Shown here: one piece after another, positions 1 to 60,558 of the stretch
How positions within the stretch are numbered: position 1 is the stretch's first letter
Layout of the letters: each line of letters starts with the position of its first letter
Source of the DNA: an uncultured Ruminococcus sp.
GTDB taxonomy: Bacteria > Bacillota > Clostridia > Oscillospirales > Ruminococcaceae
Length of the DNA stretch: 60,558 nt
Assembly: GCA_902786975.1 (NCBI GenBank)
Contig: CADAES010000013.1
Location: forward strand, 1 to 60,558
Direction of reading: 5' to 3'
Made by a program: the position numbers and the translations under genes
The notes under the pieces: generated by a model
What the model was told of the DNA's origin: nothing
The model's database searches: none
Seen by the model: the letters and a program-made list of their open reading frames with translations, nothing else

Positions 1-26
1 TCACCGTAAATGATCTGTTTAGCCAT
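1..26 (-). CDS. groEL: GroEL chaperonin, N-terminal fragment (runs off the window)
   Basis: Only the first eight codons are present, reading MAKQIIYG, the typical start of the 60-kDa chaperonin GroEL, which folds cytosolic proteins together with the GroES lid. A GGAGGG Shine-Dalgarno sequence lies at about 34-39. It follows groES by 19 bp on the same strand, the usual groESL operon, and shares its CIRCE-controlled promoter. Confidence 0.9.
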
Positions 27-45
27 AGTATATCCCTCCAAAAAA

Positions 46-385
<340 letters not shown>

Positions 386-389
386 ATAC

Positions 390-417
390 ATTGTAGCATA
401 TTTTTTTGAAATTTCAA
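390..417 (-). promoter_or_regulatory. Sigma-A promoter of groESL
   Basis: Read on the minus strand, -35 TTGAAA (412-417) and -10 TACAAT (390-395) are separated by 16 bp. The start of transcription would fall at the edge of or inside the CIRCE element. Confidence 0.8.
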
Positions 418-534
418 GTCATTTAATGGCTTTTGGTGAAATTTTGTCACTTTGCACAAAAGACCTTGCGGAGGAAATGTTTTTTTATCTATTTGTAACA
501 CGACTGTTAAAAAACTATCGCAGATACGCCCTTT

Positions 535-555
535 GCTGATAGTCCGACTATCAGC
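535..555. other. Perfect 9-bp hairpin in the groES / response-regulator gap
   Basis: GCTGATAGT and ACTATCAGC flank a 3-base loop. It sits in the 462-bp gene-free stretch 319-780 between divergent groESL and the two-component system. It has no T-run directly after it, so it may be an operator or leader hairpin rather than a terminator. A -10-like TATAAT is at 680-685 without a clear -35; nothing else was recognised in the gap. Confidence 0.4.
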
Positions 556-780
556 TTCTATCCGTTTTTTCGTACAAAATGTTATCATCTTGTTATGTTT
601 TTAACGCTTTAGCGCGATAAGTTCAAGAAAATTAAATTTCTGTTCATATTGTGTTCAAACATTGTCATTGTGAATTTGTTATAATGCTTATATTAATTGA
701 AATAATTATTTTTATTTGTTCAAATTTCGAGAATTCACAAAAACGGATATATGCAGATAAAAAACGAAAGGATGAGGAAA

Positions 781-1482
781 ATGTCACTTGGACGAGTATT
801 GGTAGTAGACGACGACAAGAACATCTGCGAGCTTTTAAGGCTTTATCTCGAAAAGGAAGGTTACGGCGTTATACTTGCTCATGACGGCGAGGAAGCTGTA
901 GTAAAATTCAATGCACTCAAGCCTGATATAATCCTGCTGGACATCATGCTCCCGGGACTTGACGGCTGGCAGGTATGCCGTGAGATCAGAAAGAAATCCA
1001 ACGTACCTATCATAATGATAACCGCAAAGGTCGAGACCTTTGACAAGGTGCTCGGACTTGAGCTCGGTGCTGACGACTACATTGTAAAGCCGTTTGACAC
1101 CAAGGAAGTTATCGCAAGAATAAAGGCAGTTTACAGACGTGTAGGTCAGACCTCTGCTGAGGCTGAGATAAAGGAAGTCAAGTATGACAAGCTGTCTGTA
1201 AATATGACAAGGTACGAGCTGAGGGTAAACGGACAGGTGCTCGACACTCCGCCGAAGGAGCTTGAGCTTTTGTTCCACCTTGCTTCCAACCCGAACAGGG
1301 TTTACACCCGTGACCAGCTTCTTGACGAGGTATGGGGCTTTGAGTACTACGGTGATTCCAGAACTATCGACGTTCATGTAAAGAGACTGCGTGAAAAGCT
1401 TGAGGGCGTTTCGGACAAGTGGGCTCTTAAAACAGTATGGGGCGTAGGCTATAAGTTTGAAGTTGCTGAATCACAAGAATAA
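781..1482 (+). CDS. OmpR/PhoB-family response regulator
   Basis: A DNA-binding transcription factor activated by phosphorylation. The receiver domain (about 1-120) has the acidic triad DDD at 10-12, phospho-acceptor Asp54 in LLDIMLPG and the conserved Lys in YIVKPF. The C-terminal winged helix (about 140-230) has the typical ...YYGDSRTIDVHVKRLREKLE recognition region. I chose the ATG at 781 (MSLGRVLVV) because AGGATGAGG sits just upstream; in-frame ATGs at 751 and 772 lie in or before that SD. The sensor kinase follows 9 bp downstream. A FtsX-type ABC operon is convergent to it, an arrangement reminiscent of Bce-type peptide-sensing modules, but the link is inferred. Confidence 0.93.
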   Translation: MSLGRVLVVDDDKNICELLRLYLEKEGYGVILAHDGEEAVVKFNALKPDIILLDIMLPGLDGWQVCREIRKKSNVPIIMITAKVETFDKVLGLELGADDYIVKPFDTKEVIARIKAVYRRVGQTSAEAEIKEVKYDKLSVNMTRYELRVNGQVLDTPPKELELLFHLASNPNRVYTRDQLLDEVWGFEYYGDSRTIDVHVKRLREKLEGVSDKWALKTVWGVGYKFEVAESQE

Positions 1483-1491
1483 CAGGTAATC

Positions 1492-2913
1492 ATGAATAAG
1501 AGAAAAAGTATTGTTTTTAAATACTTTGCATTATGCACAGCAGTAATACTCATAAGCTTCATATGCTTAGGGGCAGTATTACTGCTTGTTTCTTCAAGGT
1601 ATTTCATAGGTGAGAAAAAGAACCTTATGACCAAAAACACCGAGGCTCTTGTTTCGTTCACGAAGGAAAAGCTTGAAAACGACCCTGCCAACTGGAAGGA
1701 TGCCGTTACAACGAGAATGCACGAATACTCCATAAGCAGCAACGCTGATTTTATAATGTGCAACAAGGGCGGGTTCATAATCTACAACACCGCAGAGGAC
1801 TCCGACAGCAGCCCTTCTGTCGTTTCGTCAAAGGGTCTTGAAAAGTTCGGCGAGAAATGCACCTACGATTTCGGTACGCTCGGAGGAACGTTCTCCCAGG
1901 ATCTTCACCTGACGGGGATGAGCTTTGCTGCAAACGGCCCGGGATACTATATGTTTGCATATTCCTCAAAGACCGAGCAGGAAAACTACATGTGGACGAT
2001 ATCCGAGATATTCATTATCTCTATGGTCGGCGTGCTTGCGGTCGCAATGTTCCTTGTGTATATCCTCACTATCAAATTCACCGACCCTATCAAGGAGATA
2101 GCCGAGGTGTCAAAGAAGATAGGCAACGGAGATTTTTCCGTCACCGTTCCCGACTACGATGTTGAGGAGTACGCACAGCTCAGCAGCGCTTTCAACGAAA
2201 TGGCTGCCAGCCTTAAAAACTACGACACGATGAGAAACAGCTTCCTTGCTAACGTTTCTCACGAGCTCAGAACTCCGATGACCTCTATGAGCGGTTTTGT
2301 TGACGGTCTGCTTGACGGAACGATACCGAAGTCGGAGGAAAGGAAGTATCTGAAGATAATCTCCTCAGAGGTCAAGCGTCTTGCAAGGCTCGTGCGAAGC
2401 ATGCTCAACCTTGCCAAGATAGAGGCAGGCGAGCTGAAGCCAAATCTGACGTCGTTCTCTGCTCTTGAACCTATCGTTGACACGCTCGTTACCTTTGAGC
2501 CGAGGATAGACCAGAAGCGTATCGAGATACAGGGTCTTGACGTTGACCGTGTGACGCTCTACGCCGACAACGACCTCGTTCACCAGGTAATGTACAACCT
2601 TATCGAGAACGCAATTAAGTTCGTTGACGAGGACGGATATATAAGGTTCACCTTCACTCCGTCGGGCGATATGACCGTTATCTCTATCAAAAACAGCGGT
2701 GAGGGGCTGAGCGAGGACGAGCTTCCGCTTGTGTTCGACCGATTCTATAAGACGGATAAGTCCAGAGGTCTTGACAAAACAGGCGTCGGACTGGGTCTTA
2801 ATATCGTGCGCTCTATAATCAAGCTGCACGGCGGTAAGATAATGGTGCGAAGCGTCAAAGGCGAGTATACCGAGTTTATCTTTACCCTGCCCAATAAGCC
2901 TACCGACGAATAA
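1492..2913 (+). CDS. Membrane sensor histidine kinase
   Basis: Partner kinase of the preceding response regulator. Two membrane helices (about 11-33 and 169-192) flank an extracellular sensor domain of some 135 residues with no recognised fold. HAMP follows (about 193-245), then HisKA with the phospho-acceptor His near 256 in NVSHELRTPMTSM, and HATPase_c with NLIENAIKF and GVGLGLNIV boxes. The 473-residue length is normal for the class. The ligand is unknown. A strong hairpin terminator follows at 2974. Confidence 0.93.
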   Translation: MNKRKSIVFKYFALCTAVILISFICLGAVLLLVSSRYFIGEKKNLMTKNTEALVSFTKEKLENDPANWKDAVTTRMHEYSISSNADFIMCNKGGFIIYNTAEDSDSSPSVVSSKGLEKFGEKCTYDFGTLGGTFSQDLHLTGMSFAANGPGYYMFAYSSKTEQENYMWTISEIFIISMVGVLAVAMFLVYILTIKFTDPIKEIAEVSKKIGNGDFSVTVPDYDVEEYAQLSSAFNEMAASLKNYDTMRNSFLANVSHELRTPMTSMSGFVDGLLDGTIPKSEERKYLKIISSEVKRLARLVRSMLNLAKIEAGELKPNLTSFSALEPIVDTLVTFEPRIDQKRIEIQGLDVDRVTLYADNDLVHQVMYNLIENAIKFVDEDGYIRFTFTPSGDMTVISIKNSGEGLSEDELPLVFDRFYKTDKSRGLDKTGVGLGLNIVRSIIKLHGGKIMVRSVKGEYTEFIFTLPNKPTDE

Positions 2914-2973
2914 GGTGTTTGCCGAACGAGGATACCCGCCCGGCAGCGAAACACGACCGAACAGTATGAACAA

Positions 2974-3016
2974 AGCCGATGCCTGCTGATTTTTCAGCAA
3001 GTATCGGCTTATTTTA
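2974..3016 (+). terminator. Intrinsic terminator after the two-component operon
   Basis: AGCCGAT...TGCTGA pairs with TCAGCA...ATCGGCT around a TTT loop, followed by T/A-rich sequence. The 29-bp core from GCCTGCTGA to ATCGGCT recurs exactly at 13876-13904, so this hairpin is itself a repeated sequence. It lies against the end of the convergent ABC operon. Confidence 0.8.
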
Positions 3017-3670
3017 TGCATTTACGACCTGTCCGTCGCTTATCTCTATCACCCGTCCGCACTGCTGTGCTATCTCGCTGTCGTGGGTGACGATGATGAC
3101 GGTCTTGTTCTGCTCCCTGTTGAGCTTTTTCAGCAGGCTCATCACCTCCTCGCCCGAGGCTTTGTCGAGGTTTCCCGTAGGCTCGTCGCAGAGTATCACA
3201 TCCGGGTCGTTGATGAGTGCACGGGCGATAGCTGCTCTTTGCTGCTGACCGCCCGAAAGCTCAGAGGGGTAATGCTTTACCCTGTCGGCTATATCAAGTG
3301 CGGTGTAGAGATCGTTTTCGGCTGTTCCTTTTTTCTTGGCGAGCTTTGCTGGGAACATAACATTCTCCTCGGCGGTAAGTTCGGGTATCAGATCGAAAAA
3401 CTGGAACACAAAGCCGATATTTTTGAGTCTAAACTCCGAAAGCTTTGTATCGTTGAGCGTGCTAAGGTCGGTATCATTGTAAAAGACCTTGCCCTCGGTG
3501 GCTTTGTCAAGTCCGCCGAGCAGGTTCAGAAGCGTGCTCTTTCCGCTGCCCGATTTGCCGATTATTGCGACCATTTCGCCGTCGTTTATCGTGATGTCCA
3601 CGCCCGCAAGTGCCGTGACCTTGCCCTCGCCCTTGCCGTAGGTCTTAGTGAGATTCTGCGTTTTTATCAT
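3014..3670 (-). CDS. ABC transporter ATP-binding protein, MacB/LolD/BceA type
   Basis: A 218-residue nucleotide-binding subunit that would power the FtsX-type permease encoded just upstream. Walker A GKSGSGKST is near residue 38, the signature LSGGQQQRAAIARAL near 138, Walker B VILCDEPTGNLD near 160, and the switch His is in VTHD. The start overlaps the stop of the permease gene by 4 bp (ATGA), implying translational coupling and matched amounts. Subunits of this type serve export or mechanotransmission systems rather than nutrient uptake. Confidence 0.95.
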   Translation of the reverse strand: MIKTQNLTKTYGKGEGKVTALAGVDITINDGEMVAIIGKSGSGKSTLLNLLGGLDKATEGKVFYNDTDLSTLNDTKLSEFRLKNIGFVFQFFDLIPELTAEENVMFPAKLAKKKGTAENDLYTALDIADRVKHYPSELSGGQQQRAAIARALINDPDVILCDEPTGNLDKASGEEVMSLLKKLNREQNKTVIIVTHDSEIAQQCGRVIEISDGQVVNA

Positions 3671-6600
3671 CTGCGTTTCCTCCCTCTGCTGATAGAATAT
3701 GCGATGTTGTCGTCAAGCCTTGAGACAGATCTGCGTGTGAGCACAGCAGTAACCGCAAGCATCACTGCGAGCACGATCATAGCCGGTATCAGAACCTTTA
3801 CGACCCACATCTCATCGTTGATAAGATGCACATTTCTCATCTCCTGTGCCTGTGTGTTGAGTGCTGATTGGATCTCGCAATTCTGCTGCAGTGTCAGAAG
3901 CGGATCGGTTTTTAATGATTCTTCAAAGATCTCCAGCATTTTTTTGTAGTTCAAAAGATTTATGTGCTGAACAAGCTTTATAGCCGCAAGCGAAATGCCT
4001 GCCGCTGCGATCGGGATACGGATACTGTCGAGCAAAAGCCTTCGCCTCAGTTTTTTCAGCGGTGTGCCTATCGCCCTCATCACACTCAGCTGGTACTCCT
4101 TCATTCGTATCTTCATGCCAATACCGTTGAAATACGCCGCAAAGCCGAGCAGCGACATAAGAACGATCATCAGTGCGGTCGAACCGAACTGTGTGAGCTT
4201 GGCGATCCGGAGCTTTCGCTTTTCCTGCGTGTAAGACAAAAGCTGCATATTTGCATTCATCGGGATAAGACCGCCATCAAGCCTGACCTTTGAAAAGATC
4301 TCCGTGTAGACTGCATCGTTCAGACCCAAAGCCCTTGCTCCGTCAGCAGTTGTCAGCAGACAATGGTTTATCGCCGGTTTGTCGGGACTGCTTATCAACC
4401 CTCCGAGCACACAGTATCTCAGCACCCTTTCGGCATCGTCGGGCAGACAGACCACCGCACCTATCGTTGTCTTTTTGTCGGTGATGCACTTTATGTATTC
4501 GGTCTGCGAGGCTGTGTCAGTGCCCTGCGCGCTTCCTACGGTTATGCTGTCGCCTGCTTTGAACGGACTGTCCGATCTTGTTACGAATACTGCCTGTTCA
4601 CCTTTAGCTATCCTTTCGGTATCTATCTTTCCCGATACAACATATTGAGAAAGCATCTCTATCGTCTTTTTGTCCGCAAGCTTTGTCTGTACAGCGAACA
4701 GATATCTGTTCTTTTGCAGATATTCCTTTGCCTGCGGCGTGATATGCTGCATCAGTGCCTCGGTCTCCTGCTGTGTACCGAGAACTATCTGACCGGGCAG
4801 AGTGGTATCCTTGTCGCCGACTATAAATGTGTTGTTTACCGTTCCCGTTGACATAGCGTCAAGCTTATCGGCTGTTTCGTCGGTCGTTCCGTTTATATGA
4901 CTGCTTGGCTGAGAGATAAACAGATCGCCGAAGCCGTATCCCGACGCAGATGCCGTTGAATAATACTCCTCCAGTCCGTCATCTTCAAAGGTCAGACCTT
5001 CGCTGAAGCTGTCAATTATATCCGGCTGTCGGTCTACACCGTCCATCAGCCACGACTTTCCCCGGTCGGTGAAGATAATATATCCGAACAGCGTCGCAAA
5101 ACAGATAAGCGATAGTGCCATGACCTGAATAACGGTAACGGTGCGGCTGCGAAATACCTTAGCAAAGCATCTGAACAGGGAAGCTGCTTTTCCCCTCCTT
5201 CTGCTTTGTCGTGTAAGCTTTGACAGCAGTGCTGTGAAAAGGTAACCCACAGGCAGGATAAGCACCGAAAAGGCTATCGCTGCGAAAAACGGGTCTGCTG
5301 TATAATCCGTGACCAGTCTGTCTGATGTCAGACCCGAATAAGGCGTCTGTTCAAGTGCATTTACTTCAAACGAGTATATACCTATGTATGCTCCGACACC
5401 GAGTGCTGTTCCTATCAATGTCTGAACAGCGGAAAGGATAATGCACTCTATGGCGTACATAACATTCAGTCTTCGCCTTGACAGTCCGATGCGGCGAAGC
5501 ATCTGCAGGGTCGATCGTCTTTCAATGAATATGTTTCTTGTTACTGCTATCACAGACAGAACAGCTATAATCACAGCGATCCCCGAGAAAATGTAAGCTT
5601 TAAGTCTTTCCGGTGTGCGATAGACCATAGACTGTTCAAGCCACCCTTCCTCTTCTCCGCAGCCGCTTGACATATACGGTTCATTTGCCTCGTCGATCTC
5701 GTCAGACTTATATTTATAGATCAGATCAGCCAGACCGTCTTCCCAGCCGATACAAGCATTTCTTATCATCGTAAATGAATAGATCGGCGTTTTATCCAAA
5801 GGTGTAAGGTATACAAGAGGCAGGGCAAATCTCAGCTCGAAGTCCGCAGGCTTGCCGTAGCCGTTGGCAGTCGGTCGCTGCGTGCCGTAGATCTCGGAAA
5901 TGATGCCGCTGAGCCTGAATGTTCCGATGTCAAGTGTTATGTGGTCTCCGACCTTGCCTGCATAGCCCATTTCTTTCAGGACGCTTTTTTCTATCGCTAT
6001 CTCATCGCTGCTTTCGGGTAATCTGCCGCTGTCAAACGGGATATGTGCAAGTCCGTACCCATCGTCTAAAGCACCGTATTCAAACTCTCTGTCTCCTGCC
6101 TTTATTCTGCCGTATATATTTATCTTTCCGAGCTGTGTCTTGTCATCGCAGATCTTTGAAAGCAGCTCGTCCGAAGCCTGCGGTATCGCATACTGGTACC
6201 TGCCCCAGTGATCGTATTCCCTGTGAAGCGATCTGTTGAAAGATGCTCTTATCATCAGAAACGCACAGCAAACAACAGCACACAGCAGCACTCCCGAGAA
6301 CAGCAGCGCTGCAAGGCTCTTTTTATGCCTGCGCCAGTATTTGAACGTAAAGCGTGTAAGCTCCTTTGCAGTCCCGCCGCTGAGCCTGCTCAGTGCCACG
6401 GGAACACCGACTGCCGCGGCACCTACCGCCGCAGCCGTCCCCACAGCCGCACCCGACAAAAGCCCCGCACCTTCGAGATTTGCCAGCACCGCACTCAACG
6501 GTACAGCCGAAAACAGCCTGCCCTTTTCGGTCAGCTTTTCTATCTGCTTTTTTATCTTTTTGCGAGCCGAAAAAAGCTTTTGCTTGGCGTTGTTCGGGTT

Positions 6601-7077
6601 CGTTCCGATGACCTCGGCGACCTCGCCCACCGACAGCCCGTCGTAATAGTACAGTATCACCGCAGAGCGCATATCGGTCGGCAGAGAGTTTATCACCGCA
6701 CGCAGCTGCTCCCTTGTCTGTGCGTTTATCGCATAGTCGTCGGGCAGCATCAGCGGCTCGGAAAGCGCCGCAATCCCGGCGGTCTGTTCAAGCTGCTTTC
6801 TGTCGAGCGTCAGCTTTTTGACGTGGTCGGAACACTTGTGATAGGCTATGCAATACAGCCACCCGACAAACGATTCCTCCGAGCGCAGCGTGCTGATGTT
6901 TTCCATCGCCAGCGTGAATGTTTCCGCCGTGATATCCTCCGCAGCGTCCGCATCGCCCGTGTTCTGCTTTGCAAAGTAGTACACCTTTGCGTAAAATTCC
7001 CTGTACAGCTTTTCAAACGCCTCTTTATCGCCGTTTTTTGCCTTTGCCGCATATGCGGATATATCATTCTTGTTCAT
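3667..7077 (-). CDS. ECF sigma factor fused to a two-half FtsX/MacB-type ABC permease
   Basis: One uninterrupted 1136-residue frame. Residues about 8-90 form sigma region 2 (AEDITAETF, GWLYCIAYHKC); about 118-180 form sigma region 4 with the helix-turn-helix LSVGEVAEVIGTNPNNAK. An Ala/Gly-rich hydrophobic stretch (about 190-235) links to a complete permease. Membrane segments lie near 254-275, 496-516, 541-565, 600-625, 645-670, 957-985, 1015-1040 and 1096-1120, with two large extracytoplasmic domains (about 275-495 and 672-955). A normal ECF sigma factor is about 170-190 residues and carries no transporter. The ATPase gene overlaps its 3' end; a 48-residue ORF overlaps its 5' end. Inference: a membrane-tethered sigma factor controlled by, or released from, the transporter. 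A permease that has recruited an inactive sigma domain is the alternative. Confidence 0.88.
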   Translation of the reverse strand: MNKNDISAYAAKAKNGDKEAFEKLYREFYAKVYYFAKQNTGDADAAEDITAETFTLAMENISTLRSEESFVGWLYCIAYHKCSDHVKKLTLDRKQLEQTAGIAALSEPLMLPDDYAINAQTREQLRAVINSLPTDMRSAVILYYYDGLSVGEVAEVIGTNPNNAKQKLFSARKKIKKQIEKLTEKGRLFSAVPLSAVLANLEGAGLLSGAAVGTAAAVGAAAVGVPVALSRLSGGTAKELTRFTFKYWRRHKKSLAALLFSGVLLCAVVCCAFLMIRASFNRSLHREYDHWGRYQYAIPQASDELLSKICDDKTQLGKINIYGRIKAGDREFEYGALDDGYGLAHIPFDSGRLPESSDEIAIEKSVLKEMGYAGKVGDHITLDIGTFRLSGIISEIYGTQRPTANGYGKPADFELRFALPLVYLTPLDKTPIYSFTMIRNACIGWEDGLADLIYKYKSDEIDEANEPYMSSGCGEEEGWLEQSMVYRTPERLKAYIFSGIAVIIAVLSVIAVTRNIFIERRSTLQMLRRIGLSRRRLNVMYAIECIILSAVQTLIGTALGVGAYIGIYSFEVNALEQTPYSGLTSDRLVTDYTADPFFAAIAFSVLILPVGYLFTALLSKLTRQSRRRGKAASLFRCFAKVFRSRTVTVIQVMALSLICFATLFGYIIFTDRGKSWLMDGVDRQPDIIDSFSEGLTFEDDGLEEYYSTASASGYGFGDLFISQPSSHINGTTDETADKLDAMSTGTVNNTFIVGDKDTTLPGQIVLGTQQETEALMQHITPQAKEYLQKNRYLFAVQTKLADKKTIEMLSQYVVSGKIDTERIAKGEQAVFVTRSDSPFKAGDSITVGSAQGTDTASQTEYIKCITDKKTTIGAVVCLPDDAERVLRYCVLGGLISSPDKPAINHCLLTTADGARALGLNDAVYTEIFSKVRLDGGLIPMNANMQLLSYTQEKRKLRIAKLTQFGSTALMIVLMSLLGFAAYFNGIGMKIRMKEYQLSVMRAIGTPLKKLRRRLLLDSIRIPIAAAGISLAAIKLVQHINLLNYKKMLEIFEESLKTDPLLTLQQNCEIQSALNTQAQEMRNVHLINDEMWVVKVLIPAMIVLAVMLAVTAVLTRRSVSRLDDNIAYSISRGRKRR

Positions 7078-7210
7078 CTTTTTCTATCTCCTTCGGTCGT
7101 GAAAAGACCCTCTCGTATACCCGAGCCTCACGCTCGCTGTCCTCGCTATCGGTGTCAAGCTGGGTCAGCAGCCATACGATGAAGCTGTCAACATCAATGT
7201 TCTTGTCCAT
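7064..7210 (-). CDS. Small acidic 48-residue protein upstream of the sigma-permease fusion
   Basis: The frame starts MDKNIDVDSFIVWLL and ends EIEKDEQE. It is rich in Asp/Glu, with no membrane segment and no recognised domain. An AGGGG SD sequence lies just upstream of the ATG, and the stop overlaps the start of the sigma-permease gene by 14 bp, which suggests coupled translation. Its position is where a small regulator of the sigma domain might be expected, but that is inference. No family was recognised. Confidence 0.55.
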   Translation of the reverse strand: MDKNIDVDSFIVWLLTQLDTDSEDSEREARVYERVFSRPKEIEKDEQE

Positions 7211-7367
7211 AGCATACCCCTTTCGTTCAAAGGTCTATGTAATATAGACGAAAACAGCCCGTTTCGGTTAGCGGGTGCGGGAGATTTGAGCGTATAGCAC
7301 AAAACAGAAGCTGTCCGTTTGTTCAAAATGCCCCTGTGCAGACCTGTCCATCAGACAGTCACGGCAG

Positions 7368-7396
7368 AAAAAAGCTCCCCGCAGAAAACGGGGAGC
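7368..7396 (-). terminator. Intrinsic terminator after the epimerase gene
   Basis: On the minus strand GCTCCCC pairs with GGGGAGC around a 9-base loop, followed by six T. It lies 8 bp past the stop of the epimerase gene. The remaining gap up to 7210 holds the presumed promoter of the sigma-permease operon and a 24-bp sequence (7307-7330) that recurs inverted at 13845-13868. Confidence 0.88.
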
Positions 7397-7403
7397 GAAG
7401 CTA

Positions 7404-8333
7404 TTACTTTGTGTTTGACAAATTCCAGCGGAAGGTCGATATCCTTCGAGCCTTGGTGTTGTCGATGTTCCAGTTGTAGAACGTGAACGTCGGGTCGAAA
7501 TACCTGTAATCCGTTCTCATCTGTCCTTTGTTGACAGTCAGTACAACACTTGGGTTTTTCTGAATAACAGCACCGATGCGGTACTTTTTCTTTTCGTAAT
7601 CGATTATCTCCGCTGCAGTGATCGTCCTCGTGTCGCATACGTTGTAAATGCCCTCGTATCTTCCCTCGGGAACGTTCACGATGCCGTTGATAAAATCGAT
7701 AAGATTATAAAGACAGCAGAACGAGAAGCCGTACTCGCCCTCCTTGTAGATATATGCCACGTTTTCCTTTGAATCAAAGACCCTTGTGTGCAGGTTCTGT
7801 GTAAACTCGGCATGATATATCGGTGCGACCCGGGCAATAACAGGTATCGTCCTTGATTTTTTAGTCGCCTTCATCAGCGCCTTTTCACTGTCAAGCTTCA
7901 TATTGGTATAGTTGGAGACGCCCTTGTCGGGGAAGGTCTCCCTGATAGGTTCTCTGCCCTTTTGTATACCGTATACCTGAGTGGTGCTGATAATGATGAC
8001 GCTTGTGCAGCCCGCCTTTACGGCAACATCGTAAAGATACTTGTCGCAAAGCTTGCTCCTTTTCATCTCTGCATCGGTGATGTATGCATCAATGTCGTTA
8101 TCCACCGTGTTCGCAAGATGTACCACTACGTCAATGGCATTGTTGATCAGGAACTGGGATACCGTATTCTTATTTGTGATATCCTCCTGGAGAAATTCAT
8201 AGTTTGGGTTTGTGCCTACAAGATCATTTGTTTTGTTGTCAACACCGAATACTTTATGTTTTTTGTTCAGCAGACTTTCGACAACTGCTTTTCCTATCAT
8301 TCCGCTGGCACCGGTAACAAGAATAGAAGACAT
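7404..8333 (-). CDS. NAD-dependent epimerase/dehydratase (extended SDR)
   Basis: A 309-residue extended short-chain dehydrogenase-like protein. The Rossmann motif is GASGMIG at 8-14, the second strand ends in VFGVDN, and the catalytic Tyr/Lys pair is in YTNMK, with a Ser/Thr triad partner in IIISTTQVYG. Such enzymes oxidise, epimerise or dehydrate nucleotide sugars. The substrate cannot be read from the sequence, and no sugar-nucleotide gene neighbours it. It is monocistronic, with its own promoter and terminator. Confidence 0.85.
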   Translation of the reverse strand: MSSILVTGASGMIGKAVVESLLNKKHKVFGVDNKTNDLVGTNPNYEFLQEDITNKNTVSQFLINNAIDVVVHLANTVDNDIDAYITDAEMKRSKLCDKYLYDVAVKAGCTSVIIISTTQVYGIQKGREPIRETFPDKGVSNYTNMKLDSEKALMKATKKSRTIPVIARVAPIYHAEFTQNLHTRVFDSKENVAYIYKEGEYGFSFCCLYNLIDFINGIVNVPEGRYEGIYNVCDTRTITAAEIIDYEKKKYRIGAVIQKNPSVVLTVNKGQMRTDYRYFDPTFTFYNWNIDNTKARRISTFRWNLSNTK

Positions 8334-8366
8334 AGTGTCACTCCTTTCATCGCATACTACATAGTA

Positions 8367-8394
8367 ATTATATCACATTTTCGCCGAATTGCAA
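8367..8394 (-). promoter_or_regulatory. Probable promoter of the epimerase gene
   Basis: On the minus strand, TTGCAA (8389-8394) and TATAAT (8367-8372) with a 16-bp spacer, about 34 bp before the start codon. Confidence 0.6.
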
Positions 8395-8443
8395 AGCTTT
8401 TTCGTGATTTTCTCAAAAGTTTAGAATTTGTAAATAAATTCTC

Positions 8444-8472
8444 TTGCGATTTTTTGTGTATTATGATAAAAT
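8444..8472 (+). promoter_or_regulatory. Probable promoter of the YhcC-like radical SAM gene
   Basis: TTGCGA (8444-8449) and TAAAAT (8467-8472) with a 17-bp spacer. It leaves a leader of about 155 bases before the ATG at 8633, in which no regulatory structure was recognised. Confidence 0.5.
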
Positions 8473-8632
8473 AATCAAAGAAAACAGTGAGATTTGTTCA
8501 CACATTATACATAACAAATATTTGAACACAAATAACCGCTGAAATTTGTAACAACGATGATACAGAAAGTCAAAAGTTATTCTGTAAAATCGTGGGATTT
8601 TAGTTAATAGTTTCAGATAAAGAGGTGAACCT

Positions 8633-9586
8633 ATGAATTCTGCCGCAGACAACCCCTTTAAGTATTCAGATGACAACAAGCGCTACCACACATACAGCTA
8701 CTATCTCAAAAAGCGTTTCGGTCAGAAGGTAATGAAGATACCGCTGAACGTTGACCTCGGGTGTCCGAACCGTGACGGCACAAAGGGAACGGGCGGCTGT
8801 AAATTCTGCTCGGCGCATCTTGGCGGGAAGTTTGCGGGCGACCCGTGCGACGACATAAGAACGCAGTTTGACAGCGTGCGCCGAATGATGAACAACAAGT
8901 GGTCGCAGGGGCTTTATATACCGTATTTTCAGGCAGGCTCGAACACCTATGCGCCCGTTTCCGAGCTTCGGCAGATGTACGAAACTGCTCTTGGCATCGA
9001 AAACTGTGTGGGGCTGAGCGTCGCAACAAGGGCGGACTGCATCGACGGGGAAAAGGCTGAACTGCTGGGAGAGATAGCAAAGCGCACCTACCTAACAGTC
9101 GAGCTTGGCTTGCAGACGGTACACGACAGCACCGCACTTGCGATGAACCGCTGTCACACCTTTGCGGACTTTCTGAAAGGCTATGAGCTGCTGCGGGAAA
9201 ACGGCGTGAACGTGTGTGTACACATCATCGACGGACTTCCCGGGGAAACGCACGAAATGATGCTGCAAACGGCGAAGGAGCTTGCAAAGCTTGACCTGCA
9301 CAGCATCAAGATACATCTTCTGCACGTTCTGAAAGGCACGGTGCTTGCGCAGATGTATGAGCAGGGCGAGTTTGAAACGATGCGTATGCAGGAGTATGTG
9401 AACACTGTCTGCGACCAGCTGGAGGTGCTCCCGCAGGAGCTGGTGATACAGCGTGTCACGGGCGACGGCGCAAGGGACGAGCTTATAGCGCCGCTGTGGA
9501 GCTTGAAAAAGTTTTGTGTTATGAACGAGATAGATAAAGAGCTCGGCAGGCGAAATTCTTATCAGGGGATAAAGTTCGCACATTGA
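8633..9586 (+). CDS. Radical SAM protein, YhcC family (TIGR01212 type)
   Basis: A 317-residue radical S-adenosylmethionine enzyme. The cluster cysteines are in CPNRDGTKGTGGCKFC (about residues 41-56), the spaced CxnCxxC form typical of YhcC/Elp3-like proteins rather than plain CxxxCxxC. The TYLTVELGLQTVHDSTALAMNR and VCVHIIDGLPGETHEMM segments are family hallmarks. YhcC proteins are widespread, but their reaction is not established. An AGAGGTG SD precedes the ATG. Confidence 0.88.
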   Translation: MNSAADNPFKYSDDNKRYHTYSYYLKKRFGQKVMKIPLNVDLGCPNRDGTKGTGGCKFCSAHLGGKFAGDPCDDIRTQFDSVRRMMNNKWSQGLYIPYFQAGSNTYAPVSELRQMYETALGIENCVGLSVATRADCIDGEKAELLGEIAKRTYLTVELGLQTVHDSTALAMNRCHTFADFLKGYELLRENGVNVCVHIIDGLPGETHEMMLQTAKELAKLDLHSIKIHLLHVLKGTVLAQMYEQGEFETMRMQEYVNTVCDQLEVLPQELVIQRVTGDGARDELIAPLWSLKKFCVMNEIDKELGRRNSYQGIKFAH

Positions 9587-9615
9587 TTGACAGGGCGTCC
9601 AAGTGGTGATATAAT
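9587..9615 (+). promoter_or_regulatory. Strong promoter opening a 280-base leader
   Basis: A near-perfect sigma-A promoter: TTGACA (9587-9592), 17-bp spacer, TATAAT (9610-9615), starting at the base after the preceding stop codon. Transcription would begin near 9622, about 275 bases before the next ORF. The leader holds a GTGAG/CTCAC hairpin near 9630-9650 and, from 9761, a copy of the composite intergenic repeat. Confidence 0.85.
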
Positions 9616-9760
9616 CATAGTTGAACGTGAGTGGTTTGCTCTCTCACACTTTAACATAAGGGTTTATTGTATTTTGTATAACTATTATCCCTTTTGTCAT
9701 TGTGTGACCGAGAGTGACTTTTTGAACAAGAGTTGTTCCTTGAATCCTTCTTTTGAGACC

Positions 9761-9870
9761 TCACTTCTTTTTCGTTATCGGGGTTGCAGACCCCGATGGC
9801 GAAAAAGCAATAAAAGTTTTAGGAGAGGGAGTTTGAGGGGGCAACCCTTTTTCAAAAGGGTTACCCCTCA
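9761..9870 (+). repeat. Composite palindromic intergenic repeat, family 1 (copy A)
   Basis: It contains an 8-bp hairpin with variable tip (ATCGGGGT/ACCCCGAT, 9777-9797) flanked by CGTT and GGCGAAAAAG, then GCAATAAAAGTTTTAGG, then a 9-bp hairpin AACCCTTTT/AAAAGGGTT (9843-9862). The same layout occurs inverted at 33150-33312 and 39062-39225. It lies in the leader of the next gene. Confidence 0.8.
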
Positions 9871-9897
9871 ATTACATTGTCGAAAGGGACGATAGAT

Positions 9898-10467
9898 ATG
9901 CAAAAAGCAATGAACATTTCATATGAGATAGGAAACAAGCTGTATCTCAACATAACCAACAAATGCCCGTGCAACTGCCCGCTGTGGCTGGAGCATCAGC
10001 CGACCGCCGAAGAGGTCATCGCCGATCTTGAAAAGCGTGATCTCGACAGCTACGAGGAGCTTATCTTCTGCGGCTACGGCGAGCCGACCTGCGAGTTTGA
10101 GATACTTAAGCAGGCTGCAAAATACATCAGAAGCGTCACAAAGACACCCGTGCGCATAAACACCAACGGTCTGGGAAATCTCATCAACAAGCGTGACATC
10201 GCTCCCGAGTTCGAGGGTCTGCTGGACACTGTTTCGATAAGCCTCAACGCACCCGATGCACAGGCCTATGACGCAGTTACCCGCCCGTCGTTCAAGGGCG
10301 TGAACTGCTTTGAGGAGATGCTTAGATTTGCCGCCGAGGTCAAAAAGGTCGTTCCCAACACCGTACTGACCGTTGTTGACGTTATCGGCGAGGAAGCTAT
10401 CGCCAAGTCGCAGGCTGTTGCCGACAGCGTGGGCATCGAGCTCAGAGTGCGCACCTACGAAGCCTGA
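9898..10467 (+). CDS. TatD-associated-type radical SAM protein lacking the third cluster cysteine
   Basis: A 189-residue protein resembling the TatD-linked radical SAM family: LYLNITNKCPCNC, then LWLEHQPTAEEV, GYGEPT (SAM-binding GGE-like motif) and RINTNGLGN. In relatives about 14 residues, including the third cysteine of CxxxCxxC, lie between the second cysteine and LWLE. Here CNC runs straight into PLWLE, so the third ligand appears deleted in frame. The ATG at 9898 is preferred because AAAGGGA precedes it; an upstream in-frame TTG at 9877 lacks such a site. No tatD gene is adjacent. It may be inactive, a pseudo-enzyme, or an assembly error. Confidence 0.75.
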   Translation: MQKAMNISYEIGNKLYLNITNKCPCNCPLWLEHQPTAEEVIADLEKRDLDSYEELIFCGYGEPTCEFEILKQAAKYIRSVTKTPVRINTNGLGNLINKRDIAPEFEGLLDTVSISLNAPDAQAYDAVTRPSFKGVNCFEEMLRFAAEVKKVVPNTVLTVVDVIGEEAIAKSQAVADSVGIELRVRTYEA

Positions 10468-10474
10468 AAGGCAC

Positions 10475-10522
10475 TTGACAAAACCGTGAGGATATGCTAT
10501 ACTGTTTACCGTGATAGCATAT
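10475..10522 (+). promoter_or_regulatory. Strong promoter with an overlapping dyad (unknown-unknown-hisC operon)
   Basis: TTGACA (10475-10480), 17-bp spacer, TATACT (10498-10503). ATATGCTAT (10492-10500) and ATAGCATAT (10514-10522) form a 9-bp inverted repeat covering the -10 box and start site. This is a good place for a repressor operator. The repressor is unknown. Confidence 0.75.
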
Positions 10523-10562
10523 TAGTACTTTACCACGATAAATGGAATTGGAGAGCTGACAA

Positions 10563-11087
10563 ATGGGACTGTTCGGAAGAAAGAAGAAAGGACCCGAAAA
10601 AAAGCAGGAGGAAAGGATAACCTTTGATTCGCCGCTGGGGAAGTTTTACTATATCAACAATCCGCCTACGAACGAGTACGGCTACGAAGGCAGTATTATC
10701 TGGAAGGCAAGCGGAGCATCGGAGGAGGAGACATCGGTATATATCGACGCAGACTCTCCCGACACTACGCAGGCGGGGCTGTGCTATTCACGGCTTGAAG
10801 CGCTTTTTGCGGATCAGAACCGTGTTGAAGATGAGAACACGGACATTATCGCCGATCACTTTACAAGGATGCCGGATATGGTAAAAACCGGATACAGCCG
10901 GAATACGTGCTCTGACGATATGACTCTAATCTGGCTTGGCGTTTTCCGAAACGGCGATACGCAGTTTTCATACGATTCCGCAGGTATCTATGCCGATGAT
11001 ATTTGTCTGACAATACACGCCGACGGGAGCAAAGAGATAGAATACATATCGGATCACGAAAAGCACGTTGATAAGCTTCAGACCTGA
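10563..11087 (+). CDS. Uncharacterised 174-residue protein
   Basis: I do not recognise the family with confidence. The N terminus is very basic (MGLFGRKKKGPEKKQEE), followed by an acidic, mostly beta-looking domain of about 150 residues with segments such as KFYYINNPPTNEYGYEGSI and TLIWLGVFRNGDTQFSYDS. It has no signal peptide or membrane helix, so it is probably cytoplasmic. A GGAGAG site precedes the ATG. It is the first gene behind a strong promoter, with a two-helix membrane protein and hisC following. Confidence 0.7.
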   Translation: MGLFGRKKKGPEKKQEERITFDSPLGKFYYINNPPTNEYGYEGSIIWKASGASEEETSVYIDADSPDTTQAGLCYSRLEALFADQNRVEDENTDIIADHFTRMPDMVKTGYSRNTCSDDMTLIWLGVFRNGDTQFSYDSAGIYADDICLTIHADGSKEIEYISDHEKHVDKLQT

Positions 11088-11103
11088 TAAAGGGGAGAAT
11101 GAT

Positions 11104-11301
11104 TTGAAAATAAAAGATATTATAAGCGTTTTGTGCTTTACAATAGGGATGTGCCTGATATGGTCGGTCGCACTTCATTCTGCGGCAGGTATAGGCGTAG
11201 GACTGTGCTTCGGCGCAGCGTTCGGAATATCAACGGGACTTTTCGCAAGGGGCAGAAAAAAGACGGACAGCGAGAATAAAAAAGACGAGGTAGTAAAATG
11301 A
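11104..11301 (+). CDS. Small two-helix membrane protein with glycine-rich helices
   Basis: This 65-residue frame starts at TTG 11104, chosen because AGGGGAG lies just upstream; a longer frame from TTG 11068 would run into the preceding gene and lacks an SD. Two hydrophobic helices (about 6-24 and 27-45) carry small-residue spacing (GIGVGLCFGAAFGISTG), followed by a charged cytoplasmic tail ending NKKDEVVK. No family was recognised. Its stop overlaps the hisC start by 4 bp, implying coupling with hisC. Confidence 0.6.
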   Translation: MKIKDIISVLCFTIGMCLIWSVALHSAAGIGVGLCFGAAFGISTGLFARGRKKTDSENKKDEVVK

Positions 11302-12371
11302 GCAAACAGCTTTGGAGAAATAATCTTATAAACATAACGCCGTATGTGGCAGGCGAACAGCCCAAGGGGGATAACATAATCAAGCTCAACGCAAACGAGA
11401 ACGCTTATCCGCCGTCTCCGAAGGTGCGGCAGATACTGGACAGCTACAAGCCCGAGGATATGCGCCGTTACCCGAGTGCGGACGCTTTGCCTCTGCGTGA
11501 GGCTATCGCACAAAGAAACGGGCTGAGCATTGACAACGTGTTCGTGTCAAACGGCTCGGACGACGTGCTCGCAACGGCTTTCCGTGCATTTTTCAACAGC
11601 GAAAGACCGATAGTCTACCCCGATATCACCTACTCGTTCTACCCTGTGTGGTGCGAGCTTCTGAAGATACCCAACAGGACAGTTCCCGTTAAGGACGACT
11701 TTCATATCGACGCACAAAGCCTTTACGGAGAGGGCAACGGCGGTGTCGTATTCGCCAACCCGAATGCGCCGACATCTCTCGGTGAAAGCAGAGAGTTCGT
11801 TAAAGACGTGCTCGAGCACAACAAGGACTGCATCGTCATCGCAGACCAGACATATGTTGACTTTGCAGACAAGGGCATCGACTGCCTTGACCTTATTAAC
11901 GAGTACGACAACCTTATCGTTACGCACACTTTTTCAAAATCACGTTCAATGGCGGGAATGAGACTGGGCGTGGCTTTCGGAAGCGCCGAGCTGATTGGCT
12001 ATATGCTCGCCGTCAAGGATTCCTATAATTCCTACCCCGTAAACAGACTGTCTATCGAAACGGGCGTTGCAAGCGTGCAGGACGAGGAGTATTTCCAGAG
12101 CACGCTGAAAAAGATAGTCGCAACCCGTGAAAATGTCAGCGCACAGATGAAGCAGCTCGGCTTTGAGGTACTCAAAAGTCAGACCAATTTCCTGTTCGTG
12201 ACGCACCCACAGTTCGCAGCAAAGGCTATTTTTGAATATCTGCGTGAAAAGGGCATCTATATCAGATATTTCAACAAGCCGAGGATAGATAACTATCTGC
12301 GTATCACCATAGGAACGGACGAGGAGATGTCGCAGATGATCGAGCAGATAAAAGCCTTTATGAACAAATAG
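11298..12371 (+). CDS. hisC: Histidinol-phosphate aminotransferase
   Basis: A 357-residue fold-type I PLP enzyme that converts imidazole-acetol phosphate and glutamate to histidinol phosphate in histidine synthesis. KLNANENAYPPSPKV, FVSNGSDDVLATAFRAF and FSKSRSMAGMRLG (PLP lysine) match HisC. The start overlaps the previous stop (ATGA). No other his gene is nearby, so a related aromatic or phosphonate transaminase role cannot be excluded. Confidence 0.88.
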   Translation: MSKQLWRNNLINITPYVAGEQPKGDNIIKLNANENAYPPSPKVRQILDSYKPEDMRRYPSADALPLREAIAQRNGLSIDNVFVSNGSDDVLATAFRAFFNSERPIVYPDITYSFYPVWCELLKIPNRTVPVKDDFHIDAQSLYGEGNGGVVFANPNAPTSLGESREFVKDVLEHNKDCIVIADQTYVDFADKGIDCLDLINEYDNLIVTHTFSKSRSMAGMRLGVAFGSAELIGYMLAVKDSYNSYPVNRLSIETGVASVQDEEYFQSTLKKIVATRENVSAQMKQLGFEVLKSQTNFLFVTHPQFAAKAIFEYLREKGIYIRYFNKPRIDNYLRITIGTDEEMSQMIEQIKAFMNK

Positions 12372-12439
12372 ACGCTGTTTGCTGTATTAAAAGCAGAAAA
12401 ATCTGTGACTTCTGAATTTTAAATACGATATATCTGATC

Positions 12440-12475
12440 TTTGTAAGTAATTTGTAAGTGATGGAGTGTTATACT
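12440..12475 (+). promoter_or_regulatory. Direct-repeat activator box and -10 of the L,D-transpeptidase-like gene
   Basis: TTTGTAAGT occurs at 12440-12448 and 12451-12459, an 11-bp period, placed 10 bp upstream of -10 TATACT (12470-12475). No good -35 box is present. Tandem 11-bp repeats replacing the -35 are the classical arrangement for OmpR/PhoB-family activators. Which regulator binds is unknown. Confidence 0.55.
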
Positions 12476-12523
12476 GTGATTACGGTAAAGGAAAACACAG
12501 ATTAAATCAGAAAGGGAAAAAAC

Positions 12524-13351
12524 ATGAAAAAACCGACAATTCTTTTAACAACAGTTGTTATGTGTTTCTCAATGCTGACCGCCTGCGGCGATTCAAGCTC
12601 GGCAGCGGACAGCAGCTCAAAAACGCAGAGCAGTTCAAAAACAGACAGCAGCACGGCTGCCGCAGATGTTAAGGATTTCTATGCACAGAAAGTTGTTGCA
12701 TCGCCTGAGTGGCTGCCAAAACTCGACGCTGCAAAAGACGCAGAGCAGCTTATCGTTGTTGCTGGTGTTGGCGAGACAACGGCATTTATCTCGATGCACG
12801 AGAAGAACAAAAACGGCGAGTGGGAAATGCTTTTGCAGACACCCGGCTACATCGGCGCAGAGGGCCTTGGCAAGGCAGACTGCGACCACGCTATCACCCC
12901 GGCTGGCACGTACACTATCGACAAGGCTTTCGGTCTTGCTGATGACCCCGGCTGTCAGATGGAATACACAAAGTGTGATGACAATTACTACTGGTCGGCC
13001 GATACCCGTGAGGGAATGCATTTCAACGAACTTGTCAACATAAAAGACGTTCCCGGACTCGACCCGGAGGAGTGCGAGCATATCGCAGATTTCAAGTACG
13101 AATACAAATACTGCCTCAATCTTGGCTACAACTCAAAGGAAATGGATCCCAAGAACGGCTGTGCGTTCTTCTTCCACTGCCAGGGGCTGTCAAGACCGTT
13201 CACAGGCGGCTGTGTTGCAGTCAGTGAGCCGACGATGAAACAGATAATGCAGAAGATAAAACCGGGCTGCAAGATAACTATCGACAAAGCTGATACCCTT
13301 GGAATAGACGTAAGGGCTATGCGTGCATACAATAATGAAAAAGACGTTTAA
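12524..13351 (+). CDS. Lipoprotein with an L,D-transpeptidase (YkuD-like) domain
   Basis: A 275-residue secreted lipoprotein. The signal peptide ends in a lipobox MLTAC (Cys about 21), followed by a Ser/Lys/Ala-rich spacer. The C-terminal domain has HAITPAGTYTIDKAFG, FFFHCQGLSRPFTGGCVAVSE, in which the His and the GGC cysteine correspond to the YkuD catalytic HxnS(H)GC motif. Such enzymes make 3-3 peptidoglycan cross-links or attach proteins to the wall. The catalytic motif reads GGC rather than SHGC, so activity is likely but not certain. Its promoter carries an OmpR-type direct repeat, and a strong terminator follows. Confidence 0.8.
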   Translation: MKKPTILLTTVVMCFSMLTACGDSSSAADSSSKTQSSSKTDSSTAAADVKDFYAQKVVASPEWLPKLDAAKDAEQLIVVAGVGETTAFISMHEKNKNGEWEMLLQTPGYIGAEGLGKADCDHAITPAGTYTIDKAFGLADDPGCQMEYTKCDDNYYWSADTREGMHFNELVNIKDVPGLDPEECEHIADFKYEYKYCLNLGYNSKEMDPKNGCAFFFHCQGLSRPFTGGCVAVSEPTMKQIMQKIKPGCKITIDKADTLGIDVRAMRAYNNEKDV

Positions 13352-13359
13352 GCAAAAAA

Positions 13360-13386
13360 AAAGAGACCCGAGTGGTCTCTTTTTTT
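13360..13386. terminator. Bidirectional terminator
   Basis: AGAGACC (13362-13368) pairs with GGTCTCT (13374-13380), with an A-run before and a T-run after, so it works for both the plus-strand lipoprotein gene and the minus-strand MGMT-like pseudogene. The pseudogene's final codon touches it at 13385. Confidence 0.9.
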
Positions 13387-13687
13387 ACCAGCGATATTTT
13401 GTCAGGTCAACTCTGCCGCCGCAGACCTCGATCCCCTCGGCTTCAAGAAGCTGTATCTGCACATTTTCTCCGCCGAAAGCAAAAGCCTTGGATACCTCAC
13501 CGTTTCAGTTCACCACACGGTAGCAGGGTATGTGCTCCGGGTCGGGATTTGAGTGCAGGGCGTAACCGACGACCCTCGCCCAGCGGGGATTGCCCGCCAT
13601 AGCCGCAACCTGCCCGTAGGTAGCGACCCTGCCTTTGGGTATCTGCTTAACGACATCGTATATCCTATCAAAGACTTGTCCCGACAT
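13385..13687 (-). pseudogene. MGMT-family (alkyltransferase-like) gene interrupted by one in-frame TGA
   Basis: The first 60 codons read MSGQVFDRIYDVVKQIPKGRVATYGQVA...IPCYRVVN and then TGA (about 13505-13507). The same frame continues for 39 codons, NGEVSKAFAFGGENVQ...GRVDLTKYRW, and ends at TAA beside the terminator. Intact relatives have Arg between VVN and NG, so a single CGA-to-TGA change explains the break. The intact protein would be about 100 residues, a DNA-binding MGMT-like protein with PCYR at the alkyl-acceptor motif. The truncated product keeps the PCYR site but loses the C-terminal part. A sequencing error or translational readthrough is also possible. Confidence 0.85.
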
Positions 13688-13844
13688 ATTATCGCTCCTT
13701 GTTTTTTGTTAGTATGCCCGAATGTACAAAAATAATGCGGCTCATCTCCGACTGATATCATACCACTTTCGGGCGCAAATGTAAAGCAGATGACGGCATT
13801 TGCACTTGTTTCATTTCGGGTTATGTGTTATGATCCAAAGAGAG

Positions 13845-13910
13845 CATTTTGAACAAACGGACAGCTTCATCGTATGCCTGCTGATTTTTCAGCAAGTATC
13901 GGCTGTTTTT
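13845..13910 (+). repeat. Two short repeats shared with 7307-7330 and 2974-3009
   Basis: Bases 13845-13868 match the complement of 7307-7330 over 24 bp, and 13876-13904 match 2981-3009 over 29 bp (a hairpin with a TTTT-type loop followed by T-rich sequence). Here no gene ends just upstream on the plus strand, so this hairpin-plus-T-run looks like a copied terminator cassette. It lies in the 383-bp gap 13688-14070, which otherwise holds only the aminotransferase promoter. Confidence 0.65.
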
Positions 13911-14004
13911 TGCATTGCAATTATTGAAATTGCCCATAATAAAACGCAAATACGCACGGTATTAGTGTAAAACGTGGATTTTTTGCAAGAAGCGGGTTTT
14001 TGAC

Positions 14005-14033
14005 TTGCAAAGCGCCGCAAAGTAGAGTACAAT
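14005..14033 (+). promoter_or_regulatory. Promoter of the aminotransferase gene
   Basis: TTGCAA (14005-14010), 17-bp spacer, TACAAT (14028-14033), about 38 bp before the ATG at 14071. Confidence 0.65.
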
Positions 14034-14070
14034 ATATTATCGGAAGTTATTATTATTGGAGGATCACGCT

Positions 14071-15351
14071 ATGGAATTGAAGCAAATGTCAAAAGCCGAG
14101 CTCGAAGCATTCAAAAACGAGGCTCAGGCAAAGTACGATGGATACAAGGCAAGAGGGCTTTCGCTGAATATGGCGAGGGGCAAGCCTTCCGCTGAACAGC
14201 TCGACCTGACAGAGGGTCTGCTGTCTGCTGTTGTCAACAACGAGGACTGCATTGCCGCTGACGGTACCGACTGCCGCAACTACGGCGGAGTTGACGGTCT
14301 GCCCGAGGCAAAGGCTCTGTTCGCACCGATGCTCAACGTTACCAACGACCAGCTCATCATCGGCGGCGCTTCAAGCCTCAACATGATGTACGATACTATC
14401 GCAAAGTTCATGCTGTTCGGCGTGAGCAAGGACGCAAAGCCGTGGAAAGACCAGGGAAAGCTCAAGTGGCTGTGTCCCTGCCCGGGCTACGACAGACACT
14501 TCCTTGTTACCGAGAGCTTCGGCTTTGAGATGATTAATATCCCGATGAACGCCGACGGTCCGGATATGGACATGATAGAAAAGCTTGCCGCAGAGGACGA
14601 GAGCATCAAGGGCGTATGGTGTGTGCCGATGTACGGCAATCCCACAGGCATAACCTTCTCGGACGAGGTCGTAAAGAGATTTGCAAATATGAAAACAAAG
14701 GCTGCGGATTTCCGCATCTTCTGGGACAACGCTTACTGTGTACACCACCTCAGCGACGACCACGATGTTCTGCTGGACCTGCTCGCAGAGTGTGCAAAGG
14801 CAGGCAACCCGGACAGAGCTGTTGAGTTCGCTTCGACCTCAAAGATAACCTATGCGGGCGCAGGCGTCGCAATGATGGCTTCAAGCGAACAGAACATCAG
14901 CTACATCAAGTCTCTGATGTCCGTTCAGACAATAGGACCGGACAAGATAAACCAGCTTCGCCACGTTAAGTTCTTCAAGAATTTCGAGGGACTGACAGAG
15001 CATATGAAAAAGCATCAGGCTCTGCTCGCTCCGAGATTTGCGGCTGTGCTGGACGGTCTTGACAAGGAGATAGCTCCCTATGGCATCGGAAGCTGGACAA
15101 AGCCCAACGGCGGTTATTTCATCAGCTTTGATGCACTCGACGGCTGTGCAAAGCGCATCGTTGAGCTTTGCAAGGAAGCAGGCGTAGTGCTCACGGGTGC
15201 TGGTGCGACATTCCCGTACAAGAAAGACCCCAAGGACAGCAATATCCGTATCGCTCCGTCCTATCCCCCGGTAGACGAGCTGAAGCTTGCGGTGGAGATA
15301 TTCACCACGGCTGTAAAGCTCGCAAGTGCTGAAAAACTCCTCAGTGAATAA
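14071..15351 (+). CDS. Aspartate-type aminotransferase (subgroup Ic, MocR-like fold)
   Basis: A 426-residue PLP enzyme that transfers the amino group of aspartate (or a related amino acid) to 2-oxoglutarate. LNMARGKPSAEQLDL, RNYGGVDGLPEAK, CPCPGYDRHF, MYGNPTGITFS and ASTSKITYAGAG (PLP lysine) match the bacterial type Ic aspartate aminotransferases (PF12897). The ATG at 14071 is preferred because GGAGGA lies at 14058-14063. It is monocistronic between its promoter and a strong terminator. Confidence 0.9.
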   Translation: MELKQMSKAELEAFKNEAQAKYDGYKARGLSLNMARGKPSAEQLDLTEGLLSAVVNNEDCIAADGTDCRNYGGVDGLPEAKALFAPMLNVTNDQLIIGGASSLNMMYDTIAKFMLFGVSKDAKPWKDQGKLKWLCPCPGYDRHFLVTESFGFEMINIPMNADGPDMDMIEKLAAEDESIKGVWCVPMYGNPTGITFSDEVVKRFANMKTKAADFRIFWDNAYCVHHLSDDHDVLLDLLAECAKAGNPDRAVEFASTSKITYAGAGVAMMASSEQNISYIKSLMSVQTIGPDKINQLRHVKFFKNFEGLTEHMKKHQALLAPRFAAVLDGLDKEIAPYGIGSWTKPNGGYFISFDALDGCAKRIVELCKEAGVVLTGAGATFPYKKDPKDSNIRIAPSYPPVDELKLAVEIFTTAVKLASAEKLLSE

Positions 15352-15370
15352 TAAATGTACAAAGCAGAAG

Positions 15371-15401
15371 CCCCGAACGGTTATTTCCGTTCGGGGTTTT
15401 T
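15371..15401. terminator. Intrinsic terminator between convergent aminotransferase and mtnA
   Basis: CCCCGAACGG (15371-15380) and CCGTTCGGGG (15387-15396) around a 6-base loop, followed by five T. It clearly serves the plus strand and may also stop mtnA transcription from the other side. Confidence 0.92.
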
Positions 15402-15407
15402 GTTGCC

Positions 15408-16451
15408 CTAGTTGAAATCGTAGGGCGGGTAGTTTATGCCGTCCTCGGTGATTATCGCAGTTATCAGTCCTGCATCGGTGATATCCGAGGCGGGGTTGAA
15501 ACAGTTTACCTCTCCCGGCGCAATGGGGGATTTGAAATACTCGTTTTTTATCTCGTCGGGGTCACGTTCCTCAACAACTATCTTTGAGCCGTCGTCACAG
15601 GTGATATCTATCGTCGAGGTCGGACAGAAAACGTAAAACGGTATCCTGTAATGCTTTGCAAGCACCGCAAGTCCGAGCGTTCCTATCTTGCCTGCGGTAT
15701 CGCCGTTTTTTGCGACCCTGTCCGCACCCACAAAGCAGGCGCTGACCTTGTGTCCGCTGAGCACCGACGCTGCCATATTGTCGCATATCAGCGTGGTATC
15801 TATCCCGGCGTTGAGCAGCTCGTATGCCGTGAGGCGTGCGCCCTGCATCATCGGTCGGGTCTCGCAGACGTAAGCGTGAAAGCTCATTCCCTTTTTAACA
15901 CCGAGCATCAGCGGTCCGAGCGCCGTGCCGTAGCGTGACGTCGCAAGCGCTCCCGCATTACAGTAGGTCATAACACCGTCGCCGTCGTTTATCAGCGTCA
16001 GCCCGTAGTTAGCGATATCAAAACAGGTGCGGATATTCTGCTCGTGTATCTGAAACGCCTCTCTGCGCATCGCCTCGACGATAGTGTCAAAACTTCGGCG
16101 CATATTGTTCGCAGCCGTGCGCTCCATTCGCTTCAGTGCCCACGGAAGGTCCATTACCGTTGGTCTTGCCGTGGAAAGATATTTTGCGAACTTGTGCAGG
16201 TCCTGATAAAAATGCTCCTTGTCGGTATATATCTTTGCAAGAACTTTTGCTTGCAAAAACATTGCATATGCGACAAAAATGCCTATGCACGACGCACCCC
16301 GCACCTGCATATTCTTTATCGCATCGAATATCTCCTTGGGCTTTTGCAGCCGTATGTACGCAACGTGATTGGGCAGAAGCGTCTGGTCTATCGCCAGTAT
16401 CGCCCTTTCATCGTCTGTAAGCCTAACGGGATCGTTCACCTCGTACTTCAT
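15408..16451 (-). CDS. mtnA: S-methyl-5-thioribose-1-phosphate isomerase
   Basis: A 347-residue eIF-2B-like aldose-ketose isomerase that converts methylthioribose-1-phosphate to methylthioribulose-1-phosphate in methionine salvage. MQVRGASCIGI, TYCNAGALATSRYGTALG (catalytic Cys), ETRPMMQGARLTAYEL and VGADRVAKNGDTAGKIGT (catalytic Asp) are conserved. It lies 58 bp downstream of cheW on the same strand; no other salvage gene is nearby. Some MtnA homologues act on ribose phosphates, so the substrate is not certain. Confidence 0.9.
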   Translation of the reverse strand: MKYEVNDPVRLTDDERAILAIDQTLLPNHVAYIRLQKPKEIFDAIKNMQVRGASCIGIFVAYAMFLQAKVLAKIYTDKEHFYQDLHKFAKYLSTARPTVMDLPWALKRMERTAANNMRRSFDTIVEAMRREAFQIHEQNIRTCFDIANYGLTLINDGDGVMTYCNAGALATSRYGTALGPLMLGVKKGMSFHAYVCETRPMMQGARLTAYELLNAGIDTTLICDNMAASVLSGHKVSACFVGADRVAKNGDTAGKIGTLGLAVLAKHYRIPFYVFCPTSTIDITCDDGSKIVVEERDPDEIKNEYFKSPIAPGEVNCFNPASDITDAGLITAIITEDGINYPPYDFN

Positions 16452-16509
16452 ACTTTCATGCTCCTGTCATGGTATTGTGTGCTGCTTCGGACATCGCCGT
16501 CCACAGCTG

Positions 16510-16956
16510 TCACCGTCTTTCTCTCACCAGTTTTCCCGGGTCAAGCAGCGATATCCGCTTTTTGTTTGCGGTAATAAAAAACTTCACTGTTCCGCCGCTG
16601 ATAGGCGACCTTGCTATCATCTGCGGCAGGATGTCCTCAACATCGGACACCATATCGACGATTATGCCTGCCTGCAGTCCCTCGACCTCGACAACAATGA
16701 CACAGCTCCTTTGCGAATAGACCGTATCGGCAAAACCCATTCGCTTGCGGAAATCTATTACCGGGATAGCTCTGCCTCGGTGGTTCATAAGTCCCTTTAT
16801 GTAGTCGGGGAGCTTGGGAACGAATGTCAGCTCGGGTATCTCGATGATATCGGTCACATCGGAAATATAGAAAGCATAGAATTTGTTGTCCGAGAAGAAC
16901 GACAGTATCTTTCCGCCGTTTTGCTCAAACTCGTCGTCTGTTTCGCCAAATGCCAT
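16510..16956 (-). CDS. cheW: CheW chemotaxis coupling protein
   Basis: A 148-residue protein of one CheW/SH3-like domain that links receptors to the CheA kinase. FFSDNKFYAFYISDVTDIIEIPEL, LPDYIKGLMNHRGRAIPVIDFRKRMG and VEGLQAGIIVDMVSDV are typical. It follows cheA by 23 bp. No cheY, cheB, cheR or receptor gene lies in the window. Confidence 0.92.
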   Translation of the reverse strand: MAFGETDDEFEQNGGKILSFFSDNKFYAFYISDVTDIIEIPELTFVPKLPDYIKGLMNHRGRAIPVIDFRKRMGFADTVYSQRSCVIVVEVEGLQAGIIVDMVSDVEDILPQMIARSPISGGTVKFFITANKKRISLLDPGKLVRERR

Positions 16957-16979
16957 TTAAAGCTCTCCTTTCCCCGAAG

Positions 16980-19067
16980 TTATGTTTTGTCTTTTGCAAA
17001 CGGTCTTAGTATCTCCTTGACATCAAGACCGATAGTGATAGTTCCGTCGCCGAGTATCGAGCAGCCGCTCATTCCCGCTTCTTTAAGCGGAAAAGACGAG
17101 AGCAGCGGTGAAAACGGCTTTACAACTATCTGCTGGTCAGATATGATGCTGTCGGCAAACAGCACCGCATCGGTATCCTGCTCCTTACAGTAGAGCATTA
17201 TCCCCTTTTCTATCTCCTCGACAGCGTTTTTCACGCCGAAATGCCTGTTGAGCCTTATCAGCGGCAGGCACATATCACGCAGCATAACGAACTCGTTGCC
17301 GTCGGGGTCAAGGATATAATTCTCCTGCTTGCAGGAAAATGCCTCTCTCACCGAGCTTATCGGCACGGAGAAGCTGTTTTCTCCGACGCTTACGCTGAGA
17401 ACATCGATTATCGACAGCGACAGCGGTATGCGTATGGTAAACACCGAGCCGACGCCGAACTCCGAATCGACGATCAGTTTTCCGCCGACCTTTTCGATGT
17501 TCTTTTTAACAACGTCCATTCCGACTCCCCGCCCCGAATACTCGGTTATCTTCTCGTTGGTCGAAAAGCCCGCTGCTACGGTGAAATTATAGACTTCCTT
17601 GTCGGTATATTCATTCTCGGGCTTGGTGAGCAGCCCGTTCTTTTTAGCCTTGGCAAGTATCTTTGCCCTGTCCATTCCCGCACCGTTGTCACGGCAGGAG
17701 ATAACGACCTCGCCCGAATCGTAGCCGGCAGACAGAGTGACTGTCGGCGGCTCGGTCTTGCCTGCTGCGGCACGCTCCTGCGGCGTTTCGATACCGTGGT
17801 CCACAGCATTTCTGGTAATGTGCATAAGCGGGTCGTTGAGGATATCGACGATACTTTTATCGACCTCTGTTTCCTCGCCGACAAACTCCAGCGTTACGCC
17901 CTTTCCGAGCTTCTGGTTCATATCCCTGACAACTCGGTTCATCTTCTGGAACGCCGTGGAAACGGGCACCATTCGTATACTCATTACCGAGTCCTGAAGC
18001 TCGTCGGTAAGCTTTTTCAGCTCACGGGCGGACTTGTTGAAGCGATCCAGGTCAACGCCGAGACCTTTGAGGTCGGGACTTGATGTGACAGCGCCCTGCG
18101 TGATGACAAGCTCCGCAACGAGGTCGAGCAGCTGGTCGAGCTTTTCGAGCTTGACGGAAATAATGCTCTGCTCGTGCTTTTCCGCAGGCTTTTTGGGTGC
18201 CTGCTGTTTCTGGGGCTGCTGAGCCTTGGCGTCCTCGACAGCCTTGTCCGCCTGCTTGGGAGTCAGCGTTTTTTCGGGCGCTGCGGCAGGCTTGGGCGCT
18301 TCGGCTTTCTTCTCGGGCTTGTGCAGCTGTTCAGCCTTTTCAACGTTTATGCCGTCCTCAAGAAATTCCAGCACCTTCTGAGCGTCGTCGGTTATAAGCT
18401 TTATTATCAGACCGTGAGCCTTTATCTCGTCATCGGCGCTGTCCTCGTCGAGGTCAACTGGCACAGTCGAGCATACCTCGGCTATCTGTCCGAGACCCCT
18501 AAGAAGCACAAAGCCTCTTGCCGACGGCATAGCACAGCTCTCCTGATATGTGACTCTGTATGTAAGGATACTCTCGTCCTCGTCGTCGGGGAACAGGTGT
18601 GAGATGTCCTCCTCACCGCCTGCCTGTGCCGAAGCAGACTGCTCGGGGGCAGCCTCGCCCTTCATATTTGCGGCAAAGGCATGGATCTTCCCTTCCAGCT
18701 CGGAAAAATCGCTCAGCGGGATATCGTCGTCCTGTATGTTTTCAAGCTCGTTTTTCAGATTGTCGGAGCTTGCGAACAAAAGCTCGTAAAGCCCCGGCTT
18801 ATCGTACTTTACGTCCGGGTCGTCACGAATGATATAGAACAGATCCTCCACCGCATGGGCAAGCGTTGACATATTCTGAAGTCCCATCATAGCGGCAGAG
18901 CCTTTTATGGTGTGCATAGTACGGAATATCTCGTTAATATCCTCCGTACCTATAGTTTCCTCCTGCTCGGTACGCATAAGGATATCGTCAAGCTTTTCAA
19001 GCAGATCGCCCGTCTCAAAGACGAACATATCCAGCATTCCTTCCATTCCCGCTTCAAATTTCGGCAT
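16980..19067 (-). CDS. cheA: CheA chemotaxis histidine kinase
   Basis: A 695-residue cytoplasmic kinase. The P1 HPt domain has phospho-acceptor His52 in MHTIKGSAAMMGL; a P2 region follows, then an Ala/Pro/Lys/Gln-rich linker (about 245-295). P3 dimerisation starts near 300, P4 ATPase has NDPLMHITRNAVDHGIE and GRGVGMDVVKKNI, and P5 is a C-terminal CheW-like domain. It would phosphorylate CheY and CheB, encoded elsewhere. It lies 24 bp after a YdbT-like gene and before cheW in one minus-strand run. Confidence 0.94.
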   Translation of the reverse strand: MPKFEAGMEGMLDMFVFETGDLLEKLDDILMRTEQEETIGTEDINEIFRTMHTIKGSAAMMGLQNMSTLAHAVEDLFYIIRDDPDVKYDKPGLYELLFASSDNLKNELENIQDDDIPLSDFSELEGKIHAFAANMKGEAAPEQSASAQAGGEEDISHLFPDDEDESILTYRVTYQESCAMPSARGFVLLRGLGQIAEVCSTVPVDLDEDSADDEIKAHGLIIKLITDDAQKVLEFLEDGINVEKAEQLHKPEKKAEAPKPAAAPEKTLTPKQADKAVEDAKAQQPQKQQAPKKPAEKHEQSIISVKLEKLDQLLDLVAELVITQGAVTSSPDLKGLGVDLDRFNKSARELKKLTDELQDSVMSIRMVPVSTAFQKMNRVVRDMNQKLGKGVTLEFVGEETEVDKSIVDILNDPLMHITRNAVDHGIETPQERAAAGKTEPPTVTLSAGYDSGEVVISCRDNGAGMDRAKILAKAKKNGLLTKPENEYTDKEVYNFTVAAGFSTNEKITEYSGRGVGMDVVKKNIEKVGGKLIVDSEFGVGSVFTIRIPLSLSIIDVLSVSVGENSFSVPISSVREAFSCKQENYILDPDGNEFVMLRDMCLPLIRLNRHFGVKNAVEEIEKGIMLYCKEQDTDAVLFADSIISDQQIVVKPFSPLLSSFPLKEAGMSGCSILGDGTITIGLDVKEILRPFAKDKT

Positions 19068-19091
19068 ATATATCCTTACGCTCCTTTACAG

Positions 19092-20603
19092 TCAGGTGTT
19101 GTCTTTTGCTTTTCCGATAAGATCGTAGCCGTTGTCCTTTAACAGCTTCATTGTCCTTTTGTAGTTCACTCCGCCGACAAGATGTCTGCGTGTCTTTTCT
19201 CCCGTGGTGTAAAAAATCACGGTGCAGGTGCCGAACAGCCTTGCAAACGGGTTCTGGCGCACAGCTATCTTGGTTATCCTCTCTTTTTTGAGCGCTATCC
19301 TGTGAAAGGTGTACCAGCGGCAGTAGCTAAGCGTAACGCTGTTCCCGCTGAACCCGAACGATGTTGAGACTGCCGCTTCGACCTTCACTATCGTCAGCCA
19401 GATAAGCGGAAGCGCAGTCATTATCTCGATAAAGATTATCTGCGTCCTGCGCCAAGGGAAAAATCTCTGCATCACTATCCCCGCCGCTATCGGCACAAGT
19501 GCGGACAGCACGGGCAATATGATAAATCCCGGTATGCAGGCTCTGCTCGTTTTTATCTGCGGTCTGCAAAGCGTATACTCGGGCACGAGCATCCTTGCGG
19601 ACATCACGGCGTCCTTTGAGGTAGTTATCGGTATTATCGCCGATATCTCCTTGCGGCGCTTTCCGTAGCCCGTACAGGATACCTCGACCGAGCAGATGTT
19701 GAACATTCTCATAAAGAACGACTGGGTAAAATCCAGATAGTTCATATATTTGCGTCTGAGTAGGTGGTGGCGTCTTGCGCCCTTTCCGCTTCGCACCCGA
19801 AGGAAGTCCTCTCCCCTTTTGCAGGTAAGATCCCAGTGCCTTAGCAGGTTTGAAACGAATGAAGCCACGAATATCAGCGCTATCGCAAGCCCTGCGGCAA
19901 GAAAGTACATCCATATCCCCGAGCCTTCGATGATATGCATCTGGTCGTTCACAGTGTCTATCAAACGCTTGTTGAACTCATCGTCGGTGATGCGGTAAGC
20001 CTGGTACAGTATCGTCAGCAGCACTATCGCTCCCGAGACAGCCGAGGAAAACAGCAGCGAGAATATCAGAAGCTGCTTTTTGTTCGCCTTATAGACGTAT
20101 GCCGTGCGGGTTTTGCTCTTGCAGGATATCGTGTGGTAGATCTCCATTGCCTTTGACTTGGTAAGGTCGATGCGGATATCCGTTGACTGGACGCACTTTG
20201 CATCGGTGTCTATATACACCGTGCAGTTGCGCAGCATAAACGACACAGGACCCTGGCACAGCGACACCGAGGCTATCTCCTCAAAGAAAACGACCGTTCT
20301 GGTCATTCCGAGAAAGCCTGTGTGGGTGATTATCCTGTCGCTGCCAAGCTCAAAATAGACGGTTATCCAGCGTATGAACGCAAAGCCGAATATCGCCGAA
20401 AGTATCACCAGGTCGAACCAGTTTGCCTCTATCCAGCCCTTTATATCAAAGTGAGAGGCTATAAGGTATTTTGCCAGCGACAACAAAAGCAGCCACAGGT
20501 ATCTTGTGGTGTATTTAATTATCTTTATCGGGTGCTGGCGGAACGAAAGGAACTCCTTTGCCCTTGAACGCAGCACCCTTGCCGAAGCCCCGTTCACTGC
20601 CAT
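19092..20603 (-). CDS. Membrane protein with bacterial PH (bPH2) domains, YdbT-like
   Basis: A 503-residue membrane protein with hydrophobic pairs near 30-50 and 60-80, again near 180-205 and 230-255, and near 355-400. Soluble bPH2 segments lie between them (ELGSDRIITHTGFLGMTRTVVFFEEI; the C-terminal repeat contains FGFSGNSVTLSYCRWYTFHRIALKKERITKIAV). The layout matches YdbT, a partner of YdbS; their function is not established, though in Bacillus they are linked to resistance to antimicrobial compounds. It overlaps the YdbS-like gene by 10 bp and is followed by cheA. Confidence 0.8.
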   Translation of the reverse strand: MAVNGASARVLRSRAKEFLSFRQHPIKIIKYTTRYLWLLLLSLAKYLIASHFDIKGWIEANWFDLVILSAIFGFAFIRWITVYFELGSDRIITHTGFLGMTRTVVFFEEIASVSLCQGPVSFMLRNCTVYIDTDAKCVQSTDIRIDLTKSKAMEIYHTISCKSKTRTAYVYKANKKQLLIFSLLFSSAVSGAIVLLTILYQAYRITDDEFNKRLIDTVNDQMHIIEGSGIWMYFLAAGLAIALIFVASFVSNLLRHWDLTCKRGEDFLRVRSGKGARRHHLLRRKYMNYLDFTQSFFMRMFNICSVEVSCTGYGKRRKEISAIIPITTSKDAVMSARMLVPEYTLCRPQIKTSRACIPGFIILPVLSALVPIAAGIVMQRFFPWRRTQIIFIEIMTALPLIWLTIVKVEAAVSTSFGFSGNSVTLSYCRWYTFHRIALKKERITKIAVRQNPFARLFGTCTVIFYTTGEKTRRHLVGGVNYKRTMKLLKDNGYDLIGKAKDNT

Positions 20604-21076
20604 AAGCGTTTACCTCCGCTGTTGTCAAGGCGCTGCTTTATCGCCTTGCTCACAGTGTCCGAGATCTCTCTTGCCTGGCGCCTTGTAACGAACGGCAGTA
20701 TGCTTTTTGCGCCTGCGGAATTGAGCACGACAAAATTGAATCCCGTGATAAAGCTCAGCGGTGTCATCACTGTCGTAACGCTCATTACCGAACTTGTCGG
20801 CACGAACTGGTCGGATATGATGAAAAAGCCCTTGCGCAGCCTTACCTTTGTCGTACTTACATCGTACCTTGCGACGAGTATATATATCGGGAAAACGGTA
20901 ACAGCGGTCATCATTATCGCTGCCCACGCCATATCAATTATTATCAGAACGTTTTGTGCCACAAAGCCGCTTATGGCGTGAAGTGCGTATTTAAAACCCG
21001 CTTCAAGCCCGAATGCGACCACAAAGAACCAGAACACCGTTCTTTTGCAGGCTCTGTAACGTTTCACCTCGGTCAT
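20594..21076 (-). CDS. Membrane protein with a single bPH2 domain, YdbS-like
   Basis: A 160-residue protein with two N-terminal helices (about 13-35 and 42-68) followed by a bPH2 domain (YDVSTTKVRLRKGFFIISDQFVPTSSVMSVTTVMTPLSF). It is the first gene of the minus-strand run bPH2-bPH2-cheA-cheW-mtnA and overlaps the next gene by 10 bp, as ydbS-ydbT do. An AGGAG site precedes the ATG. The 83-bp gap to the divergent symporter gene must hold both promoters. Confidence 0.8.
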   Translation of the reverse strand: MTEVKRYRACKRTVFWFFVVAFGLEAGFKYALHAISGFVAQNVLIIIDMAWAAIMMTAVTVFPIYILVARYDVSTTKVRLRKGFFIISDQFVPTSSVMSVTTVMTPLSFITGFNFVVLNSAGAKSILPFVTRRQAREISDTVSKAIKQRLDNSGGKRLWQ

Positions 21077-21159
21077 ACAAAAAACTCCTAAAACGAATTT
21101 TCAAGGCGCTGTGAGCATATATTTGCATAGTTTTACCGCACAGATTAAGGAGCAAAGCC

Positions 21160-22491
21160 TTGAACAGTAATATTATATCCGTTTATTCCGCAATAAGCAC
21201 TCTGAATGAATTTATCTGGGGAGTACCCGTTTTATTTCTTGTCCTCGCAGGAGGGATATATCTCAGCGTACGTCTGAGATTCCCGCAGATACATATCCTG
21301 CGCCTTTTCAGAGATGTTATCCGGTCCTTGAAAAGCAGCGGCGGCACACACGGACTTTCACAGCTCCAGGGGTTTTCTACCGCACTTGCGGCGACCGTCG
21401 GAACAGGCTCGGTCACAGGCGTTGCCTGCGCTTTGCACATCGGCGGCAGGGGCTGTATTTTCTGGATGTGGGTATCTGCATTTCTCGGAATGGGGCTGTC
21501 CTACTGTGAAAACTATCTGAGCGTGGCTCATTCAAAGCTTTCAAAAAAGGGCAGCGGAGCGTTTTGTTATCTTTCTGTCGCTTCAAAGCCTATGGCTGTC
21601 AGCTATACGTTGTTTTGCATACTTGCCTCGCTGGGTATGGGTAATATGACCCAGGCTTCCTCTGCGACGAGCGCAGCAAGTCTCGGCTTCGGTCTGCCGA
21701 GATGGGTATGCTCGTTAGGTGTGGTGATATTCTGCTATATCGCAGTCCGGGACACAAAAAGCTGTGCGAAACTGTGCGAAAAGCTTATCCCGACAGGTGC
21801 GGGACTGTTTATCCTCACAAGTCTTGTGCTCGTGCTGATGCACCCGTCTGCGGCTGCCCGGGCGATATGCGGCATTTTCAAAGAAGCCTTTGATATAAAA
21901 GCCTGTGCGGGCGGAACGGTGAGCTGGTACATCACAAAGGTCTGCGTCAACGGGCTTCGCCGGGGCGCATTCTCTCACGAAGCGGGTCTGGGAACGACCT
22001 GCGCCGTCCATTCAGACTGTAAAATAAAAGATGCACAGCTTCAGGGCAAGCTCGCTATGTCCGAGGTCTTTATCGACACAATGGTCATCTGCACGGTGAC
22101 AGCGCTGGTGATACTCTGCTCGGGCACCGACTTCACAGCCTCACCCGACGGCACACAAACGGTCATCGACGCATATTCTGTCTGCCTCGGGGGTGCGTCT
22201 GCGGGCAGGCTTTTCACCTGCATATGTCTGACGCTGTTTTCTCTGTGTACGCTCACAGGCTGGTTTTTTATCGGGCAAAGCTCGTTTGCCTGCCTGTTCC
22301 CCGGGGGAACGTTCGTATATAAGCTGATATACCTGTTTTGCGCTTATCTGGGAACATCCTTCTCTTTTCAGACGGTATGGGACATAAGCGACATTTTCAA
22401 CGCACTTATGGCTATACCTAACATTACGGGAGTTCTCATGCTCTCACGGCAGATAGTCCCGCCTAAATTTCACCGCAGGCGTGACGGGTAA
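21160..22491 (+). CDS. Sodium:alanine/glycine symporter, AGCS family
   Basis: A 443-residue membrane transporter with about 11 helices. GLSQLQGFSTALAATVGTGSVTGVACAL and FWMWVSAFLGMGLSYCENYLSV are AGCS signatures, as is GLRRGAFSHEAGLG. It would import alanine or glycine with Na+. Translation starts at TTG 21160, with AAGGAG upstream. Its last 29 bp overlap the end of the convergent fumarase gene. Confidence 0.9.
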   Translation: MNSNIISVYSAISTLNEFIWGVPVLFLVLAGGIYLSVRLRFPQIHILRLFRDVIRSLKSSGGTHGLSQLQGFSTALAATVGTGSVTGVACALHIGGRGCIFWMWVSAFLGMGLSYCENYLSVAHSKLSKKGSGAFCYLSVASKPMAVSYTLFCILASLGMGNMTQASSATSAASLGFGLPRWVCSLGVVIFCYIAVRDTKSCAKLCEKLIPTGAGLFILTSLVLVLMHPSAAARAICGIFKEAFDIKACAGGTVSWYITKVCVNGLRRGAFSHEAGLGTTCAVHSDCKIKDAQLQGKLAMSEVFIDTMVICTVTALVILCSGTDFTASPDGTQTVIDAYSVCLGGASAGRLFTCICLTLFSLCTLTGWFFIGQSSFACLFPGGTFVYKLIYLFCAYLGTSFSFQTVWDISDIFNALMAIPNITGVLMLSRQIVPPKFHRRRDG

Positions 22492-23305
22492 CGTGACAGC
22501 CGACATTCACCGAAACGGGCAGTCCTGCGATATGCGTAGGCGCCTGCTCGATGTTCACCGCAAGACAGGTCTGCGTTCCGCCGAAGCCCTGCGGTCCGAT
22601 GCCGAGCTTGTTTATCTTTTCGAGCATCTGCGCTTCAAGCTTTGCATAAAGCGGTTTAGGGTTGCGCTGTGAAACGTCCCTGCAAAGTGCCTGCTTTGCA
22701 AGCAGAGCGCATTTTTCAAAGTCACCGCCTATCCCGACGCCGATAACTATCGGTGGGCAGGGATTGGAGCCTGCCTTTGCGACAACGTCCACCACCCAGT
22801 CAACTATCTCGTCGTGGGTAACGCTTGGAGTCATCATTTTCAGCTGACTCATATTTTCGCTTCCGAAGCCCTTTGGCGCAACGGTTATATTAACCTTGTC
22901 GCCCTTAACGAAGCTAAGATGCACCACAGGCGGAGTGTTGTCGCCCGTGTTGACTCTTTCAAGCGGGTCGGAAACTATCGAGCATCGCAGTTTTCCGTCG
23001 ATGTAGCCCCTTGAAACGCCGTTATTCAGCGCCTCGTTGATATCTCCGCCGACAAAGTGGACGTCCTGTCCGACCTGCATGAATATAACTGCCATTCCCG
23101 TATCCTGACATATCGGGATAGTCTGCTCTCTTGCAACGTTGATGTTGTCGATTATGTCACAAAACACGTTTTTTCCGACAGGTGACTTTTCAAGCTGCGA
23201 ATTAGCTCTTATACACTCCTCCATATCCTTTGGAAGATACAGGTTTGCCTTTATGCAAAGCTCCCTTACGAGCTCCTCGACCTCTTTTACATTTATTTCT
23301 CTCAT
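22463..23305 (-). CDS. Fumarate hydratase class I, alpha subunit (FumA/TtdA N-terminal type)
   Basis: A 280-residue oxygen-sensitive [4Fe-4S] hydratase subunit that interconverts fumarate and malate (or acts on tartrate). IPICQDTGMAVIF, CPPIVIGVGIGGDFEKCA and GPQGFGGTQTCLAVNIE hold the family motifs and cluster-type cysteines. The beta subunit usually follows directly, but here the next sequence is the convergent symporter gene, so the partner must be elsewhere. It lies 21 bp downstream of the nucleoside phosphorylase gene. Confidence 0.88.
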   Translation of the reverse strand: MREINVKEVEELVRELCIKANLYLPKDMEECIRANSQLEKSPVGKNVFCDIIDNINVAREQTIPICQDTGMAVIFMQVGQDVHFVGGDINEALNNGVSRGYIDGKLRCSIVSDPLERVNTGDNTPPVVHLSFVKGDKVNITVAPKGFGSENMSQLKMMTPSVTHDEIVDWVVDVVAKAGSNPCPPIVIGVGIGGDFEKCALLAKQALCRDVSQRNPKPLYAKLEAQMLEKINKLGIGPQGFGGTQTCLAVNIEQAPTHIAGLPVSVNVGCHVTRHACGEI

Positions 23306-23326
23306 ACTGTTAATTCCTTGCCAAAA

Positions 23327-24148
23327 TTATTTCAAAGTCCTGCAGTAGCCCCAGATAAGCTTTTCGAGCTTGTCTGCACTCTTAAGAGCCGCATCTTGTA
23401 CATCCCTGTGAGAAAGCTCCTTGTTTGCGAGGCCTGCTGCCTTGTTCGTAACGTGCGAGATACCGCAGACCTTCATTCCTGCGTGTCTTGCAGCGATAGC
23501 CTCGCAGGCGGTGGACATTCCCACAACATCTGCGCCCAGAGCCGCAGCCATTCTTATCTCGGCGGGAGTCTCATAGGACGGGCCTGTGAACTGGATATAC
23601 ACGCCCTCCTTGATATCTATTCCGTTTTCCTTTGAGATATCCTTCATCGTGTTCCTTATTTCCTCGTCGTAAACGCAGGACATATCGGGGAATCTGTCGC
23701 CGAGGGAGTCAACGTTCTTGTTTATCAGCGGATTCGGAACGAATGTGGAGATGTGGTCTGTGATGAGCACCATATCGCCGACATCGAAGTCCTTGTTTAT
23801 ACCGCCCGCAGCGTTGGTGAGGATAAGGGTCTCAACGCCCATTATCGCCATAAATCTTATCGGAAGAACGACATCTTCCATCGAGAAGCCCTCGTAATAA
23901 TGTATCCTGCCCTGCATGCAGACTATCGGCACGTCCTCGATGTAGCCGAAAATGAACTGACCTGCGTGACCCTCGACGGTAGTCATCGGGAAACCGCTGA
24001 TATCGTTGAACGCAAAGGTATAAACAGCGTTTATCTTGTCTGCGATGTCACCCATTCCCGAGCCGAGAACGATGCCCACCTTCGGAGCAAAGCCTATCCT
24101 CGAGCTTATTTTGAGTGCGTACTGTTCAAGTATTTCGTAGTTGTACAT
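23327..24148 (-). CDS. Purine nucleoside phosphorylase
   Basis: A 273-residue trimeric-type PNP that cleaves inosine and guanosine with phosphate to base and ribose-1-phosphate. GIVLGSGMGDIAD (phosphate loop), EGHAGQFIFG, MQGRIHYYEGFSM, LTNAAGGINKDF and MSTACEAIAARHAGMKVCGISHVTNKAAG are conserved. I chose the ATG at 24148 (MYNYEILEQ) because GAAAGGA lies just upstream; an ATG at 24166 would put that SD inside the gene. Confidence 0.93.
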   Translation of the reverse strand: MYNYEILEQYALKISSRIGFAPKVGIVLGSGMGDIADKINAVYTFAFNDISGFPMTTVEGHAGQFIFGYIEDVPIVCMQGRIHYYEGFSMEDVVLPIRFMAIMGVETLILTNAAGGINKDFDVGDMVLITDHISTFVPNPLINKNVDSLGDRFPDMSCVYDEEIRNTMKDISKENGIDIKEGVYIQFTGPSYETPAEIRMAAALGADVVGMSTACEAIAARHAGMKVCGISHVTNKAAGLANKELSHRDVQDAALKSADKLEKLIWGYCRTLK

Positions 24149-24251
24149 AATATCCGTTCCTTTCATAACGTGAATTTAATAATTTCGCTGTCAAATGGTT
24201 TGTGCAAAACATACAATCCGCTTTACCGGTGCACACAATTTGCTACTGTAT

Positions 24252-24280
24252 ATTTTACTATAAAAATGCTAATTTGTCAA
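24252..24280 (-). promoter_or_regulatory. Promoter of the purine nucleoside phosphorylase operon
   Basis: On the minus strand, TTGACA (24275-24280), 17-bp spacer, TAAAAT (24252-24257). It gives a leader of about 100 bases. Confidence 0.75.
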
Positions 24281-24388
24281 TGTCAAATAATAAATCCACG
24301 GGAAAACAACAAACAACGGATATATTTGAGCGTTCAGCAAAAAGCGCACAAAAGATATTTTTGCGGTAATAACTCTTTAAACACACAT

Positions 24389-24425
24389 AAAAAAGGCATT
24401 ATGGAAATTGCTCCATAATGCCTTT
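24389..24425 (-). terminator. Intrinsic terminator of the rpmH-jag cluster
   Basis: A 14-bp stem (24392-24405 with 24412-24425) around a 6-base loop, followed by T-rich sequence on the minus strand, directly after the jag stop codon. Confidence 0.92.
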
Positions 24426-24432
24426 ATCATAA

Positions 24433-25227
24433 TTAAAATTCGATTTTTGAATAAAGTCCTGCGCCTTTCATTGAGTCTTCCGGCTTTGGCTTTTTATAAT
24501 CCTTTTCAAAGCTTGTTGTAATATCGAAGCCCTTTGAGCGATTATTTCTGCCGCCGTTTCTTCTGCCTCTGCCGCCTCTCTTGAATCCGCCTCTGTCGTC
24601 GAACTTTCTCGGGTTCGTGGACGAGATGATGACCTTTCTGTACGGCTCCTCGCCCTTGGACTGGCTTGTCACTCCCTCTATCTCGGAAACAGCAGCGTGA
24701 ACGATGCGTCTTTCGTACGGGTTCATCGGCTCAAGAGCAGAGCTTCTGCCGTTCTTTTTAACGTTGTTTGCGATCTTTCTTGCAAGCTCCTCAAGCTGAG
24801 TCTTTCTCTTTTCTCTGAAGCCGTTGCAGTCGGTAGAAATCCTGAAATAATCTCTGTCCATCTTGTTGCAGACAAGTGATGCAAGGTACTGCAGCGAATC
24901 CAGCAGCTCGCCCTTTTTGCCCAGCATATCCTCAAAGCCGTCGCCGTTTATTTCAATTACTGCACCCTCCTCGTTTTCCTCGGCGGTCACAACAGCATTG
25001 GCGATTTTCATAGCTGCAAGTACGTTTTTGATATACTTTACAGCGATATCTGTTTTGGTCTCGCTGTATTCAGCCTCGACCTTAGCCTCTCCCTTGATCT
25101 TTCCGAAAAGTCCCTTTTTAGGCTCTTCAAGCACGCTGAAGCTTATTTTTTCTTCACTTACGGCAAAAACTTCCGATGCCAGCTGCTTAGCTTCCTCGAC
25201 CGTAGCTGCGGTAAAAACCTGTTTCAT
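24433..25227 (-). CDS. jag: Jag / KhpB RNA-binding protein
   Basis: A 264-residue protein with an N-terminal Jag domain (about 1-50), a KH domain with INGDGFEDMLGKKGELLDSLQYL, and an R3H domain with LEPMNPYERRIVHAAV. A Gly/Arg-rich RGG-like stretch (about 205-225) precedes the C terminus, an extension seen only in some lineages. KhpB, usually with KhpA, binds RNA and affects cell elongation and division. The ATG at 25227 (MKQVFTAAT) is preferred because GAGAGGAG precedes it. It follows yidC, as in most Firmicutes. Confidence 0.93.
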   Translation of the reverse strand: MKQVFTAATVEEAKQLASEVFAVSEEKISFSVLEEPKKGLFGKIKGEAKVEAEYSETKTDIAVKYIKNVLAAMKIANAVVTAEENEEGAVIEINGDGFEDMLGKKGELLDSLQYLASLVCNKMDRDYFRISTDCNGFREKRKTQLEELARKIANNVKKNGRSSALEPMNPYERRIVHAAVSEIEGVTSQSKGEEPYRKVIISSTNPRKFDDRGGFKRGGRGRRNGGRNNRSKGFDITTSFEKDYKKPKPEDSMKGAGLYSKIEF

Positions 25228-25335
25228 TTTACCATTTACTCCTCTCGATAAATATTTCACTATATCATACGGAGCCTTGCCGCAGATCTCAAGCGGCTGA
25301 AAGTCGAAATGCGGCTCCGATAGTGTGCTTAAATA

Positions 25336-26925
25336 TCAATCCTCGCTGTTCTCGTCTGATTCGGACTGTTGTTCGTCAGACTCCTCAGTTTCGGCTTTTG
25401 CGGCATCATTACTGCCGCTGTTGCTGTTATTGTTATTGTTGTTATTATTGTTCTTGTTTTTGTTCTTTTTCTTTTTGCCCTGCTGAGGCTTTGGCTTCTG
25501 ATCCTGTTCCTGCTCGTCGTCGTCAAGGAACTCCTCATACTCGTCGCCGTATTTTTCAGCCATTCTCTTTCTTGCAGCGGCGATCTTGCGGCGATCCTCG
25601 GCAGCTTTTTCAGACTTGGAGAGCTTCTTTTCCTCTGTGTCCTCGCTGTCGTCGTCCGACTTATAGGAAACGTTGCCGACTCTTTCGAGATTCTGCTCTG
25701 CCATTTTAGCAAACATGGACTTTTTGCCGCTTTTCTTGTTCTTAGCGTTTTCAGCCTCTACCATAGCAGCTATCTTTGCGGGGTTGTAGATAATGTTAAG
25801 AACGATTATCTGAGCAAGACCGAATGCAGAAGAATAGCACCAGTAAAGACCCAGACCTGAAGGATAGCTGAAACCGATCCACAGTGAGAACAGAGGAAGA
25901 ATGATAAAGGTTATCTTCATACCCATTCCCAAAGACTTAGCAGCGGGATTGTTCCTTTTCTGGAATACCTGTGAAATGATAGTTGTTGCGACCTGGAGAA
26001 GGAATGAAATGATAGGGATTATCCATGTCATATCCTTGAACGACGGGATAACTCCCATGTCCAGACCGAAGCTCTTATAGTCGATATCCTCTGCGGCTTT
26101 TCTTACCGAATCGGGAAGGATATCCGCATAGGTGCCGTTTTCGTTATTTACCAGAGAGAATGTCATAAGCTCCGGACGTGATGTAGCGAGGTTCTTTGAG
26201 ATATAGTCCTCGTTGAGCATAAAGGCGTCGATATCCCTGTGGAGCTTTATGGCATCGAGTATAATATTTGTCTGTTTGTTATCGTCATCATCCTTGAGTG
26301 CTTTTGCGGCATTCTTACAATGATCGGAATCCTTGAAATACTCACCGAGCTTTGTGAAAGCCTCGTCGTCCTTTGCACCGTTCTTTTCATACATGAAAAG
26401 ATACTTTTCGAGAACTGTCATTTTCTCGGCAGACTTCTTTTCGTCCTCTGTGAGAGTGAGCTTTTTTATCTCGTCTTCGATATAGCTCTTGTTATCGTCG
26501 CTGTGCAGGTCACTTGAAACGACGTAAAGTCCGGAAATAAGGCTGTTTGACTTGTTAAGGTCATCTGCCTTTGCATCGGAGATGTATGTCAGCGGTCCGT
26601 AAATGATAGGGATAAGGGCGATAAGTATCACCATCGTTACTATCATCGGCAGACAGCTTGCCATCGGATTTATGCCTGTCTTTGCATAAAGAGCCATCTG
26701 CTCTTCCTGCAGCTTCTGCTGGTTCTTTCCGTATTTCTTCTTCAGCTTTTCAAGCTCAGGCGCTATCATAGCCATTTTTGCCGTGCTCTTCTGCTGCTTT
26801 ATCGCAAGCGGAAAAACTATAAGCCTCGTTACCAGTGTAAACAGTAAAAGCGCTATACCGTAGTTCTTGACTAAATAGTACAGTCCCTTCATTATCCAGC
26901 CCAAAGGCGTCGCTATTATTCCCAT
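25336..26925 (-). CDS. yidC: YidC/Oxa1 membrane protein insertase
   Basis: A 529-residue insertase for membrane proteins, alone or with SecYEG. Helices include the N-terminal LVKNYGIALLLFTLVTRLIVFPL segment and AKMAMIAPELEKLKKKYG in the cytoplasmic loop. A large soluble insert (about 120-280) separates the first and later helices, longer than in Bacillus SpoIIIJ. The C-terminal tail is very charged and has a nine-Asn run inside a Lys/Asn/Ser tract, plausibly ribosome-binding. It precedes jag; yidD and rnpA lie upstream. Confidence 0.95.
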   Translation of the reverse strand: MGIIATPLGWIMKGLYYLVKNYGIALLLFTLVTRLIVFPLAIKQQKSTAKMAMIAPELEKLKKKYGKNQQKLQEEQMALYAKTGINPMASCLPMIVTMVILIALIPIIYGPLTYISDAKADDLNKSNSLISGLYVVSSDLHSDDNKSYIEDEIKKLTLTEDEKKSAEKMTVLEKYLFMYEKNGAKDDEAFTKLGEYFKDSDHCKNAAKALKDDDDNKQTNIILDAIKLHRDIDAFMLNEDYISKNLATSRPELMTFSLVNNENGTYADILPDSVRKAAEDIDYKSFGLDMGVIPSFKDMTWIIPIISFLLQVATTIISQVFQKRNNPAAKSLGMGMKITFIILPLFSLWIGFSYPSGLGLYWCYSSAFGLAQIIVLNIIYNPAKIAAMVEAENAKNKKSGKKSMFAKMAEQNLERVGNVSYKSDDDSEDTEEKKLSKSEKAAEDRRKIAAARKRMAEKYGDEYEEFLDDDEQEQDQKPKPQQGKKKKNKNKNNNNNNNNNSNSGSNDAAKAETEESDEQQSESDENSED

Positions 26926-26965
26926 TCTCGTCCTCCATTTTACTTTCCAAACGGTATGCAGTTGA

Positions 26966-27018
26966 AGTGAGAGTTCAGAGTGAGTTCTGAAGAAAACTCT
27001 TTCAAGAGGGTTTTCTCA
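26966..27018 (+). repeat. Partial copy of the family 1 intergenic repeat (copy F)
   Basis: GTGAGAGTTCAGAGT and the following CTGAAGAA...CTCTTTC...TTTTCTC stretch match the right end of the copy near 33250-33308. Only this end module is present, in the 145-bp gap between yidC and yidD. Confidence 0.6.
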
Positions 27019-27070
27019 ACTATACTGCACACATAATATGCAAACTACAATAAAACACAAAAAATGTGCA

Positions 27071-27331
27071 TCAATTTTCCTTACTCGGTTTCTTTCTTCT
27101 GAAATACTCTCTGCTCAGTTTTTCGGGCACATAGTCCACACCGCCGTTGCTCCACGGATTACATCTGAGCAATCTCCACACCGTCAACAGCAGTCCCTTG
27201 AAAAAGCCGTGCTTTCTGAATGCCTGTGCAGAATACGCCGAACAGCTCGGGTAATACTTGCACCTTGCCGGAAAAAGCGGACTTATGATTTTTCTGTATA
27301 ATTTTACGAAAAACAAAGCTATATATTTCAT
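27071..27331 (-). CDS. yidD: YidD membrane protein insertion efficiency factor
   Basis: This 86-residue protein has the hallmark cysteines and motif [23 protein letters not shown] and LLRCNPW. YidD is a small membrane-associated protein that helps YidC insert proteins. It overlaps the rnpA end by 4 bp and lies in the usual rpmH-rnpA-yidD-yidC order. Confidence 0.95.
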
Positions 27332-27702
27332 TTTTTCTTTTTGGGCGCACCGCCCGCTGCAGCCTCAAAGGGCTTATTCATTTCCCTTGCGAGCCTGTTC
27401 TCGATAAAGCTCTGCACATCGCAGCTGCTTTTTTCACTTATATCGTTCCTGCCGACGAAAACTATGTCATACCCTATCGGCAGTTTTGTTTCGCTGAGCC
27501 GGTAAGCCGCCCTTACGATACGCTTTACCCTGTTTCTTTTAACGGCATTCCCAAGCTTTTTGCCTGCGGTTATGCCAAGCCTTGAAAAAGGCTTATTATT
27601 CGGGTAAAAATGTACGCACAGCCACTCACAGCTGACACGCTTTCCTTTTTTATAACAGCGCATAAAGCCGCTGTTATCCTTCAGGACAGTTGTAAATAAC
27701 AT
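27328..27702 (-). CDS. rnpA: Ribonuclease P protein component
   Basis: A 124-residue basic protein partner of RNase P RNA, which matures tRNA 5' ends. [28 protein letters not shown] holds the RNR RNA-binding signature. Its C terminus is a Lys/Ala/Gly tail ending APKKKK. The ATG at 27702 sits behind a purine-rich (G)TAAGA repeat stretch rather than a strong SD. It overlaps yidD by 4 bp. Confidence 0.95.
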
Positions 27703-27927
27703 ATCTCTTACTTCTTATTTCTTACATCTTACTTCTAAAAAACTAAAAACGACCTTATACCCTTCAATTTTCTGAATGGTAAAGGTCGGTCGATAACGGG
27801 GCGGCAGCATGTCCGAAGAAAGCTCACCTGTTCATACCCCGATCCTTTCGGCTTCTCTCTTTACGCCGAAAACAGCAGTTTTGTCCTCCGCCTTTTTACG
27901 GCGGACGACACGCCGCCTGTCAGATGC

Positions 27928-28062
27928 TTAGTAGCTAAGTCTTGCTCTGCCCTTAGCTCTTCTTCTTGCAAGCACCTTTCTGCCATTAGCAGTTGCCATT
28001 CTCTTTCTGAAACCGTGAACCTTCTGTCTGTGAAGCTTCTTAGGCTGGTATGTTCTTAACAT
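27928..28062 (-). CDS. rpmH: 50S ribosomal protein L34
   Basis: A 44-residue protein beginning [18 protein letters not shown] and ending [11 protein letters not shown], the standard L34 sequence. A perfect AAAGGAGG SD precedes the ATG. The 225-bp gap to rnpA contains an imperfect GTCC-TCCGCC/GGCGGA-GAC hairpin near 27883-27910 that may shape the rpmH mRNA end. Confidence 0.97.
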
Positions 28063-28182
28063 TTCAGTTCATCCTCCTTTCAGTTTGACCTGTCCAAGCA
28101 ATATTTACACAAATATCACTGCATCAGCCATATTTTGCGGACTGACAAGTGATAAATCTTGACATAGCCCTTGTAATTTTAC

Positions 28183-28212
28183 ATTATAGCTTATTTCATA
28201 TCCATTTGTCAA
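28183..28212 (-). promoter_or_regulatory. Promoter of rpmH and the rnpA-yidC cluster
   Basis: On the minus strand, TTGACA (28207-28212), 18-bp spacer, TATAAT (28183-28188), about 120 bp upstream of rpmH. Confidence 0.75.
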
Positions 28213-28418
28213 CCCCTTTTTTTAACTTTTTTATCTTAATGCACTGCTTTTTTGAGCCGACCTGTGCGGATTTTCTTAAACTTTTTGTGTACTTAAAATA
28301 ATCAAATTATTATAACTACAATATATAGTTTTAAAACACCGGTTTTTTCAGCTTATTTTGTATATTCAACACAGTTTTAAAAAGCAGTCAAAAAAATACT
28401 ATTAATTATATATATATG

Positions 28419-28447
28419 CTTGAAATTTTTTGCGGTTTGTGATATAC
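28419..28447 (+). promoter_or_regulatory. Promoter of dnaA
   Basis: TTGAAA (28419-28424), 17-bp spacer, TATACT (28442-28447), giving a leader of about 165 bases before the dnaA ATG. Confidence 0.75.
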
Positions 28448-28619
28448 TTAATTAGTATTGAGCAGTCTGCCCTTTTGCTATTTTTTACATTTTTCAGCTT
28501 GCTGACTCCTCTGTGTCTGACAGGGTCGGCTGTTTTCGTAAGACAGTCCGCACAGGCTTGGCTGCACAGCGTTTTTTACAGAACATTATCACTTTTCACA
28601 TACATTCGGAGGGAAAAAT

Positions 28620-29972
28620 ATGGATTCATTCAATGACGTATTTCTGGAAGTCCTGAAATACTGCCACGATTATAAGACCGTCAGCGAGCCGGGCTACAAC
28701 AGGTGGATAAAGATACTCGAGCCATACAAGTTCGAGAACAACATCGCATATCTGCTTGCCGATTCGGAGTTTACAAAGACCACTACCGAGACAAACTACG
28801 GTCACATTATAAAGGAAGCTTTTGAAAACGTAATGGGTTTTGAAGTCGAGGTAAAGATACTTGTAAAATCAAAGGAAGAGAACGACACAAAGGATATCAG
28901 CGTAACACCTGCGAATTATTCGGAAAACCTCACAAATCTCCTTACATTTGAAAATTTTGTACAAGGTGAATCGAACAAGCTCGCATTTGCATTTGCAAAG
29001 ACTGTCGCTAACAGATACAACAACAACTCCCAGCAGTCGGATCTCAACACGATGATATTCAATCCTCTGCTTATCTACGGCGATTCGGGACTTGGAAAAA
29101 CTCATCTTATGAAGGCTATCGAATACGACGTAAGAAAAAACAATCCCGATCTGAAGATAGTCTATACTACCGGTGAATCATTTATCAACGAGCTTGTAAA
29201 GGCTATCGAAACAAAAGACACAGTAAATTTCCACGATAAATACAGAAACGCAGATTTCCTGCTCGTTGACGATATCCAGACTATCGCAGGAAAAGAGAGG
29301 ATGCAGGAGGAGTTTTTCCACACCTTCAACGATCTTTACAATGCAGGAAAACAGATAGTTCTGACCTCTGATATCCACCCGTCGAAAATATCCAAACTCC
29401 AGGACAGGATACAGAACAGACTTCTTAACGGAATGCAGGTGGATATCACACCTCCGGATCTCGAAACGAGAATGGCTATCATAAAGAGCAAAGCCGAAAG
29501 ACTTGATCTTCACCTTTCCGAAAGCGTTACGAGGATAATCGCAGAAAAGATAAAGAGCAACGTCCGTCAGATAGAGGGTACTGTCAAGAAGATAAAGGCT
29601 CTGACCATCTATACAAACGAACAGCCGACTATTTCCATGGCTCAGAGAGTCATAAAGGAAATAATGATAGAAAACCACCCTGCCGAGATAACGGTAGACA
29701 GGATAATAAACGACGTCGCAGACGCATTCGACGTTACATCGGAGGATATCCTTTCAAAGAACAGACAGGCTAAGATATCTCTTGCGAGAAAAATAACTAT
29801 CTACGTTATGAAAAACGTTAAGGGAATGACATTTACCCAGATAGGCGACGCCCTTAACAAGAATCATTCGACTATGACTATCCACTATAACGAAATAGAC
29901 CAGCTTCTCAATACGAACAAGGCACTAAAGGACAATGTTGACGATATAATAAAAAATCTCAAGGACAACTGA
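28620..29972 (+). CDS. dnaA: Chromosomal replication initiator DnaA
   Basis: A 450-residue AAA+ initiator. Domain I is N-terminal (about 1-85); Walker A is GDSGLGKTH, Walker B LLVDDIQ, and the arginine-finger region follows ILTSDIHPSKIS. Domain IV has SLARKITIYVMKNVKGMTFTQIG and then LNKNHSTMTIHYNEI. The usual signature is GGRDHSTV; here the base-contacting Asp is Asn and the preceding Arg is Lys. That suggests a shifted DNA-box preference, consistent with no classical boxes around the gene. A CGGAGGG SD precedes the ATG. Confidence 0.97.
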   Translation: MDSFNDVFLEVLKYCHDYKTVSEPGYNRWIKILEPYKFENNIAYLLADSEFTKTTTETNYGHIIKEAFENVMGFEVEVKILVKSKEENDTKDISVTPANYSENLTNLLTFENFVQGESNKLAFAFAKTVANRYNNNSQQSDLNTMIFNPLLIYGDSGLGKTHLMKAIEYDVRKNNPDLKIVYTTGESFINELVKAIETKDTVNFHDKYRNADFLLVDDIQTIAGKERMQEEFFHTFNDLYNAGKQIVLTSDIHPSKISKLQDRIQNRLLNGMQVDITPPDLETRMAIIKSKAERLDLHLSESVTRIIAEKIKSNVRQIEGTVKKIKALTIYTNEQPTISMAQRVIKEIMIENHPAEITVDRIINDVADAFDVTSEDILSKNRQAKISLARKITIYVMKNVKGMTFTQIGDALNKNHSTMTIHYNEIDQLLNTNKALKDNVDDIIKNLKDN

Positions 29973-30000
29973 AAAAATATTTTTACAGTCATTTAACCGT

Positions 30001-30365
30001 TATGTGTTGAAAATCATTTGCTGTTCTGCGGCTTTTGCGGCATCCTTTAACATTTTCAAAAGCCGGTTTTGTGATATACTGTTGGAACAGGCAGTTTAAA
30101 AATCAGATTTTCAAATATATTTCAAGCTTTCAATCAACAGATTTTCAACCTTTCAAAACCGATCGAGTTTTTCAAAATATCTAACTTTTTTTCAATATCC
30201 GCCATTGAAATATCACGGCGGACAAACCCCGCTGAATAAGTCTGTGAGAGATAATCAACATTTTAAACGTCTCTAATACTAATAATATAAATATTATATG
30301 TTATGTTGGTTAACAACAGTAAAAAATCATCCGTTCGGGATAAGACAGCTGTTGAAATTACCGAA
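30001..30365. other. Candidate DnaA-binding repeat cluster, dnaA-dnaN gap
   Basis: TTTCAA-containing sites recur on the plus strand with TCAA at 30111, 30122, 30130, 30145, 30153, 30172 and 30192, most inside TTTTCAA(A/C). TGTTGAAAA (30005) and TGTTGAAAT (about 30351) are the opposite orientation, and TCAACA also occurs near 30134 and 30256. No TTATCCACA box is present. The best reading is an origin array bound by a DnaA with altered specificity. A possible TATACT -10 for dnaN is at 30075-30080. Confidence 0.5.
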
Positions 30366-30403
30366 TGAAAAAAATCAATTATTAGAAGGGCTGTGTACTC
30401 CAA

Positions 30404-31513
30404 ATGAATTTCACCTGTGAAAAGAAAACACTTATCGACGCAGTTAGCAATGTATCAAAGGCTATATCGGAAAAAGCTCCTTTCCCTGCTCTTTCGGGAA
30501 TGAAGATGGATCTGAAAAAGAACGTGCTCGAGCTTACCGGCTACAATATGGAAATAGGCATAAAAACCAATATCAGCGTTGAGAGCAGCGACAGCGGACA
30601 GTGCATCATAGATGCCAATCTGTTTTCAAATATGCTCAGGAAGATGCCCGAGGATATCGTAAATATAGAGGTCTCGTCAAACTATCAGGTGACTATTTCA
30701 AGCGGTGTTACTACATTCAACCTCGTGGCTTCAAATGCGGACGAGTACCCAGAGCTCCCGCTTGTAAATTCCGATGAGGTCATAAGCATCTCCCAGCCTG
30801 TTCTGAAAAAAATGATAGAACAGTCGGTGTTCGCCGTTGCAACAACGGATATGAAGCCGATATTGAAGGGAGAGCTTTTTGAGATAGAAAACGGCACGCT
30901 CGTTCTCGCTGCGATAGACGGTTACAGACTTGCGGTAAGATACGAGCCTATCAAGTATGACGGAATGAAAAAGTTTGTCGTGCCCGCCGTTACACTTTCA
31001 AAGGTCATAGAGCTTTTAAGCGACAGTGACGACGACGCTGCCCAGCTTTGTCTGACACTGAAGCATATCATATTCAAAATAAACGGATATATGGTTTATT
31101 CAAGACTTCTCGAGGGAGAGTTCCACCCGTACAAGTCAGCAATACCCACAGAGAGCAAAACAGAAGTCATCGTTGACAGAAAGCAGCTGATCGCTACGCT
31201 TGAAAGAACGATGCTGATAATCAACGACAGAGCGCCCTCTCCGGTAAAGTGCTACTTTGAGAACGACAGCGTAAAGATAAACTGCAAGACCTCTGTTGGA
31301 AAGATATCCGACGAGATAAGCGCTTCGGTAACGGGACCTGTTATCGAGATAGGATTCAAGTGCAAATATCTGCTGGATCCTCTGAAGGTCATCGACGAGG
31401 ACAGGGTAAAGCTGCAGATGAACGGCAGCCTGCTGCCTATGAAGATAGTTTCGTGCAGCGACGAGGATAAGTATACATACCTCGTTCTGCCTGTAAGACT
31501 TCCCAAGGACTGA
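30404..31513 (+). CDS. dnaN: DNA polymerase III beta subunit (sliding clamp)
   Basis: A 369-residue clamp of three similar domains that encircles DNA and tethers the replicative polymerase. The N terminus [22 protein letters not shown], the middle [20 protein letters not shown] and the C-terminal ending [11 protein letters not shown] (usual YLVLPVR) are conserved. It follows dnaA across a 431-bp gap that carries the putative origin repeats, and is followed 4 bp later by yaaA. Confidence 0.97.
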
Positions 31514-31517
31514 TAAA

Positions 31518-31739
31518 ATGAAAACGGTTGAGATAAAGATAAAAACAGAGTTTATAAAGCTCGACTCGCTCCTGAAATATGCAGGTGTGGTAGAAACGGG
31601 CGGTATCGCTAAAGAGATAATCGCCGAGGAAAGAATAAAGGTCAATGGTGAGATCTGCACTATGAGGGGCAAAAAGCTCAGACCGGGCGACAAAGTGCAG
31701 ATAGAAGAAACTGATTCGGAAATATTAGTTGTGAACTGA
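31518..31739 (+). CDS. yaaA: S4-domain RNA-binding protein YaaA/RlbA
   Basis: A 73-residue protein consisting of one S4 domain ([32 protein letters not shown]). It sits between dnaN and recF as in most Firmicutes. Homologues bind ribosomal RNA and have been linked to ribosome assembly. Its TGA stop overlaps the recF ATG (TGATG), so translation is probably coupled. Confidence 0.92.
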
Positions 31740-32884
31740 TGTATATAACAAGATTGTGTGCGGACGGTTTTAAAAACCTGAAGAAAATAGATATCTCTCC
31801 GCATGAGAGCCTTAATATATTCTGCGGGAAAAATGCTCAGGGAAAGACAAATCTTATCGAGGCTGTGTGGCTGTGTACCGGCGTAAGGTCGTTCAGAAGC
31901 ACCAAGGACAGCAGAATGATAGATATCGACAGGGATAATATGGAGATAGAGCTGTCCTTCAAAAACAGCTTCCGTGAGCAGACCGTCAGATATTCGATGA
32001 GCAAAAAGGATATCAAGGAAAAGAATATCTTTCTGAATGGAGTAAAGGTAAAAACTCCGTCCAGGCTTTTCGGACAGCTCAACTGCGTCGTGTTCACGCC
32101 GGAGGATCTGGAGATATCAAAAGGCTCGCCCGAAAACAGAAGGCAGTTTCTTGACCTTTGTGTCAGTCAGATAAAGAACAACTATGCGGGCGTGTGTGCA
32201 AAGTACGAAAGGATAATCGAGCACCGCAACGCTCTGCTCAAAAGCATATACAGCGGAAAAAGCTCAAAGGACGAGCTTGAAGCGTGGGACATACAGCTTT
32301 CACAGCTTGGCTCATATATATCGCTTTTAAGATACAGCTACACCAAAAAGCTGAACACGTTTGCTTCAAAGCTGTACAGCGAGATATCACAGGGCAGGGA
32401 AAAGCTTGAGATAGGCTATTATTCGACGGTATTCCCTAAGCTTGAGGGTAAAAAGGATTATGCCGGAGAAATGGCGCAGGAATACCTCAAGGTGCTTAAA
32501 AAGAACACAGATGAGGACATAAGAAGCGGATTCACGATGAAGGGAGTTCACCGTGACGATATGACCGCAAGGATAAACGGACTGATCTGTCGTGACTACG
32601 CCTCGCAGGGACAGCACCGTTCGGTCGCTCTGGTGATGAAGCTCGCACAGGCGTATATTCTTTCGCAGGAAACGGACGACTCTCCTGTTATCCTGCTTGA
32701 CGATGTGCTGAGCGAGCTTGATGAGAACAGACAAAAGTTCGTTATATCAAAAATAGACGGTATGCAGGTGTTCATAACCTGCTGCGATAAGAATATACCC
32801 TTTGAGAAAAACCAGCACGGCAGGCTTTTCAACATCGAGGGCGGAAAAATAAAAACTCAAAGGCGAAAGGAAAAGAAGGACTGA
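31739..32884 (+). CDS. recF: DNA replication and repair protein RecF
   Basis: A 381-residue SMC-like ATPase that loads RecA at gaps with RecO/RecR. Walker A is GKNAQGKTNLIEAVW (about 30-45), the signature region is in SQGQHRSVALVMKLAQA, and Walker B is VILLDDVLSELD. Overlaps by one base both yaaA upstream and remB downstream. Confidence 0.96.
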   Translation: MYITRLCADGFKNLKKIDISPHESLNIFCGKNAQGKTNLIEAVWLCTGVRSFRSTKDSRMIDIDRDNMEIELSFKNSFREQTVRYSMSKKDIKEKNIFLNGVKVKTPSRLFGQLNCVVFTPEDLEISKGSPENRRQFLDLCVSQIKNNYAGVCAKYERIIEHRNALLKSIYSGKSSKDELEAWDIQLSQLGSYISLLRYSYTKKLNTFASKLYSEISQGREKLEIGYYSTVFPKLEGKKDYAGEMAQEYLKVLKKNTDEDIRSGFTMKGVHRDDMTARINGLICRDYASQGQHRSVALVMKLAQAYILSQETDDSPVILLDDVLSELDENRQKFVISKIDGMQVFITCCDKNIPFEKNQHGRLFNIEGGKIKTQRRKEKKD

Positions 32885-33144
32885 TGTATCTTCATCTCGG
32901 AAATGATTTTATCGTGAATGAAAAAGAGATAATCGGGATATTCGATATAGAAAATTCGTCCGTGTCGCAGATAACTAAACAGTTTCTTAACTTTGCTTCA
33001 AAAAATGCAAGAGTCGTGAGCTGTACCTACGAAATGCCAAAAAGCTTCGTGGTCTGCCTCGATAAAGACCTGACGGAAACTGTGTATATCTCACAGTTAG
33101 CATGCTCAACTCTGCTGAAAAGACACAGGAAGTATTCTCAATAA
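32884..33144 (+). CDS. remB: RemB-like regulator (extracellular matrix regulator family)
   Basis: An 86-residue protein of the RemA/RemB (DUF370) family starting MYLHLGNDFIVNEKEIIGIFDIE. In Bacillus, remB (yaaB) lies between recF and gyrB as here and promotes biofilm matrix expression. It has no membrane segment; RemA relatives form DNA-binding rings. It is coupled to recF by a TGATG overlap. Confidence 0.85.
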   Translation: MYLHLGNDFIVNEKEIIGIFDIENSSVSQITKQFLNFASKNARVVSCTYEMPKSFVVCLDKDLTETVYISQLACSTLLKRHRKYSQ

Positions 33145-33149
33145 GTAAT

Positions 33150-33312
33150 TGGGAAGGACCCTTTTGAAAAAGGGTCACTCCCCAAGCCCCACCCCTAAAA
33201 CTTTTATTGCTTTTTCGGCATTAGGTGGGCAAGCCACCTAACACCGAAAAAGTAGTGAGAGTTCAGAGTAAGATTTGAAGAATAACACTTTTCAGAAGGA
33301 TACTCCCGACTG
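33150..33312 (-). repeat. Composite palindromic intergenic repeat, family 1 (copy B)
   Basis: Inverted relative to the copy at 9761-9870. Modules are hairpin GACCCTTTT-GA-AAAAGGGTC (33157-33176), CCTAAAACTTTTATTGC, variable-tip hairpin TTAGGTGG/CCACCTAA (33221-33241) framed by TTTTTCGG and CCGAAAAA, and a right end GTGAGAGTTCAGAGT. The outer pair of the first hairpin is G-C here and A-T in copy A, a compensatory change. It fills most of the 268-bp remB-gyrB gap. Confidence 0.82.
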
Positions 33313-33400
33313 CTCATTGAAAATATTTCTGTATTCTTTCGACAAAGGCAGAACAAGTAACTAAAAATAAACAGACTTCATCATATCTATACCAAAATAG

Positions 33401-35365
<1,965 letters not shown>

Positions 35366-35373
35366 GAATAATT

Positions 35374-35612
35374 AGTCAAACCCTGAAGGGTTTGAGGAAA
35401 ATAAGAGAAGGCTTTTCATAAGGGAACGCCCTCTCTTTCAGGGCGTTCCCTCTTTCAAAACAGTCCACCGGACTGTTTTGAAATTCACCCTTTGCGGAGC
35501 GCCTGACGTAAAGAAATTTCGCTGTCTGCGGACAGCGACGAGGGCGCTGCCCTCGACCCGCCACCTTTTTTTACGAGAAAAAGGTGGACGAAAAAACCTG
35601 TTATTATTATGG
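35374..35612 (+). repeat. Composite palindromic intergenic repeat, family 2 (copy 1)
   Basis: It contains hairpins TCAAACCC/GGGTTTGA, GGGAACGCCC/GGGCGTTCCC, AAAACAGTCC/GGACTGTTTT, CGCTGTC-TGCG-GACAGCG, GAGGGC/GCCCTC and CCACCTTTTT/AAAAAGGTGG, then AACCTGTTATTATT. An inverted diverged copy lies at 43281-43580, keeping the module order and the connecting GCGGAGCGCCTGACG sequence. It separates gyrB from the YcxB-like gene. Confidence 0.82.
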
Positions 35613-35637
35613 TTTTTTAAAGAAAGAGGAAAAATTA

Positions 35638-36315
35638 ATGGCGGAGAAAAACGATTTCAAGAGCTTTGAGGAAAAAGAGCTTGAAGAATATGAAGTACAG
35701 GCACAGGCTGATGCGGACAGCTTCAGCGAAAAGCCGATGCTCGTTATAGACTACGATGTTAAAAACGATGAGGAGGACAGAGCTTTCAGAGCTTATCAGA
35801 AAAAGTTTGTCTATCCTCACAACTGGAAGGTCACAGCGGCTTTCTCGGTCGTTGCGGTGGCTTTTATCGTGTCGATAATCAAATATCCGAGCAGCTATCT
35901 AAACTATGTGCTGCTTGCGATATGCCTCGCAGTCATCGTACTTACCTGGTACAACAGCGTTAGGATAAGAAAGTATCTTGTAAGGGCACTCAAAAATCTT
36001 GAGGACGACAGGTACAGGTTCACGCTTTACGAAAGCGGATTTACTATCGAAACTATCGTTTCCGAGAAAGAAAAGCAGGCTGAGGACTATGTTCCGATAA
36101 AGCCGAGGCGTGTACATCTGGGCGACAACAGTGACATCAACAACGATACCGTTGAGGTCATAGAAAACGAGGAGATGTTTATAATAATCCTCGAAAAGGA
36201 AACGTTCTACGTGCTTTGCAAGCGTCTTATCAGCGAGGACGGACAGAAGATACTGCGTGATAAGTTCACCGGTGAGCTTGCAGAGGGTTATCATCTTATC
36301 ACAGATAACAAGTAA
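35638..36315 (+). CDS. YcxB-like membrane protein
   Basis: A 225-residue protein: an acidic N-terminal cytoplasmic part (about 1-62), two close membrane helices (about 65-85 and 88-106), and a C-terminal domain with RFTLYESGFTIET that resembles the YcxB C-terminal region. Function is unknown. The ATG at 35638 is used because AAAGAAAGAGGAAA precedes it; an upstream in-frame ATG lies inside the repeat element. It is inserted between gyrB and gyrA, which are usually adjacent or close. Confidence 0.7.
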   Translation: MAEKNDFKSFEEKELEEYEVQAQADADSFSEKPMLVIDYDVKNDEEDRAFRAYQKKFVYPHNWKVTAAFSVVAVAFIVSIIKYPSSYLNYVLLAICLAVIVLTWYNSVRIRKYLVRALKNLEDDRYRFTLYESGFTIETIVSEKEKQAEDYVPIKPRRVHLGDNSDINNDTVEVIENEEMFIIILEKETFYVLCKRLISEDGQKILRDKFTGELAEGYHLITDNK

Positions 36316-36425
36316 GTTAGTAATATACTTTTTATTTTCGAAAATGGCACCCGAAGGGGTGAAGCGTTCGCTTGCGAACGGTTTGGGGCTGACCGGAAAG
36401 CCCCCGACAAAAAGAAAACTAACTT
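36314..36425. other. Branched inverted-repeat structure between the YcxB-like gene and gyrA
   Basis: AAGTTAGT (36314-36321) pairs with ACTAACTT (36418-36425). Between them lie the hairpins CACCC-GAA-GGGTG, CGTTCG-CTTG-CGAACG (a CUUG tetraloop if transcribed) and GGGGCT/AGCCCC, giving a cloverleaf-like fold. The closing stem begins at the stop codon of the preceding gene. No matching family was recognised. Confidence 0.5.
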
Positions 36426-36491
36426 TGATTTAAAGTAATGATATATGATTTATATTTTTCCGCAGGTGCGGAAGATAGGAGTTGAAAATTT

Positions 36492-39059
36492 TTGAGCGAC
36501 TACAATGTTATTGACACCGATGTCGAAAGGATAATGAAAGAATCCTTTATCCAATATTCCATGGCAGTAATCGTATCAAGAGCATTACCGGACGTCAGGG
36601 ACGGTCTGAAGCCTGTTCACAGGCGTATTCTGTACACAATGTACGAAAACGGTCTGACGCCCGACCAGCCATACAGAAAGTGCGCAGATACGGTAGGTTC
36701 TGTGCTGGGTAAATATCACCCGCACGGTGACGCTTCCGTTTACGATGCGCTCGTTCGTCTTGCACAGAACTTCTCTTTGAGATACCCTCTTGTTGACGGT
36801 CACGGAAACTTCGGCTCGGTGGACGGAGACCCGCCGGCTGCTTACCGTTACACAGAGGCTAAAATGGCAAAGATGTCGATGAATATGCTCACCGATATCA
36901 ACAAGAACACAGTCGATTTCCAGTCCAACTATGATGACAGACTCAAAGAGCCTGTTGTTCTGCCGTCGAGATTCCCGAATCTGCTTTGCAACGGTTCTAC
37001 GGGTATTGCCGTAGGTATGGCTACGAATATCCCGCCTCACAACCTTCACGAAATAATCGAGGGTATGAAGTGCGTTATGAAAAACCCCGACTGCTCGCTT
37101 GACGAGCTGATGGAGCACGTCAAGGGACCCGACTTTCCTACCGGAGGTATAATAATGGGCCGTGCGGGCATAAGGGCGGCTTACGGCACGGGCAGAGGCA
37201 AGATAACCCTGCGCTCGCAGACATCTATCGAGGAGATAAACGGCAGAAACTGCATTATCGTCACCGAGATACCGTATATGGTAAACAAGGCAAGGCTGTG
37301 CGTTTCTATCGCTGATCTCGTTAAGGAAAAGCGCATCGACGGCATACACGACCTCAACGACGAGTCGGGCAAGGACGGTATGCGTATCGTTATCAAGCTC
37401 AAAAAGGACGCAAATCCGCAGGTAGTGCTCAACAAGCTGTTTTCGTACACTCAGCTTCAGGACACAGTCGGCGTGAATATGCTGGCGCTTGTGAACGGCA
37501 TACCTAAGATACTTACTCTCAAGGAGTGTCTTGAACAGTACATCGACTTCCAGGTGGACGTTATCAGAAGACGCACACAGTTCGATCTCAAAAAGGCAAA
37601 AGAGAGGGAGCATATCCTGCAGGGTCTTATTATCGCTCTTGACAACATCGACGAGGTAGTTGAGATACTGCGTTCGTCAAAGACCATCGCAGAAGGCAAG
37701 CAGAGACTTATGGACAGGTTCGAGCTTACCGAGATACAGGCAGACCATATCGTCAATATGACCCTTGGCAAGCTGACCGGCATGGAGCGTCAGAAGCTTC
37801 TTGATGAGCTGGCCGAGCTGAAGATAAAGATAGCAGACCTCGAGGATATCCTTGCAAATCACCAGAGGATACTTGATATAATCATCGAGGAGGTCGAGGC
37901 TATACAGGAAAAATTCGGCGACGAGAGAAGAACAAGGATAGAGAACGTCAGCGGTGAGGTGGATATCGAGGATCTTATCCCCGAGGAGGAGAGCTTTGTC
38001 ACCTACACCAAGGGAGGATATATCAAGAGAACGCCTATCAGCGAGTATCACGCTCAGAAGCGTGGAGGCAAGGGCGTTACGGGAATGAAGCAGCGTGAGG
38101 ACGACTATGTTGAGGAGATGTACACCTGCTCGACTCACGATTTTATGCTGTTCATTTCCAACAAGGGCATTATGTACAAGCTCAAATGCTACGAGCTGCC
38201 CGAAGGATCGAAGGCTTCGAGAGGCACGAACATCGTAAATATCCTGCCGCTTGAAAACGACGAGAAGATAGCTGCGATGATAAAGACCGACAGCTTTGAT
38301 GAGGGCAGATATATCGTTATGGTCACACGCAACGGAAAGATAAAGCGTACCCCGCTTTCTGCGTATAAGAACGTAAGAAAGAACGGACTGAGAGCTATCG
38401 GCCTTGACGAGGGCGACGAGATCGAGGGCGTAAGAATGACCAGCGGCAAGAACCAGCTGATAGTTGCGACGCACAACGGCTATGCTATAAGAATAAACGA
38501 AACGGATATCAGAGAGATGTCCAGGACGGCTCACGGCGTAAGGGCTATCAGGCTGCGTGAGGGCGACTATGTCGTTTCGATGGCAAGAGTGCGTGACGGT
38601 GCAGCTGTGCTGACTGTTTCGGAGGACGGTCTCGGAAGACGTGTCGCACTTGAAAGCTACCGTGTTCAGAGGCGCGGCGGTTACGGTATGACAAACTATA
38701 AGAACGGAAGTGTCTGCGGTATCAAGGTCGTTGACGATGAAGACGATATCATTATGATATCCACTGACGGCGTTGTTATCAGGATAAGAGCCTGCGATAT
38801 CAGTATCATGGGCAGATATTCCAAGGGCGTGCGCCTTATGAGAGTCAGCGAGGACGGAAAGGTCGTTGCGTTCACAAGAACAGAGCACGAGGAAGATGCC
38901 GAGATAACCGAGGTAGAACAGGCTTCTGCCGAGGATATCGCACAGGCTGCCGAAGAAGAGGCTAACGAGGTCGTGAACGATGACGTCGAACCCGATGACG
39001 AGGACGCTATCGACGACGGCAACGACGACGAGGACGAAACAGACGAGAACGAAGAATAA
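36492..39059 (+). CDS. gyrA: DNA gyrase subunit A
   Basis: An 855-residue breakage-reunion subunit. The active Tyr is in [10 protein letters not shown], the GyrA box-like motif in the beta-pinwheel is QRRGGYG (with QKRGGKG earlier), and the C-terminal tail (about 800-855) is extremely acidic. The quinolone-contact segment reads [14 protein letters not shown], with Ala where E. coli has Ser83. Translation starts at TTG 36492, behind AGGAG. Confidence 0.97.
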
Positions 39060-39061
39060 CG

Positions 39062-39225
39062 GATATATTGGGGAAAAACTCTTTTAGAGAAGAGTTTTTC
39101 CCCAAACCCCTTTTCAGAAACCTTTTAATGATTTTTCGCCATAGGGGTCTGCGACCCCTATAACGAAAAATAACTGAAAGTCCTAAAAGAGTTCAGAGAA
39201 GAGTTCTTTTCAAAAGGGCTCCACG
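39062..39225 (-). repeat. Composite palindromic intergenic repeat, family 1 (copy C)
   Basis: A 14-bp hairpin (39070-39083 with 39090-39103), then AACCTTTTAATGATTTTTCG, tip hairpin ATAGGGGTC-TGC-GACCCCTAT (39141-39161), ACGAAAAAT and a GAGTTCAGAGA right end. The layout equals copy B at 33150, with every hairpin changed on both arms. It lies between gyrA and the Nif3-like gene and may also end gyrA transcription. Confidence 0.82.
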
Positions 39226-39296
39226 ATACATCGTTATTTCTCATTTTCATCCGTTTTGTTTTCCGTCGTTTTCATTATCACAGAAAGGACTAATGT

Positions 39297-40079
39297 ATGA
39301 CTACGATAAAGGATATTTACAACTACATCAACGAGATAGCGCCGTATGAATTACAGGAGAGCTATGACAACAGCGGTTTATGCATTGGCAACGGCAGGAC
39401 GGAGGTAAAAAAGGCGCTTATCGCTCTTGACGTTACCAAGGACATTATCCTTGAAGCAGTACAGTGCGGTGCGGACACGATAATCACCCACCACCCTGTT
39501 ATATTCAAGGCTCTGAAAACCATAGACACAGACACGGTCGTTGGAATGCTGCTTGCCAACGGCATTTGCTCGATAAGCGCACACACCAACTTTGACAGCT
39601 CGCTTATGAACGACCTTTTGTGCAAACAGCTTGAGATGATACCTGTGGAGCATATCACCGAAAACGGCGGCGCACCTATCGGCTGCATATGTGCACTTGA
39701 AAAGGAACTGACCGCAAAGGAGCTTGCTAAGCATATCCAGTCTTGTCTCGGAAACGTGGTCGTGCGCTATAACGATCTGTCAATGACCCAAAGCTACGCT
39801 GATAAGAAGATATCAAGAGCCGCAGTCTGCTCGGGCAGCGGCGGGAGCTTCTGGAGAGATGCGCTGGCAAAGGGCTGTGATGCGCTGATAACGGGCGACG
39901 TTAAGCACGACATCTTTATAGATGCGAACAACTCGGGGCTGTGCGTTTTCGACGCAGGACATTTCCATACCGAAAATATCTTCTGCGAGTATATGAAAAG
40001 CGAGCTCCACGAGCAGTTCAGAGATGTAGAATTTTTAGTAGCTAAGAACAATAAAGATATTGTTTGTTACAAAGTGTAA
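39297..40079 (+). CDS. Nif3-like dinuclear metal centre protein (YqfO family)
   Basis: A 260-residue protein with YDNSGLCIGN near 22, ITHHPVIFKALK (metal-binding His pair) near 64, SAHTNFDS near 98, and the C-terminal DAGHFHTE motif that supplies further ligands. It is the short form without the PII-like insert. Proposed roles include GTP cyclohydrolase-like activity, not established. Its RBS lies in ACAGAAAGGAC. Confidence 0.9.
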   Translation: MTTIKDIYNYINEIAPYELQESYDNSGLCIGNGRTEVKKALIALDVTKDIILEAVQCGADTIITHHPVIFKALKTIDTDTVVGMLLANGICSISAHTNFDSSLMNDLLCKQLEMIPVEHITENGGAPIGCICALEKELTAKELAKHIQSCLGNVVVRYNDLSMTQSYADKKISRAAVCSGSGGSFWRDALAKGCDALITGDVKHDIFIDANNSGLCVFDAGHFHTENIFCEYMKSELHEQFRDVEFLVAKNNKDIVCYKV

Positions 40080-40082
40080 GGT

Positions 40083-40145
40083 ATTATTGGGGGAAACCCT
40101 TTATTTCAGTTATACGGAGCAAGCCCCATATTATTTTAGCTTGCA
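40083..40145 (+). repeat. Truncated intergenic repeat (copy E)
   Basis: TTGGGGGAAACCCTTT and GGAGCAAGCCCCATAT match the ends of the long copy at 58184-58446, with the middle missing. It fills the 90-bp gap between the Nif3-like gene and rqcH. Confidence 0.55.
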
Positions 40146-40169
40146 CAAAACACCGAAAGGAAAACAACA

Positions 40170-41936
40170 ATGGCATTAGACGGAATATATCTTAGTTTAC
40201 TAAAAAAAGAGCTTGAGCCGCTGATAGACTCCCGTGTGGACAGGATACACCAGCCTTCGAGAGAGGAGCTTGTTATCGGTATGCGCACCAGGGGCGGAAT
40301 GAAGCGAGTGCTTTTCAGCGCAAATGCGGGGTCTGCACGGGTACACATCACGCAAAAGGAGATAGAGAACCCGCAGACTCCCCCGATGTTCTGCATGCTG
40401 CTGCGCAAGCATTTATCTTCGGGCAGGCTTATAGACATCCGACAGGACGGACTTGAAAGGATACTTTATTTTGACTTTGAGGCGACCGACGAAATGGGTG
40501 ACAGGGTCATGCTGACGCTTGCGGCCGAGATAATGGGACGCTTTTCAAACATCATTCTTTTCAACTCCGACGGAAAGATAATCGACAGCATAAAACGAGT
40601 CGGGCAGGATCGTTCGTCGGTGCGCACGGTACTTCCGGGAATGATATACGAAACGCCGCCGAGAGGTGACAGGCTCGACCTTTTCAACTGCAGCCGGGAG
40701 GAGCTTGAACAGCGCCTTGCACAGCAGCACGGTGAGCTTTCAAAGACTTTGCTCGGGGTGTTTGAGGGTGTCAGCCCGATATTCACAAGGGAATGTGCGT
40801 TTTTTGCGCTGAGAGGCGGAGAATGTGCTGCACAGGAGCTTGACGGCGAGGCAAAGGACAGGCTTTGGTTTTTCCTTGACCGCATAAGAGAGCAGATAAA
40901 AAGCGGCAAAAACGAGTACACTGTCGTTAAGACAAAAGAGGGCAGCCTTAAAGATTTCTGCTTCTGCGCTGTACACCAGTACGGCGGGCTTATGGTAACA
41001 AAGAGCTTTGGATCGGCGGGAGAGCTTCTCGATCATTTTTACAGCGAGCGTGACGCTTTTTCAAGAACAAAGCAGAAAGCATCGGATCTTTTCAGGCTTC
41101 TTGTGACCGCTTCGGAAAGAACAAGGCGGCGTGTTGAAAATCAGAGGCAGGAGCTTCTGGAGTGCGCCGAGCGTGACAAATACCGTGTTTACGGCGATCT
41201 TATAATGGCGAACCTGTACGTCCTTTCAAAGGGAATGAGCGTTTGCAGGCTCGTTGACCTGTACGACGAGCAGATGAAAGAGGTCGAGATACCTCTTGAC
41301 AAGCGCCTCACACCGACCGAGAACGCACAGCGTTACTACAAGGAGTACCGAAAGCTCGACACGGCGGAAAAAAAGCTGGAGGGGCTTATAAAACAGGGCG
41401 AGGAGGAGTTCGTCTACCTCGACAGCGTGCTCGATGCGCTGACCCGTGCCTCGACCGAGGCGGAGATAGCCGAGCTTCGTGAGGAGCTTGTAAGACAGGG
41501 CTACGCAAAGCGACGTGACACCAAGGCAAAGCCGCCAAAGGCTCTGCCACCGCTCAGATTCGTAACACCCGAGGGCTTTGTTATCCGTGTCGGAAGAAAC
41601 AACACACAAAACGACAGGCTGACCTGCAAGGAGTCGGAAAAGGAGGATATGTGGCTTCACACCAAGGATATCACCGGCAGCCATGTCATTATTTCCGCAC
41701 AGGGCAGAGAGATACCAGACAGCGTTATCCTCACCGCCGCAAGGCTCGCCGCCTGCTACTCAAAGGGCAGAGAGTCCTCACAGGTGGGTGTTGACTATAC
41801 GCTCGTAAAGTACGTCAAAAAGCCTAACGGTGCAAAGCCGGGTATGGTCATATTCACAAATAACCGGACACTCTATGTTACACCGTTCTCGTCCGAAGAG
41901 GCGCAGGAGCTTTCAGATCCAAGAGATAAGAGGTAA
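40170..41936 (+). CDS. rqcH: Ribosome quality control factor RqcH (NFACT / fibronectin-binding-like)
   Basis: A 588-residue NFACT protein. The N-terminal domain has SRVDRIHQPSREELVI, coiled-coil arms span about 270-450, and the C-terminal NFACT-R domain has VGRNNTQNDRLTCKESEKEDMWLHTKDITGSHVII. RqcH binds stalled 50S subunits and adds alanine tails to nascent chains. Older annotations call it fibronectin-binding protein FbpA. Monocistronic, flanked by gaps. Confidence 0.93.
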   Translation: MALDGIYLSLLKKELEPLIDSRVDRIHQPSREELVIGMRTRGGMKRVLFSANAGSARVHITQKEIENPQTPPMFCMLLRKHLSSGRLIDIRQDGLERILYFDFEATDEMGDRVMLTLAAEIMGRFSNIILFNSDGKIIDSIKRVGQDRSSVRTVLPGMIYETPPRGDRLDLFNCSREELEQRLAQQHGELSKTLLGVFEGVSPIFTRECAFFALRGGECAAQELDGEAKDRLWFFLDRIREQIKSGKNEYTVVKTKEGSLKDFCFCAVHQYGGLMVTKSFGSAGELLDHFYSERDAFSRTKQKASDLFRLLVTASERTRRRVENQRQELLECAERDKYRVYGDLIMANLYVLSKGMSVCRLVDLYDEQMKEVEIPLDKRLTPTENAQRYYKEYRKLDTAEKKLEGLIKQGEEEFVYLDSVLDALTRASTEAEIAELREELVRQGYAKRRDTKAKPPKALPPLRFVTPEGFVIRVGRNNTQNDRLTCKESEKEDMWLHTKDITGSHVIISAQGREIPDSVILTAARLAACYSKGRESSQVGVDYTLVKYVKKPNGAKPGMVIFTNNRTLYVTPFSSEEAQELSDPRDKR

Positions 41937-42066
41937 GAAGTCATTACCCGGCTTGCGGCTGACTGTATCGTGCGTTTGAAACAGTGTTGAAAACTTTTAT
42001 AAAAATTGCTTCAAAGCAACAATCCGATTTGTTAAATTAGATATATGCCCCATACGGTAAATACTA

Positions 42067-42095
42067 TTGACTTTTAACGGAAAAAGAGGTATAAT
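42067..42095 (+). promoter_or_regulatory. Promoter of serC
   Basis: TTGACT (42067-42072), 17-bp spacer, TATAAT (42090-42095), about 40 bp before the ATG. Confidence 0.85.
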
Positions 42096-42134
42096 TGAAA
42101 TTGCCAGAAATCATTTTTAATGGAGGTTTTTAAA

Positions 42135-43223
42135 ATGGGCAGAGTTTACAATTTCAGTGCAGGTCCGGCAGTACTTCCTGAGGAAGTGCTCAAGGAAGCA
42201 GCAGAGGAGATGCTCGATTATAAGGGCACAGGTATGAGCGTAATGGAGATGTCTCACCGTTCTAAGGCTTATGATAACATTATCAAAGAGGCTGAGCAGG
42301 ATCTGCGTGATCTTATGGGTATCCCCGATAACTACAAGGTAATCTTCAGACAGGGCGGCGCAAGCCTGCAGTTCGCTGAAGTTCCGATGAACCTGATGTA
42401 CAACGGCAAGGCTGCTTACATCATCACAGGTCAGTGGGCTAAGAAGGCTGCTGCTGAGGCTGAGAAGTACGGCGAGGTAGTAAGAGTTGCTTCTTCCGCT
42501 GACAAGACCTTCTCTTACATTCCTGACTGCTCCGATCTTGATATCCCCGAGGATGCAGACTATGTTTACATCTGCGAGAACAATACCATTTACGGAACAA
42601 AGTACAAGACCCTGCCTAACACAAAGGGCAAGACACTGGTAGCAGACGTTTCTTCCTGCTTCCTGTCCGAGCCGATAGATGTTTCAAAGTACGGCGTTGT
42701 ATACGGCGGCGTTCAGAAGAATATTGGTCCTGCAGGCGTACAGATCGTTATCGTTCGTGAGGATCTTCTCAAGGACGAGCCTGCTGTAAAGAACACACCG
42801 ACTATGATGAACTGGAAGATCCAGGCTGACAACAATTCTCTTTACAACACACCTCCTTGCTACGGCATCTACATCTGCGGCAAGGTATTCAAGTGGATAA
42901 AGAAGATGGGCGGACTTGAGGGAATGAAGGTCCACAACGAGAAGAAGGCTAAGATCCTTTACGATTTCCTCGATTCTTCCAAGATGTTCAAGGGCACAGT
43001 AAGAGCTGAGGACAGATCTCTGATGAACGTTCCTTTCGTAACAGGCGACGAGGAGCTTGACAAGAAGTTCGTTGCAGAGGCTAAGGCAGCCGGCTTTGAG
43101 AACCTCAAGGGTCACAGGACTGTCGGCGGCATGAGAGCTTCTATCTACAATGCTATGCCTATCGAGGGCGTTGAGAAGCTTGTAGAGTTCATGAAGAAGT
43201 TTGAGGCAGAGAACACCAAGTAA
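42135..43223 (+). CDS. serC: Phosphoserine aminotransferase
   Basis: A 362-residue PLP enzyme that converts 3-phosphohydroxypyruvate and glutamate to phosphoserine. VYNFSAGPAVLPEEVLKEA, MSVMEMSHRSK, FRQGGASLQFAEVPMNL and YGGVQKNIGPAG (PLP lysine) are diagnostic. The ATG at 42135 follows GGAGG; an ATG at 42120 overlaps that SD. Codon use is strongly biased, suggesting high expression. serA follows after a terminator and a repeat element. Confidence 0.96.
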   Translation: MGRVYNFSAGPAVLPEEVLKEAAEEMLDYKGTGMSVMEMSHRSKAYDNIIKEAEQDLRDLMGIPDNYKVIFRQGGASLQFAEVPMNLMYNGKAAYIITGQWAKKAAAEAEKYGEVVRVASSADKTFSYIPDCSDLDIPEDADYVYICENNTIYGTKYKTLPNTKGKTLVADVSSCFLSEPIDVSKYGVVYGGVQKNIGPAGVQIVIVREDLLKDEPAVKNTPTMMNWKIQADNNSLYNTPPCYGIYICGKVFKWIKKMGGLEGMKVHNEKKAKILYDFLDSSKMFKGTVRAEDRSLMNVPFVTGDEELDKKFVAEAKAAGFENLKGHRTVGGMRASIYNAMPIEGVEKLVEFMKKFEAENTK

Positions 43224-43234
43224 TAGAAATTCTA

Positions 43235-43276
43235 TGCATACGGGGCGAGTTCATCGTCCCGTATGCACACTTTTTA
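43235..43276 (+). terminator. Intrinsic terminator after serC
   Basis: TGCATACGGG (43236-43245) pairs with CCCGTATGCA around a 12-base loop, followed by TTTTT after CAC. It separates serC from the repeat element and serA. Confidence 0.8.
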
Positions 43277-43280
43277 ATAG

Positions 43281-43580
43281 AACCGAATAATAACAGGTTT
43301 TTTCGGTCCCAAAGTAACCGTTACCACGGTTACTTTAGAGAATGGCGCAGCCATTCTCTGCCTTCTTTTTCGTAAAAAAATGGTGTAAACTGTCCTACGG
43401 ACAGTTTGGCGAGAGGCAGAGCCCTCGTCGCTGTCCGCAGACAGCGAAATGCCCCGAGCCGTCAGGCGCTCCGCATGGGTGATAAAAGAGGGCATGCCCT
43501 GCAAGAGAGGGCTGCCCTTATGAATAGTCTGAACAAATATGCCTCAAACCCTTTAGGGTTTGACAAGCAAATAATAAATA
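43281..43580 (-). repeat. Composite palindromic intergenic repeat, family 2 (copy 2, inverted)
   Basis: The reverse complement of this block aligns with 35374-35612. Hairpins: AAAGTAACCGT/ACGGTTACTTT (43311-43336), GAGAATGGC-GCA-GCCATTCTC (43338-43358), AAACTGTCC-TAC-GGACAGTTT (43387-43407), CGCTGTC-CGCA-GACAGCG, and TCAAACCC/GGGTTTGA. The first three modules are also found at 58217-58320, partly with compensatory changes. It separates serC from serA. Confidence 0.82.
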
Positions 43581-43598
43581 AGAAAGAGGTAAGGAAAA

Positions 43599-44750
43599 AT
43601 GGTAAACGTACTGACACTCAACAAGATCGCTGCTGTCGGCACAAGCAGACTCGGCGACAACTACAGCGTTACAGATAACTGCGATGCCCCGGAGGCTATA
43701 ATGGTGCGTTCTGCAAAGATGCACGATATGGAGTTCAAGGACAACCTCCTCGCTATCGCAAGAGCAGGCGCAGGCACAAATAACATCCCTGTTGACAAGT
43801 GCGCTGAGCAGGGCATCGTTGTTTTCAACACACCGGGCGCTAACGCTAACGCTGTTAAGGAGCTTGCTCTGTGCGGACTTCTGCTTGCTTCCAGAAAGAT
43901 CCCCGAGGCTATCGAGTGGGCTAAGACACTCAAGGGCAATGGCGCTGAGGTAGGCAAAATGGTCGAGAAGGGCAAATCCAACTTTGCAGGCAACGAGATA
44001 ATGGGCAAGACACTCGGTCTTATCGGACTTGGTGCTATCGGCGGAAAGCTCGCTAACATCGCTATATCTCTGGGTATGGACGTTATCGGCTACGACCCGT
44101 TCCTTTCTGTGAACGCTGCTCTTAACCTCAAGCCGCAGGTTAGAGTTACTAACAACGTAAACGACATCTATGCAGAGTCCGACTACATCTCTCTGCATCT
44201 CCCATTCAACGCTGATACAAAGGATACCATCAACAAGGATACACTTGCTCTTTGCAAGGACGGCGTAAAGATTCTCAACTTTGCAAGAGGCGAGCTGGTA
44301 AACGCTGACGCTATCATTGAGGCTCTTGCAAGCGGCAAGGCTGCAAGATACGTTGTTGACTTCCCAAGCGACGAGGTGATCGGCGTTGAGAACGTTGTTG
44401 CTATCCCGCATCTGGGCGCTTCTACCGAGGAGAGCGAGGACAACTGCGCTGTAATGGCAGCTGACGAGCTGAAGGCTTACATCGAGAGAGGTGCAATCAT
44501 CAACTCTGTAAACTTCCCGAATGCCGAGCTTGTAAAGACAGGCGATGCTCTGGTATGTGTACTGCATAAGAACGTTCCTGCTCTTATCACACAGATCACA
44601 GGCGCTGTTGCTGACAAGGGCGCTAACATCGAGAATATGGTCAATAAGTCCAAGAAGGACTGGGCTTACACAATGCTCGACGTTAACGGTACAGCTGATA
44701 TCGACGCTATCAAGGCTATCGACGGCGTTGTAAGAGTAAGAGTACTTTAA
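43599..44750 (+). CDS. serA: D-3-phosphoglycerate dehydrogenase (short form with ACT domain)
   Basis: A 383-residue NAD enzyme that opens serine synthesis. The Rossmann motif is GLIGLGAIGGKLANIA, the catalytic residues are in the FARGELVN and PHLGASTEESEDN segments, and a C-terminal ACT-like domain (about 318-383, VPALITQITGAVADKGANIENM) could sense serine. With serC it makes phosphoserine; no phosphatase serB is in the window. A GAAAGAGGTAAGG site precedes the ATG. Confidence 0.95.
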   Translation: MVNVLTLNKIAAVGTSRLGDNYSVTDNCDAPEAIMVRSAKMHDMEFKDNLLAIARAGAGTNNIPVDKCAEQGIVVFNTPGANANAVKELALCGLLLASRKIPEAIEWAKTLKGNGAEVGKMVEKGKSNFAGNEIMGKTLGLIGLGAIGGKLANIAISLGMDVIGYDPFLSVNAALNLKPQVRVTNNVNDIYAESDYISLHLPFNADTKDTINKDTLALCKDGVKILNFARGELVNADAIIEALASGKAARYVVDFPSDEVIGVENVVAIPHLGASTEESEDNCAVMAADELKAYIERGAIINSVNFPNAELVKTGDALVCVLHKNVPALITQITGAVADKGANIENMVNKSKKDWAYTMLDVNGTADIDAIKAIDGVVRVRVL

Positions 44751-44772
44751 TACAAAATACTGACCGATCTTT

Positions 44773-44812
44773 GAGCCGGCTTCTGCAAAATAAGCAGAGG
44801 CCGGCTTTTTTT
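44773..44812 (+). terminator. Intrinsic terminator after serA
   Basis: AGCCGGC-TTCTGC pairs with GCAGA-GGCCGGCT around AAAATAA, followed by seven T. Confidence 0.92.
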
Positions 44813-44901
44813 GAAAAAATTATCCGGGCGTTTTTCTTTTGCACGGAATAGGACAACGCCCTTTTTTCATAGTATTGAAAAAACAAGTCAGGAGCGATAC
44901 T

Positions 44902-45165
44902 ATGAACGAACGACACAATGCTATTTTAGAGGACCGCAGCAAGCTCACGCTCACGGGTGTGACCGACGTTGACAGCTTTGACGAAAAGCTCGTCGTGCTT
45001 TATACCCAGCTGGGAGAGCTGGTCATCAAGGGCAGAGGACTGCACGTCAGCGAGATGTCACTTGAAAGCGGCGACCTTACGCTTGAGGGAGATGTCAGCT
45101 CGCTGAGCTACGGCGAGAGGGACGCTACAAAAAAGCTCGGCTTTTTCGGCAAGCTGTTTCGCTGA
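44902..45165 (+). CDS. yabP: Sporulation protein YabP
   Basis: An 87-residue YabP-family protein with LTLTGVTDVDSFDEKLVVLYTQLGELVIKGRGLHVSEM. In Bacillus, YabP is a mother-cell protein needed for spore coat/cortex assembly. The ATG at 44902 follows AGGAGCG. It starts the yabP-yabQ-divIC-yabR series known from Bacillus; the next Bacillus gene, spoIIE, is not here. Confidence 0.85.
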   Translation: MNERHNAILEDRSKLTLTGVTDVDSFDEKLVVLYTQLGELVIKGRGLHVSEMSLESGDLTLEGDVSSLSYGERDATKKLGFFGKLFR

Positions 45166-45181
45166 GGGGAGGTGAGCAGGT

Positions 45182-45637
45182 TTGAGGGAGATGAGCTTTT
45201 CTCTTGAAGCGGAAACGCAGATATATCTGCTATCGGTGCTCCTCGGCGTCGGGATAGGGATAGTCTACGACCTGTTCCGTGCGGTGAGGATAATGTTCAG
45301 GCACAAAAACGCCGTTGTGTTCGCAGAGGATATAGTGTTCTGTGCGCTGGCGGGATTTGCCGTGTTCACTTTCGTTACGGGGCTGACGGGAAAGCTCCGT
45401 GTTTTTACGGTCGTCGGTATGGCGGCAGGCTTCGTGCTGGAGCATTTTTCCGTGGGAAATCTCGCTATGTTCGTTTTCAGAAAGCTGATGGCAGTTCTTA
45501 AAAGGCTGTTTGTTGCTCCAATATTTGGACTTATCCATAAAATTGGACAAAAAACAAAGTTGTCTTTTGTGAAAAGTCACATAATTTTGAATAAAAACAA
45601 AAAAATTAGCCAAAAGCCCTTGAAAGTTGACTTTTAA
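45182..45637 (+). CDS. yabQ: Sporulation protein YabQ
   Basis: A 151-residue membrane protein with helices near 12-30, 47-66 and 72-92; the LLGVGIGIVYDLFRAVRIMFRHKNAVVFAEDIVFC segment matches YabQ, an integral membrane protein needed for spore cortex in Bacillus. I chose TTG 45182 because GGAGGTG lies upstream; ATG 45191 is an alternative. The promoter of divIC lies in its 3' end. Confidence 0.85.
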   Translation: MREMSFSLEAETQIYLLSVLLGVGIGIVYDLFRAVRIMFRHKNAVVFAEDIVFCALAGFAVFTFVTGLTGKLRVFTVVGMAAGFVLEHFSVGNLAMFVFRKLMAVLKRLFVAPIFGLIHKIGQKTKLSFVKSHIILNKNKKISQKPLKVDF

Positions 45638-45649
45638 GTGTTGTATAAT
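45620..45649 (+). promoter_or_regulatory. Promoter of divIC inside the end of yabQ
   Basis: TTGAAA (45620-45625), 18-bp spacer, TATAAT (45644-45649). It would allow divIC to be expressed without the sporulation genes. Confidence 0.65.
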
Positions 45650-45689
45650 ATATTGGAATAGGTACGTGTAAATACCGAAGGGAGATACT

Positions 45690-46055
45690 ATGACAACCAA
45701 GGATATAGAAAAGACCGTTGAAGAGAACGGCGAGGAAGAGATACTGGAGCAGGAAGAACCTAAGGCTCCGAGAAAAAAAGGAAGTCTTGCAAAAAAGATA
45801 TTTGTCATTATAGCTGTATGCTTTTGTGCATATGCGGCGTTCACAATAGTCTACGACAAGGCTGAGATAGCAAAGCTGAGAAGTGAGACTAAGGAGATAA
45901 ATAAGCAGATAGATGAGGAAAAGGCGCTTAACGATGAATATTCCAGAATGCTCGATTCGGGCGAGAAGGAGTATATGAAGAAGATAGCTATCGACAAGCT
46001 GGGCTATGCTTATCCCGAGGAGCGCAGATTCTACATAGTAAACCAGAACAAGTGA
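45690..46055 (+). CDS. divIC: Cell-division protein DivIC (FtsB-like septum initiator)
   Basis: A 121-residue bitopic protein: acidic/basic cytoplasmic N terminus (1-34), one membrane helix (about 35-55), and an extracellular coiled coil (KAEIAKLRSETKEINKQIDEEKALNDEY). The MKKIAIDKLGYAYPEERRFYIVN end matches DivIC/FtsB. It joins FtsL and DivIB in the divisome. It has its own promoter inside yabQ. Confidence 0.85.
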   Translation: MTTKDIEKTVEENGEEEILEQEEPKAPRKKGSLAKKIFVIIAVCFCAYAAFTIVYDKAEIAKLRSETKEINKQIDEEKALNDEYSRMLDSGEKEYMKKIAIDKLGYAYPEERRFYIVNQNK

Positions 46056-46059
46056 CCGT

Positions 46060-46240
46060 TAAAAACGGATCAGTTCAATATGGGGCATCGCCCCGTTATT
46101 CAAGTCACGGCAAACCAAGCTTCGCTTGTTACAGCGTTAGCCGCTCAGGGTCTCGGTGGGGGGTCATTCCCGCCGCCGGAAGACTAAGATGACCGCCGCC
46201 TGAAAGGCGGGGGACATAGGGCGTGGTTATATATATATCA
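46060..46240 (+). other. GC-rich structured intergenic region before yabR
   Basis: This gap is much richer in G+C than other gaps. Hairpins: GGGGC-ATC-GCCCC (46075-46087), CAAGC-TTC-GCTTG (about 46113-46125), a large one in which GTCT and CGGTGG pair with CCGCCG and AGAC (about 46153-46186), GGTCAT/ATGACC, and CCGCCT-GAA-AGGCGG. It could be a structured RNA leader for yabR or a further repeat type. I could not match it to a known riboswitch. Confidence 0.4.
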
Positions 46241-46265
46241 GTATTAGATTGGGGAAAAAAACACG

Positions 46266-46757
46266 ATGCAGTTAGAAGTCGGAAACATCTATGAGGGAAA
46301 AGTCACAGGCATTACCAAGTTCGGAGCATTTGTTGAGCTGGACAAGGACACTACGGGAATGGTGCACATCTCAGAGGTCGCAAACACCTTTGTCAGTGAG
46401 ATAAAGGACCACCTTACCGAGGGTCAGACAGTCAAGGTCAAGGTGCTGAATCTGGGAGAGGACGGAAAGATATCTCTTTCTATCAAAAAGGCACTCCCGC
46501 AGCAGGAAAGACCAAACAGGTTCAGAAACTCAGGGCCGAAGCAGGGTATGCAGAACCGCCCGCCTAAGAAGCCGTATGAGAGCAAGCCCGCACAGGACTT
46601 TACGAAAAACCCGCCGCCGGTGTATGTCAACACGAGCTCGGGCAATTCGGATTTCGAGGATATGCTTTCAAAGTTCAAGGCGACCAGCGAGGAGAGATTT
46701 TCCGATCTCAAGCACGTTATGGATAACAAGCGCAGGTCGTCGTCAAGACGCAAATAG
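46266..46757 (+). CDS. yabR: S1-domain RNA-binding protein, YabR-like
   Basis: A 163-residue protein with an N-terminal S1 domain (1-72; VGNIYEGKVTGITKFGAFVELD, GMVHISEVA, VKVKVLNLGEDGKISLS) and a basic, Pro/Asn-rich disordered tail ending SRRK. It follows divIC as in Bacillus. Relatives associate with ribosomes or polynucleotides; the precise role is not set. Confidence 0.88.
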   Translation: MQLEVGNIYEGKVTGITKFGAFVELDKDTTGMVHISEVANTFVSEIKDHLTEGQTVKVKVLNLGEDGKISLSIKKALPQQERPNRFRNSGPKQGMQNRPPKKPYESKPAQDFTKNPPPVYVNTSSGNSDFEDMLSKFKATSEERFSDLKHVMDNKRRSSSRRK

Positions 46758-46846
46758 AGAGAAAACTGCGCATAAACACACAAAACAAAGGGGCGGACAA
46801 AGGGCATGGTGCCTTTGCTCGCTCCTTTTTATGAGGGAGTTCGGAA

Positions 46847-47110
46847 ATGAAGAATTTTAAAAGGACATTTGCATTTATTTTCTTTGTTCTTGCAGGCATC
46901 GTGCTCGGCGGGTTCATCGCATACGCTTGCGACGGAAAGGACTATGTCGGCTGGCTTGCGTGGGGAAAGAACGTCGGCGTTGAGAATGTTTCGGTGGATC
47001 TGTATGTGATAAGATTCTCCTTCGGGCTGATGATAAGAGCGACCATATCGCAGATATTCACTATACCCGCTTCGCTGGTGTTGTTCTCCAAGACCTGCAA
47101 AAACCTTTGA
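46847..47110 (+). CDS. Small membrane protein, DUF4321-like
   Basis: An 87-residue protein with a hydrophobic N-terminal helix (about 6-27, FAFIFFVLAGIVLGGFIAYA), a soluble middle, and a second helix (about 58-80). The GxxLGGxIA start resembles DUF4321 proteins often found near murein or division genes. Assignment is tentative and function unknown. It is followed 19 bp later by a lipoprotein gene. Confidence 0.6.
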   Translation: MKNFKRTFAFIFFVLAGIVLGGFIAYACDGKDYVGWLAWGKNVGVENVSVDLYVIRFSFGLMIRATISQIFTIPASLVLFSKTCKNL

Positions 47111-47129
47111 TGAAGATAGGAGCGTTTCA

Positions 47130-47819
47130 ATGAGAACAAAAGGATCGTTGCTGGCTGTGCTGATATGCCTGACCCTGTGTCTGTTCGGCTGCGGAAAGCC
47201 CGACATCGTGGGGGATAACCTCGTGATGCAGGCAAGAGAGGACTTTGAGCAGCTTGACAGCGCAAGTATCGTTATGACTAATCTCAACACCGATAAAGCC
47301 GAGCAGATCTTCACCTTTAAATATTCATCGGACAACGTGCTGACCTATACCGACTGGAAACAGGTCAACGGCGTTGAGAGCAATGAGTACAACGACGGCG
47401 AGGTCAACGTGTATTTCCGTGACGGCAAGTATTATCAGTACAAAAAGGGCGACGACAAGTTCATTAAATATACACGCAGCCGCCGCCACAAAAAGACACA
47501 GGATCAGATGATAACATATATCCCGTCGGCGATAACCGAGGCGAAGATGAAAAAGGTGGACGGAAAGGACGAGCTGACCCACATCTACGATGTGAACAAG
47601 GTCAACCCCGCTGTTCCCGACGGTGCAAAGGCAACAGGCTTTGCTGTGCGCTTTGTGTTTGATAAAAGCGGAAAGCTGGAGTATTTCACCGAAACGACGA
47701 TCTGCGAAAAGGACGGCAAGGAAACAAGATTTGCCTATAAGACCGAGATAAAGGATAAAAACAAGGTCGGTGAGATAGAGAACATCATCAGTAAGCAAGA
47801 GGATAAAAATGCAATGTAA
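47130..47819 (+). CDS. Uncharacterised lipoprotein
   Basis: A 229-residue protein with a signal peptide and lipobox LCLFGC (Cys about 21). The exported part is rich in Lys/Asp and resembles a small beta-sandwich: FTFKYSSDNVLTYTDWKQVNG, VNVYFRDGKYYQYKKGDDKF and GKLEYFTETTICEKDGKETRF look like repeated strands. No family was recognised. It overlaps the next gene by 11 bp. Confidence 0.7.
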   Translation: MRTKGSLLAVLICLTLCLFGCGKPDIVGDNLVMQAREDFEQLDSASIVMTNLNTDKAEQIFTFKYSSDNVLTYTDWKQVNGVESNEYNDGEVNVYFRDGKYYQYKKGDDKFIKYTRSRRHKKTQDQMITYIPSAITEAKMKKVDGKDELTHIYDVNKVNPAVPDGAKATGFAVRFVFDKSGKLEYFTETTICEKDGKETRFAYKTEIKDKNKVGEIENIISKQEDKNAM

Positions 47820-48354
47820 CGGCATTATCGTGCGGCGGCAGTCAGACGAAAAATACAGAGGCATCGACAGCTGCGATTCAAAGGGAGAGAACTGGTATTT
47901 TTACGATGACCCGGAGTTTTCGCATTTCTTTGATGAGAATATCGAGCTGACATATTACGATATACCGCAGGGCAGCTGTGTCGCTGCCTGTACGGATATG
48001 GACTATATCAAAAAGTATATCCGAAAGTCGCAGGAAATGGGGATACAGTACCGCTTGATATTGTGCGAAACGGATATACCGCAGCCACGGTTCGACCCGA
48101 CAGACCTCGAAAAGACATTTCTCGGCTATGATTATGCCTATACGGGCGGCGATTATTATTCCGCCGTGTATAATGAAGTGCCCTATGTGTTCAGGCAGTT
48201 CAGGCTCAATGAAAACGAGCTTTTTGAAACAGAGCAAGAGATACGGGACTATCTCACCGAGAGAGAAAAGTACGTCAGCACACACCCGCCGCTCACCCTT
48301 GAAGTCGGTGATTTTACGGTGTACAAGCTGTGGGAGCTGAATTTGTCGGACTAA
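47809..48354 (+). CDS. Uncharacterised 181-residue protein
   Basis: I do not recognise it. It has no signal or membrane helix, is acidic and rich in Tyr, Asp and Glu ([36 protein letters not shown]), and looks like a cytoplasmic globular domain. It starts within the last 11 bp of the lipoprotein gene, so the two are probably co-translated. A terminator follows at 48361. Confidence 0.6.
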
Positions 48355-48360
48355 AAAACG

Positions 48361-48393
48361 AGCCATATAGACAGTGCGTTCTATATGGCTTTT
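48361..48393 (+). terminator. Intrinsic terminator before the GH130 gene
   Basis: AGCCATATAGA pairs with TCTATATGGCT around an 8-base loop, followed by TTT. It starts 6 bp after the upstream stop codon. Confidence 0.85.
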
Positions 48394-48413
48394 GTGATTT
48401 AAGGAGGTCACTA

Positions 48414-49412
48414 ATGAACGTAAAAATACTTAACGGACAGAGCATACCCAATATCCCATGGCAGGATAAGCCGCAGGGCTGCGCAGATGTAGTGTGGAGA
48501 TATGACAAAAATCCCGTTATCCCACGTGACGCCGTAAAGTGCGCAAATTCGGTGTTCAATTCGGCGGTCGTGCCGTTTGAGAACGGTTTTGCGGGAGTGT
48601 TCAGGATAGACGATAAGCGCCGTGCTATGCAGCTGCACGCAGGTTTTTCCGACGACGGCATAAACTGGCGCATAGATGAGGAGAGGATACATTTTGTGCA
48701 GCAAAGCCCTGCGACTCACGAGGTCAACGAGTGGCTGTACGGCTACGATCCACGTGTCGTATTTATCGAGGACAGATACTGGATAACCTGGTGTAATGCC
48801 TTTGACGGACACCCTACGATCGGTGTGGGCTATACCTTTGATTTCAAGACCTTTTATCAGTGCGAAAACGCCTTTTTGCCATTTAACCGCAACGGCGTGC
48901 TTTTCCCCCGTAAGATCGGCGGAAAGTACGTTATGCTGTCCCGCCCGTCAGATGACGGCCATACGCCGTTCGGAGATATCTATATCTCCCACTCCCCCGA
49001 TATGAAGTATTGGGGAGAGCACCGGCACGTTATGTCCCCCTTTATGCCGTGGGAATCCAAAAAGATAGGTGCGGGCCCTATCCCTATCGAAACGAGCGAG
49101 GGCTGGCTGTGCTTCTATCACGGCGTTCTGGAGTCGTGCAACGGCTTTGTGTACAGCTTTTCCGCTTGCATTCTGGATATTGACGAGCCGTGGAAGGTAA
49201 GATACAGATGTGCCGACTACCTGCTCAATCCACGTGAAATGTACGAGTGTGTCGGTGACGTGCCCAACGTTACGTTTCCATGCGCCGCCCTGTGCGACGC
49301 CGATACGGGACGCATAGCTATCTACTACGGCTGCGCAGATACCGTCACGGGACTCGCTTTTACAACAGTCGATGAAACCGTAGATCACGTCAGGACACAT
49401 TCCAGCATCTGA
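48414..49412 (+). CDS. Glycoside hydrolase family 130 phosphorylase (beta-mannoside type)
   Basis: A 332-residue five-bladed beta-propeller phosphorylase. [37 protein letters not shown] (general acid Asp region) and [20 protein letters not shown] are GH130 features. Family members cleave beta-1,4-mannooligosaccharides or mannosyl-glucose with phosphate to mannose-1-phosphate, as in Ruminococcus albus. It is cytoplasmic, with no signal peptide. I chose the ATG at 48414 behind AAGGAGGT. No transporter or epimerase gene is adjacent. Confidence 0.88.
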
Positions 49413-49430
49413 AACCGTCAAATGCCGATC

Positions 49431-49802
49431 TCAGAATATTGACGACAGGTCGGGAAACTGCGTATCGTACAGAAGCTGAGCCCAGTGCTCGATGCTTTTA
49501 AGCTCTGCAAGGAAATCGTCGCTGCCCGATGAATACAGGTCGGGCAGCTTTTTTACGCAGCGGGCCATATCCGACATCGTCGGCTCTGCGGAGATGTAAG
49601 ACATTATAAGATAATATTTCTCCCAGTAGTCCTCAAGCTCGCTGAGGGCTTTTTCTGTTCCGCTGCCCGAGAGATAAGCCTGCTCGGCGGTGTGAACGAG
49701 GCTGAAAAGCTGCTCGTTGCTCTTTTTTATGACTATCACCGACACGCTGGACATAAGCATTATGAATATAAGTATGACCACGCTTATCACAAGTCTTTTC
49801 AA
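49431..49802 (-). CDS. DUF4363 membrane-anchored protein
   Basis: A 123-residue protein with one N-terminal membrane helix (about 3-25) and an external helical domain. Regular ALSELEDYWEKYYLIMSY and ELKSIEHWAQLLYD segments match DUF4363. It overlaps the YetF-like gene by 4 bp; this pair is frequent in Clostridia. Function is unknown. Confidence 0.75.
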   Translation of the reverse strand: MKRLVISVVILIFIMLMSSVSVIVIKKSNEQLFSLVHTAEQAYLSGSGTEKALSELEDYWEKYYLIMSYISAEPTMSDMARCVKKLPDLYSSGSDDFLAELKSIEHWAQLLYDTQFPDLSSIF

Positions 49803-50485
49803 AGCCCTTTCGCCTGCCTTTCAAACGGTATTATAACGTGCTTTCCGCTGCTGTCGCAGGTCATAAGGAAAACGTCCGAGAGCCTGCTGCCATGCGCTTT
49901 GAGGGTGCTGTCCAGCCAGCGCCTGTCAAATCCGATGCCCTCCAGCGCCCCCGGGATAAGCTTCCCGCTGTCGATTATAAGCTGCGGCGGGTCGGTGCTC
50001 TCCCCTTTTATCTTCATATCCTCGCAGGTAACGTTCCGGTACGGCTGCTTCTGGTAAACGCTTATCTTTCCTGTTGTCTCGACTACGGCGAGCTGTACCT
50101 GAGATATGTCGAAGATCTGCTGACTGCGAAGGCTCTGCATAAGGTCGTCCACCGAAAAACGCAGGTCCTTCATTGTTTTCTGGTCGATCTGCCCGTCGGA
50201 TATCAGTATCTTTGCCGAGCCGCAGATAGCCTTTCGCACCTTTCTCGATCTGAGCGAGATGTGCGACAGCACAACATCAAGGCTTACCAGCGTGAAAATC
50301 GGTATCACCCCCATTATCATCGGGATATTCGGGCTTTCGACCGGAAGCGTCGCTATATTTGACAAAAGCACCGTTATAACAAGCTCCGAGGGCTGAAGCT
50401 CCCCCAGCTGACGCTTTCCCATAAGCCTCATCGACACCACTATCACAACGTAAAGTATCACCGCACGGAAAAATACAATAAACAT
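49799..50485 (-). CDS. YetF/DUF421 membrane protein
   Basis: A 228-residue protein with three N-terminal helices (about 4-22, 30-50, 58-78), MGKRQLGELQPSELVITVLLSNIAT as the DUF421 signature, and a C-terminal DUF421/YetF cytoplasmic domain (KILISDGQIDQKTMKDLRFSVDDLMQSLR). Bacillus relatives are spore germination-associated membrane factors. It is the first gene of the DUF421-DUF4363 pair, divergent from the zinc-ribbon gene. Confidence 0.85.
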   Translation of the reverse strand: MFIVFFRAVILYVVIVVSMRLMGKRQLGELQPSELVITVLLSNIATLPVESPNIPMIMGVIPIFTLVSLDVVLSHISLRSRKVRKAICGSAKILISDGQIDQKTMKDLRFSVDDLMQSLRSQQIFDISQVQLAVVETTGKISVYQKQPYRNVTCEDMKIKGESTDPPQLIIDSGKLIPGALEGIGFDRRWLDSTLKAHGSRLSDVFLMTCDSSGKHVIIPFERQAKGL

Positions 50486-50660
50486 ATCCAGCCTCCCAAG
50501 TGCTTTGTATCAGAGTATTGACAAGGCTGCGAATAATATACAATAGCAGGAAAAACGTTATTTGGGGGGATAGCGGGCTTTATGCTTAGTTCAAATGTAC
50601 AAAAAACAGCCCTTGTACATAGTGAATTTGCGGGAATTGTACGAAAGTATGATGCTTTTA

Positions 50661-50689
50661 TTGACAATCAATGAATGTTGGGATATAAT
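50661..50689 (+). promoter_or_regulatory. Strong promoter of the zinc-ribbon protein gene
   Basis: A near-consensus promoter: TTGACA (50661-50666), 17-bp spacer, TATAAT (50684-50689), about 60 bp before the start codon. Confidence 0.88.
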
Positions 50690-50749
50690 TAAAATGCACA
50701 AATATCTATATTCATTTATACGTCTATATTTTTGATGGAGGAAAAGAGA

Positions 50750-52732
50750 ATGAACACTATCAAATATTGTCTGAAGTGCGGTCACCCAATAGGACCGGAC
50801 GACAAGTTCTGCTTGGGGTGCGGAGCTAATATTGCAGAAATGCAGGCTCAGCAGGGCGCTGCAGCAACACCTGCACCGGAGCCGAATACTCAGGCTCAGC
50901 AGCCCGAGGCTCAGCCGCAGCAGAATTTCCAGCAGCCGCAGAACAACTTCCAGCAGCCGCAGAACAACTTCCAGCAGCCGCAGAACAATTTTGGCGGCGG
51001 GTTTGCACAGCCCCAGCCGGGCTTCGGCGCTCCCGCAGCAGCTGTAAAGACCGGCGACAACTGGTTCAAGAAGAATCTGAAGCTTATCATCATCATTGCA
51101 AGCGTTCTGGTGGTAGGACTCATCGCTTTCTTTGTTATCAAGCATGTATTCTTCAGATTCCAGGTCATCGACGCAAAGGATCTTTACAAGATCGAGTTCA
51201 AGGGCATCGATACCGCAGGTACTTGTACACCTAAGCTCAATAAGTATAGCGACAGCGTATACAACAGTGAGTATGCCGGTGCGCTCAGCGACCTTATGGA
51301 CAACGAGGACAGCGAAAATGCTGTTTCCAAGTATTTCGAGGTTTCCGAGAAGAGACTGCTCGCTGCTTACACAAAGGCAGGCAACAAGCAGGATGCTGTC
51401 AAGATGCGTACAGCTCTTCTGAGCGAGGCAGCAGGTCTTGAGATCACCATCAACGGCGAAAAGACCGCTAAGGGACTCAAGAACGGCGACACAGTAAAGT
51501 GCGTTGTTACATACAACGAGCAGTACCTCAAGGACAACGACATCAAGCTCGAGAACACCGAGTTTGAAGTTACCGTTGCAGACCTCAAGACAGGTACAAA
51601 GGTTACTATGTTTGACAACGTTAACGTTAAGTTCAGCGGTATGGACGGAAACGGTACCGCAGAGTATGAGGTAGATTCCTCTTCTGAGACTTCAAGAGTT
51701 GTAAGATACTCCTGGAAGGAATCCTACAGAAACCTCAAGAACGGTGACAAGGTCGTTCTCGTGGGCAGACTCAGATACGCTTCTCTTGTAGATGAAAACG
51801 ATCCAAACGGCGCAGTTTACAGCCAGATAAGCGGCAACTACTACACCGCAGACAAGGCTTCCGAGGAGAAGGAATATACTGTTGAGGGACTCGGCGAAAT
51901 GAAGAAGATAAATATCTTCGACGGCGTCAAGCTCGAATTCAGAAATGCATCTCCTTATCTCAGAGTTACAAAGATCAACACAGATGGTTGTCCTTCCGAA
52001 GTTCAGTCGGGCGTAAGATTCTATCTTGACGACTCCTCCAAGGATTACAAGATCGGTGATACAGTCAGACTCAAGGCTTATGTAAGATCTTCGTTCACAA
52101 ACTCGGGCTTCGCTCCCGACGGCACACCTGATGAAGACGGCTACTACTACGGCGACGTTAAGGTTCCCGACGATGCACCTGTTTACCTCACAAAGGATAA
52201 TGCACCGGGCGCAGTTGACAAGTTTGCTCCAGTATATTCAGAGATCATTAAGAAGATAACCGACGAAGGCGTTGAAAGAACTTATGTAAGAGGCTTCTCC
52301 GCCGGCTCCAAGATCTCGGGCATGACATTCAAGGAAACCAAGACAATGCTTTACGAGTACAACGAGGCAACAGGTTCTTCCTACAGAAAGTGCCTTATCG
52401 TCAAGAGCTACCAGGTAAGCGTTGCTACCGAGAATGAGACCAAGACAGCTTATGCGTATATCGCTCTTAGAAACCCTGTTATCACAGGCGACAGCGTATC
52501 GTATGACGAGAACTCTGCTGAGTACTATCTGTACGATTCACAGGAAAGACTCGACAGGAAGCTCGACGACAGCGACTACACCATTACCTCTATAAAGGGC
52601 GCTGCTGAGCAGACAACAACAAAGGCTACAGAGGAAGGTCAGCCTTCTGAAACACAGCAGAGCAAGGAGACCGAAGCAACTGAAAAGAAGCCTGAGGAAA
52701 CCACAACTACAAAAGCAGCAGAGGCTGCATAA
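50750..52732 (+). CDS. Zinc-ribbon membrane-anchored protein with a large exported domain
   Basis: A 660-residue protein with an N-terminal zinc ribbon (CLKCG...CLGCG, 7-27), a Gln/Pro/Asn linker with three QQPQNNF units, one membrane helix (about 107-130), and a large outside domain of at least three similar modules (KMKKINIFDGVKLEF and TMFDNVNVKFSGMDGNG begin like related repeats). The tail is Thr/Glu/Lys-rich. The zinc ribbon would be cytoplasmic. I chose the ATG at 50750 behind GGAGG. Such ribbon-linker-TM proteins are common in Ruminococcus; function is unknown. Codon bias suggests high expression. Confidence 0.75.
   Translation: MNTIKYCLKCGHPIGPDDKFCLGCGANIAEMQAQQGAAATPAPEPNTQAQQPEAQPQQNFQQPQNNFQQPQNNFQQPQNNFGGGFAQPQPGFGAPAAAVKTGDNWFKKNLKLIIIIASVLVVGLIAFFVIKHVFFRFQVIDAKDLYKIEFKGIDTAGTCTPKLNKYSDSVYNSEYAGALSDLMDNEDSENAVSKYFEVSEKRLLAAYTKAGNKQDAVKMRTALLSEAAGLEITINGEKTAKGLKNGDTVKCVVTYNEQYLKDNDIKLENTEFEVTVADLKTGTKVTMFDNVNVKFSGMDGNGTAEYEVDSSSETSRVVRYSWKESYRNLKNGDKVVLVGRLRYASLVDENDPNGAVYSQISGNYYTADKASEEKEYTVEGLGEMKKINIFDGVKLEFRNASPYLRVTKINTDGCPSEVQSGVRFYLDDSSKDYKIGDTVRLKAYVRSSFTNSGFAPDGTPDEDGYYYGDVKVPDDAPVYLTKDNAPGAVDKFAPVYSEIIKKITDEGVERTYVRGFSAGSKISGMTFKETKTMLYEYNEATGSSYRKCLIVKSYQVSVATENETKTAYAYIALRNPVITGDSVSYDENSAEYYLYDSQERLDRKLDDSDYTITSIKGAAEQTTTKATEEGQPSETQQSKETEATEKKPEETTTTKAAEAA
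50927..50989 (+). repeat. Three tandem 21-bp coding repeats
   Basis: Unit TTCCAGCAGCCGCAGAACAA(C) occurs at 50927-50947, 50948-50968 and 50969-50989, coding for Phe-Gln-Gln-Pro-Gln-Asn-Asn. It is part of the linker of the zinc-ribbon protein and could vary in copy number by slippage. Not a CRISPR array. Confidence 0.9.
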
Positions 52733-52749
52733 TATCACAAGCAAAGATA

Positions 52750-52782
52750 AAGAGGACTGTTTAAAAGCAGTCCTCTTTTTTG
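52750..52782 (+). terminator. Intrinsic terminator after the zinc-ribbon gene
   Basis: AAGAGGACTG(C) arms pair around a TTTAAAAG loop and are followed by six T; the A-rich left side may also serve the opposite strand. Confidence 0.88.
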
Positions 52783-52899
52783 GTGCCGGGCCGGGCAGGA
52801 TGTACATGTTAATGTTCTTATTGCCTCCTGCCCTGTGCGCCAGTGAAAGTAAAAAACCACGCAGCAGATGCTGTGTGGTTTTTCGCTATGGGGAGGTCC

Positions 52900-53037
52900 T
52901 TAGATGTGAAGACCGGAATTTGTCTGCTTTGCGCCGGGCAAAGACTTTTTCAGTCTGCGTTTTATCTCAGACAGTGCGTTGATGAACAGGTAGGACAGCG
53001 ACAGCGCTGCCAGTATCTCAAATACTTTCATTTCCAT
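52900..53037 (-). CDS. Small membrane protein at the end of the feo operon
   Basis: A 45-residue frame, MEMKVFEILAALSLSY..., with one hydrophobic helix (about 5-22) followed by a basic stretch KRRLKKS. Its ATG overlaps the stop of the Cys-rich FeoB partner (TGATG), and AAGGTG precedes it. An alternative start two codons later gives MKVFEIL. No family was recognised; the tight coupling suggests it belongs to iron uptake. Confidence 0.5.
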   Translation of the reverse strand: MEMKVFEILAALSLSYLFINALSEIKRRLKKSLPGAKQTNSGLHI

Positions 53038-53228
53038 CACCTTCGTTTGCCGCCGCACCCCGAACAGCTCATCGGACAATGTCCGCATTTGCCGCCGCAG
53101 ACAGGCGACTTGCCTTTCTTTTTGTCATTTATCATATTCCTTATTATCAGTGCCACAATAACAGCCAGCACTATGCAGACTGTTATCGTGCCGATGTTTG
53201 CACCGATCCACGACAGCATTTTTATCAC
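53037..53228 (-). CDS. FeoB-associated Cys-rich membrane protein
   Basis: A 63-residue protein with an N-terminal membrane helix (about 10-31) and a short basic tail with five cysteines, CGGKCGHCPMSCSGCGG. This matches the small Cys-rich partner (PF12669 type) encoded next to feoB in Clostridia, a likely functional counterpart of FeoC. It begins 3 bp after feoB. Confidence 0.88.
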   Translation of the reverse strand: MIKMLSWIGANIGTITVCIVLAVIVALIIRNMINDKKKGKSPVCGGKCGHCPMSCSGCGGKRR

Positions 53229-53231
53229 TCC

Positions 53232-55757
53232 TTACTTTGTGTTTACAGCAAGCTTTTTGTTTTTTACAGTCAGCCTTGTTGCTTCCTTATACGGCCTTAC
53301 CAGCATATAGATCATTGCGCAGAGTATGAGCGCCGCAGCGATCACGCCGGCAACGTTGACCTTTGCGCCGGACAGGAAGATGTTTCCGAACTGGGTTATC
53401 ATAAGTGCGACGCAGTATGCAAATCCGCACTGATAACCGATTGCGAACCATGTCCACTTTGCGTTGTTCATCTCACGCTTGATAGCTCCGATAGCGGCAA
53501 AGCACGGTGCGCACAGAAGATTGAATACGAGGAACGAGAAGCCTGTGATAACTGTGAACGAGCTTGCAAGAGCCTGCCATGTGGTCTGGTCTCCGCCGCC
53601 ATAAAGTATGCCCATTGTGCCGACGATGTTTTCCTTTGCGACAAGTCCTGTGATAGATGCCACAGCAGCCTGCCAGTTGCCCCAGCCAAGAGGCTTGAAT
53701 ATCCAAGCGATGCCGTTTCCTATCTTAGCAAGGATAGAGGCGTCGAGCTGATCCTCCTCGAGCATCCGGAAGCTTCCGTCGATAAAGCCGAAGCGGCTGG
53801 TGAACCATACAACTATTGTCGAGAGAAGGATTATTGTACCTGCCTTCTTAATGAACGACCAGCCACGCTCCCACATCGAACGAAGCACGTTGCCGACTGT
53901 CGGCATATGGTAAGCGGGAAGCTCCATTACGAACGGTGCAGGGTCGCCTGCGAACATTCTTGTCTTTTTGAGCATTATACCAGAAATAATTATCGCAGCC
54001 ATACCGATAAAGTATGCCGAGGTAGCTACCCATGCGGATTTGTGGAACAGCGCACCTGCTATCATTGCGATAAACGGTACCTTTGCTCCGCAGGGGATAA
54101 AGGTCGTTGTCATTATCGTCATACGGCGGTCACGCTCGTTCTCGATGGTTCTGGAAGCCATTATTCCGGGAACTCCGCAGCCTACGCCGACGAGCATCGG
54201 TATAAACGATTTGCCTGAAAGTCCGAATTTTCTGAATATACGATCAAGCACGAATGCTATTCTTGACATATAGCCGCAAGCTTCAAGGAACGCAAGCAGC
54301 AGGAACAGAACGAGCATCTGCGGAACGAATCCGAGCACTGCACCTACGCCTGCGATGATACCGTCGAGGATAAGTCCCTTTACCCAATCGGCAGCGCCGA
54401 GCTTGTCAAGTCCTTTTTCTGCAAGTGACGGAATGGAAGGAACGAACACGCCGTAGTTTGCTGTATCGGGTGCACCGTAATCGGGTTTGTAATCCTTGTC
54501 GGTGAACTGTGCAACAGCATCTTCAAGAGCCTCTTTGTCAGCCTCTTCCGTTGTCGTTTCGAGAGTTTCCTCATCCTCGATAGTATACTCTACATTTGCA
54601 TCACCGGGAGTTGCCGCAACCAGCTTTTCGAGTGCTTCCTTTGCAGCTTCCTCGTCAAAGTCTTCGGACTCGATATCGATAGCCTCGGCAATTTCATCGT
54701 CGCCGTACTGCTCGTTGAAGGCAGCGATGATTGCGTCGGTATCGCCGTATTTTTCCTCCGCGTCCTCAAAATCCTTTGAACCGATGCCTACGAGATGCCA
54801 GCCGTCGCCGAACACGCCGTCGTTTACAAAGTCGGTCATCGGTGTTCCGACGGCGACCATTGAGATATAGTAAACGAGGAACATTATCACCGCAAATATC
54901 GGAAGTCCGAGCCAGCGGTTCGTAACGACCTTGTCTATCTTGTCCGACGTTGTTATCTTGCCAGCGCTCTTTTTCCTGTAGCATGCTTTGATAACGCTTG
55001 AGATGTAAACGTATCTTTCGTTGGTGATTATCGACTCGGCATCGTCGTCCATTTCCTTTTCGACTGCTGCGATGTCCGTTTCGATGTGCGCCTTTGTTGC
55101 ACTGTCGATGTTCAGCTGCTCGATGACCTTGTCGTCACGCTCGAAAAGCTTGATAGCGTACCATCTCTGCTGCTCCTCGGGCATCGAATGAATGCAGGCT
55201 TCCTCGATGTGTGCAAGTGCGTGCTCGACGCTTCCGGAGAAGGTGTGCTGAGGAACGGTCTTTTCGCTGCTTTTTGCTGCATCTATCGCAGCCTGCGCAG
55301 CTTCCTTTATTCCTGTTCCTTTTAGTGCGGATATCTCTACGACTTTGCACCCGAGCTGTCTTTCAAGCTCGGCGATGTCGATCTTGTCGCCGTTTTTCTT
55401 GACGATGTCCATCATATTGACAGCCACCGCAACGGGTATCCCAAGCTCGACCAGCTGCGTTGTCAGATAAAGGTTTCTTTCGAGGTTGGTGCCGTCGATG
55501 ATGTTGAGTATCGCATCGGGGCGCTCCCCTACGAGGTAGTTTCTCGCAACGACCTCCTCGAGCGTGTACGGCGACAGCGAATAGATACCCGGAAGGTCAG
55601 TTACCGTTACGTCCTTATTGTGTTTCAGCTTTCCCTCTTTTTTCTCCACCGTTACGCCCGGCCAGTTTCCGACGAACTGGTTAGAACCTGTCAGAGCGTT
55701 GAACAGTGTCGTCTTGCCGCAGTTGGGGTTTCCGGCAAGTGCAATTTTCAGACTCAT
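53232..55757 (-). CDS. feoB: Ferrous iron transporter FeoB
   Basis: An 841-residue Fe2+ importer. The cytoplasmic G domain has G1 GNPNCGKTTLFN, G3 DLPGIYSLSPY and G4 VNMMD; the membrane domain has VPQMLVLFLLLAFLEACGYMSRIAF, GCGVPGIMASRTI and PFIPCGAKVP-like motifs. Between the first and second membrane helices lies an acidic insert of about 115 residues (about 326-440, rich in Glu/Asp), so the protein is longer than usual (650-720). It faces outside. It follows a DtxR-type box and two feoA genes. Confidence 0.95.
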   Translation of the reverse strand: MSLKIALAGNPNCGKTTLFNALTGSNQFVGNWPGVTVEKKEGKLKHNKDVTVTDLPGIYSLSPYTLEEVVARNYLVGERPDAILNIIDGTNLERNLYLTTQLVELGIPVAVAVNMMDIVKKNGDKIDIAELERQLGCKVVEISALKGTGIKEAAQAAIDAAKSSEKTVPQHTFSGSVEHALAHIEEACIHSMPEEQQRWYAIKLFERDDKVIEQLNIDSATKAHIETDIAAVEKEMDDDAESIITNERYVYISSVIKACYRKKSAGKITTSDKIDKVVTNRWLGLPIFAVIMFLVYYISMVAVGTPMTDFVNDGVFGDGWHLVGIGSKDFEDAEEKYGDTDAIIAAFNEQYGDDEIAEAIDIESEDFDEEAAKEALEKLVAATPGDANVEYTIEDEETLETTTEEADKEALEDAVAQFTDKDYKPDYGAPDTANYGVFVPSIPSLAEKGLDKLGAADWVKGLILDGIIAGVGAVLGFVPQMLVLFLLLAFLEACGYMSRIAFVLDRIFRKFGLSGKSFIPMLVGVGCGVPGIMASRTIENERDRRMTIMTTTFIPCGAKVPFIAMIAGALFHKSAWVATSAYFIGMAAIIISGIMLKKTRMFAGDPAPFVMELPAYHMPTVGNVLRSMWERGWSFIKKAGTIILLSTIVVWFTSRFGFIDGSFRMLEEDQLDASILAKIGNGIAWIFKPLGWGNWQAAVASITGLVAKENIVGTMGILYGGGDQTTWQALASSFTVITGFSFLVFNLLCAPCFAAIGAIKREMNNAKWTWFAIGYQCGFAYCVALMITQFGNIFLSGAKVNVAGVIAAALILCAMIYMLVRPYKEATRLTVKNKKLAVNTK

Positions 55758-55780
55758 AAAATACTTCCTCTCTCAAAAAC

Positions 55781-55796
55781 GTTAGTTTTAACTAAC
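55781..55796. promoter_or_regulatory. DtxR/IdeR-type box between feoA and feoB
   Basis: GTTAGTT-TT-AACTAAC, a perfect 7-bp dyad with GTTAG-N6-CTAAC spacing. It matches the other two boxes upstream of the operon and could give feoB separate metal control. Confidence 0.7.
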
Positions 55797-55810
55797 TTAT
55801 GTGCAAAAAA

Positions 55811-56032
55811 TCAGACTATCTCTATCATTTCGGCGTCGGCTTTTCTAAGCGAAAGCTCATAGCCTCTGACAGTGACCTCCATAGGGTCGCCCAGCGGTGC
55901 TACCTTGCGGATATACACATCGACGTTCTTTGTTATGCCCATGTCCATTATCCTGCGCTTTACCGCACCCTCGCCGTGCAGTCTTACGACCTTTACGGTG
56001 CTGCCGATAGCGGCTTCTTTGAGTGTTTTCAT
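55811..56032 (-). CDS. feoA: FeoA iron transport regulator (second copy)
   Basis: A 73-residue SH3-like FeoA protein with STVKVVRLHGEGAVKRRIMDMGI and DPMEVTVRGYELSLRKADAEMI. FeoA is thought to act on the FeoB G domain. Two FeoA proteins precede feoB; this copy is the nearer. The 53-bp gap to feoB holds a DtxR-type box. Confidence 0.92.
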   Translation of the reverse strand: MKTLKEAAIGSTVKVVRLHGEGAVKRRIMDMGITKNVDVYIRKVAPLGDPMEVTVRGYELSLRKADAEMIEIV

Positions 56033-56075
56033 TTTCTTCCCTCCGTATCGTTTGATGTGGGACCCCGCCCCGTGG

Positions 56076-56288
56076 TCATATCATTATTTTGTTTGCCATC
56101 TGCTTGTCGATGGCGACCCTGGACTCCTTGACATTGACTATCAGATTACCGCCCAGCGTGCTTACTACCGTTACGCTTCCGCCGACAACAAAGCCGAGGT
56201 CTGCAAGGTGCTTTTTTACCTCGGGCGTGCCGCCTATCTTTTTTATGATGTTTTCATCACCTGTTTGTGCAAAAGTCAAAGGCATCAT
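56076..56288 (-). CDS. feoA: FeoA iron transport regulator (first copy)
   Basis: A 70-residue FeoA protein: GTPEVKKHLADLGFVVGGSVTVVSTLGGNLIVNVKESRVAIDKQMANKIMI. It is the first gene of the feo operon, behind AAAGGAGATG. The ATG at 56288 is followed by a second ATG, either of which could start. It is not closely alike to the second copy, so the two probably differ in role. Confidence 0.92.
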   Translation of the reverse strand: MMPLTFAQTGDENIIKKIGGTPEVKKHLADLGFVVGGSVTVVSTLGGNLIVNVKESRVAIDKQMANKIMI

Positions 56289-56307
56289 AGGACATCTCCT
56301 TTCAATA

Positions 56308-56360
56308 GTTAGCCTTACCTAACCTAATTATATGATACTACCGCACACCTGATTTGTCAA
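56308..56360 (-). promoter_or_regulatory. feo promoter with DtxR/IdeR-type operator
   Basis: On the minus strand TTGACA (56355-56360), 17-bp spacer, TATCAT (56332-56337), then GTTAG-N6-CTAAC (56308-56323) at the start site. The extended TTAGGTTAGGTAAGGCTAAC matches the DtxR/IdeR consensus well. Metal-loaded regulator should repress the operon. Confidence 0.85.
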
Positions 56361-56405
56361 GGTTTCGGCGCAAGCAGGCACAAAAATCGTGAGACTGCAC
56401 AATTA

Positions 56406-56421
56406 GTTAGCTTTGACTAAC
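56406..56421. promoter_or_regulatory. Second DtxR/IdeR-type box upstream of the feo promoter
   Basis: GTTAGCTTTGACTAAC, the same GTTAG-N6-CTAAC dyad, about 45 bp upstream of the -35. The remaining gap up to xylB (56422-56635) has no gene or structure that I could support. Confidence 0.7.
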
Positions 56422-56635
56422 CCAAATGTATGTGCAAATTAACAAACCGACGTCGTTAAGGGCTTTGGAGCTTGTTCGGAAAGCGTGTTCTGCTGTTGAG
56501 CCGGAAGGTGAAAAATCATCTTGCGAAAGCGGCAGAAAAAAGCAGAAGGCGAGAGATACCGACGAAAAGCACGGCTTTTTAAGACCGCAGTTTTCCGCTT
56601 ATCTCTGCCCTCTGACGTAGGTTCGTATCTGCGCT

Positions 56636-58156
56636 TTACAGCTGTGCAAGCTCGGAAAAGCCTGCTTTCAGACTTGGGTACAGCTTGCGGTAGAGCCTGT
56701 AATACTGCTCATAGAGCTGTGCCCGCTGAGCGTCTGGCGTGCAAAGCTTATCCTGCTTTACGATTGCGCCGCACGCCTGCGGCACGCTGCTGTAAATACC
56801 CGCACCAACAGCGGCAAGTATCGCTGCTCCGAGTGCGGGACCCTCCTTGCTGCTGAGCGTTTTTACCTCGCAGCCGTACAGGTCGGCAAGCATAGAACGC
56901 CACAGCGCCGAAACTGCGCCGCCACCGCAGGCAGCCATGTCCGTAATATCCAGTCCCATTTCCCGAAAGACCTCTACACAGTCACGCAGCGAAAATGCCA
57001 CGCCCTCCATGACCGCACGCAGCATATGCTTTTTTGTGTGGACAGCCGAAAGCCCGAAGAACACGCCTCTTGCGTCTGCGTCGAGGTGAGGCGTTCTCTC
57101 GCCCATAAGATACGGCAGATATATCAGCCTGTCGCAGCCGACCGCAACTGTTTCTGCCTGCTTGTCCATAATGTAATACTCGTCCGTGCCGAGAAGCTTT
57201 GCGGTCTCCTTTTCGGCGCCGCAGAAGTTGTCCCTGAACCATTTGAGCGAAAGCCCTGCGCTTTGCGTAACGCCCATAACGTGCCAGCTCCCCGGGACTG
57301 CGGCACAGCAGGTATGCACCCGTCCCTTGGGGTCGATGACCGGCTTGTCGGTGTGGGCAAACACCACTCCCGAAGTACCGATAGTTGTGAACGCTCTGCC
57401 CTGTCTGCAAACGCCGGTACCTACGGCGGCTGCGGCATTGTCACCTGCACCGCCGACGACTATTGTGCCCTGCCTCAGACCTGTGATATCGGCGATATGC
57501 GCAGTGACCTTTCCCGTGACCTCGCAGGATTCGCAGATCCTTGCAAGCAGCGATGTGTCTATTTCAAAAAGCGAGCACAGCTCTTTTGACCAGCAGCGGT
57601 TTTTGACGTCGAGAAGCTGCATGCCGCTTGCGTCGGAGACCTCGGTCGCAAACTCCCCTGTCAGCACATAGCGCAGGTAGTCCTTGGGCAGCAGGATATG
57701 TCGGCATTTTTCGTATATCTGCGGCTCGTTGTCCCTCACCCAGAGTATTTTTGCAAGTGTCCAGCCGGTAAGTGCTGGGTTTGCGGATATCTGAGCTATC
57801 TTATCTGCGGCAAGTACGTTCATTTTGTCCACCTGCGGCTGTGTGCGCTGGTCGCACCATATTATAGCGTTGCGCAGCACGTTCCCGCCGCTGTCGAGCA
57901 TCACCAGTCCGTGCATCTGCCCCGAAAGACCGATGCCGGCTATCTCGTCTGCCGAAACACCGCTTTTGCAGATGATCTCGGTAACGGTGTCCAGCATCGC
58001 ATTTTTCCAGTGAAGCGGGTCCTGCTCGGCATAGCCGTTGGCAGGCTGGTACAGCGGATATTCCTTTGAAGCCGAAGCGACGGCGTTCCCGTCACTATCA
58101 AAAAGCACCGTCTTTGTTGCACTGGTGCCGCAGTCGATGCCAAGCACATAGCTCAT
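56636..58156 (-). CDS. xylB: Xylulokinase (FGGY family)
   Basis: A 506-residue sugar kinase that phosphorylates D-xylulose to enter the pentose phosphate pathway. GIDCGTSATKTVLFD opens the first ATPase lobe; GIGLSGQMHGLVMLD, IWCDQRT (substrate) and GGGAVSALWRSMLADLYG (second lobe) are XylB-like. No xylose isomerase or transporter gene is adjacent. Its leader contains the long repeat element. Confidence 0.92.
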   Translation of the reverse strand: MSYVLGIDCGTSATKTVLFDSDGNAVASASKEYPLYQPANGYAEQDPLHWKNAMLDTVTEIICKSGVSADEIAGIGLSGQMHGLVMLDSGGNVLRNAIIWCDQRTQPQVDKMNVLAADKIAQISANPALTGWTLAKILWVRDNEPQIYEKCRHILLPKDYLRYVLTGEFATEVSDASGMQLLDVKNRCWSKELCSLFEIDTSLLARICESCEVTGKVTAHIADITGLRQGTIVVGGAGDNAAAAVGTGVCRQGRAFTTIGTSGVVFAHTDKPVIDPKGRVHTCCAAVPGSWHVMGVTQSAGLSLKWFRDNFCGAEKETAKLLGTDEYYIMDKQAETVAVGCDRLIYLPYLMGERTPHLDADARGVFFGLSAVHTKKHMLRAVMEGVAFSLRDCVEVFREMGLDITDMAACGGGAVSALWRSMLADLYGCEVKTLSSKEGPALGAAILAAVGAGIYSSVPQACGAIVKQDKLCTPDAQRAQLYEQYYRLYRKLYPSLKAGFSELAQL

Positions 58157-58183
58157 AGCATTACCTCCGATTTATTTTTGATA

Positions 58184-58446
58184 AGTAGTTGGGGGAAACC
58201 CTTTTGGAAGAAGGTCGAGAACGGCAAAGCCGTTCTCTTGGGAGTAACCGTGGTAACGGTTACTCTGTTCTCCCCCGAGGATACCCATTGGGTATCCTCG
58301 CAACTGTCCGCAGGACAGTTAACCCCATTTCCTAAACCTCTTAATATGTATCAGATATATGGAGCAAGCCCCATATATCTGATACAGGTTGATAGTTTAG
58401 GGAGGAGAGTTTGAGGAAAAGCACTCCCAAGAGAGTATCTCTCAGC
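58184..58446 (+). repeat. Long composite palindromic repeat (copy D, modules from families 1 and 2)
   Basis: Ends match the short copy at 40083-40145. Inserted modules: GAGAACGGC-AAA-GCCGTTCTC (58217-58237), GAGTAACCGT/ACGGTTACTC (58242-58265), GAGGATACCC/GGGTATCCTC (58277-58299), AACTGTCC-GCA-GGACAGTT (58302-58320), and a 14-bp stem around GAGCAAGC (about 58349-58384). The first module differs from its relative at 43338 by a C-G to T-A pair on both arms. It lies between the 60-residue ORF and xylB. Confidence 0.82.
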
Positions 58447-58503
58447 TACTCAACAGGAATAACACAAATAAACAATATATTCCCGGCGGGAGTATCATAA
58501 TAA

Positions 58504-58686
58504 TTATTTTTTGTCCTCTTTTTCAAGGATAAAATAGGTATCGCAGTTTTCGGTTACCAGCTCTTTTATCCTCCAGCCCAGGTCGAGGAGCTCGTTAAGA
58601 TGTTCCACCTGCTTGAATCTGTCTGTCTCGGGGGGGAAGGCGGTTTCCTTTTCACTGCATTTTGTGATATAAAATTTTTTCAGCAT
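58504..58686 (-). CDS. Small uncharacterised 60-residue protein
   Basis: MLKKFYITKCSEKETAFPP... ends in ILEKEDKK. It appears cytoplasmic, with a likely alpha/beta fold and no recognised family. The ATG at 58686 is chosen because AAAGGAGAAA precedes it and the promoter lies 30-55 bp upstream. It lies divergent to cls. Confidence 0.6.
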   Translation of the reverse strand: MLKKFYITKCSEKETAFPPETDRFKQVEHLNELLDLGWRIKELVTENCDTYFILEKEDKK

Positions 58687-58714
58687 GGCGTTTCTCCTTT
58701 CTTTGAATATATAT

Positions 58715-58743
58715 ATTATACAATAATATTTATCCGATTGCAA
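58715..58743 (-). promoter_or_regulatory. Promoter of the 60-residue protein gene
   Basis: On the minus strand, TTGCAA (58738-58743), 17-bp spacer, TATAAT (58715-58720). Confidence 0.75.
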
Positions 58744-58804
58744 CATCATTTGTTGAATAATACAGTATTTTTGTGTCAAAACTGCTGACGGGTCTGTTTT
58801 GAGC

Positions 58805-58841
58805 GCAAGCGCTTGCAAAAAACTGACTTTAGTGATATAAT
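58805..58841 (+). promoter_or_regulatory. cls promoter with an embedded LacI-family-like operator
   Basis: GCAAGCGCTTGC (58805-58816) is a perfect 12-bp palindrome with the central CG typical of LacI-family sites, and is close to a cre (CcpA) consensus. It overlaps the -35 TTGCAA (58813-58818); -10 TATAAT (58836-58841) follows after 17 bp. Confidence 0.7.
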
Positions 58842-58878
58842 TAATTGGGTTATATTATGCAAGGGGGGGAGAAGAAGC

Positions 58879-60462
58879 TTGAAGACTATACACAATGCGG
58901 TCAAGACAGAGCCACGTCCCAAGAAAAAGCCTAAAAAGCTGATACGCATCGCATTTTCAAAGAAAACCACGATTATTCTGATGCTGCTGGTGCAGTTCAC
59001 GATAATCCTGCTGACCTTCAACACGCTCAGCTGGATGTCCAACTATGTCCGTGTCGTTTTCTCGGGACTTGCTATATTCCTTGCGTTTGTTATCATCAAC
59101 ACAAACGAGAACCCCGCCTACAAGCTTGCGTGGATAGTACCTCTGATAGCTTTCCCCGTGTTTACGTCGGTGCTGTATCTTATACTCAACAACCAGTATT
59201 CTTCAAGGACGCTCAAGACCAAGTACGCTAAAAAATGCGAGGAAACAAAGAAGTTCCTCAGGACCGACCGTATGCTTATGGACGATATCGCCGCAAAGGA
59301 CAGGGATCTTGAAAAAATGGTGAGGTACGTTGACCATTTTGGCGGCTACCCTGCATACAGAAATTCCACCGCTGTATATCTGCCGTTTGGCGAGGTAAAG
59401 TTTGCGGTGATGCTCGAGGAGCTGAGAAAAGCCAGAAAGTTTATCTTTATGGAGTATTTCATAATCGACGACGGAAAGATGTGGCAGGAGGTCGTTGACA
59501 TACTGCTTGAAAAGGTCGCACAGGGCGTCGAGGTCAGACTTATCTATGACGGAATGGGAAGTCAGTTCACGCTGCCGTTCAGATACAAGCAGAAAATGGC
59601 GGAAAAGGGCATAAAGGCGCTGGTGTTCAATCCTTTCCGACCGTTTATAACCTCGGTACAGAACAACCGTGACCACAGAAAGATACTTGTTGTTGACGGA
59701 AACGTCGGCATCACGGGCGGAGTAAACATCGCAGACGAGTACATCAATCAGAAAAACCGCTTCGGTCACTGGAAGGACAACGCAATACTGATAAAGGGCG
59801 AAGCCGTTTGGAATTTTACGATGATGTTTATACAGATGTGGGACGTTATCTCGGGCGAGCGAACACGCTGTGAGATGTACCGACCCGACGAGGCACACTA
59901 TCCGCAGACGGACGGTATAATAATCCCCTACGCTGATTCGCCTCTTGACAACGAAAATGTCGGCGAGCTTGTCTATATGGATATCGTCAACAACGCCAAT
60001 GACTATATCTATATCACCACGCCGTATCTTATCCCCGACAACGAGATGATAACTGCTCTGGGATATGCCGCAAAAAGCGGTGTCGATGTAAGGATAATCA
60101 CTCCGAGGATACCCGACAAGTGGTATGTTCACTGTATTACAAAGTCGTTCTACAAGGATCTTATGGACCTCGGCGTAAGGATATACGAGTACCAGCCGGG
60201 ATTTATCCACGCAAAGACCTTTGTTTCGGACGATGACAGGGCTGTTGTCGGAACGATAAACCTTGATTACAGAAGTCTGTATCTGCATTTTGAGTGTGCG
60301 GCGTATATCCACAATTCAAAGTGCATCGCCGATATACGGGACGATATGCTCGATATGTTTGAAAACAGCTGTGAGGAGATAACCTACGATGATATCGAGT
60401 CACGCTCGGTGTTTACAAAGCTCACATCTGCTGTGCTAAAGCCTTTTGCACCACTGCTGTAA
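58879..60462 (+). CDS. cls: Cardiolipin synthase
   Basis: A 527-residue phospholipase D-type enzyme that condenses phosphatidylglycerol to cardiolipin. A basic N terminus precedes two or three membrane helices (about 35-105). Two HKD motifs follow: DHRKILVVDGNVGITGG and FIHAKTFVSDDDRAVVGT. I start it at TTG 58879 because GGGGGGAG lies just upstream; an in-frame TTG at 58813 lies inside the operator. The remaining 96 bp of the window contain no gene I can support. Confidence 0.92.
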   Translation: MKTIHNAVKTEPRPKKKPKKLIRIAFSKKTTIILMLLVQFTIILLTFNTLSWMSNYVRVVFSGLAIFLAFVIINTNENPAYKLAWIVPLIAFPVFTSVLYLILNNQYSSRTLKTKYAKKCEETKKFLRTDRMLMDDIAAKDRDLEKMVRYVDHFGGYPAYRNSTAVYLPFGEVKFAVMLEELRKARKFIFMEYFIIDDGKMWQEVVDILLEKVAQGVEVRLIYDGMGSQFTLPFRYKQKMAEKGIKALVFNPFRPFITSVQNNRDHRKILVVDGNVGITGGVNIADEYINQKNRFGHWKDNAILIKGEAVWNFTMMFIQMWDVISGERTRCEMYRPDEAHYPQTDGIIIPYADSPLDNENVGELVYMDIVNNANDYIYITTPYLIPDNEMITALGYAAKSGVDVRIITPRIPDKWYVHCITKSFYKDLMDLGVRIYEYQPGFIHAKTFVSDDDRAVVGTINLDYRSLYLHFECAAYIHNSKCIADIRDDMLDMFENSCEEITYDDIESRSVFTKLTSAVLKPFAPLL

Positions 60463-60558
60463 ATCAGAATTTGTGCACAGCGTGCACCACGCTTGTCCGT
60501 CGCATATCAGTATGAGATGACAGCTGCCTTTGTGTCGCTCCGGGCTTTCATTTGGTGA

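Follow-up and report, generated by a model that had tools for sequence, protein, structure and literature searches.

Organization of the locus

The window (the whole stretch of 60,558 nucleotides that was analysed, from a contig of an uncultured Ruminococcus species) carries on its reverse strand a compact gene cluster in which an ECF sigma factor and an FtsX-type permease are encoded by one gene. The features of the cluster, each followed by the evidence on which it was assigned, are:

7296..7325 (-), imperfect inverted repeat TGAACAAA-N14-TTTGTGCT, operator-like (copy of a family-wide motif)
7245..7270 (-), candidate ECF-type promoter TAACC-N15-CGTCTA, with the geometry AAC, 16 nt, CGTC (exact match, consensus, alignment)
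7064..7210 (-), gene for a 48-aa microprotein, with a 14-nt overlap at the sigma start (related ORF in 15/15 fused loci)
3667..7077 (-), fused ECF sigma factor-FtsX permease, 1136 aa (continuous ORF without internal stop, Pfam, relatives)
6508..7077 (-), ECF sigma domain, regions 2 and 4, residues 1-190 (Pfam; dN/dS about 0.06-0.15)
6349..6507 (-), Ala/Gly-rich, weakly hydrophobic linker, residues 191-243 (hydropathy, sequences)
6250..6348 (-), KYWRRHKKS and TM1, residues 244-276 (best-conserved stretch; 5' border of the exchange described below)
3778..6249 (-), variable permease body, residues 277-1100 (pairwise identity, tree conflict), with two large predicted extracellular loops, the remaining TM helices and the coupling region (hydropathy)
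3014..3670 (-), LolD/MacB-like ABC ATPase, 218 aa (ABC_tran match; adjoins the permease in 15/15 fused loci)

A preliminary description of this DNA had reported sigma regions 2 and 4 and an FtsX permease in one frame, with an overlapping ATPase gene, and this is borne out: along the chain of 1136 residues, sigma regions 2 and 4 are followed by the Ala/Gly-rich linker and then by the permease, whose stop shares 4 nt with the ATPase gene. That description included neither the microprotein nor the promoter, nor the swapping of permease bodies. In Pfam, residues 24-89 match Sigma70_r2 (42.5 bits, cut-off 24), residues 122-175 match Sigma70_r4_2 (48.7 bits, cut-off 25.7) and residues 496-597 match FtsX (PF02687; 34.1 bits, cut-off 25.5). 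Within residues 1-190 PF04542 and PF08281 exceed their cut-offs, the other sigma-70 matches being overlapping models only, and with regions 2 and 4 in place and regions 1.1 and 3 lacking, the protein belongs with the ECF (group IV) sigma-70 factors. The NCBIfam sigma70-ECF superfamily model scored 83 bits (cut-off 42.9), and the nearest solved sigma factor by sequence was SigW (5wuq, E 7e-17). The FtsX domain together with the adjoining ABC_tran ATPase gene (121.8 bits, cut-off 25) assigns the permease to type VII (FtsX/MacB-type); the best NCBIfam match of the ATPase was LolD, at 254.5 bits and below the model's cut-off of 307.75. Of the solved structures, the profile search picked YtrF (E 3.8e-6) and, less strongly, LolF (E 2e-4). 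That the permease is complete and consists of two halves, as had been proposed, is carried by Pfam as far as FtsX is concerned; the two halves rest on hydropathy and alignment, since Pfam shows a single FtsX stretch in the fused protein and MacB_PCD stayed below its cut-off (17.5 against 27 bits).

Besides the linker, eight hydrophobic segments were counted in the window protein, from hydropathy and not from a structure model, and two long segments of about 215 and 290 residues are predicted to be extracellular. With the same cut, eight strong segments were found in four of the 15 fusions described below, seven in ten and six in one. The best 19-residue hydropathy of the linker is 1.11-1.88 over these fusions, compared to 2.35-2.94 for TM1. 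By eye, the linker is homologous to a membrane-helix-like stretch that follows the sigma domain in sister ECF proteins; if it truly spanned the membrane, the sigma domain or the first loop would be on the wrong side.

Conservation of the fusion

The fusion recurs: including the window, 10 genomes from three genera of one family yielded 15 distinct fused genes, and the 14 others are 40-51% identical to the window protein and match it without internal stops. The ATPase gene lies beside the permease at all 15 loci. The fusion is genuine and old, and has been kept across three genera. One fusion (L047) has a premature C-terminal end. A split form, in which a sigma gene with an extension is followed by FtsX and ATPase genes that adjoin or overlap, is present at L061 and L062, and two close relatives of the permease (L054 and L055) have no sigma domain at all. 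Sister genes keep sigma and FtsX separate and these two permeases lack sigma, so the permease can do without a sigma domain. Two weak sigma-only relatives in genome contigs were left out of the analysis.

Purifying selection acts on the sigma part, which is better conserved than the permease: dN/dS is 0.06-0.15 in 9 of the 11 pairs compared (one of the other two has a dN of 0, one a saturated dS). Across residues 1-245, 57 alignment columns are invariant, 43 of them in residues 1-190, including W73-L-Y-x-I-A-Y. The preliminary description had named, as findings that would speak against a genuine fusion, a frameshift separating two ORFs in the homologues and a sigma region unconserved among relatives; no such frameshift occurs among the 15 fused genes, and conservation of the sigma region is as given above.

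TM1 is almost invariant among the fusions and equally conserved in the sigma-less L054 and L055, and because of the latter its conservation does not serve sigma release. At identical residues, third codon positions in residues 236-275 of the window were only slightly more alike than elsewhere (0.57 versus 0.40-0.66), by which we discarded DNA-level constraint as the source of TM1 conservation; the constraint lies mostly at the protein level, and recombination at TM1 may contribute to it.

Promoter, inverted repeat and microprotein

The sequence TAACC-N15-CGTCTA occurs as one exact copy in the 2.37-Mb genome, upstream of the fused operon, which suggests autoregulation. The motif, which was derived from the window and its sisters, matches at 11 of 11 consensus positions in the window (shuffle p 0.005), is aligned at identical spacing in most fused loci and also gives 11/11 matches upstream of the sister sigma genes L006, L007, L008, L010 and L011. 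In the shuffle test a p of 0.05 or less, uncorrected, was reached at 6 of the 15 fused loci, the g129 and g87 loci mostly failing. A wider regulon did not emerge: with one mismatch allowed, the genome contains fewer copies of the motif (9) than of its reversed control (33), and the scan of the own genome gave no evidence for a target besides the operon's own promoter.

The inverted repeat differs by two mismatches from TGCACAAA-N14-TTTGTGCA, which at up to two mismatches is found at 19 places in the own genome versus none for the reversed control. It was rejected as a sigma-specific operator, as it precedes many unrelated genes and is present in 119 of 247 genomes of the family at up to one mismatch. 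No Rfam family reached its gathering score at nine of the loci, and positions 2900-7600 of the window gave weak, chance-like Rfam matches only, so that an RNA leader or riboswitch was set aside; the conservation of the upstream DNA is better explained by a promoter and a DNA inverted repeat.

The microprotein ORF overlaps the sigma start by 14 nt at 14 of the 15 fused loci and by 8 nt at L045, and because the genes overlap, the output of the two is coupled. Between L044 and L047 the microprotein differs by seven synonymous and no nonsynonymous changes; a Pfam search with E up to 5 gave no family for it. Of the sister sigma genes that lack an intact FtsX fusion (18 distinct ones), most have a related ORF ahead of them by eye (L020 being ambiguous), which indicates that the microprotein travels with the sigma module and not with FtsX.

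Exchange of permease bodies

The fusion is a mosaic in which a constant frame of promoter, microprotein, sigma domain, linker, TM1 and ATPase is combined with a permease body that has been swapped between lineages. The loci L053 and L130 are 93.0% identical over 2424 nt ending at +807, and 93.7% identical over 2112 nt starting at the permease end; the body has been replaced between these flanks. L049 and L128 form another pair with a natural exchange of bodies. The sigma and body trees conflict in both directions in approximately unbiased (AU) tests (seven tests, one of them marginal at p 0.0445, on groups chosen after the identity table was seen). Faster evolution of the body alone was rejected, as the conflict runs both ways and the bodies of L043 and L048, and of L045 and L044, are closer than their sigma domains. 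The process behind these exchanges has about an even chance of being homologous recombination in which a new permease body is brought in while promoter, sigma, TM1 and ATPase are retained.

Relation to known systems

Control of ECF sigma factors normally lies with other proteins, and the signal from ABC transporters to transcription passes through separate kinases. We found no report of an ECF-FtsX fusion in the literature searched, which was largely that outside subscription journals. Among described groups, ECF262 (listed in table 2 of PMC8999054 in the class 'with regulatory extensions - others') is alike by description in that its ECF sigma factor is extended far beyond the C-terminal end of the sigma regions and has no anti-sigma factor known for it, but the accessible part of that source mentions no FtsX fusion. 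As in IutY (ECF243; a fused sigma/anti-sigma protein with reported regulated proteolysis, PMC8999054), SCO4117 (ECF52), ECF48 and ECF53, a C-terminal extension of the sigma factor itself would provide the membrane tether; as far as that source describes them, theirs consists of an anti-sigma region that has one or two membrane helices, whereas in the fusion a transporter partnered by an ATPase takes this place. No anti-sigma (ZAS) zinc finger was found in the fused protein with Pfam at E up to 1.

The presence of an FtsX domain and of a LolD/MacB-like ATPase connects the fused protein to MacB, LolCDE and FtsEX (type VII ABC mechanotransmitters), from which it differs in that a single chain holds both halves and is headed by sigma; we know of no sigma domain in those proteins. 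BceB has 10 TM helices and one large extracellular loop, and with two large predicted extracellular loops and at most eight strong TM segments by hydropathy the permease falls outside the Bce permeases. A likeness to Bce modules, which had been suggested before, therefore holds for the proposed logic and fails for the architecture: in BceAB-BceRS, conformational cycling of the transporter is thought to induce its own operon (flux sensing; PMC10314905), with a separate histidine kinase and response regulator in place of a sigma domain in the same chain. The neighbouring two-component system, earlier taken to make a Bce-like module plausible, does not belong to the operon: in a search of 6 kb of upstream and up to 4 kb of downstream DNA (less than 4 kb being available downstream at 8 of the 15 fused loci), a response regulator/histidine kinase pair was seen at one locus only, that of the window. 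At L047 such a pair is located farther away, beside a transporter of its own.

Other roles were also considered. The fusion matches no PADLOC model of anti-phage defence; its ATPase matches several, best mad3 (118.7 bits), which we took as generic ABC similarity. Carriage by phages was likewise rejected, six exact peptide patterns finding no relative in viral contigs.

A proposed role of the transporter as its own sigma factor

The operon is best read as encoding a self-contained, membrane-tethered and self-inducing sigma factor that has the transporter as its sensor, a reading to which we give roughly equal chances of being right or wrong. Its products would be the microprotein, the ATPase and a two-half FtsX/MacB/LolCE-type permease that bears the sigma domain on its cytoplasmic N-terminus. 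The extracellular parts of the permease, which are variable, would contact a ligand, probably antimicrobial or envelope-active to judge from the transporter class only, and ligand-driven conformational cycling, relayed via the constant TM1 and linker, would free or expose the sigma domain. This could then bring RNA polymerase to the operon's own promoter and so raise the amount of transporter. For the microprotein, whose synthesis is coupled to that of sigma, the likeliest role would be that of a brake or chaperone on sigma.

Alternatively, the tethered protein could become active only once the sigma domain has been set free by a protease that cuts in the linker or in TM1, as was proposed for tethered ECFs with membrane extensions (IutY and ECF52; PMC8999054). 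An Ala/Gly-rich linker and a near-invariant TM1 are what a protease site might look like; nevertheless, we consider cleavage rather unlikely, as the neighbour gene lists contain no recognised protease gene in the operon, TM1 is conserved equally where there is no sigma domain to release, and a cut in TM1 would wreck the transporter. Less likely still is control of sigma by the microprotein, as an anti-sigma factor or co-factor, with the permease as a membrane anchor only. The conservation of the ORF with the sigma module, also before most sister sigma genes, and its coupled output are in line with this, but the microprotein shows no anti-sigma fold from its sequence (no Pfam family), and the retention of a whole transporter and its ATPase with sigma would be left unexplained.

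That close relatives do without sigma (L054 and L055) and that the fused gene of L136 has decayed could be taken to mean that an ordinary exporter carries sigma as a relic or for structural purposes only; a domain better conserved than the permease, at the dN/dS values given above, and held together with promoter and microprotein in a constant frame makes this very improbable. Draft assemblies, which make up most of the genomes, could in principle generate such a gene by frameshift, misassembly or a chimeric contig, yet 15 independent in-frame fusions, three of them on one contig of 3.56 Mb, rule out an artefact for practical purposes.

The finding of the same switch on exchanged transporter bodies points to a sensor that is self-contained and whose receptor part can be swapped. 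We tentatively extend this to a family of modular receptors, each of them a transporter that is its own sigma factor: the constant frame would keep the output private, and recombination at TM1 and the permease tail may insert new bodies, including those from sigma-less copies of the same family. The natural exchange of bodies on one sigma head amounts to a ready domain-swap experiment and is a possible source of sensors for engineering. If the self-inducing reading is true, the joining of sigma factor and transporter in one chain is the shortest route known to us from the state of a transporter to RNA polymerase. Two questions become directly testable with it: can a sigma factor start transcription while it is tethered, and can it be driven by a transport cycle? 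If the modular reading is true as well, these bacteria retarget what a fixed transcriptional switch senses and need not evolve a new switch.

Architecture of the fused protein

An ECF sigma factor joined to an FtsX permease in one frame, as put forward in the preliminary description, was confirmed and proved stronger than claimed, with 15 distinct fused genes (window included) in 10 genomes. The features discussed are the following.

7077-3667, minus strand: fused ECF sigma factor-FtsX permease, one frame, 1136 residues
Residues 1-190, minus: ECF sigma domain, regions 2 and 4 over the Pfam cut-offs
Residues 191-243, minus: Ala/Gly-rich linker
Residues 244-276, minus: basic patch and first membrane helix, TM1 (KYWRRHKKS...)
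Rest of chain after residue 276, minus: FtsX permease
Overlapping the permease stop by 4 nt, minus: ATPase gene, 218 residues
7210-7064, minus: microprotein ORF MDKNIDVDSFIVWLLTQLDTDSEDSEREARVYERVFSRPKEIEKDEQE, 48 residues, directly upstream of sigma and overlapping it
7270-7245, minus: candidate promoter TAACC-N15-CGTCTA, upstream of microprotein and sigma
7296-7325: 8-14-8 inverted repeat TGCACAAA-N14-TTTGTGCA, present at 19 places (up to 2 mismatches) in its own genome
751-2913, opposite strand to the ATPase gene, convergent: OmpR-type response regulator and HAMP histidine kinase pair
46-318, minus: GroES-like ORF (by eye)

The nearest solved sigma factor to residues 1-190 was SigW (sequence comparison). 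Hydropathy was 2.35-2.94 for TM1 and 1.11-1.88 for the Ala/Gly stretch, below the level of a clear membrane span, and it delimited two long extracellular segments in the permease (about 280-493 and 675-965). The basic patch ahead of TM1 predicts that the N-terminus, and hence sigma, lies inside. By eye, the Ala/Gly stretch resembles the post-sigma stretch (...AVGVP...) of sister ECF genes without FtsX fusion, which could form a true membrane helix there; joining to FtsX may have made a linker out of an anchor.

Pairwise identity in 40-column windows was about 0.50-0.66 in sigma, up to 0.76 in TM1, 0.71-0.74 in the coupling region near residues 964-1023 and as low as 0.16 in extracellular parts. 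The dN/dS of sigma was 0.06-0.15 in 9 of 11 pairs (several of the nine values are rough, with dS >1); the other two pairs had a dN of 0 and a saturated dS, respectively. To judge from its sequence, the sigma part is under selection.

Distribution and genetic context

The fusion was searched for in 41 relatives, the genus, the family (396 genomes) and two sister genera, g129 and g87. The sigma plus FtsX architecture was found in three genera of the family: in 5 of 29 genomes of the window's genus, 2 of 7 of g129 and 3 of 16 of g87. No fusion outside the window's own genome was present among the candidates scored in the phylum (398 genomes, E to 1e-45) and order (394 genomes) samples; at most two candidates per genome were scored in the family, phylum and order searches, so some fusions may be missed.

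The ATPase gene adjoins the fused gene in all 15 loci (cut off by the contig end in L045 and L048) and starts inside the permease stop in 14; in L047, with a permease cut short, it begins 95 nt on. This early C-terminal end reflects either a frameshift or a real truncation. Sigma-less relatives of the permease were also found, both close (L054, L055) and distant (L056-L060). In the ten examined, the ATPase gene lay 0-3 nt from the stop in L054, L058a, L059, L129 and L132, 221 nt on in L056 and on the far side of another permease in L058b; none was found next to L055, L057 or L060. Two loci, L062 and L061, the latter from the window's own genome, keep an extended sigma (573-580 aa) and FtsX (977-991 aa) as separate, touching genes accompanied by an ATPase (221 aa).

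L136 (G020:C12, about 4960-6400) is a decayed fusion, in which the microprotein and sigma region 2 are still intact, region 4, linker and TM1 start were lost by in-frame deletion, and stops occur farther on. Integrase-like ORFs (by eye, first residues) lie near two fused loci (L044, 12751-13995; L050, 4058-5254), and mobility of these loci is possible.

Exchange of permease bodies

The body (the variable permease part, window residues 277-1100) is exchanged between loci. L049 and L068, from one genome, have 100% identical sigma parts and body segments of 24-67% identity, and L053 and L070 share 96-99% in region 4 plus linker and 12-48% in the body. The reverse was seen for L043 and L048 (body 75-96%, sigma 75-78%) and for L045 and L044 (body 60-92%, sigma 63-68%). 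In the DNA, L053 matches L130 (the L070 locus) at 93.0% identity over 2424 nt on the 5' side, as far as +807 counted from the start of sigma, and again at 93.7% over 2112 nt beginning at the permease end; such near-identical flanks on either side indicate in-place replacement of the body. Between L049 and L128 (the L068 locus), DNA identity is 97.6% over the stretch -397 to +801. Identity breaks off where the TM1 codons end and resumes in the final codons preceding the ATPase gene; the L044-L047 3' alignment is uninformative, L047 being truncated. The window follows this pattern, given its identities to L043 (ATPase 92.6%, sigma 73-78%, body 19-68%).

In line with this, the sigma tree tracks genera, whereas the body tree mixes them and nests the sigma-less L054 and L055 among fused bodies. 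AU tests, on groups selected after the identities had been seen, rejected, for the body tree, the groups formed by sigma (p <=2.5e-8 in each of four tests) and, for the sigma tree, those formed by the body (p 0.0445, 5.7e-13 and 7.8e-6). Nothing in these comparisons pointed to programmed switching.

The microprotein and the upstream region

A related microprotein ORF was found in 15/15 fused loci, overlapping sigma by 14 nt (8 nt in L045), and matched no Pfam family. Between L044 and L047 it shows 7 synonymous and no nonsynonymous changes over 42 codons, which indicates that it is translated; nonsynonymous changes are present in other pairs, and the window-L131 pair, being out of register, is uninformative. 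Of 18 distinct sister sigma genes that lack an intact FtsX fusion, most have a similar ORF (by eye) ahead of them, L020 being unclear; the microprotein therefore accompanies sigma and not FtsX.

In the same genomes, many ECF sigma factors carry a long extension at the C-terminus (L006-L020, L037, L042, L061, L062), and most of their genes are preceded by a related microprotein ORF; none of nine extensions checked matched a Pfam family.

ECF promoters have the spacing AAC-16 nt-CGTC, which TAACC-N15-CGTCTA equals. This motif has one exact copy in the 2.37-Mb assembly, at the fusion; since the pattern was derived there, the informative part is its absence elsewhere, and the exact search gave no hint of a wider regulon. 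With one mismatch it occurs at 9 places and its reversed control at 33. When tested against shuffled upstream sequence, with a consensus picked after some loci had been seen, p was <=0.05 (uncorrected) for 6 of the 15 fused loci and for 9 of the others, of which 18 are distinct (35 rows, the 20 others including two duplicates; two further loci were left out for their short upstream DNA). The window's copy is a perfect consensus match, as are those of five sister loci (11 of 11 positions), and g129 and g87 loci mostly fail the consensus. The distance from TAA to the -10-like block is constant in most aligned fused loci.

The inverted repeat occurs, at <=1 mismatch, in 119 of 247 family genomes (reversed control near zero), beside genes as varied as ECF-like L108 and MiaB-like L100 and L106 (MiaB by eye). 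By eye, it also lies upstream of the sigma-less permease L060 (G234), which has no related ATPase gene found alongside.

Proposed mechanism and relation to known systems

The likeliest reading of these sequences is that the permease/ATPase transporter would act as sensor and the sigma domain as its transcriptional output, acting on its own operon in a positive loop on which the microprotein would serve as brake. The neighbouring two-component system, earlier seen as making a Bce-like module plausible, is to be dropped from the account. In this reading the fusion would be similar in its way of working to Bce flux sensing (PMC10314905), but is not a Bce module. It would also work similarly to the tethered ECFs IutY and SCO4117 (PMC8999054), but differs in having no recognisable anti-sigma; the likeliest known group for its sigma would be ECF262, described in PMC8999054 from Ruminococcus albus. 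The portion of PMC8103513 consulted names no permease, and no report of an ECF-FtsX fusion was found in the literature searched. Precedents exist both for extended tethered ECFs and for self-sensing transporters; what is apparently undescribed is the joining of sigma factor and transporter in one protein, together with the exchange of permease bodies.
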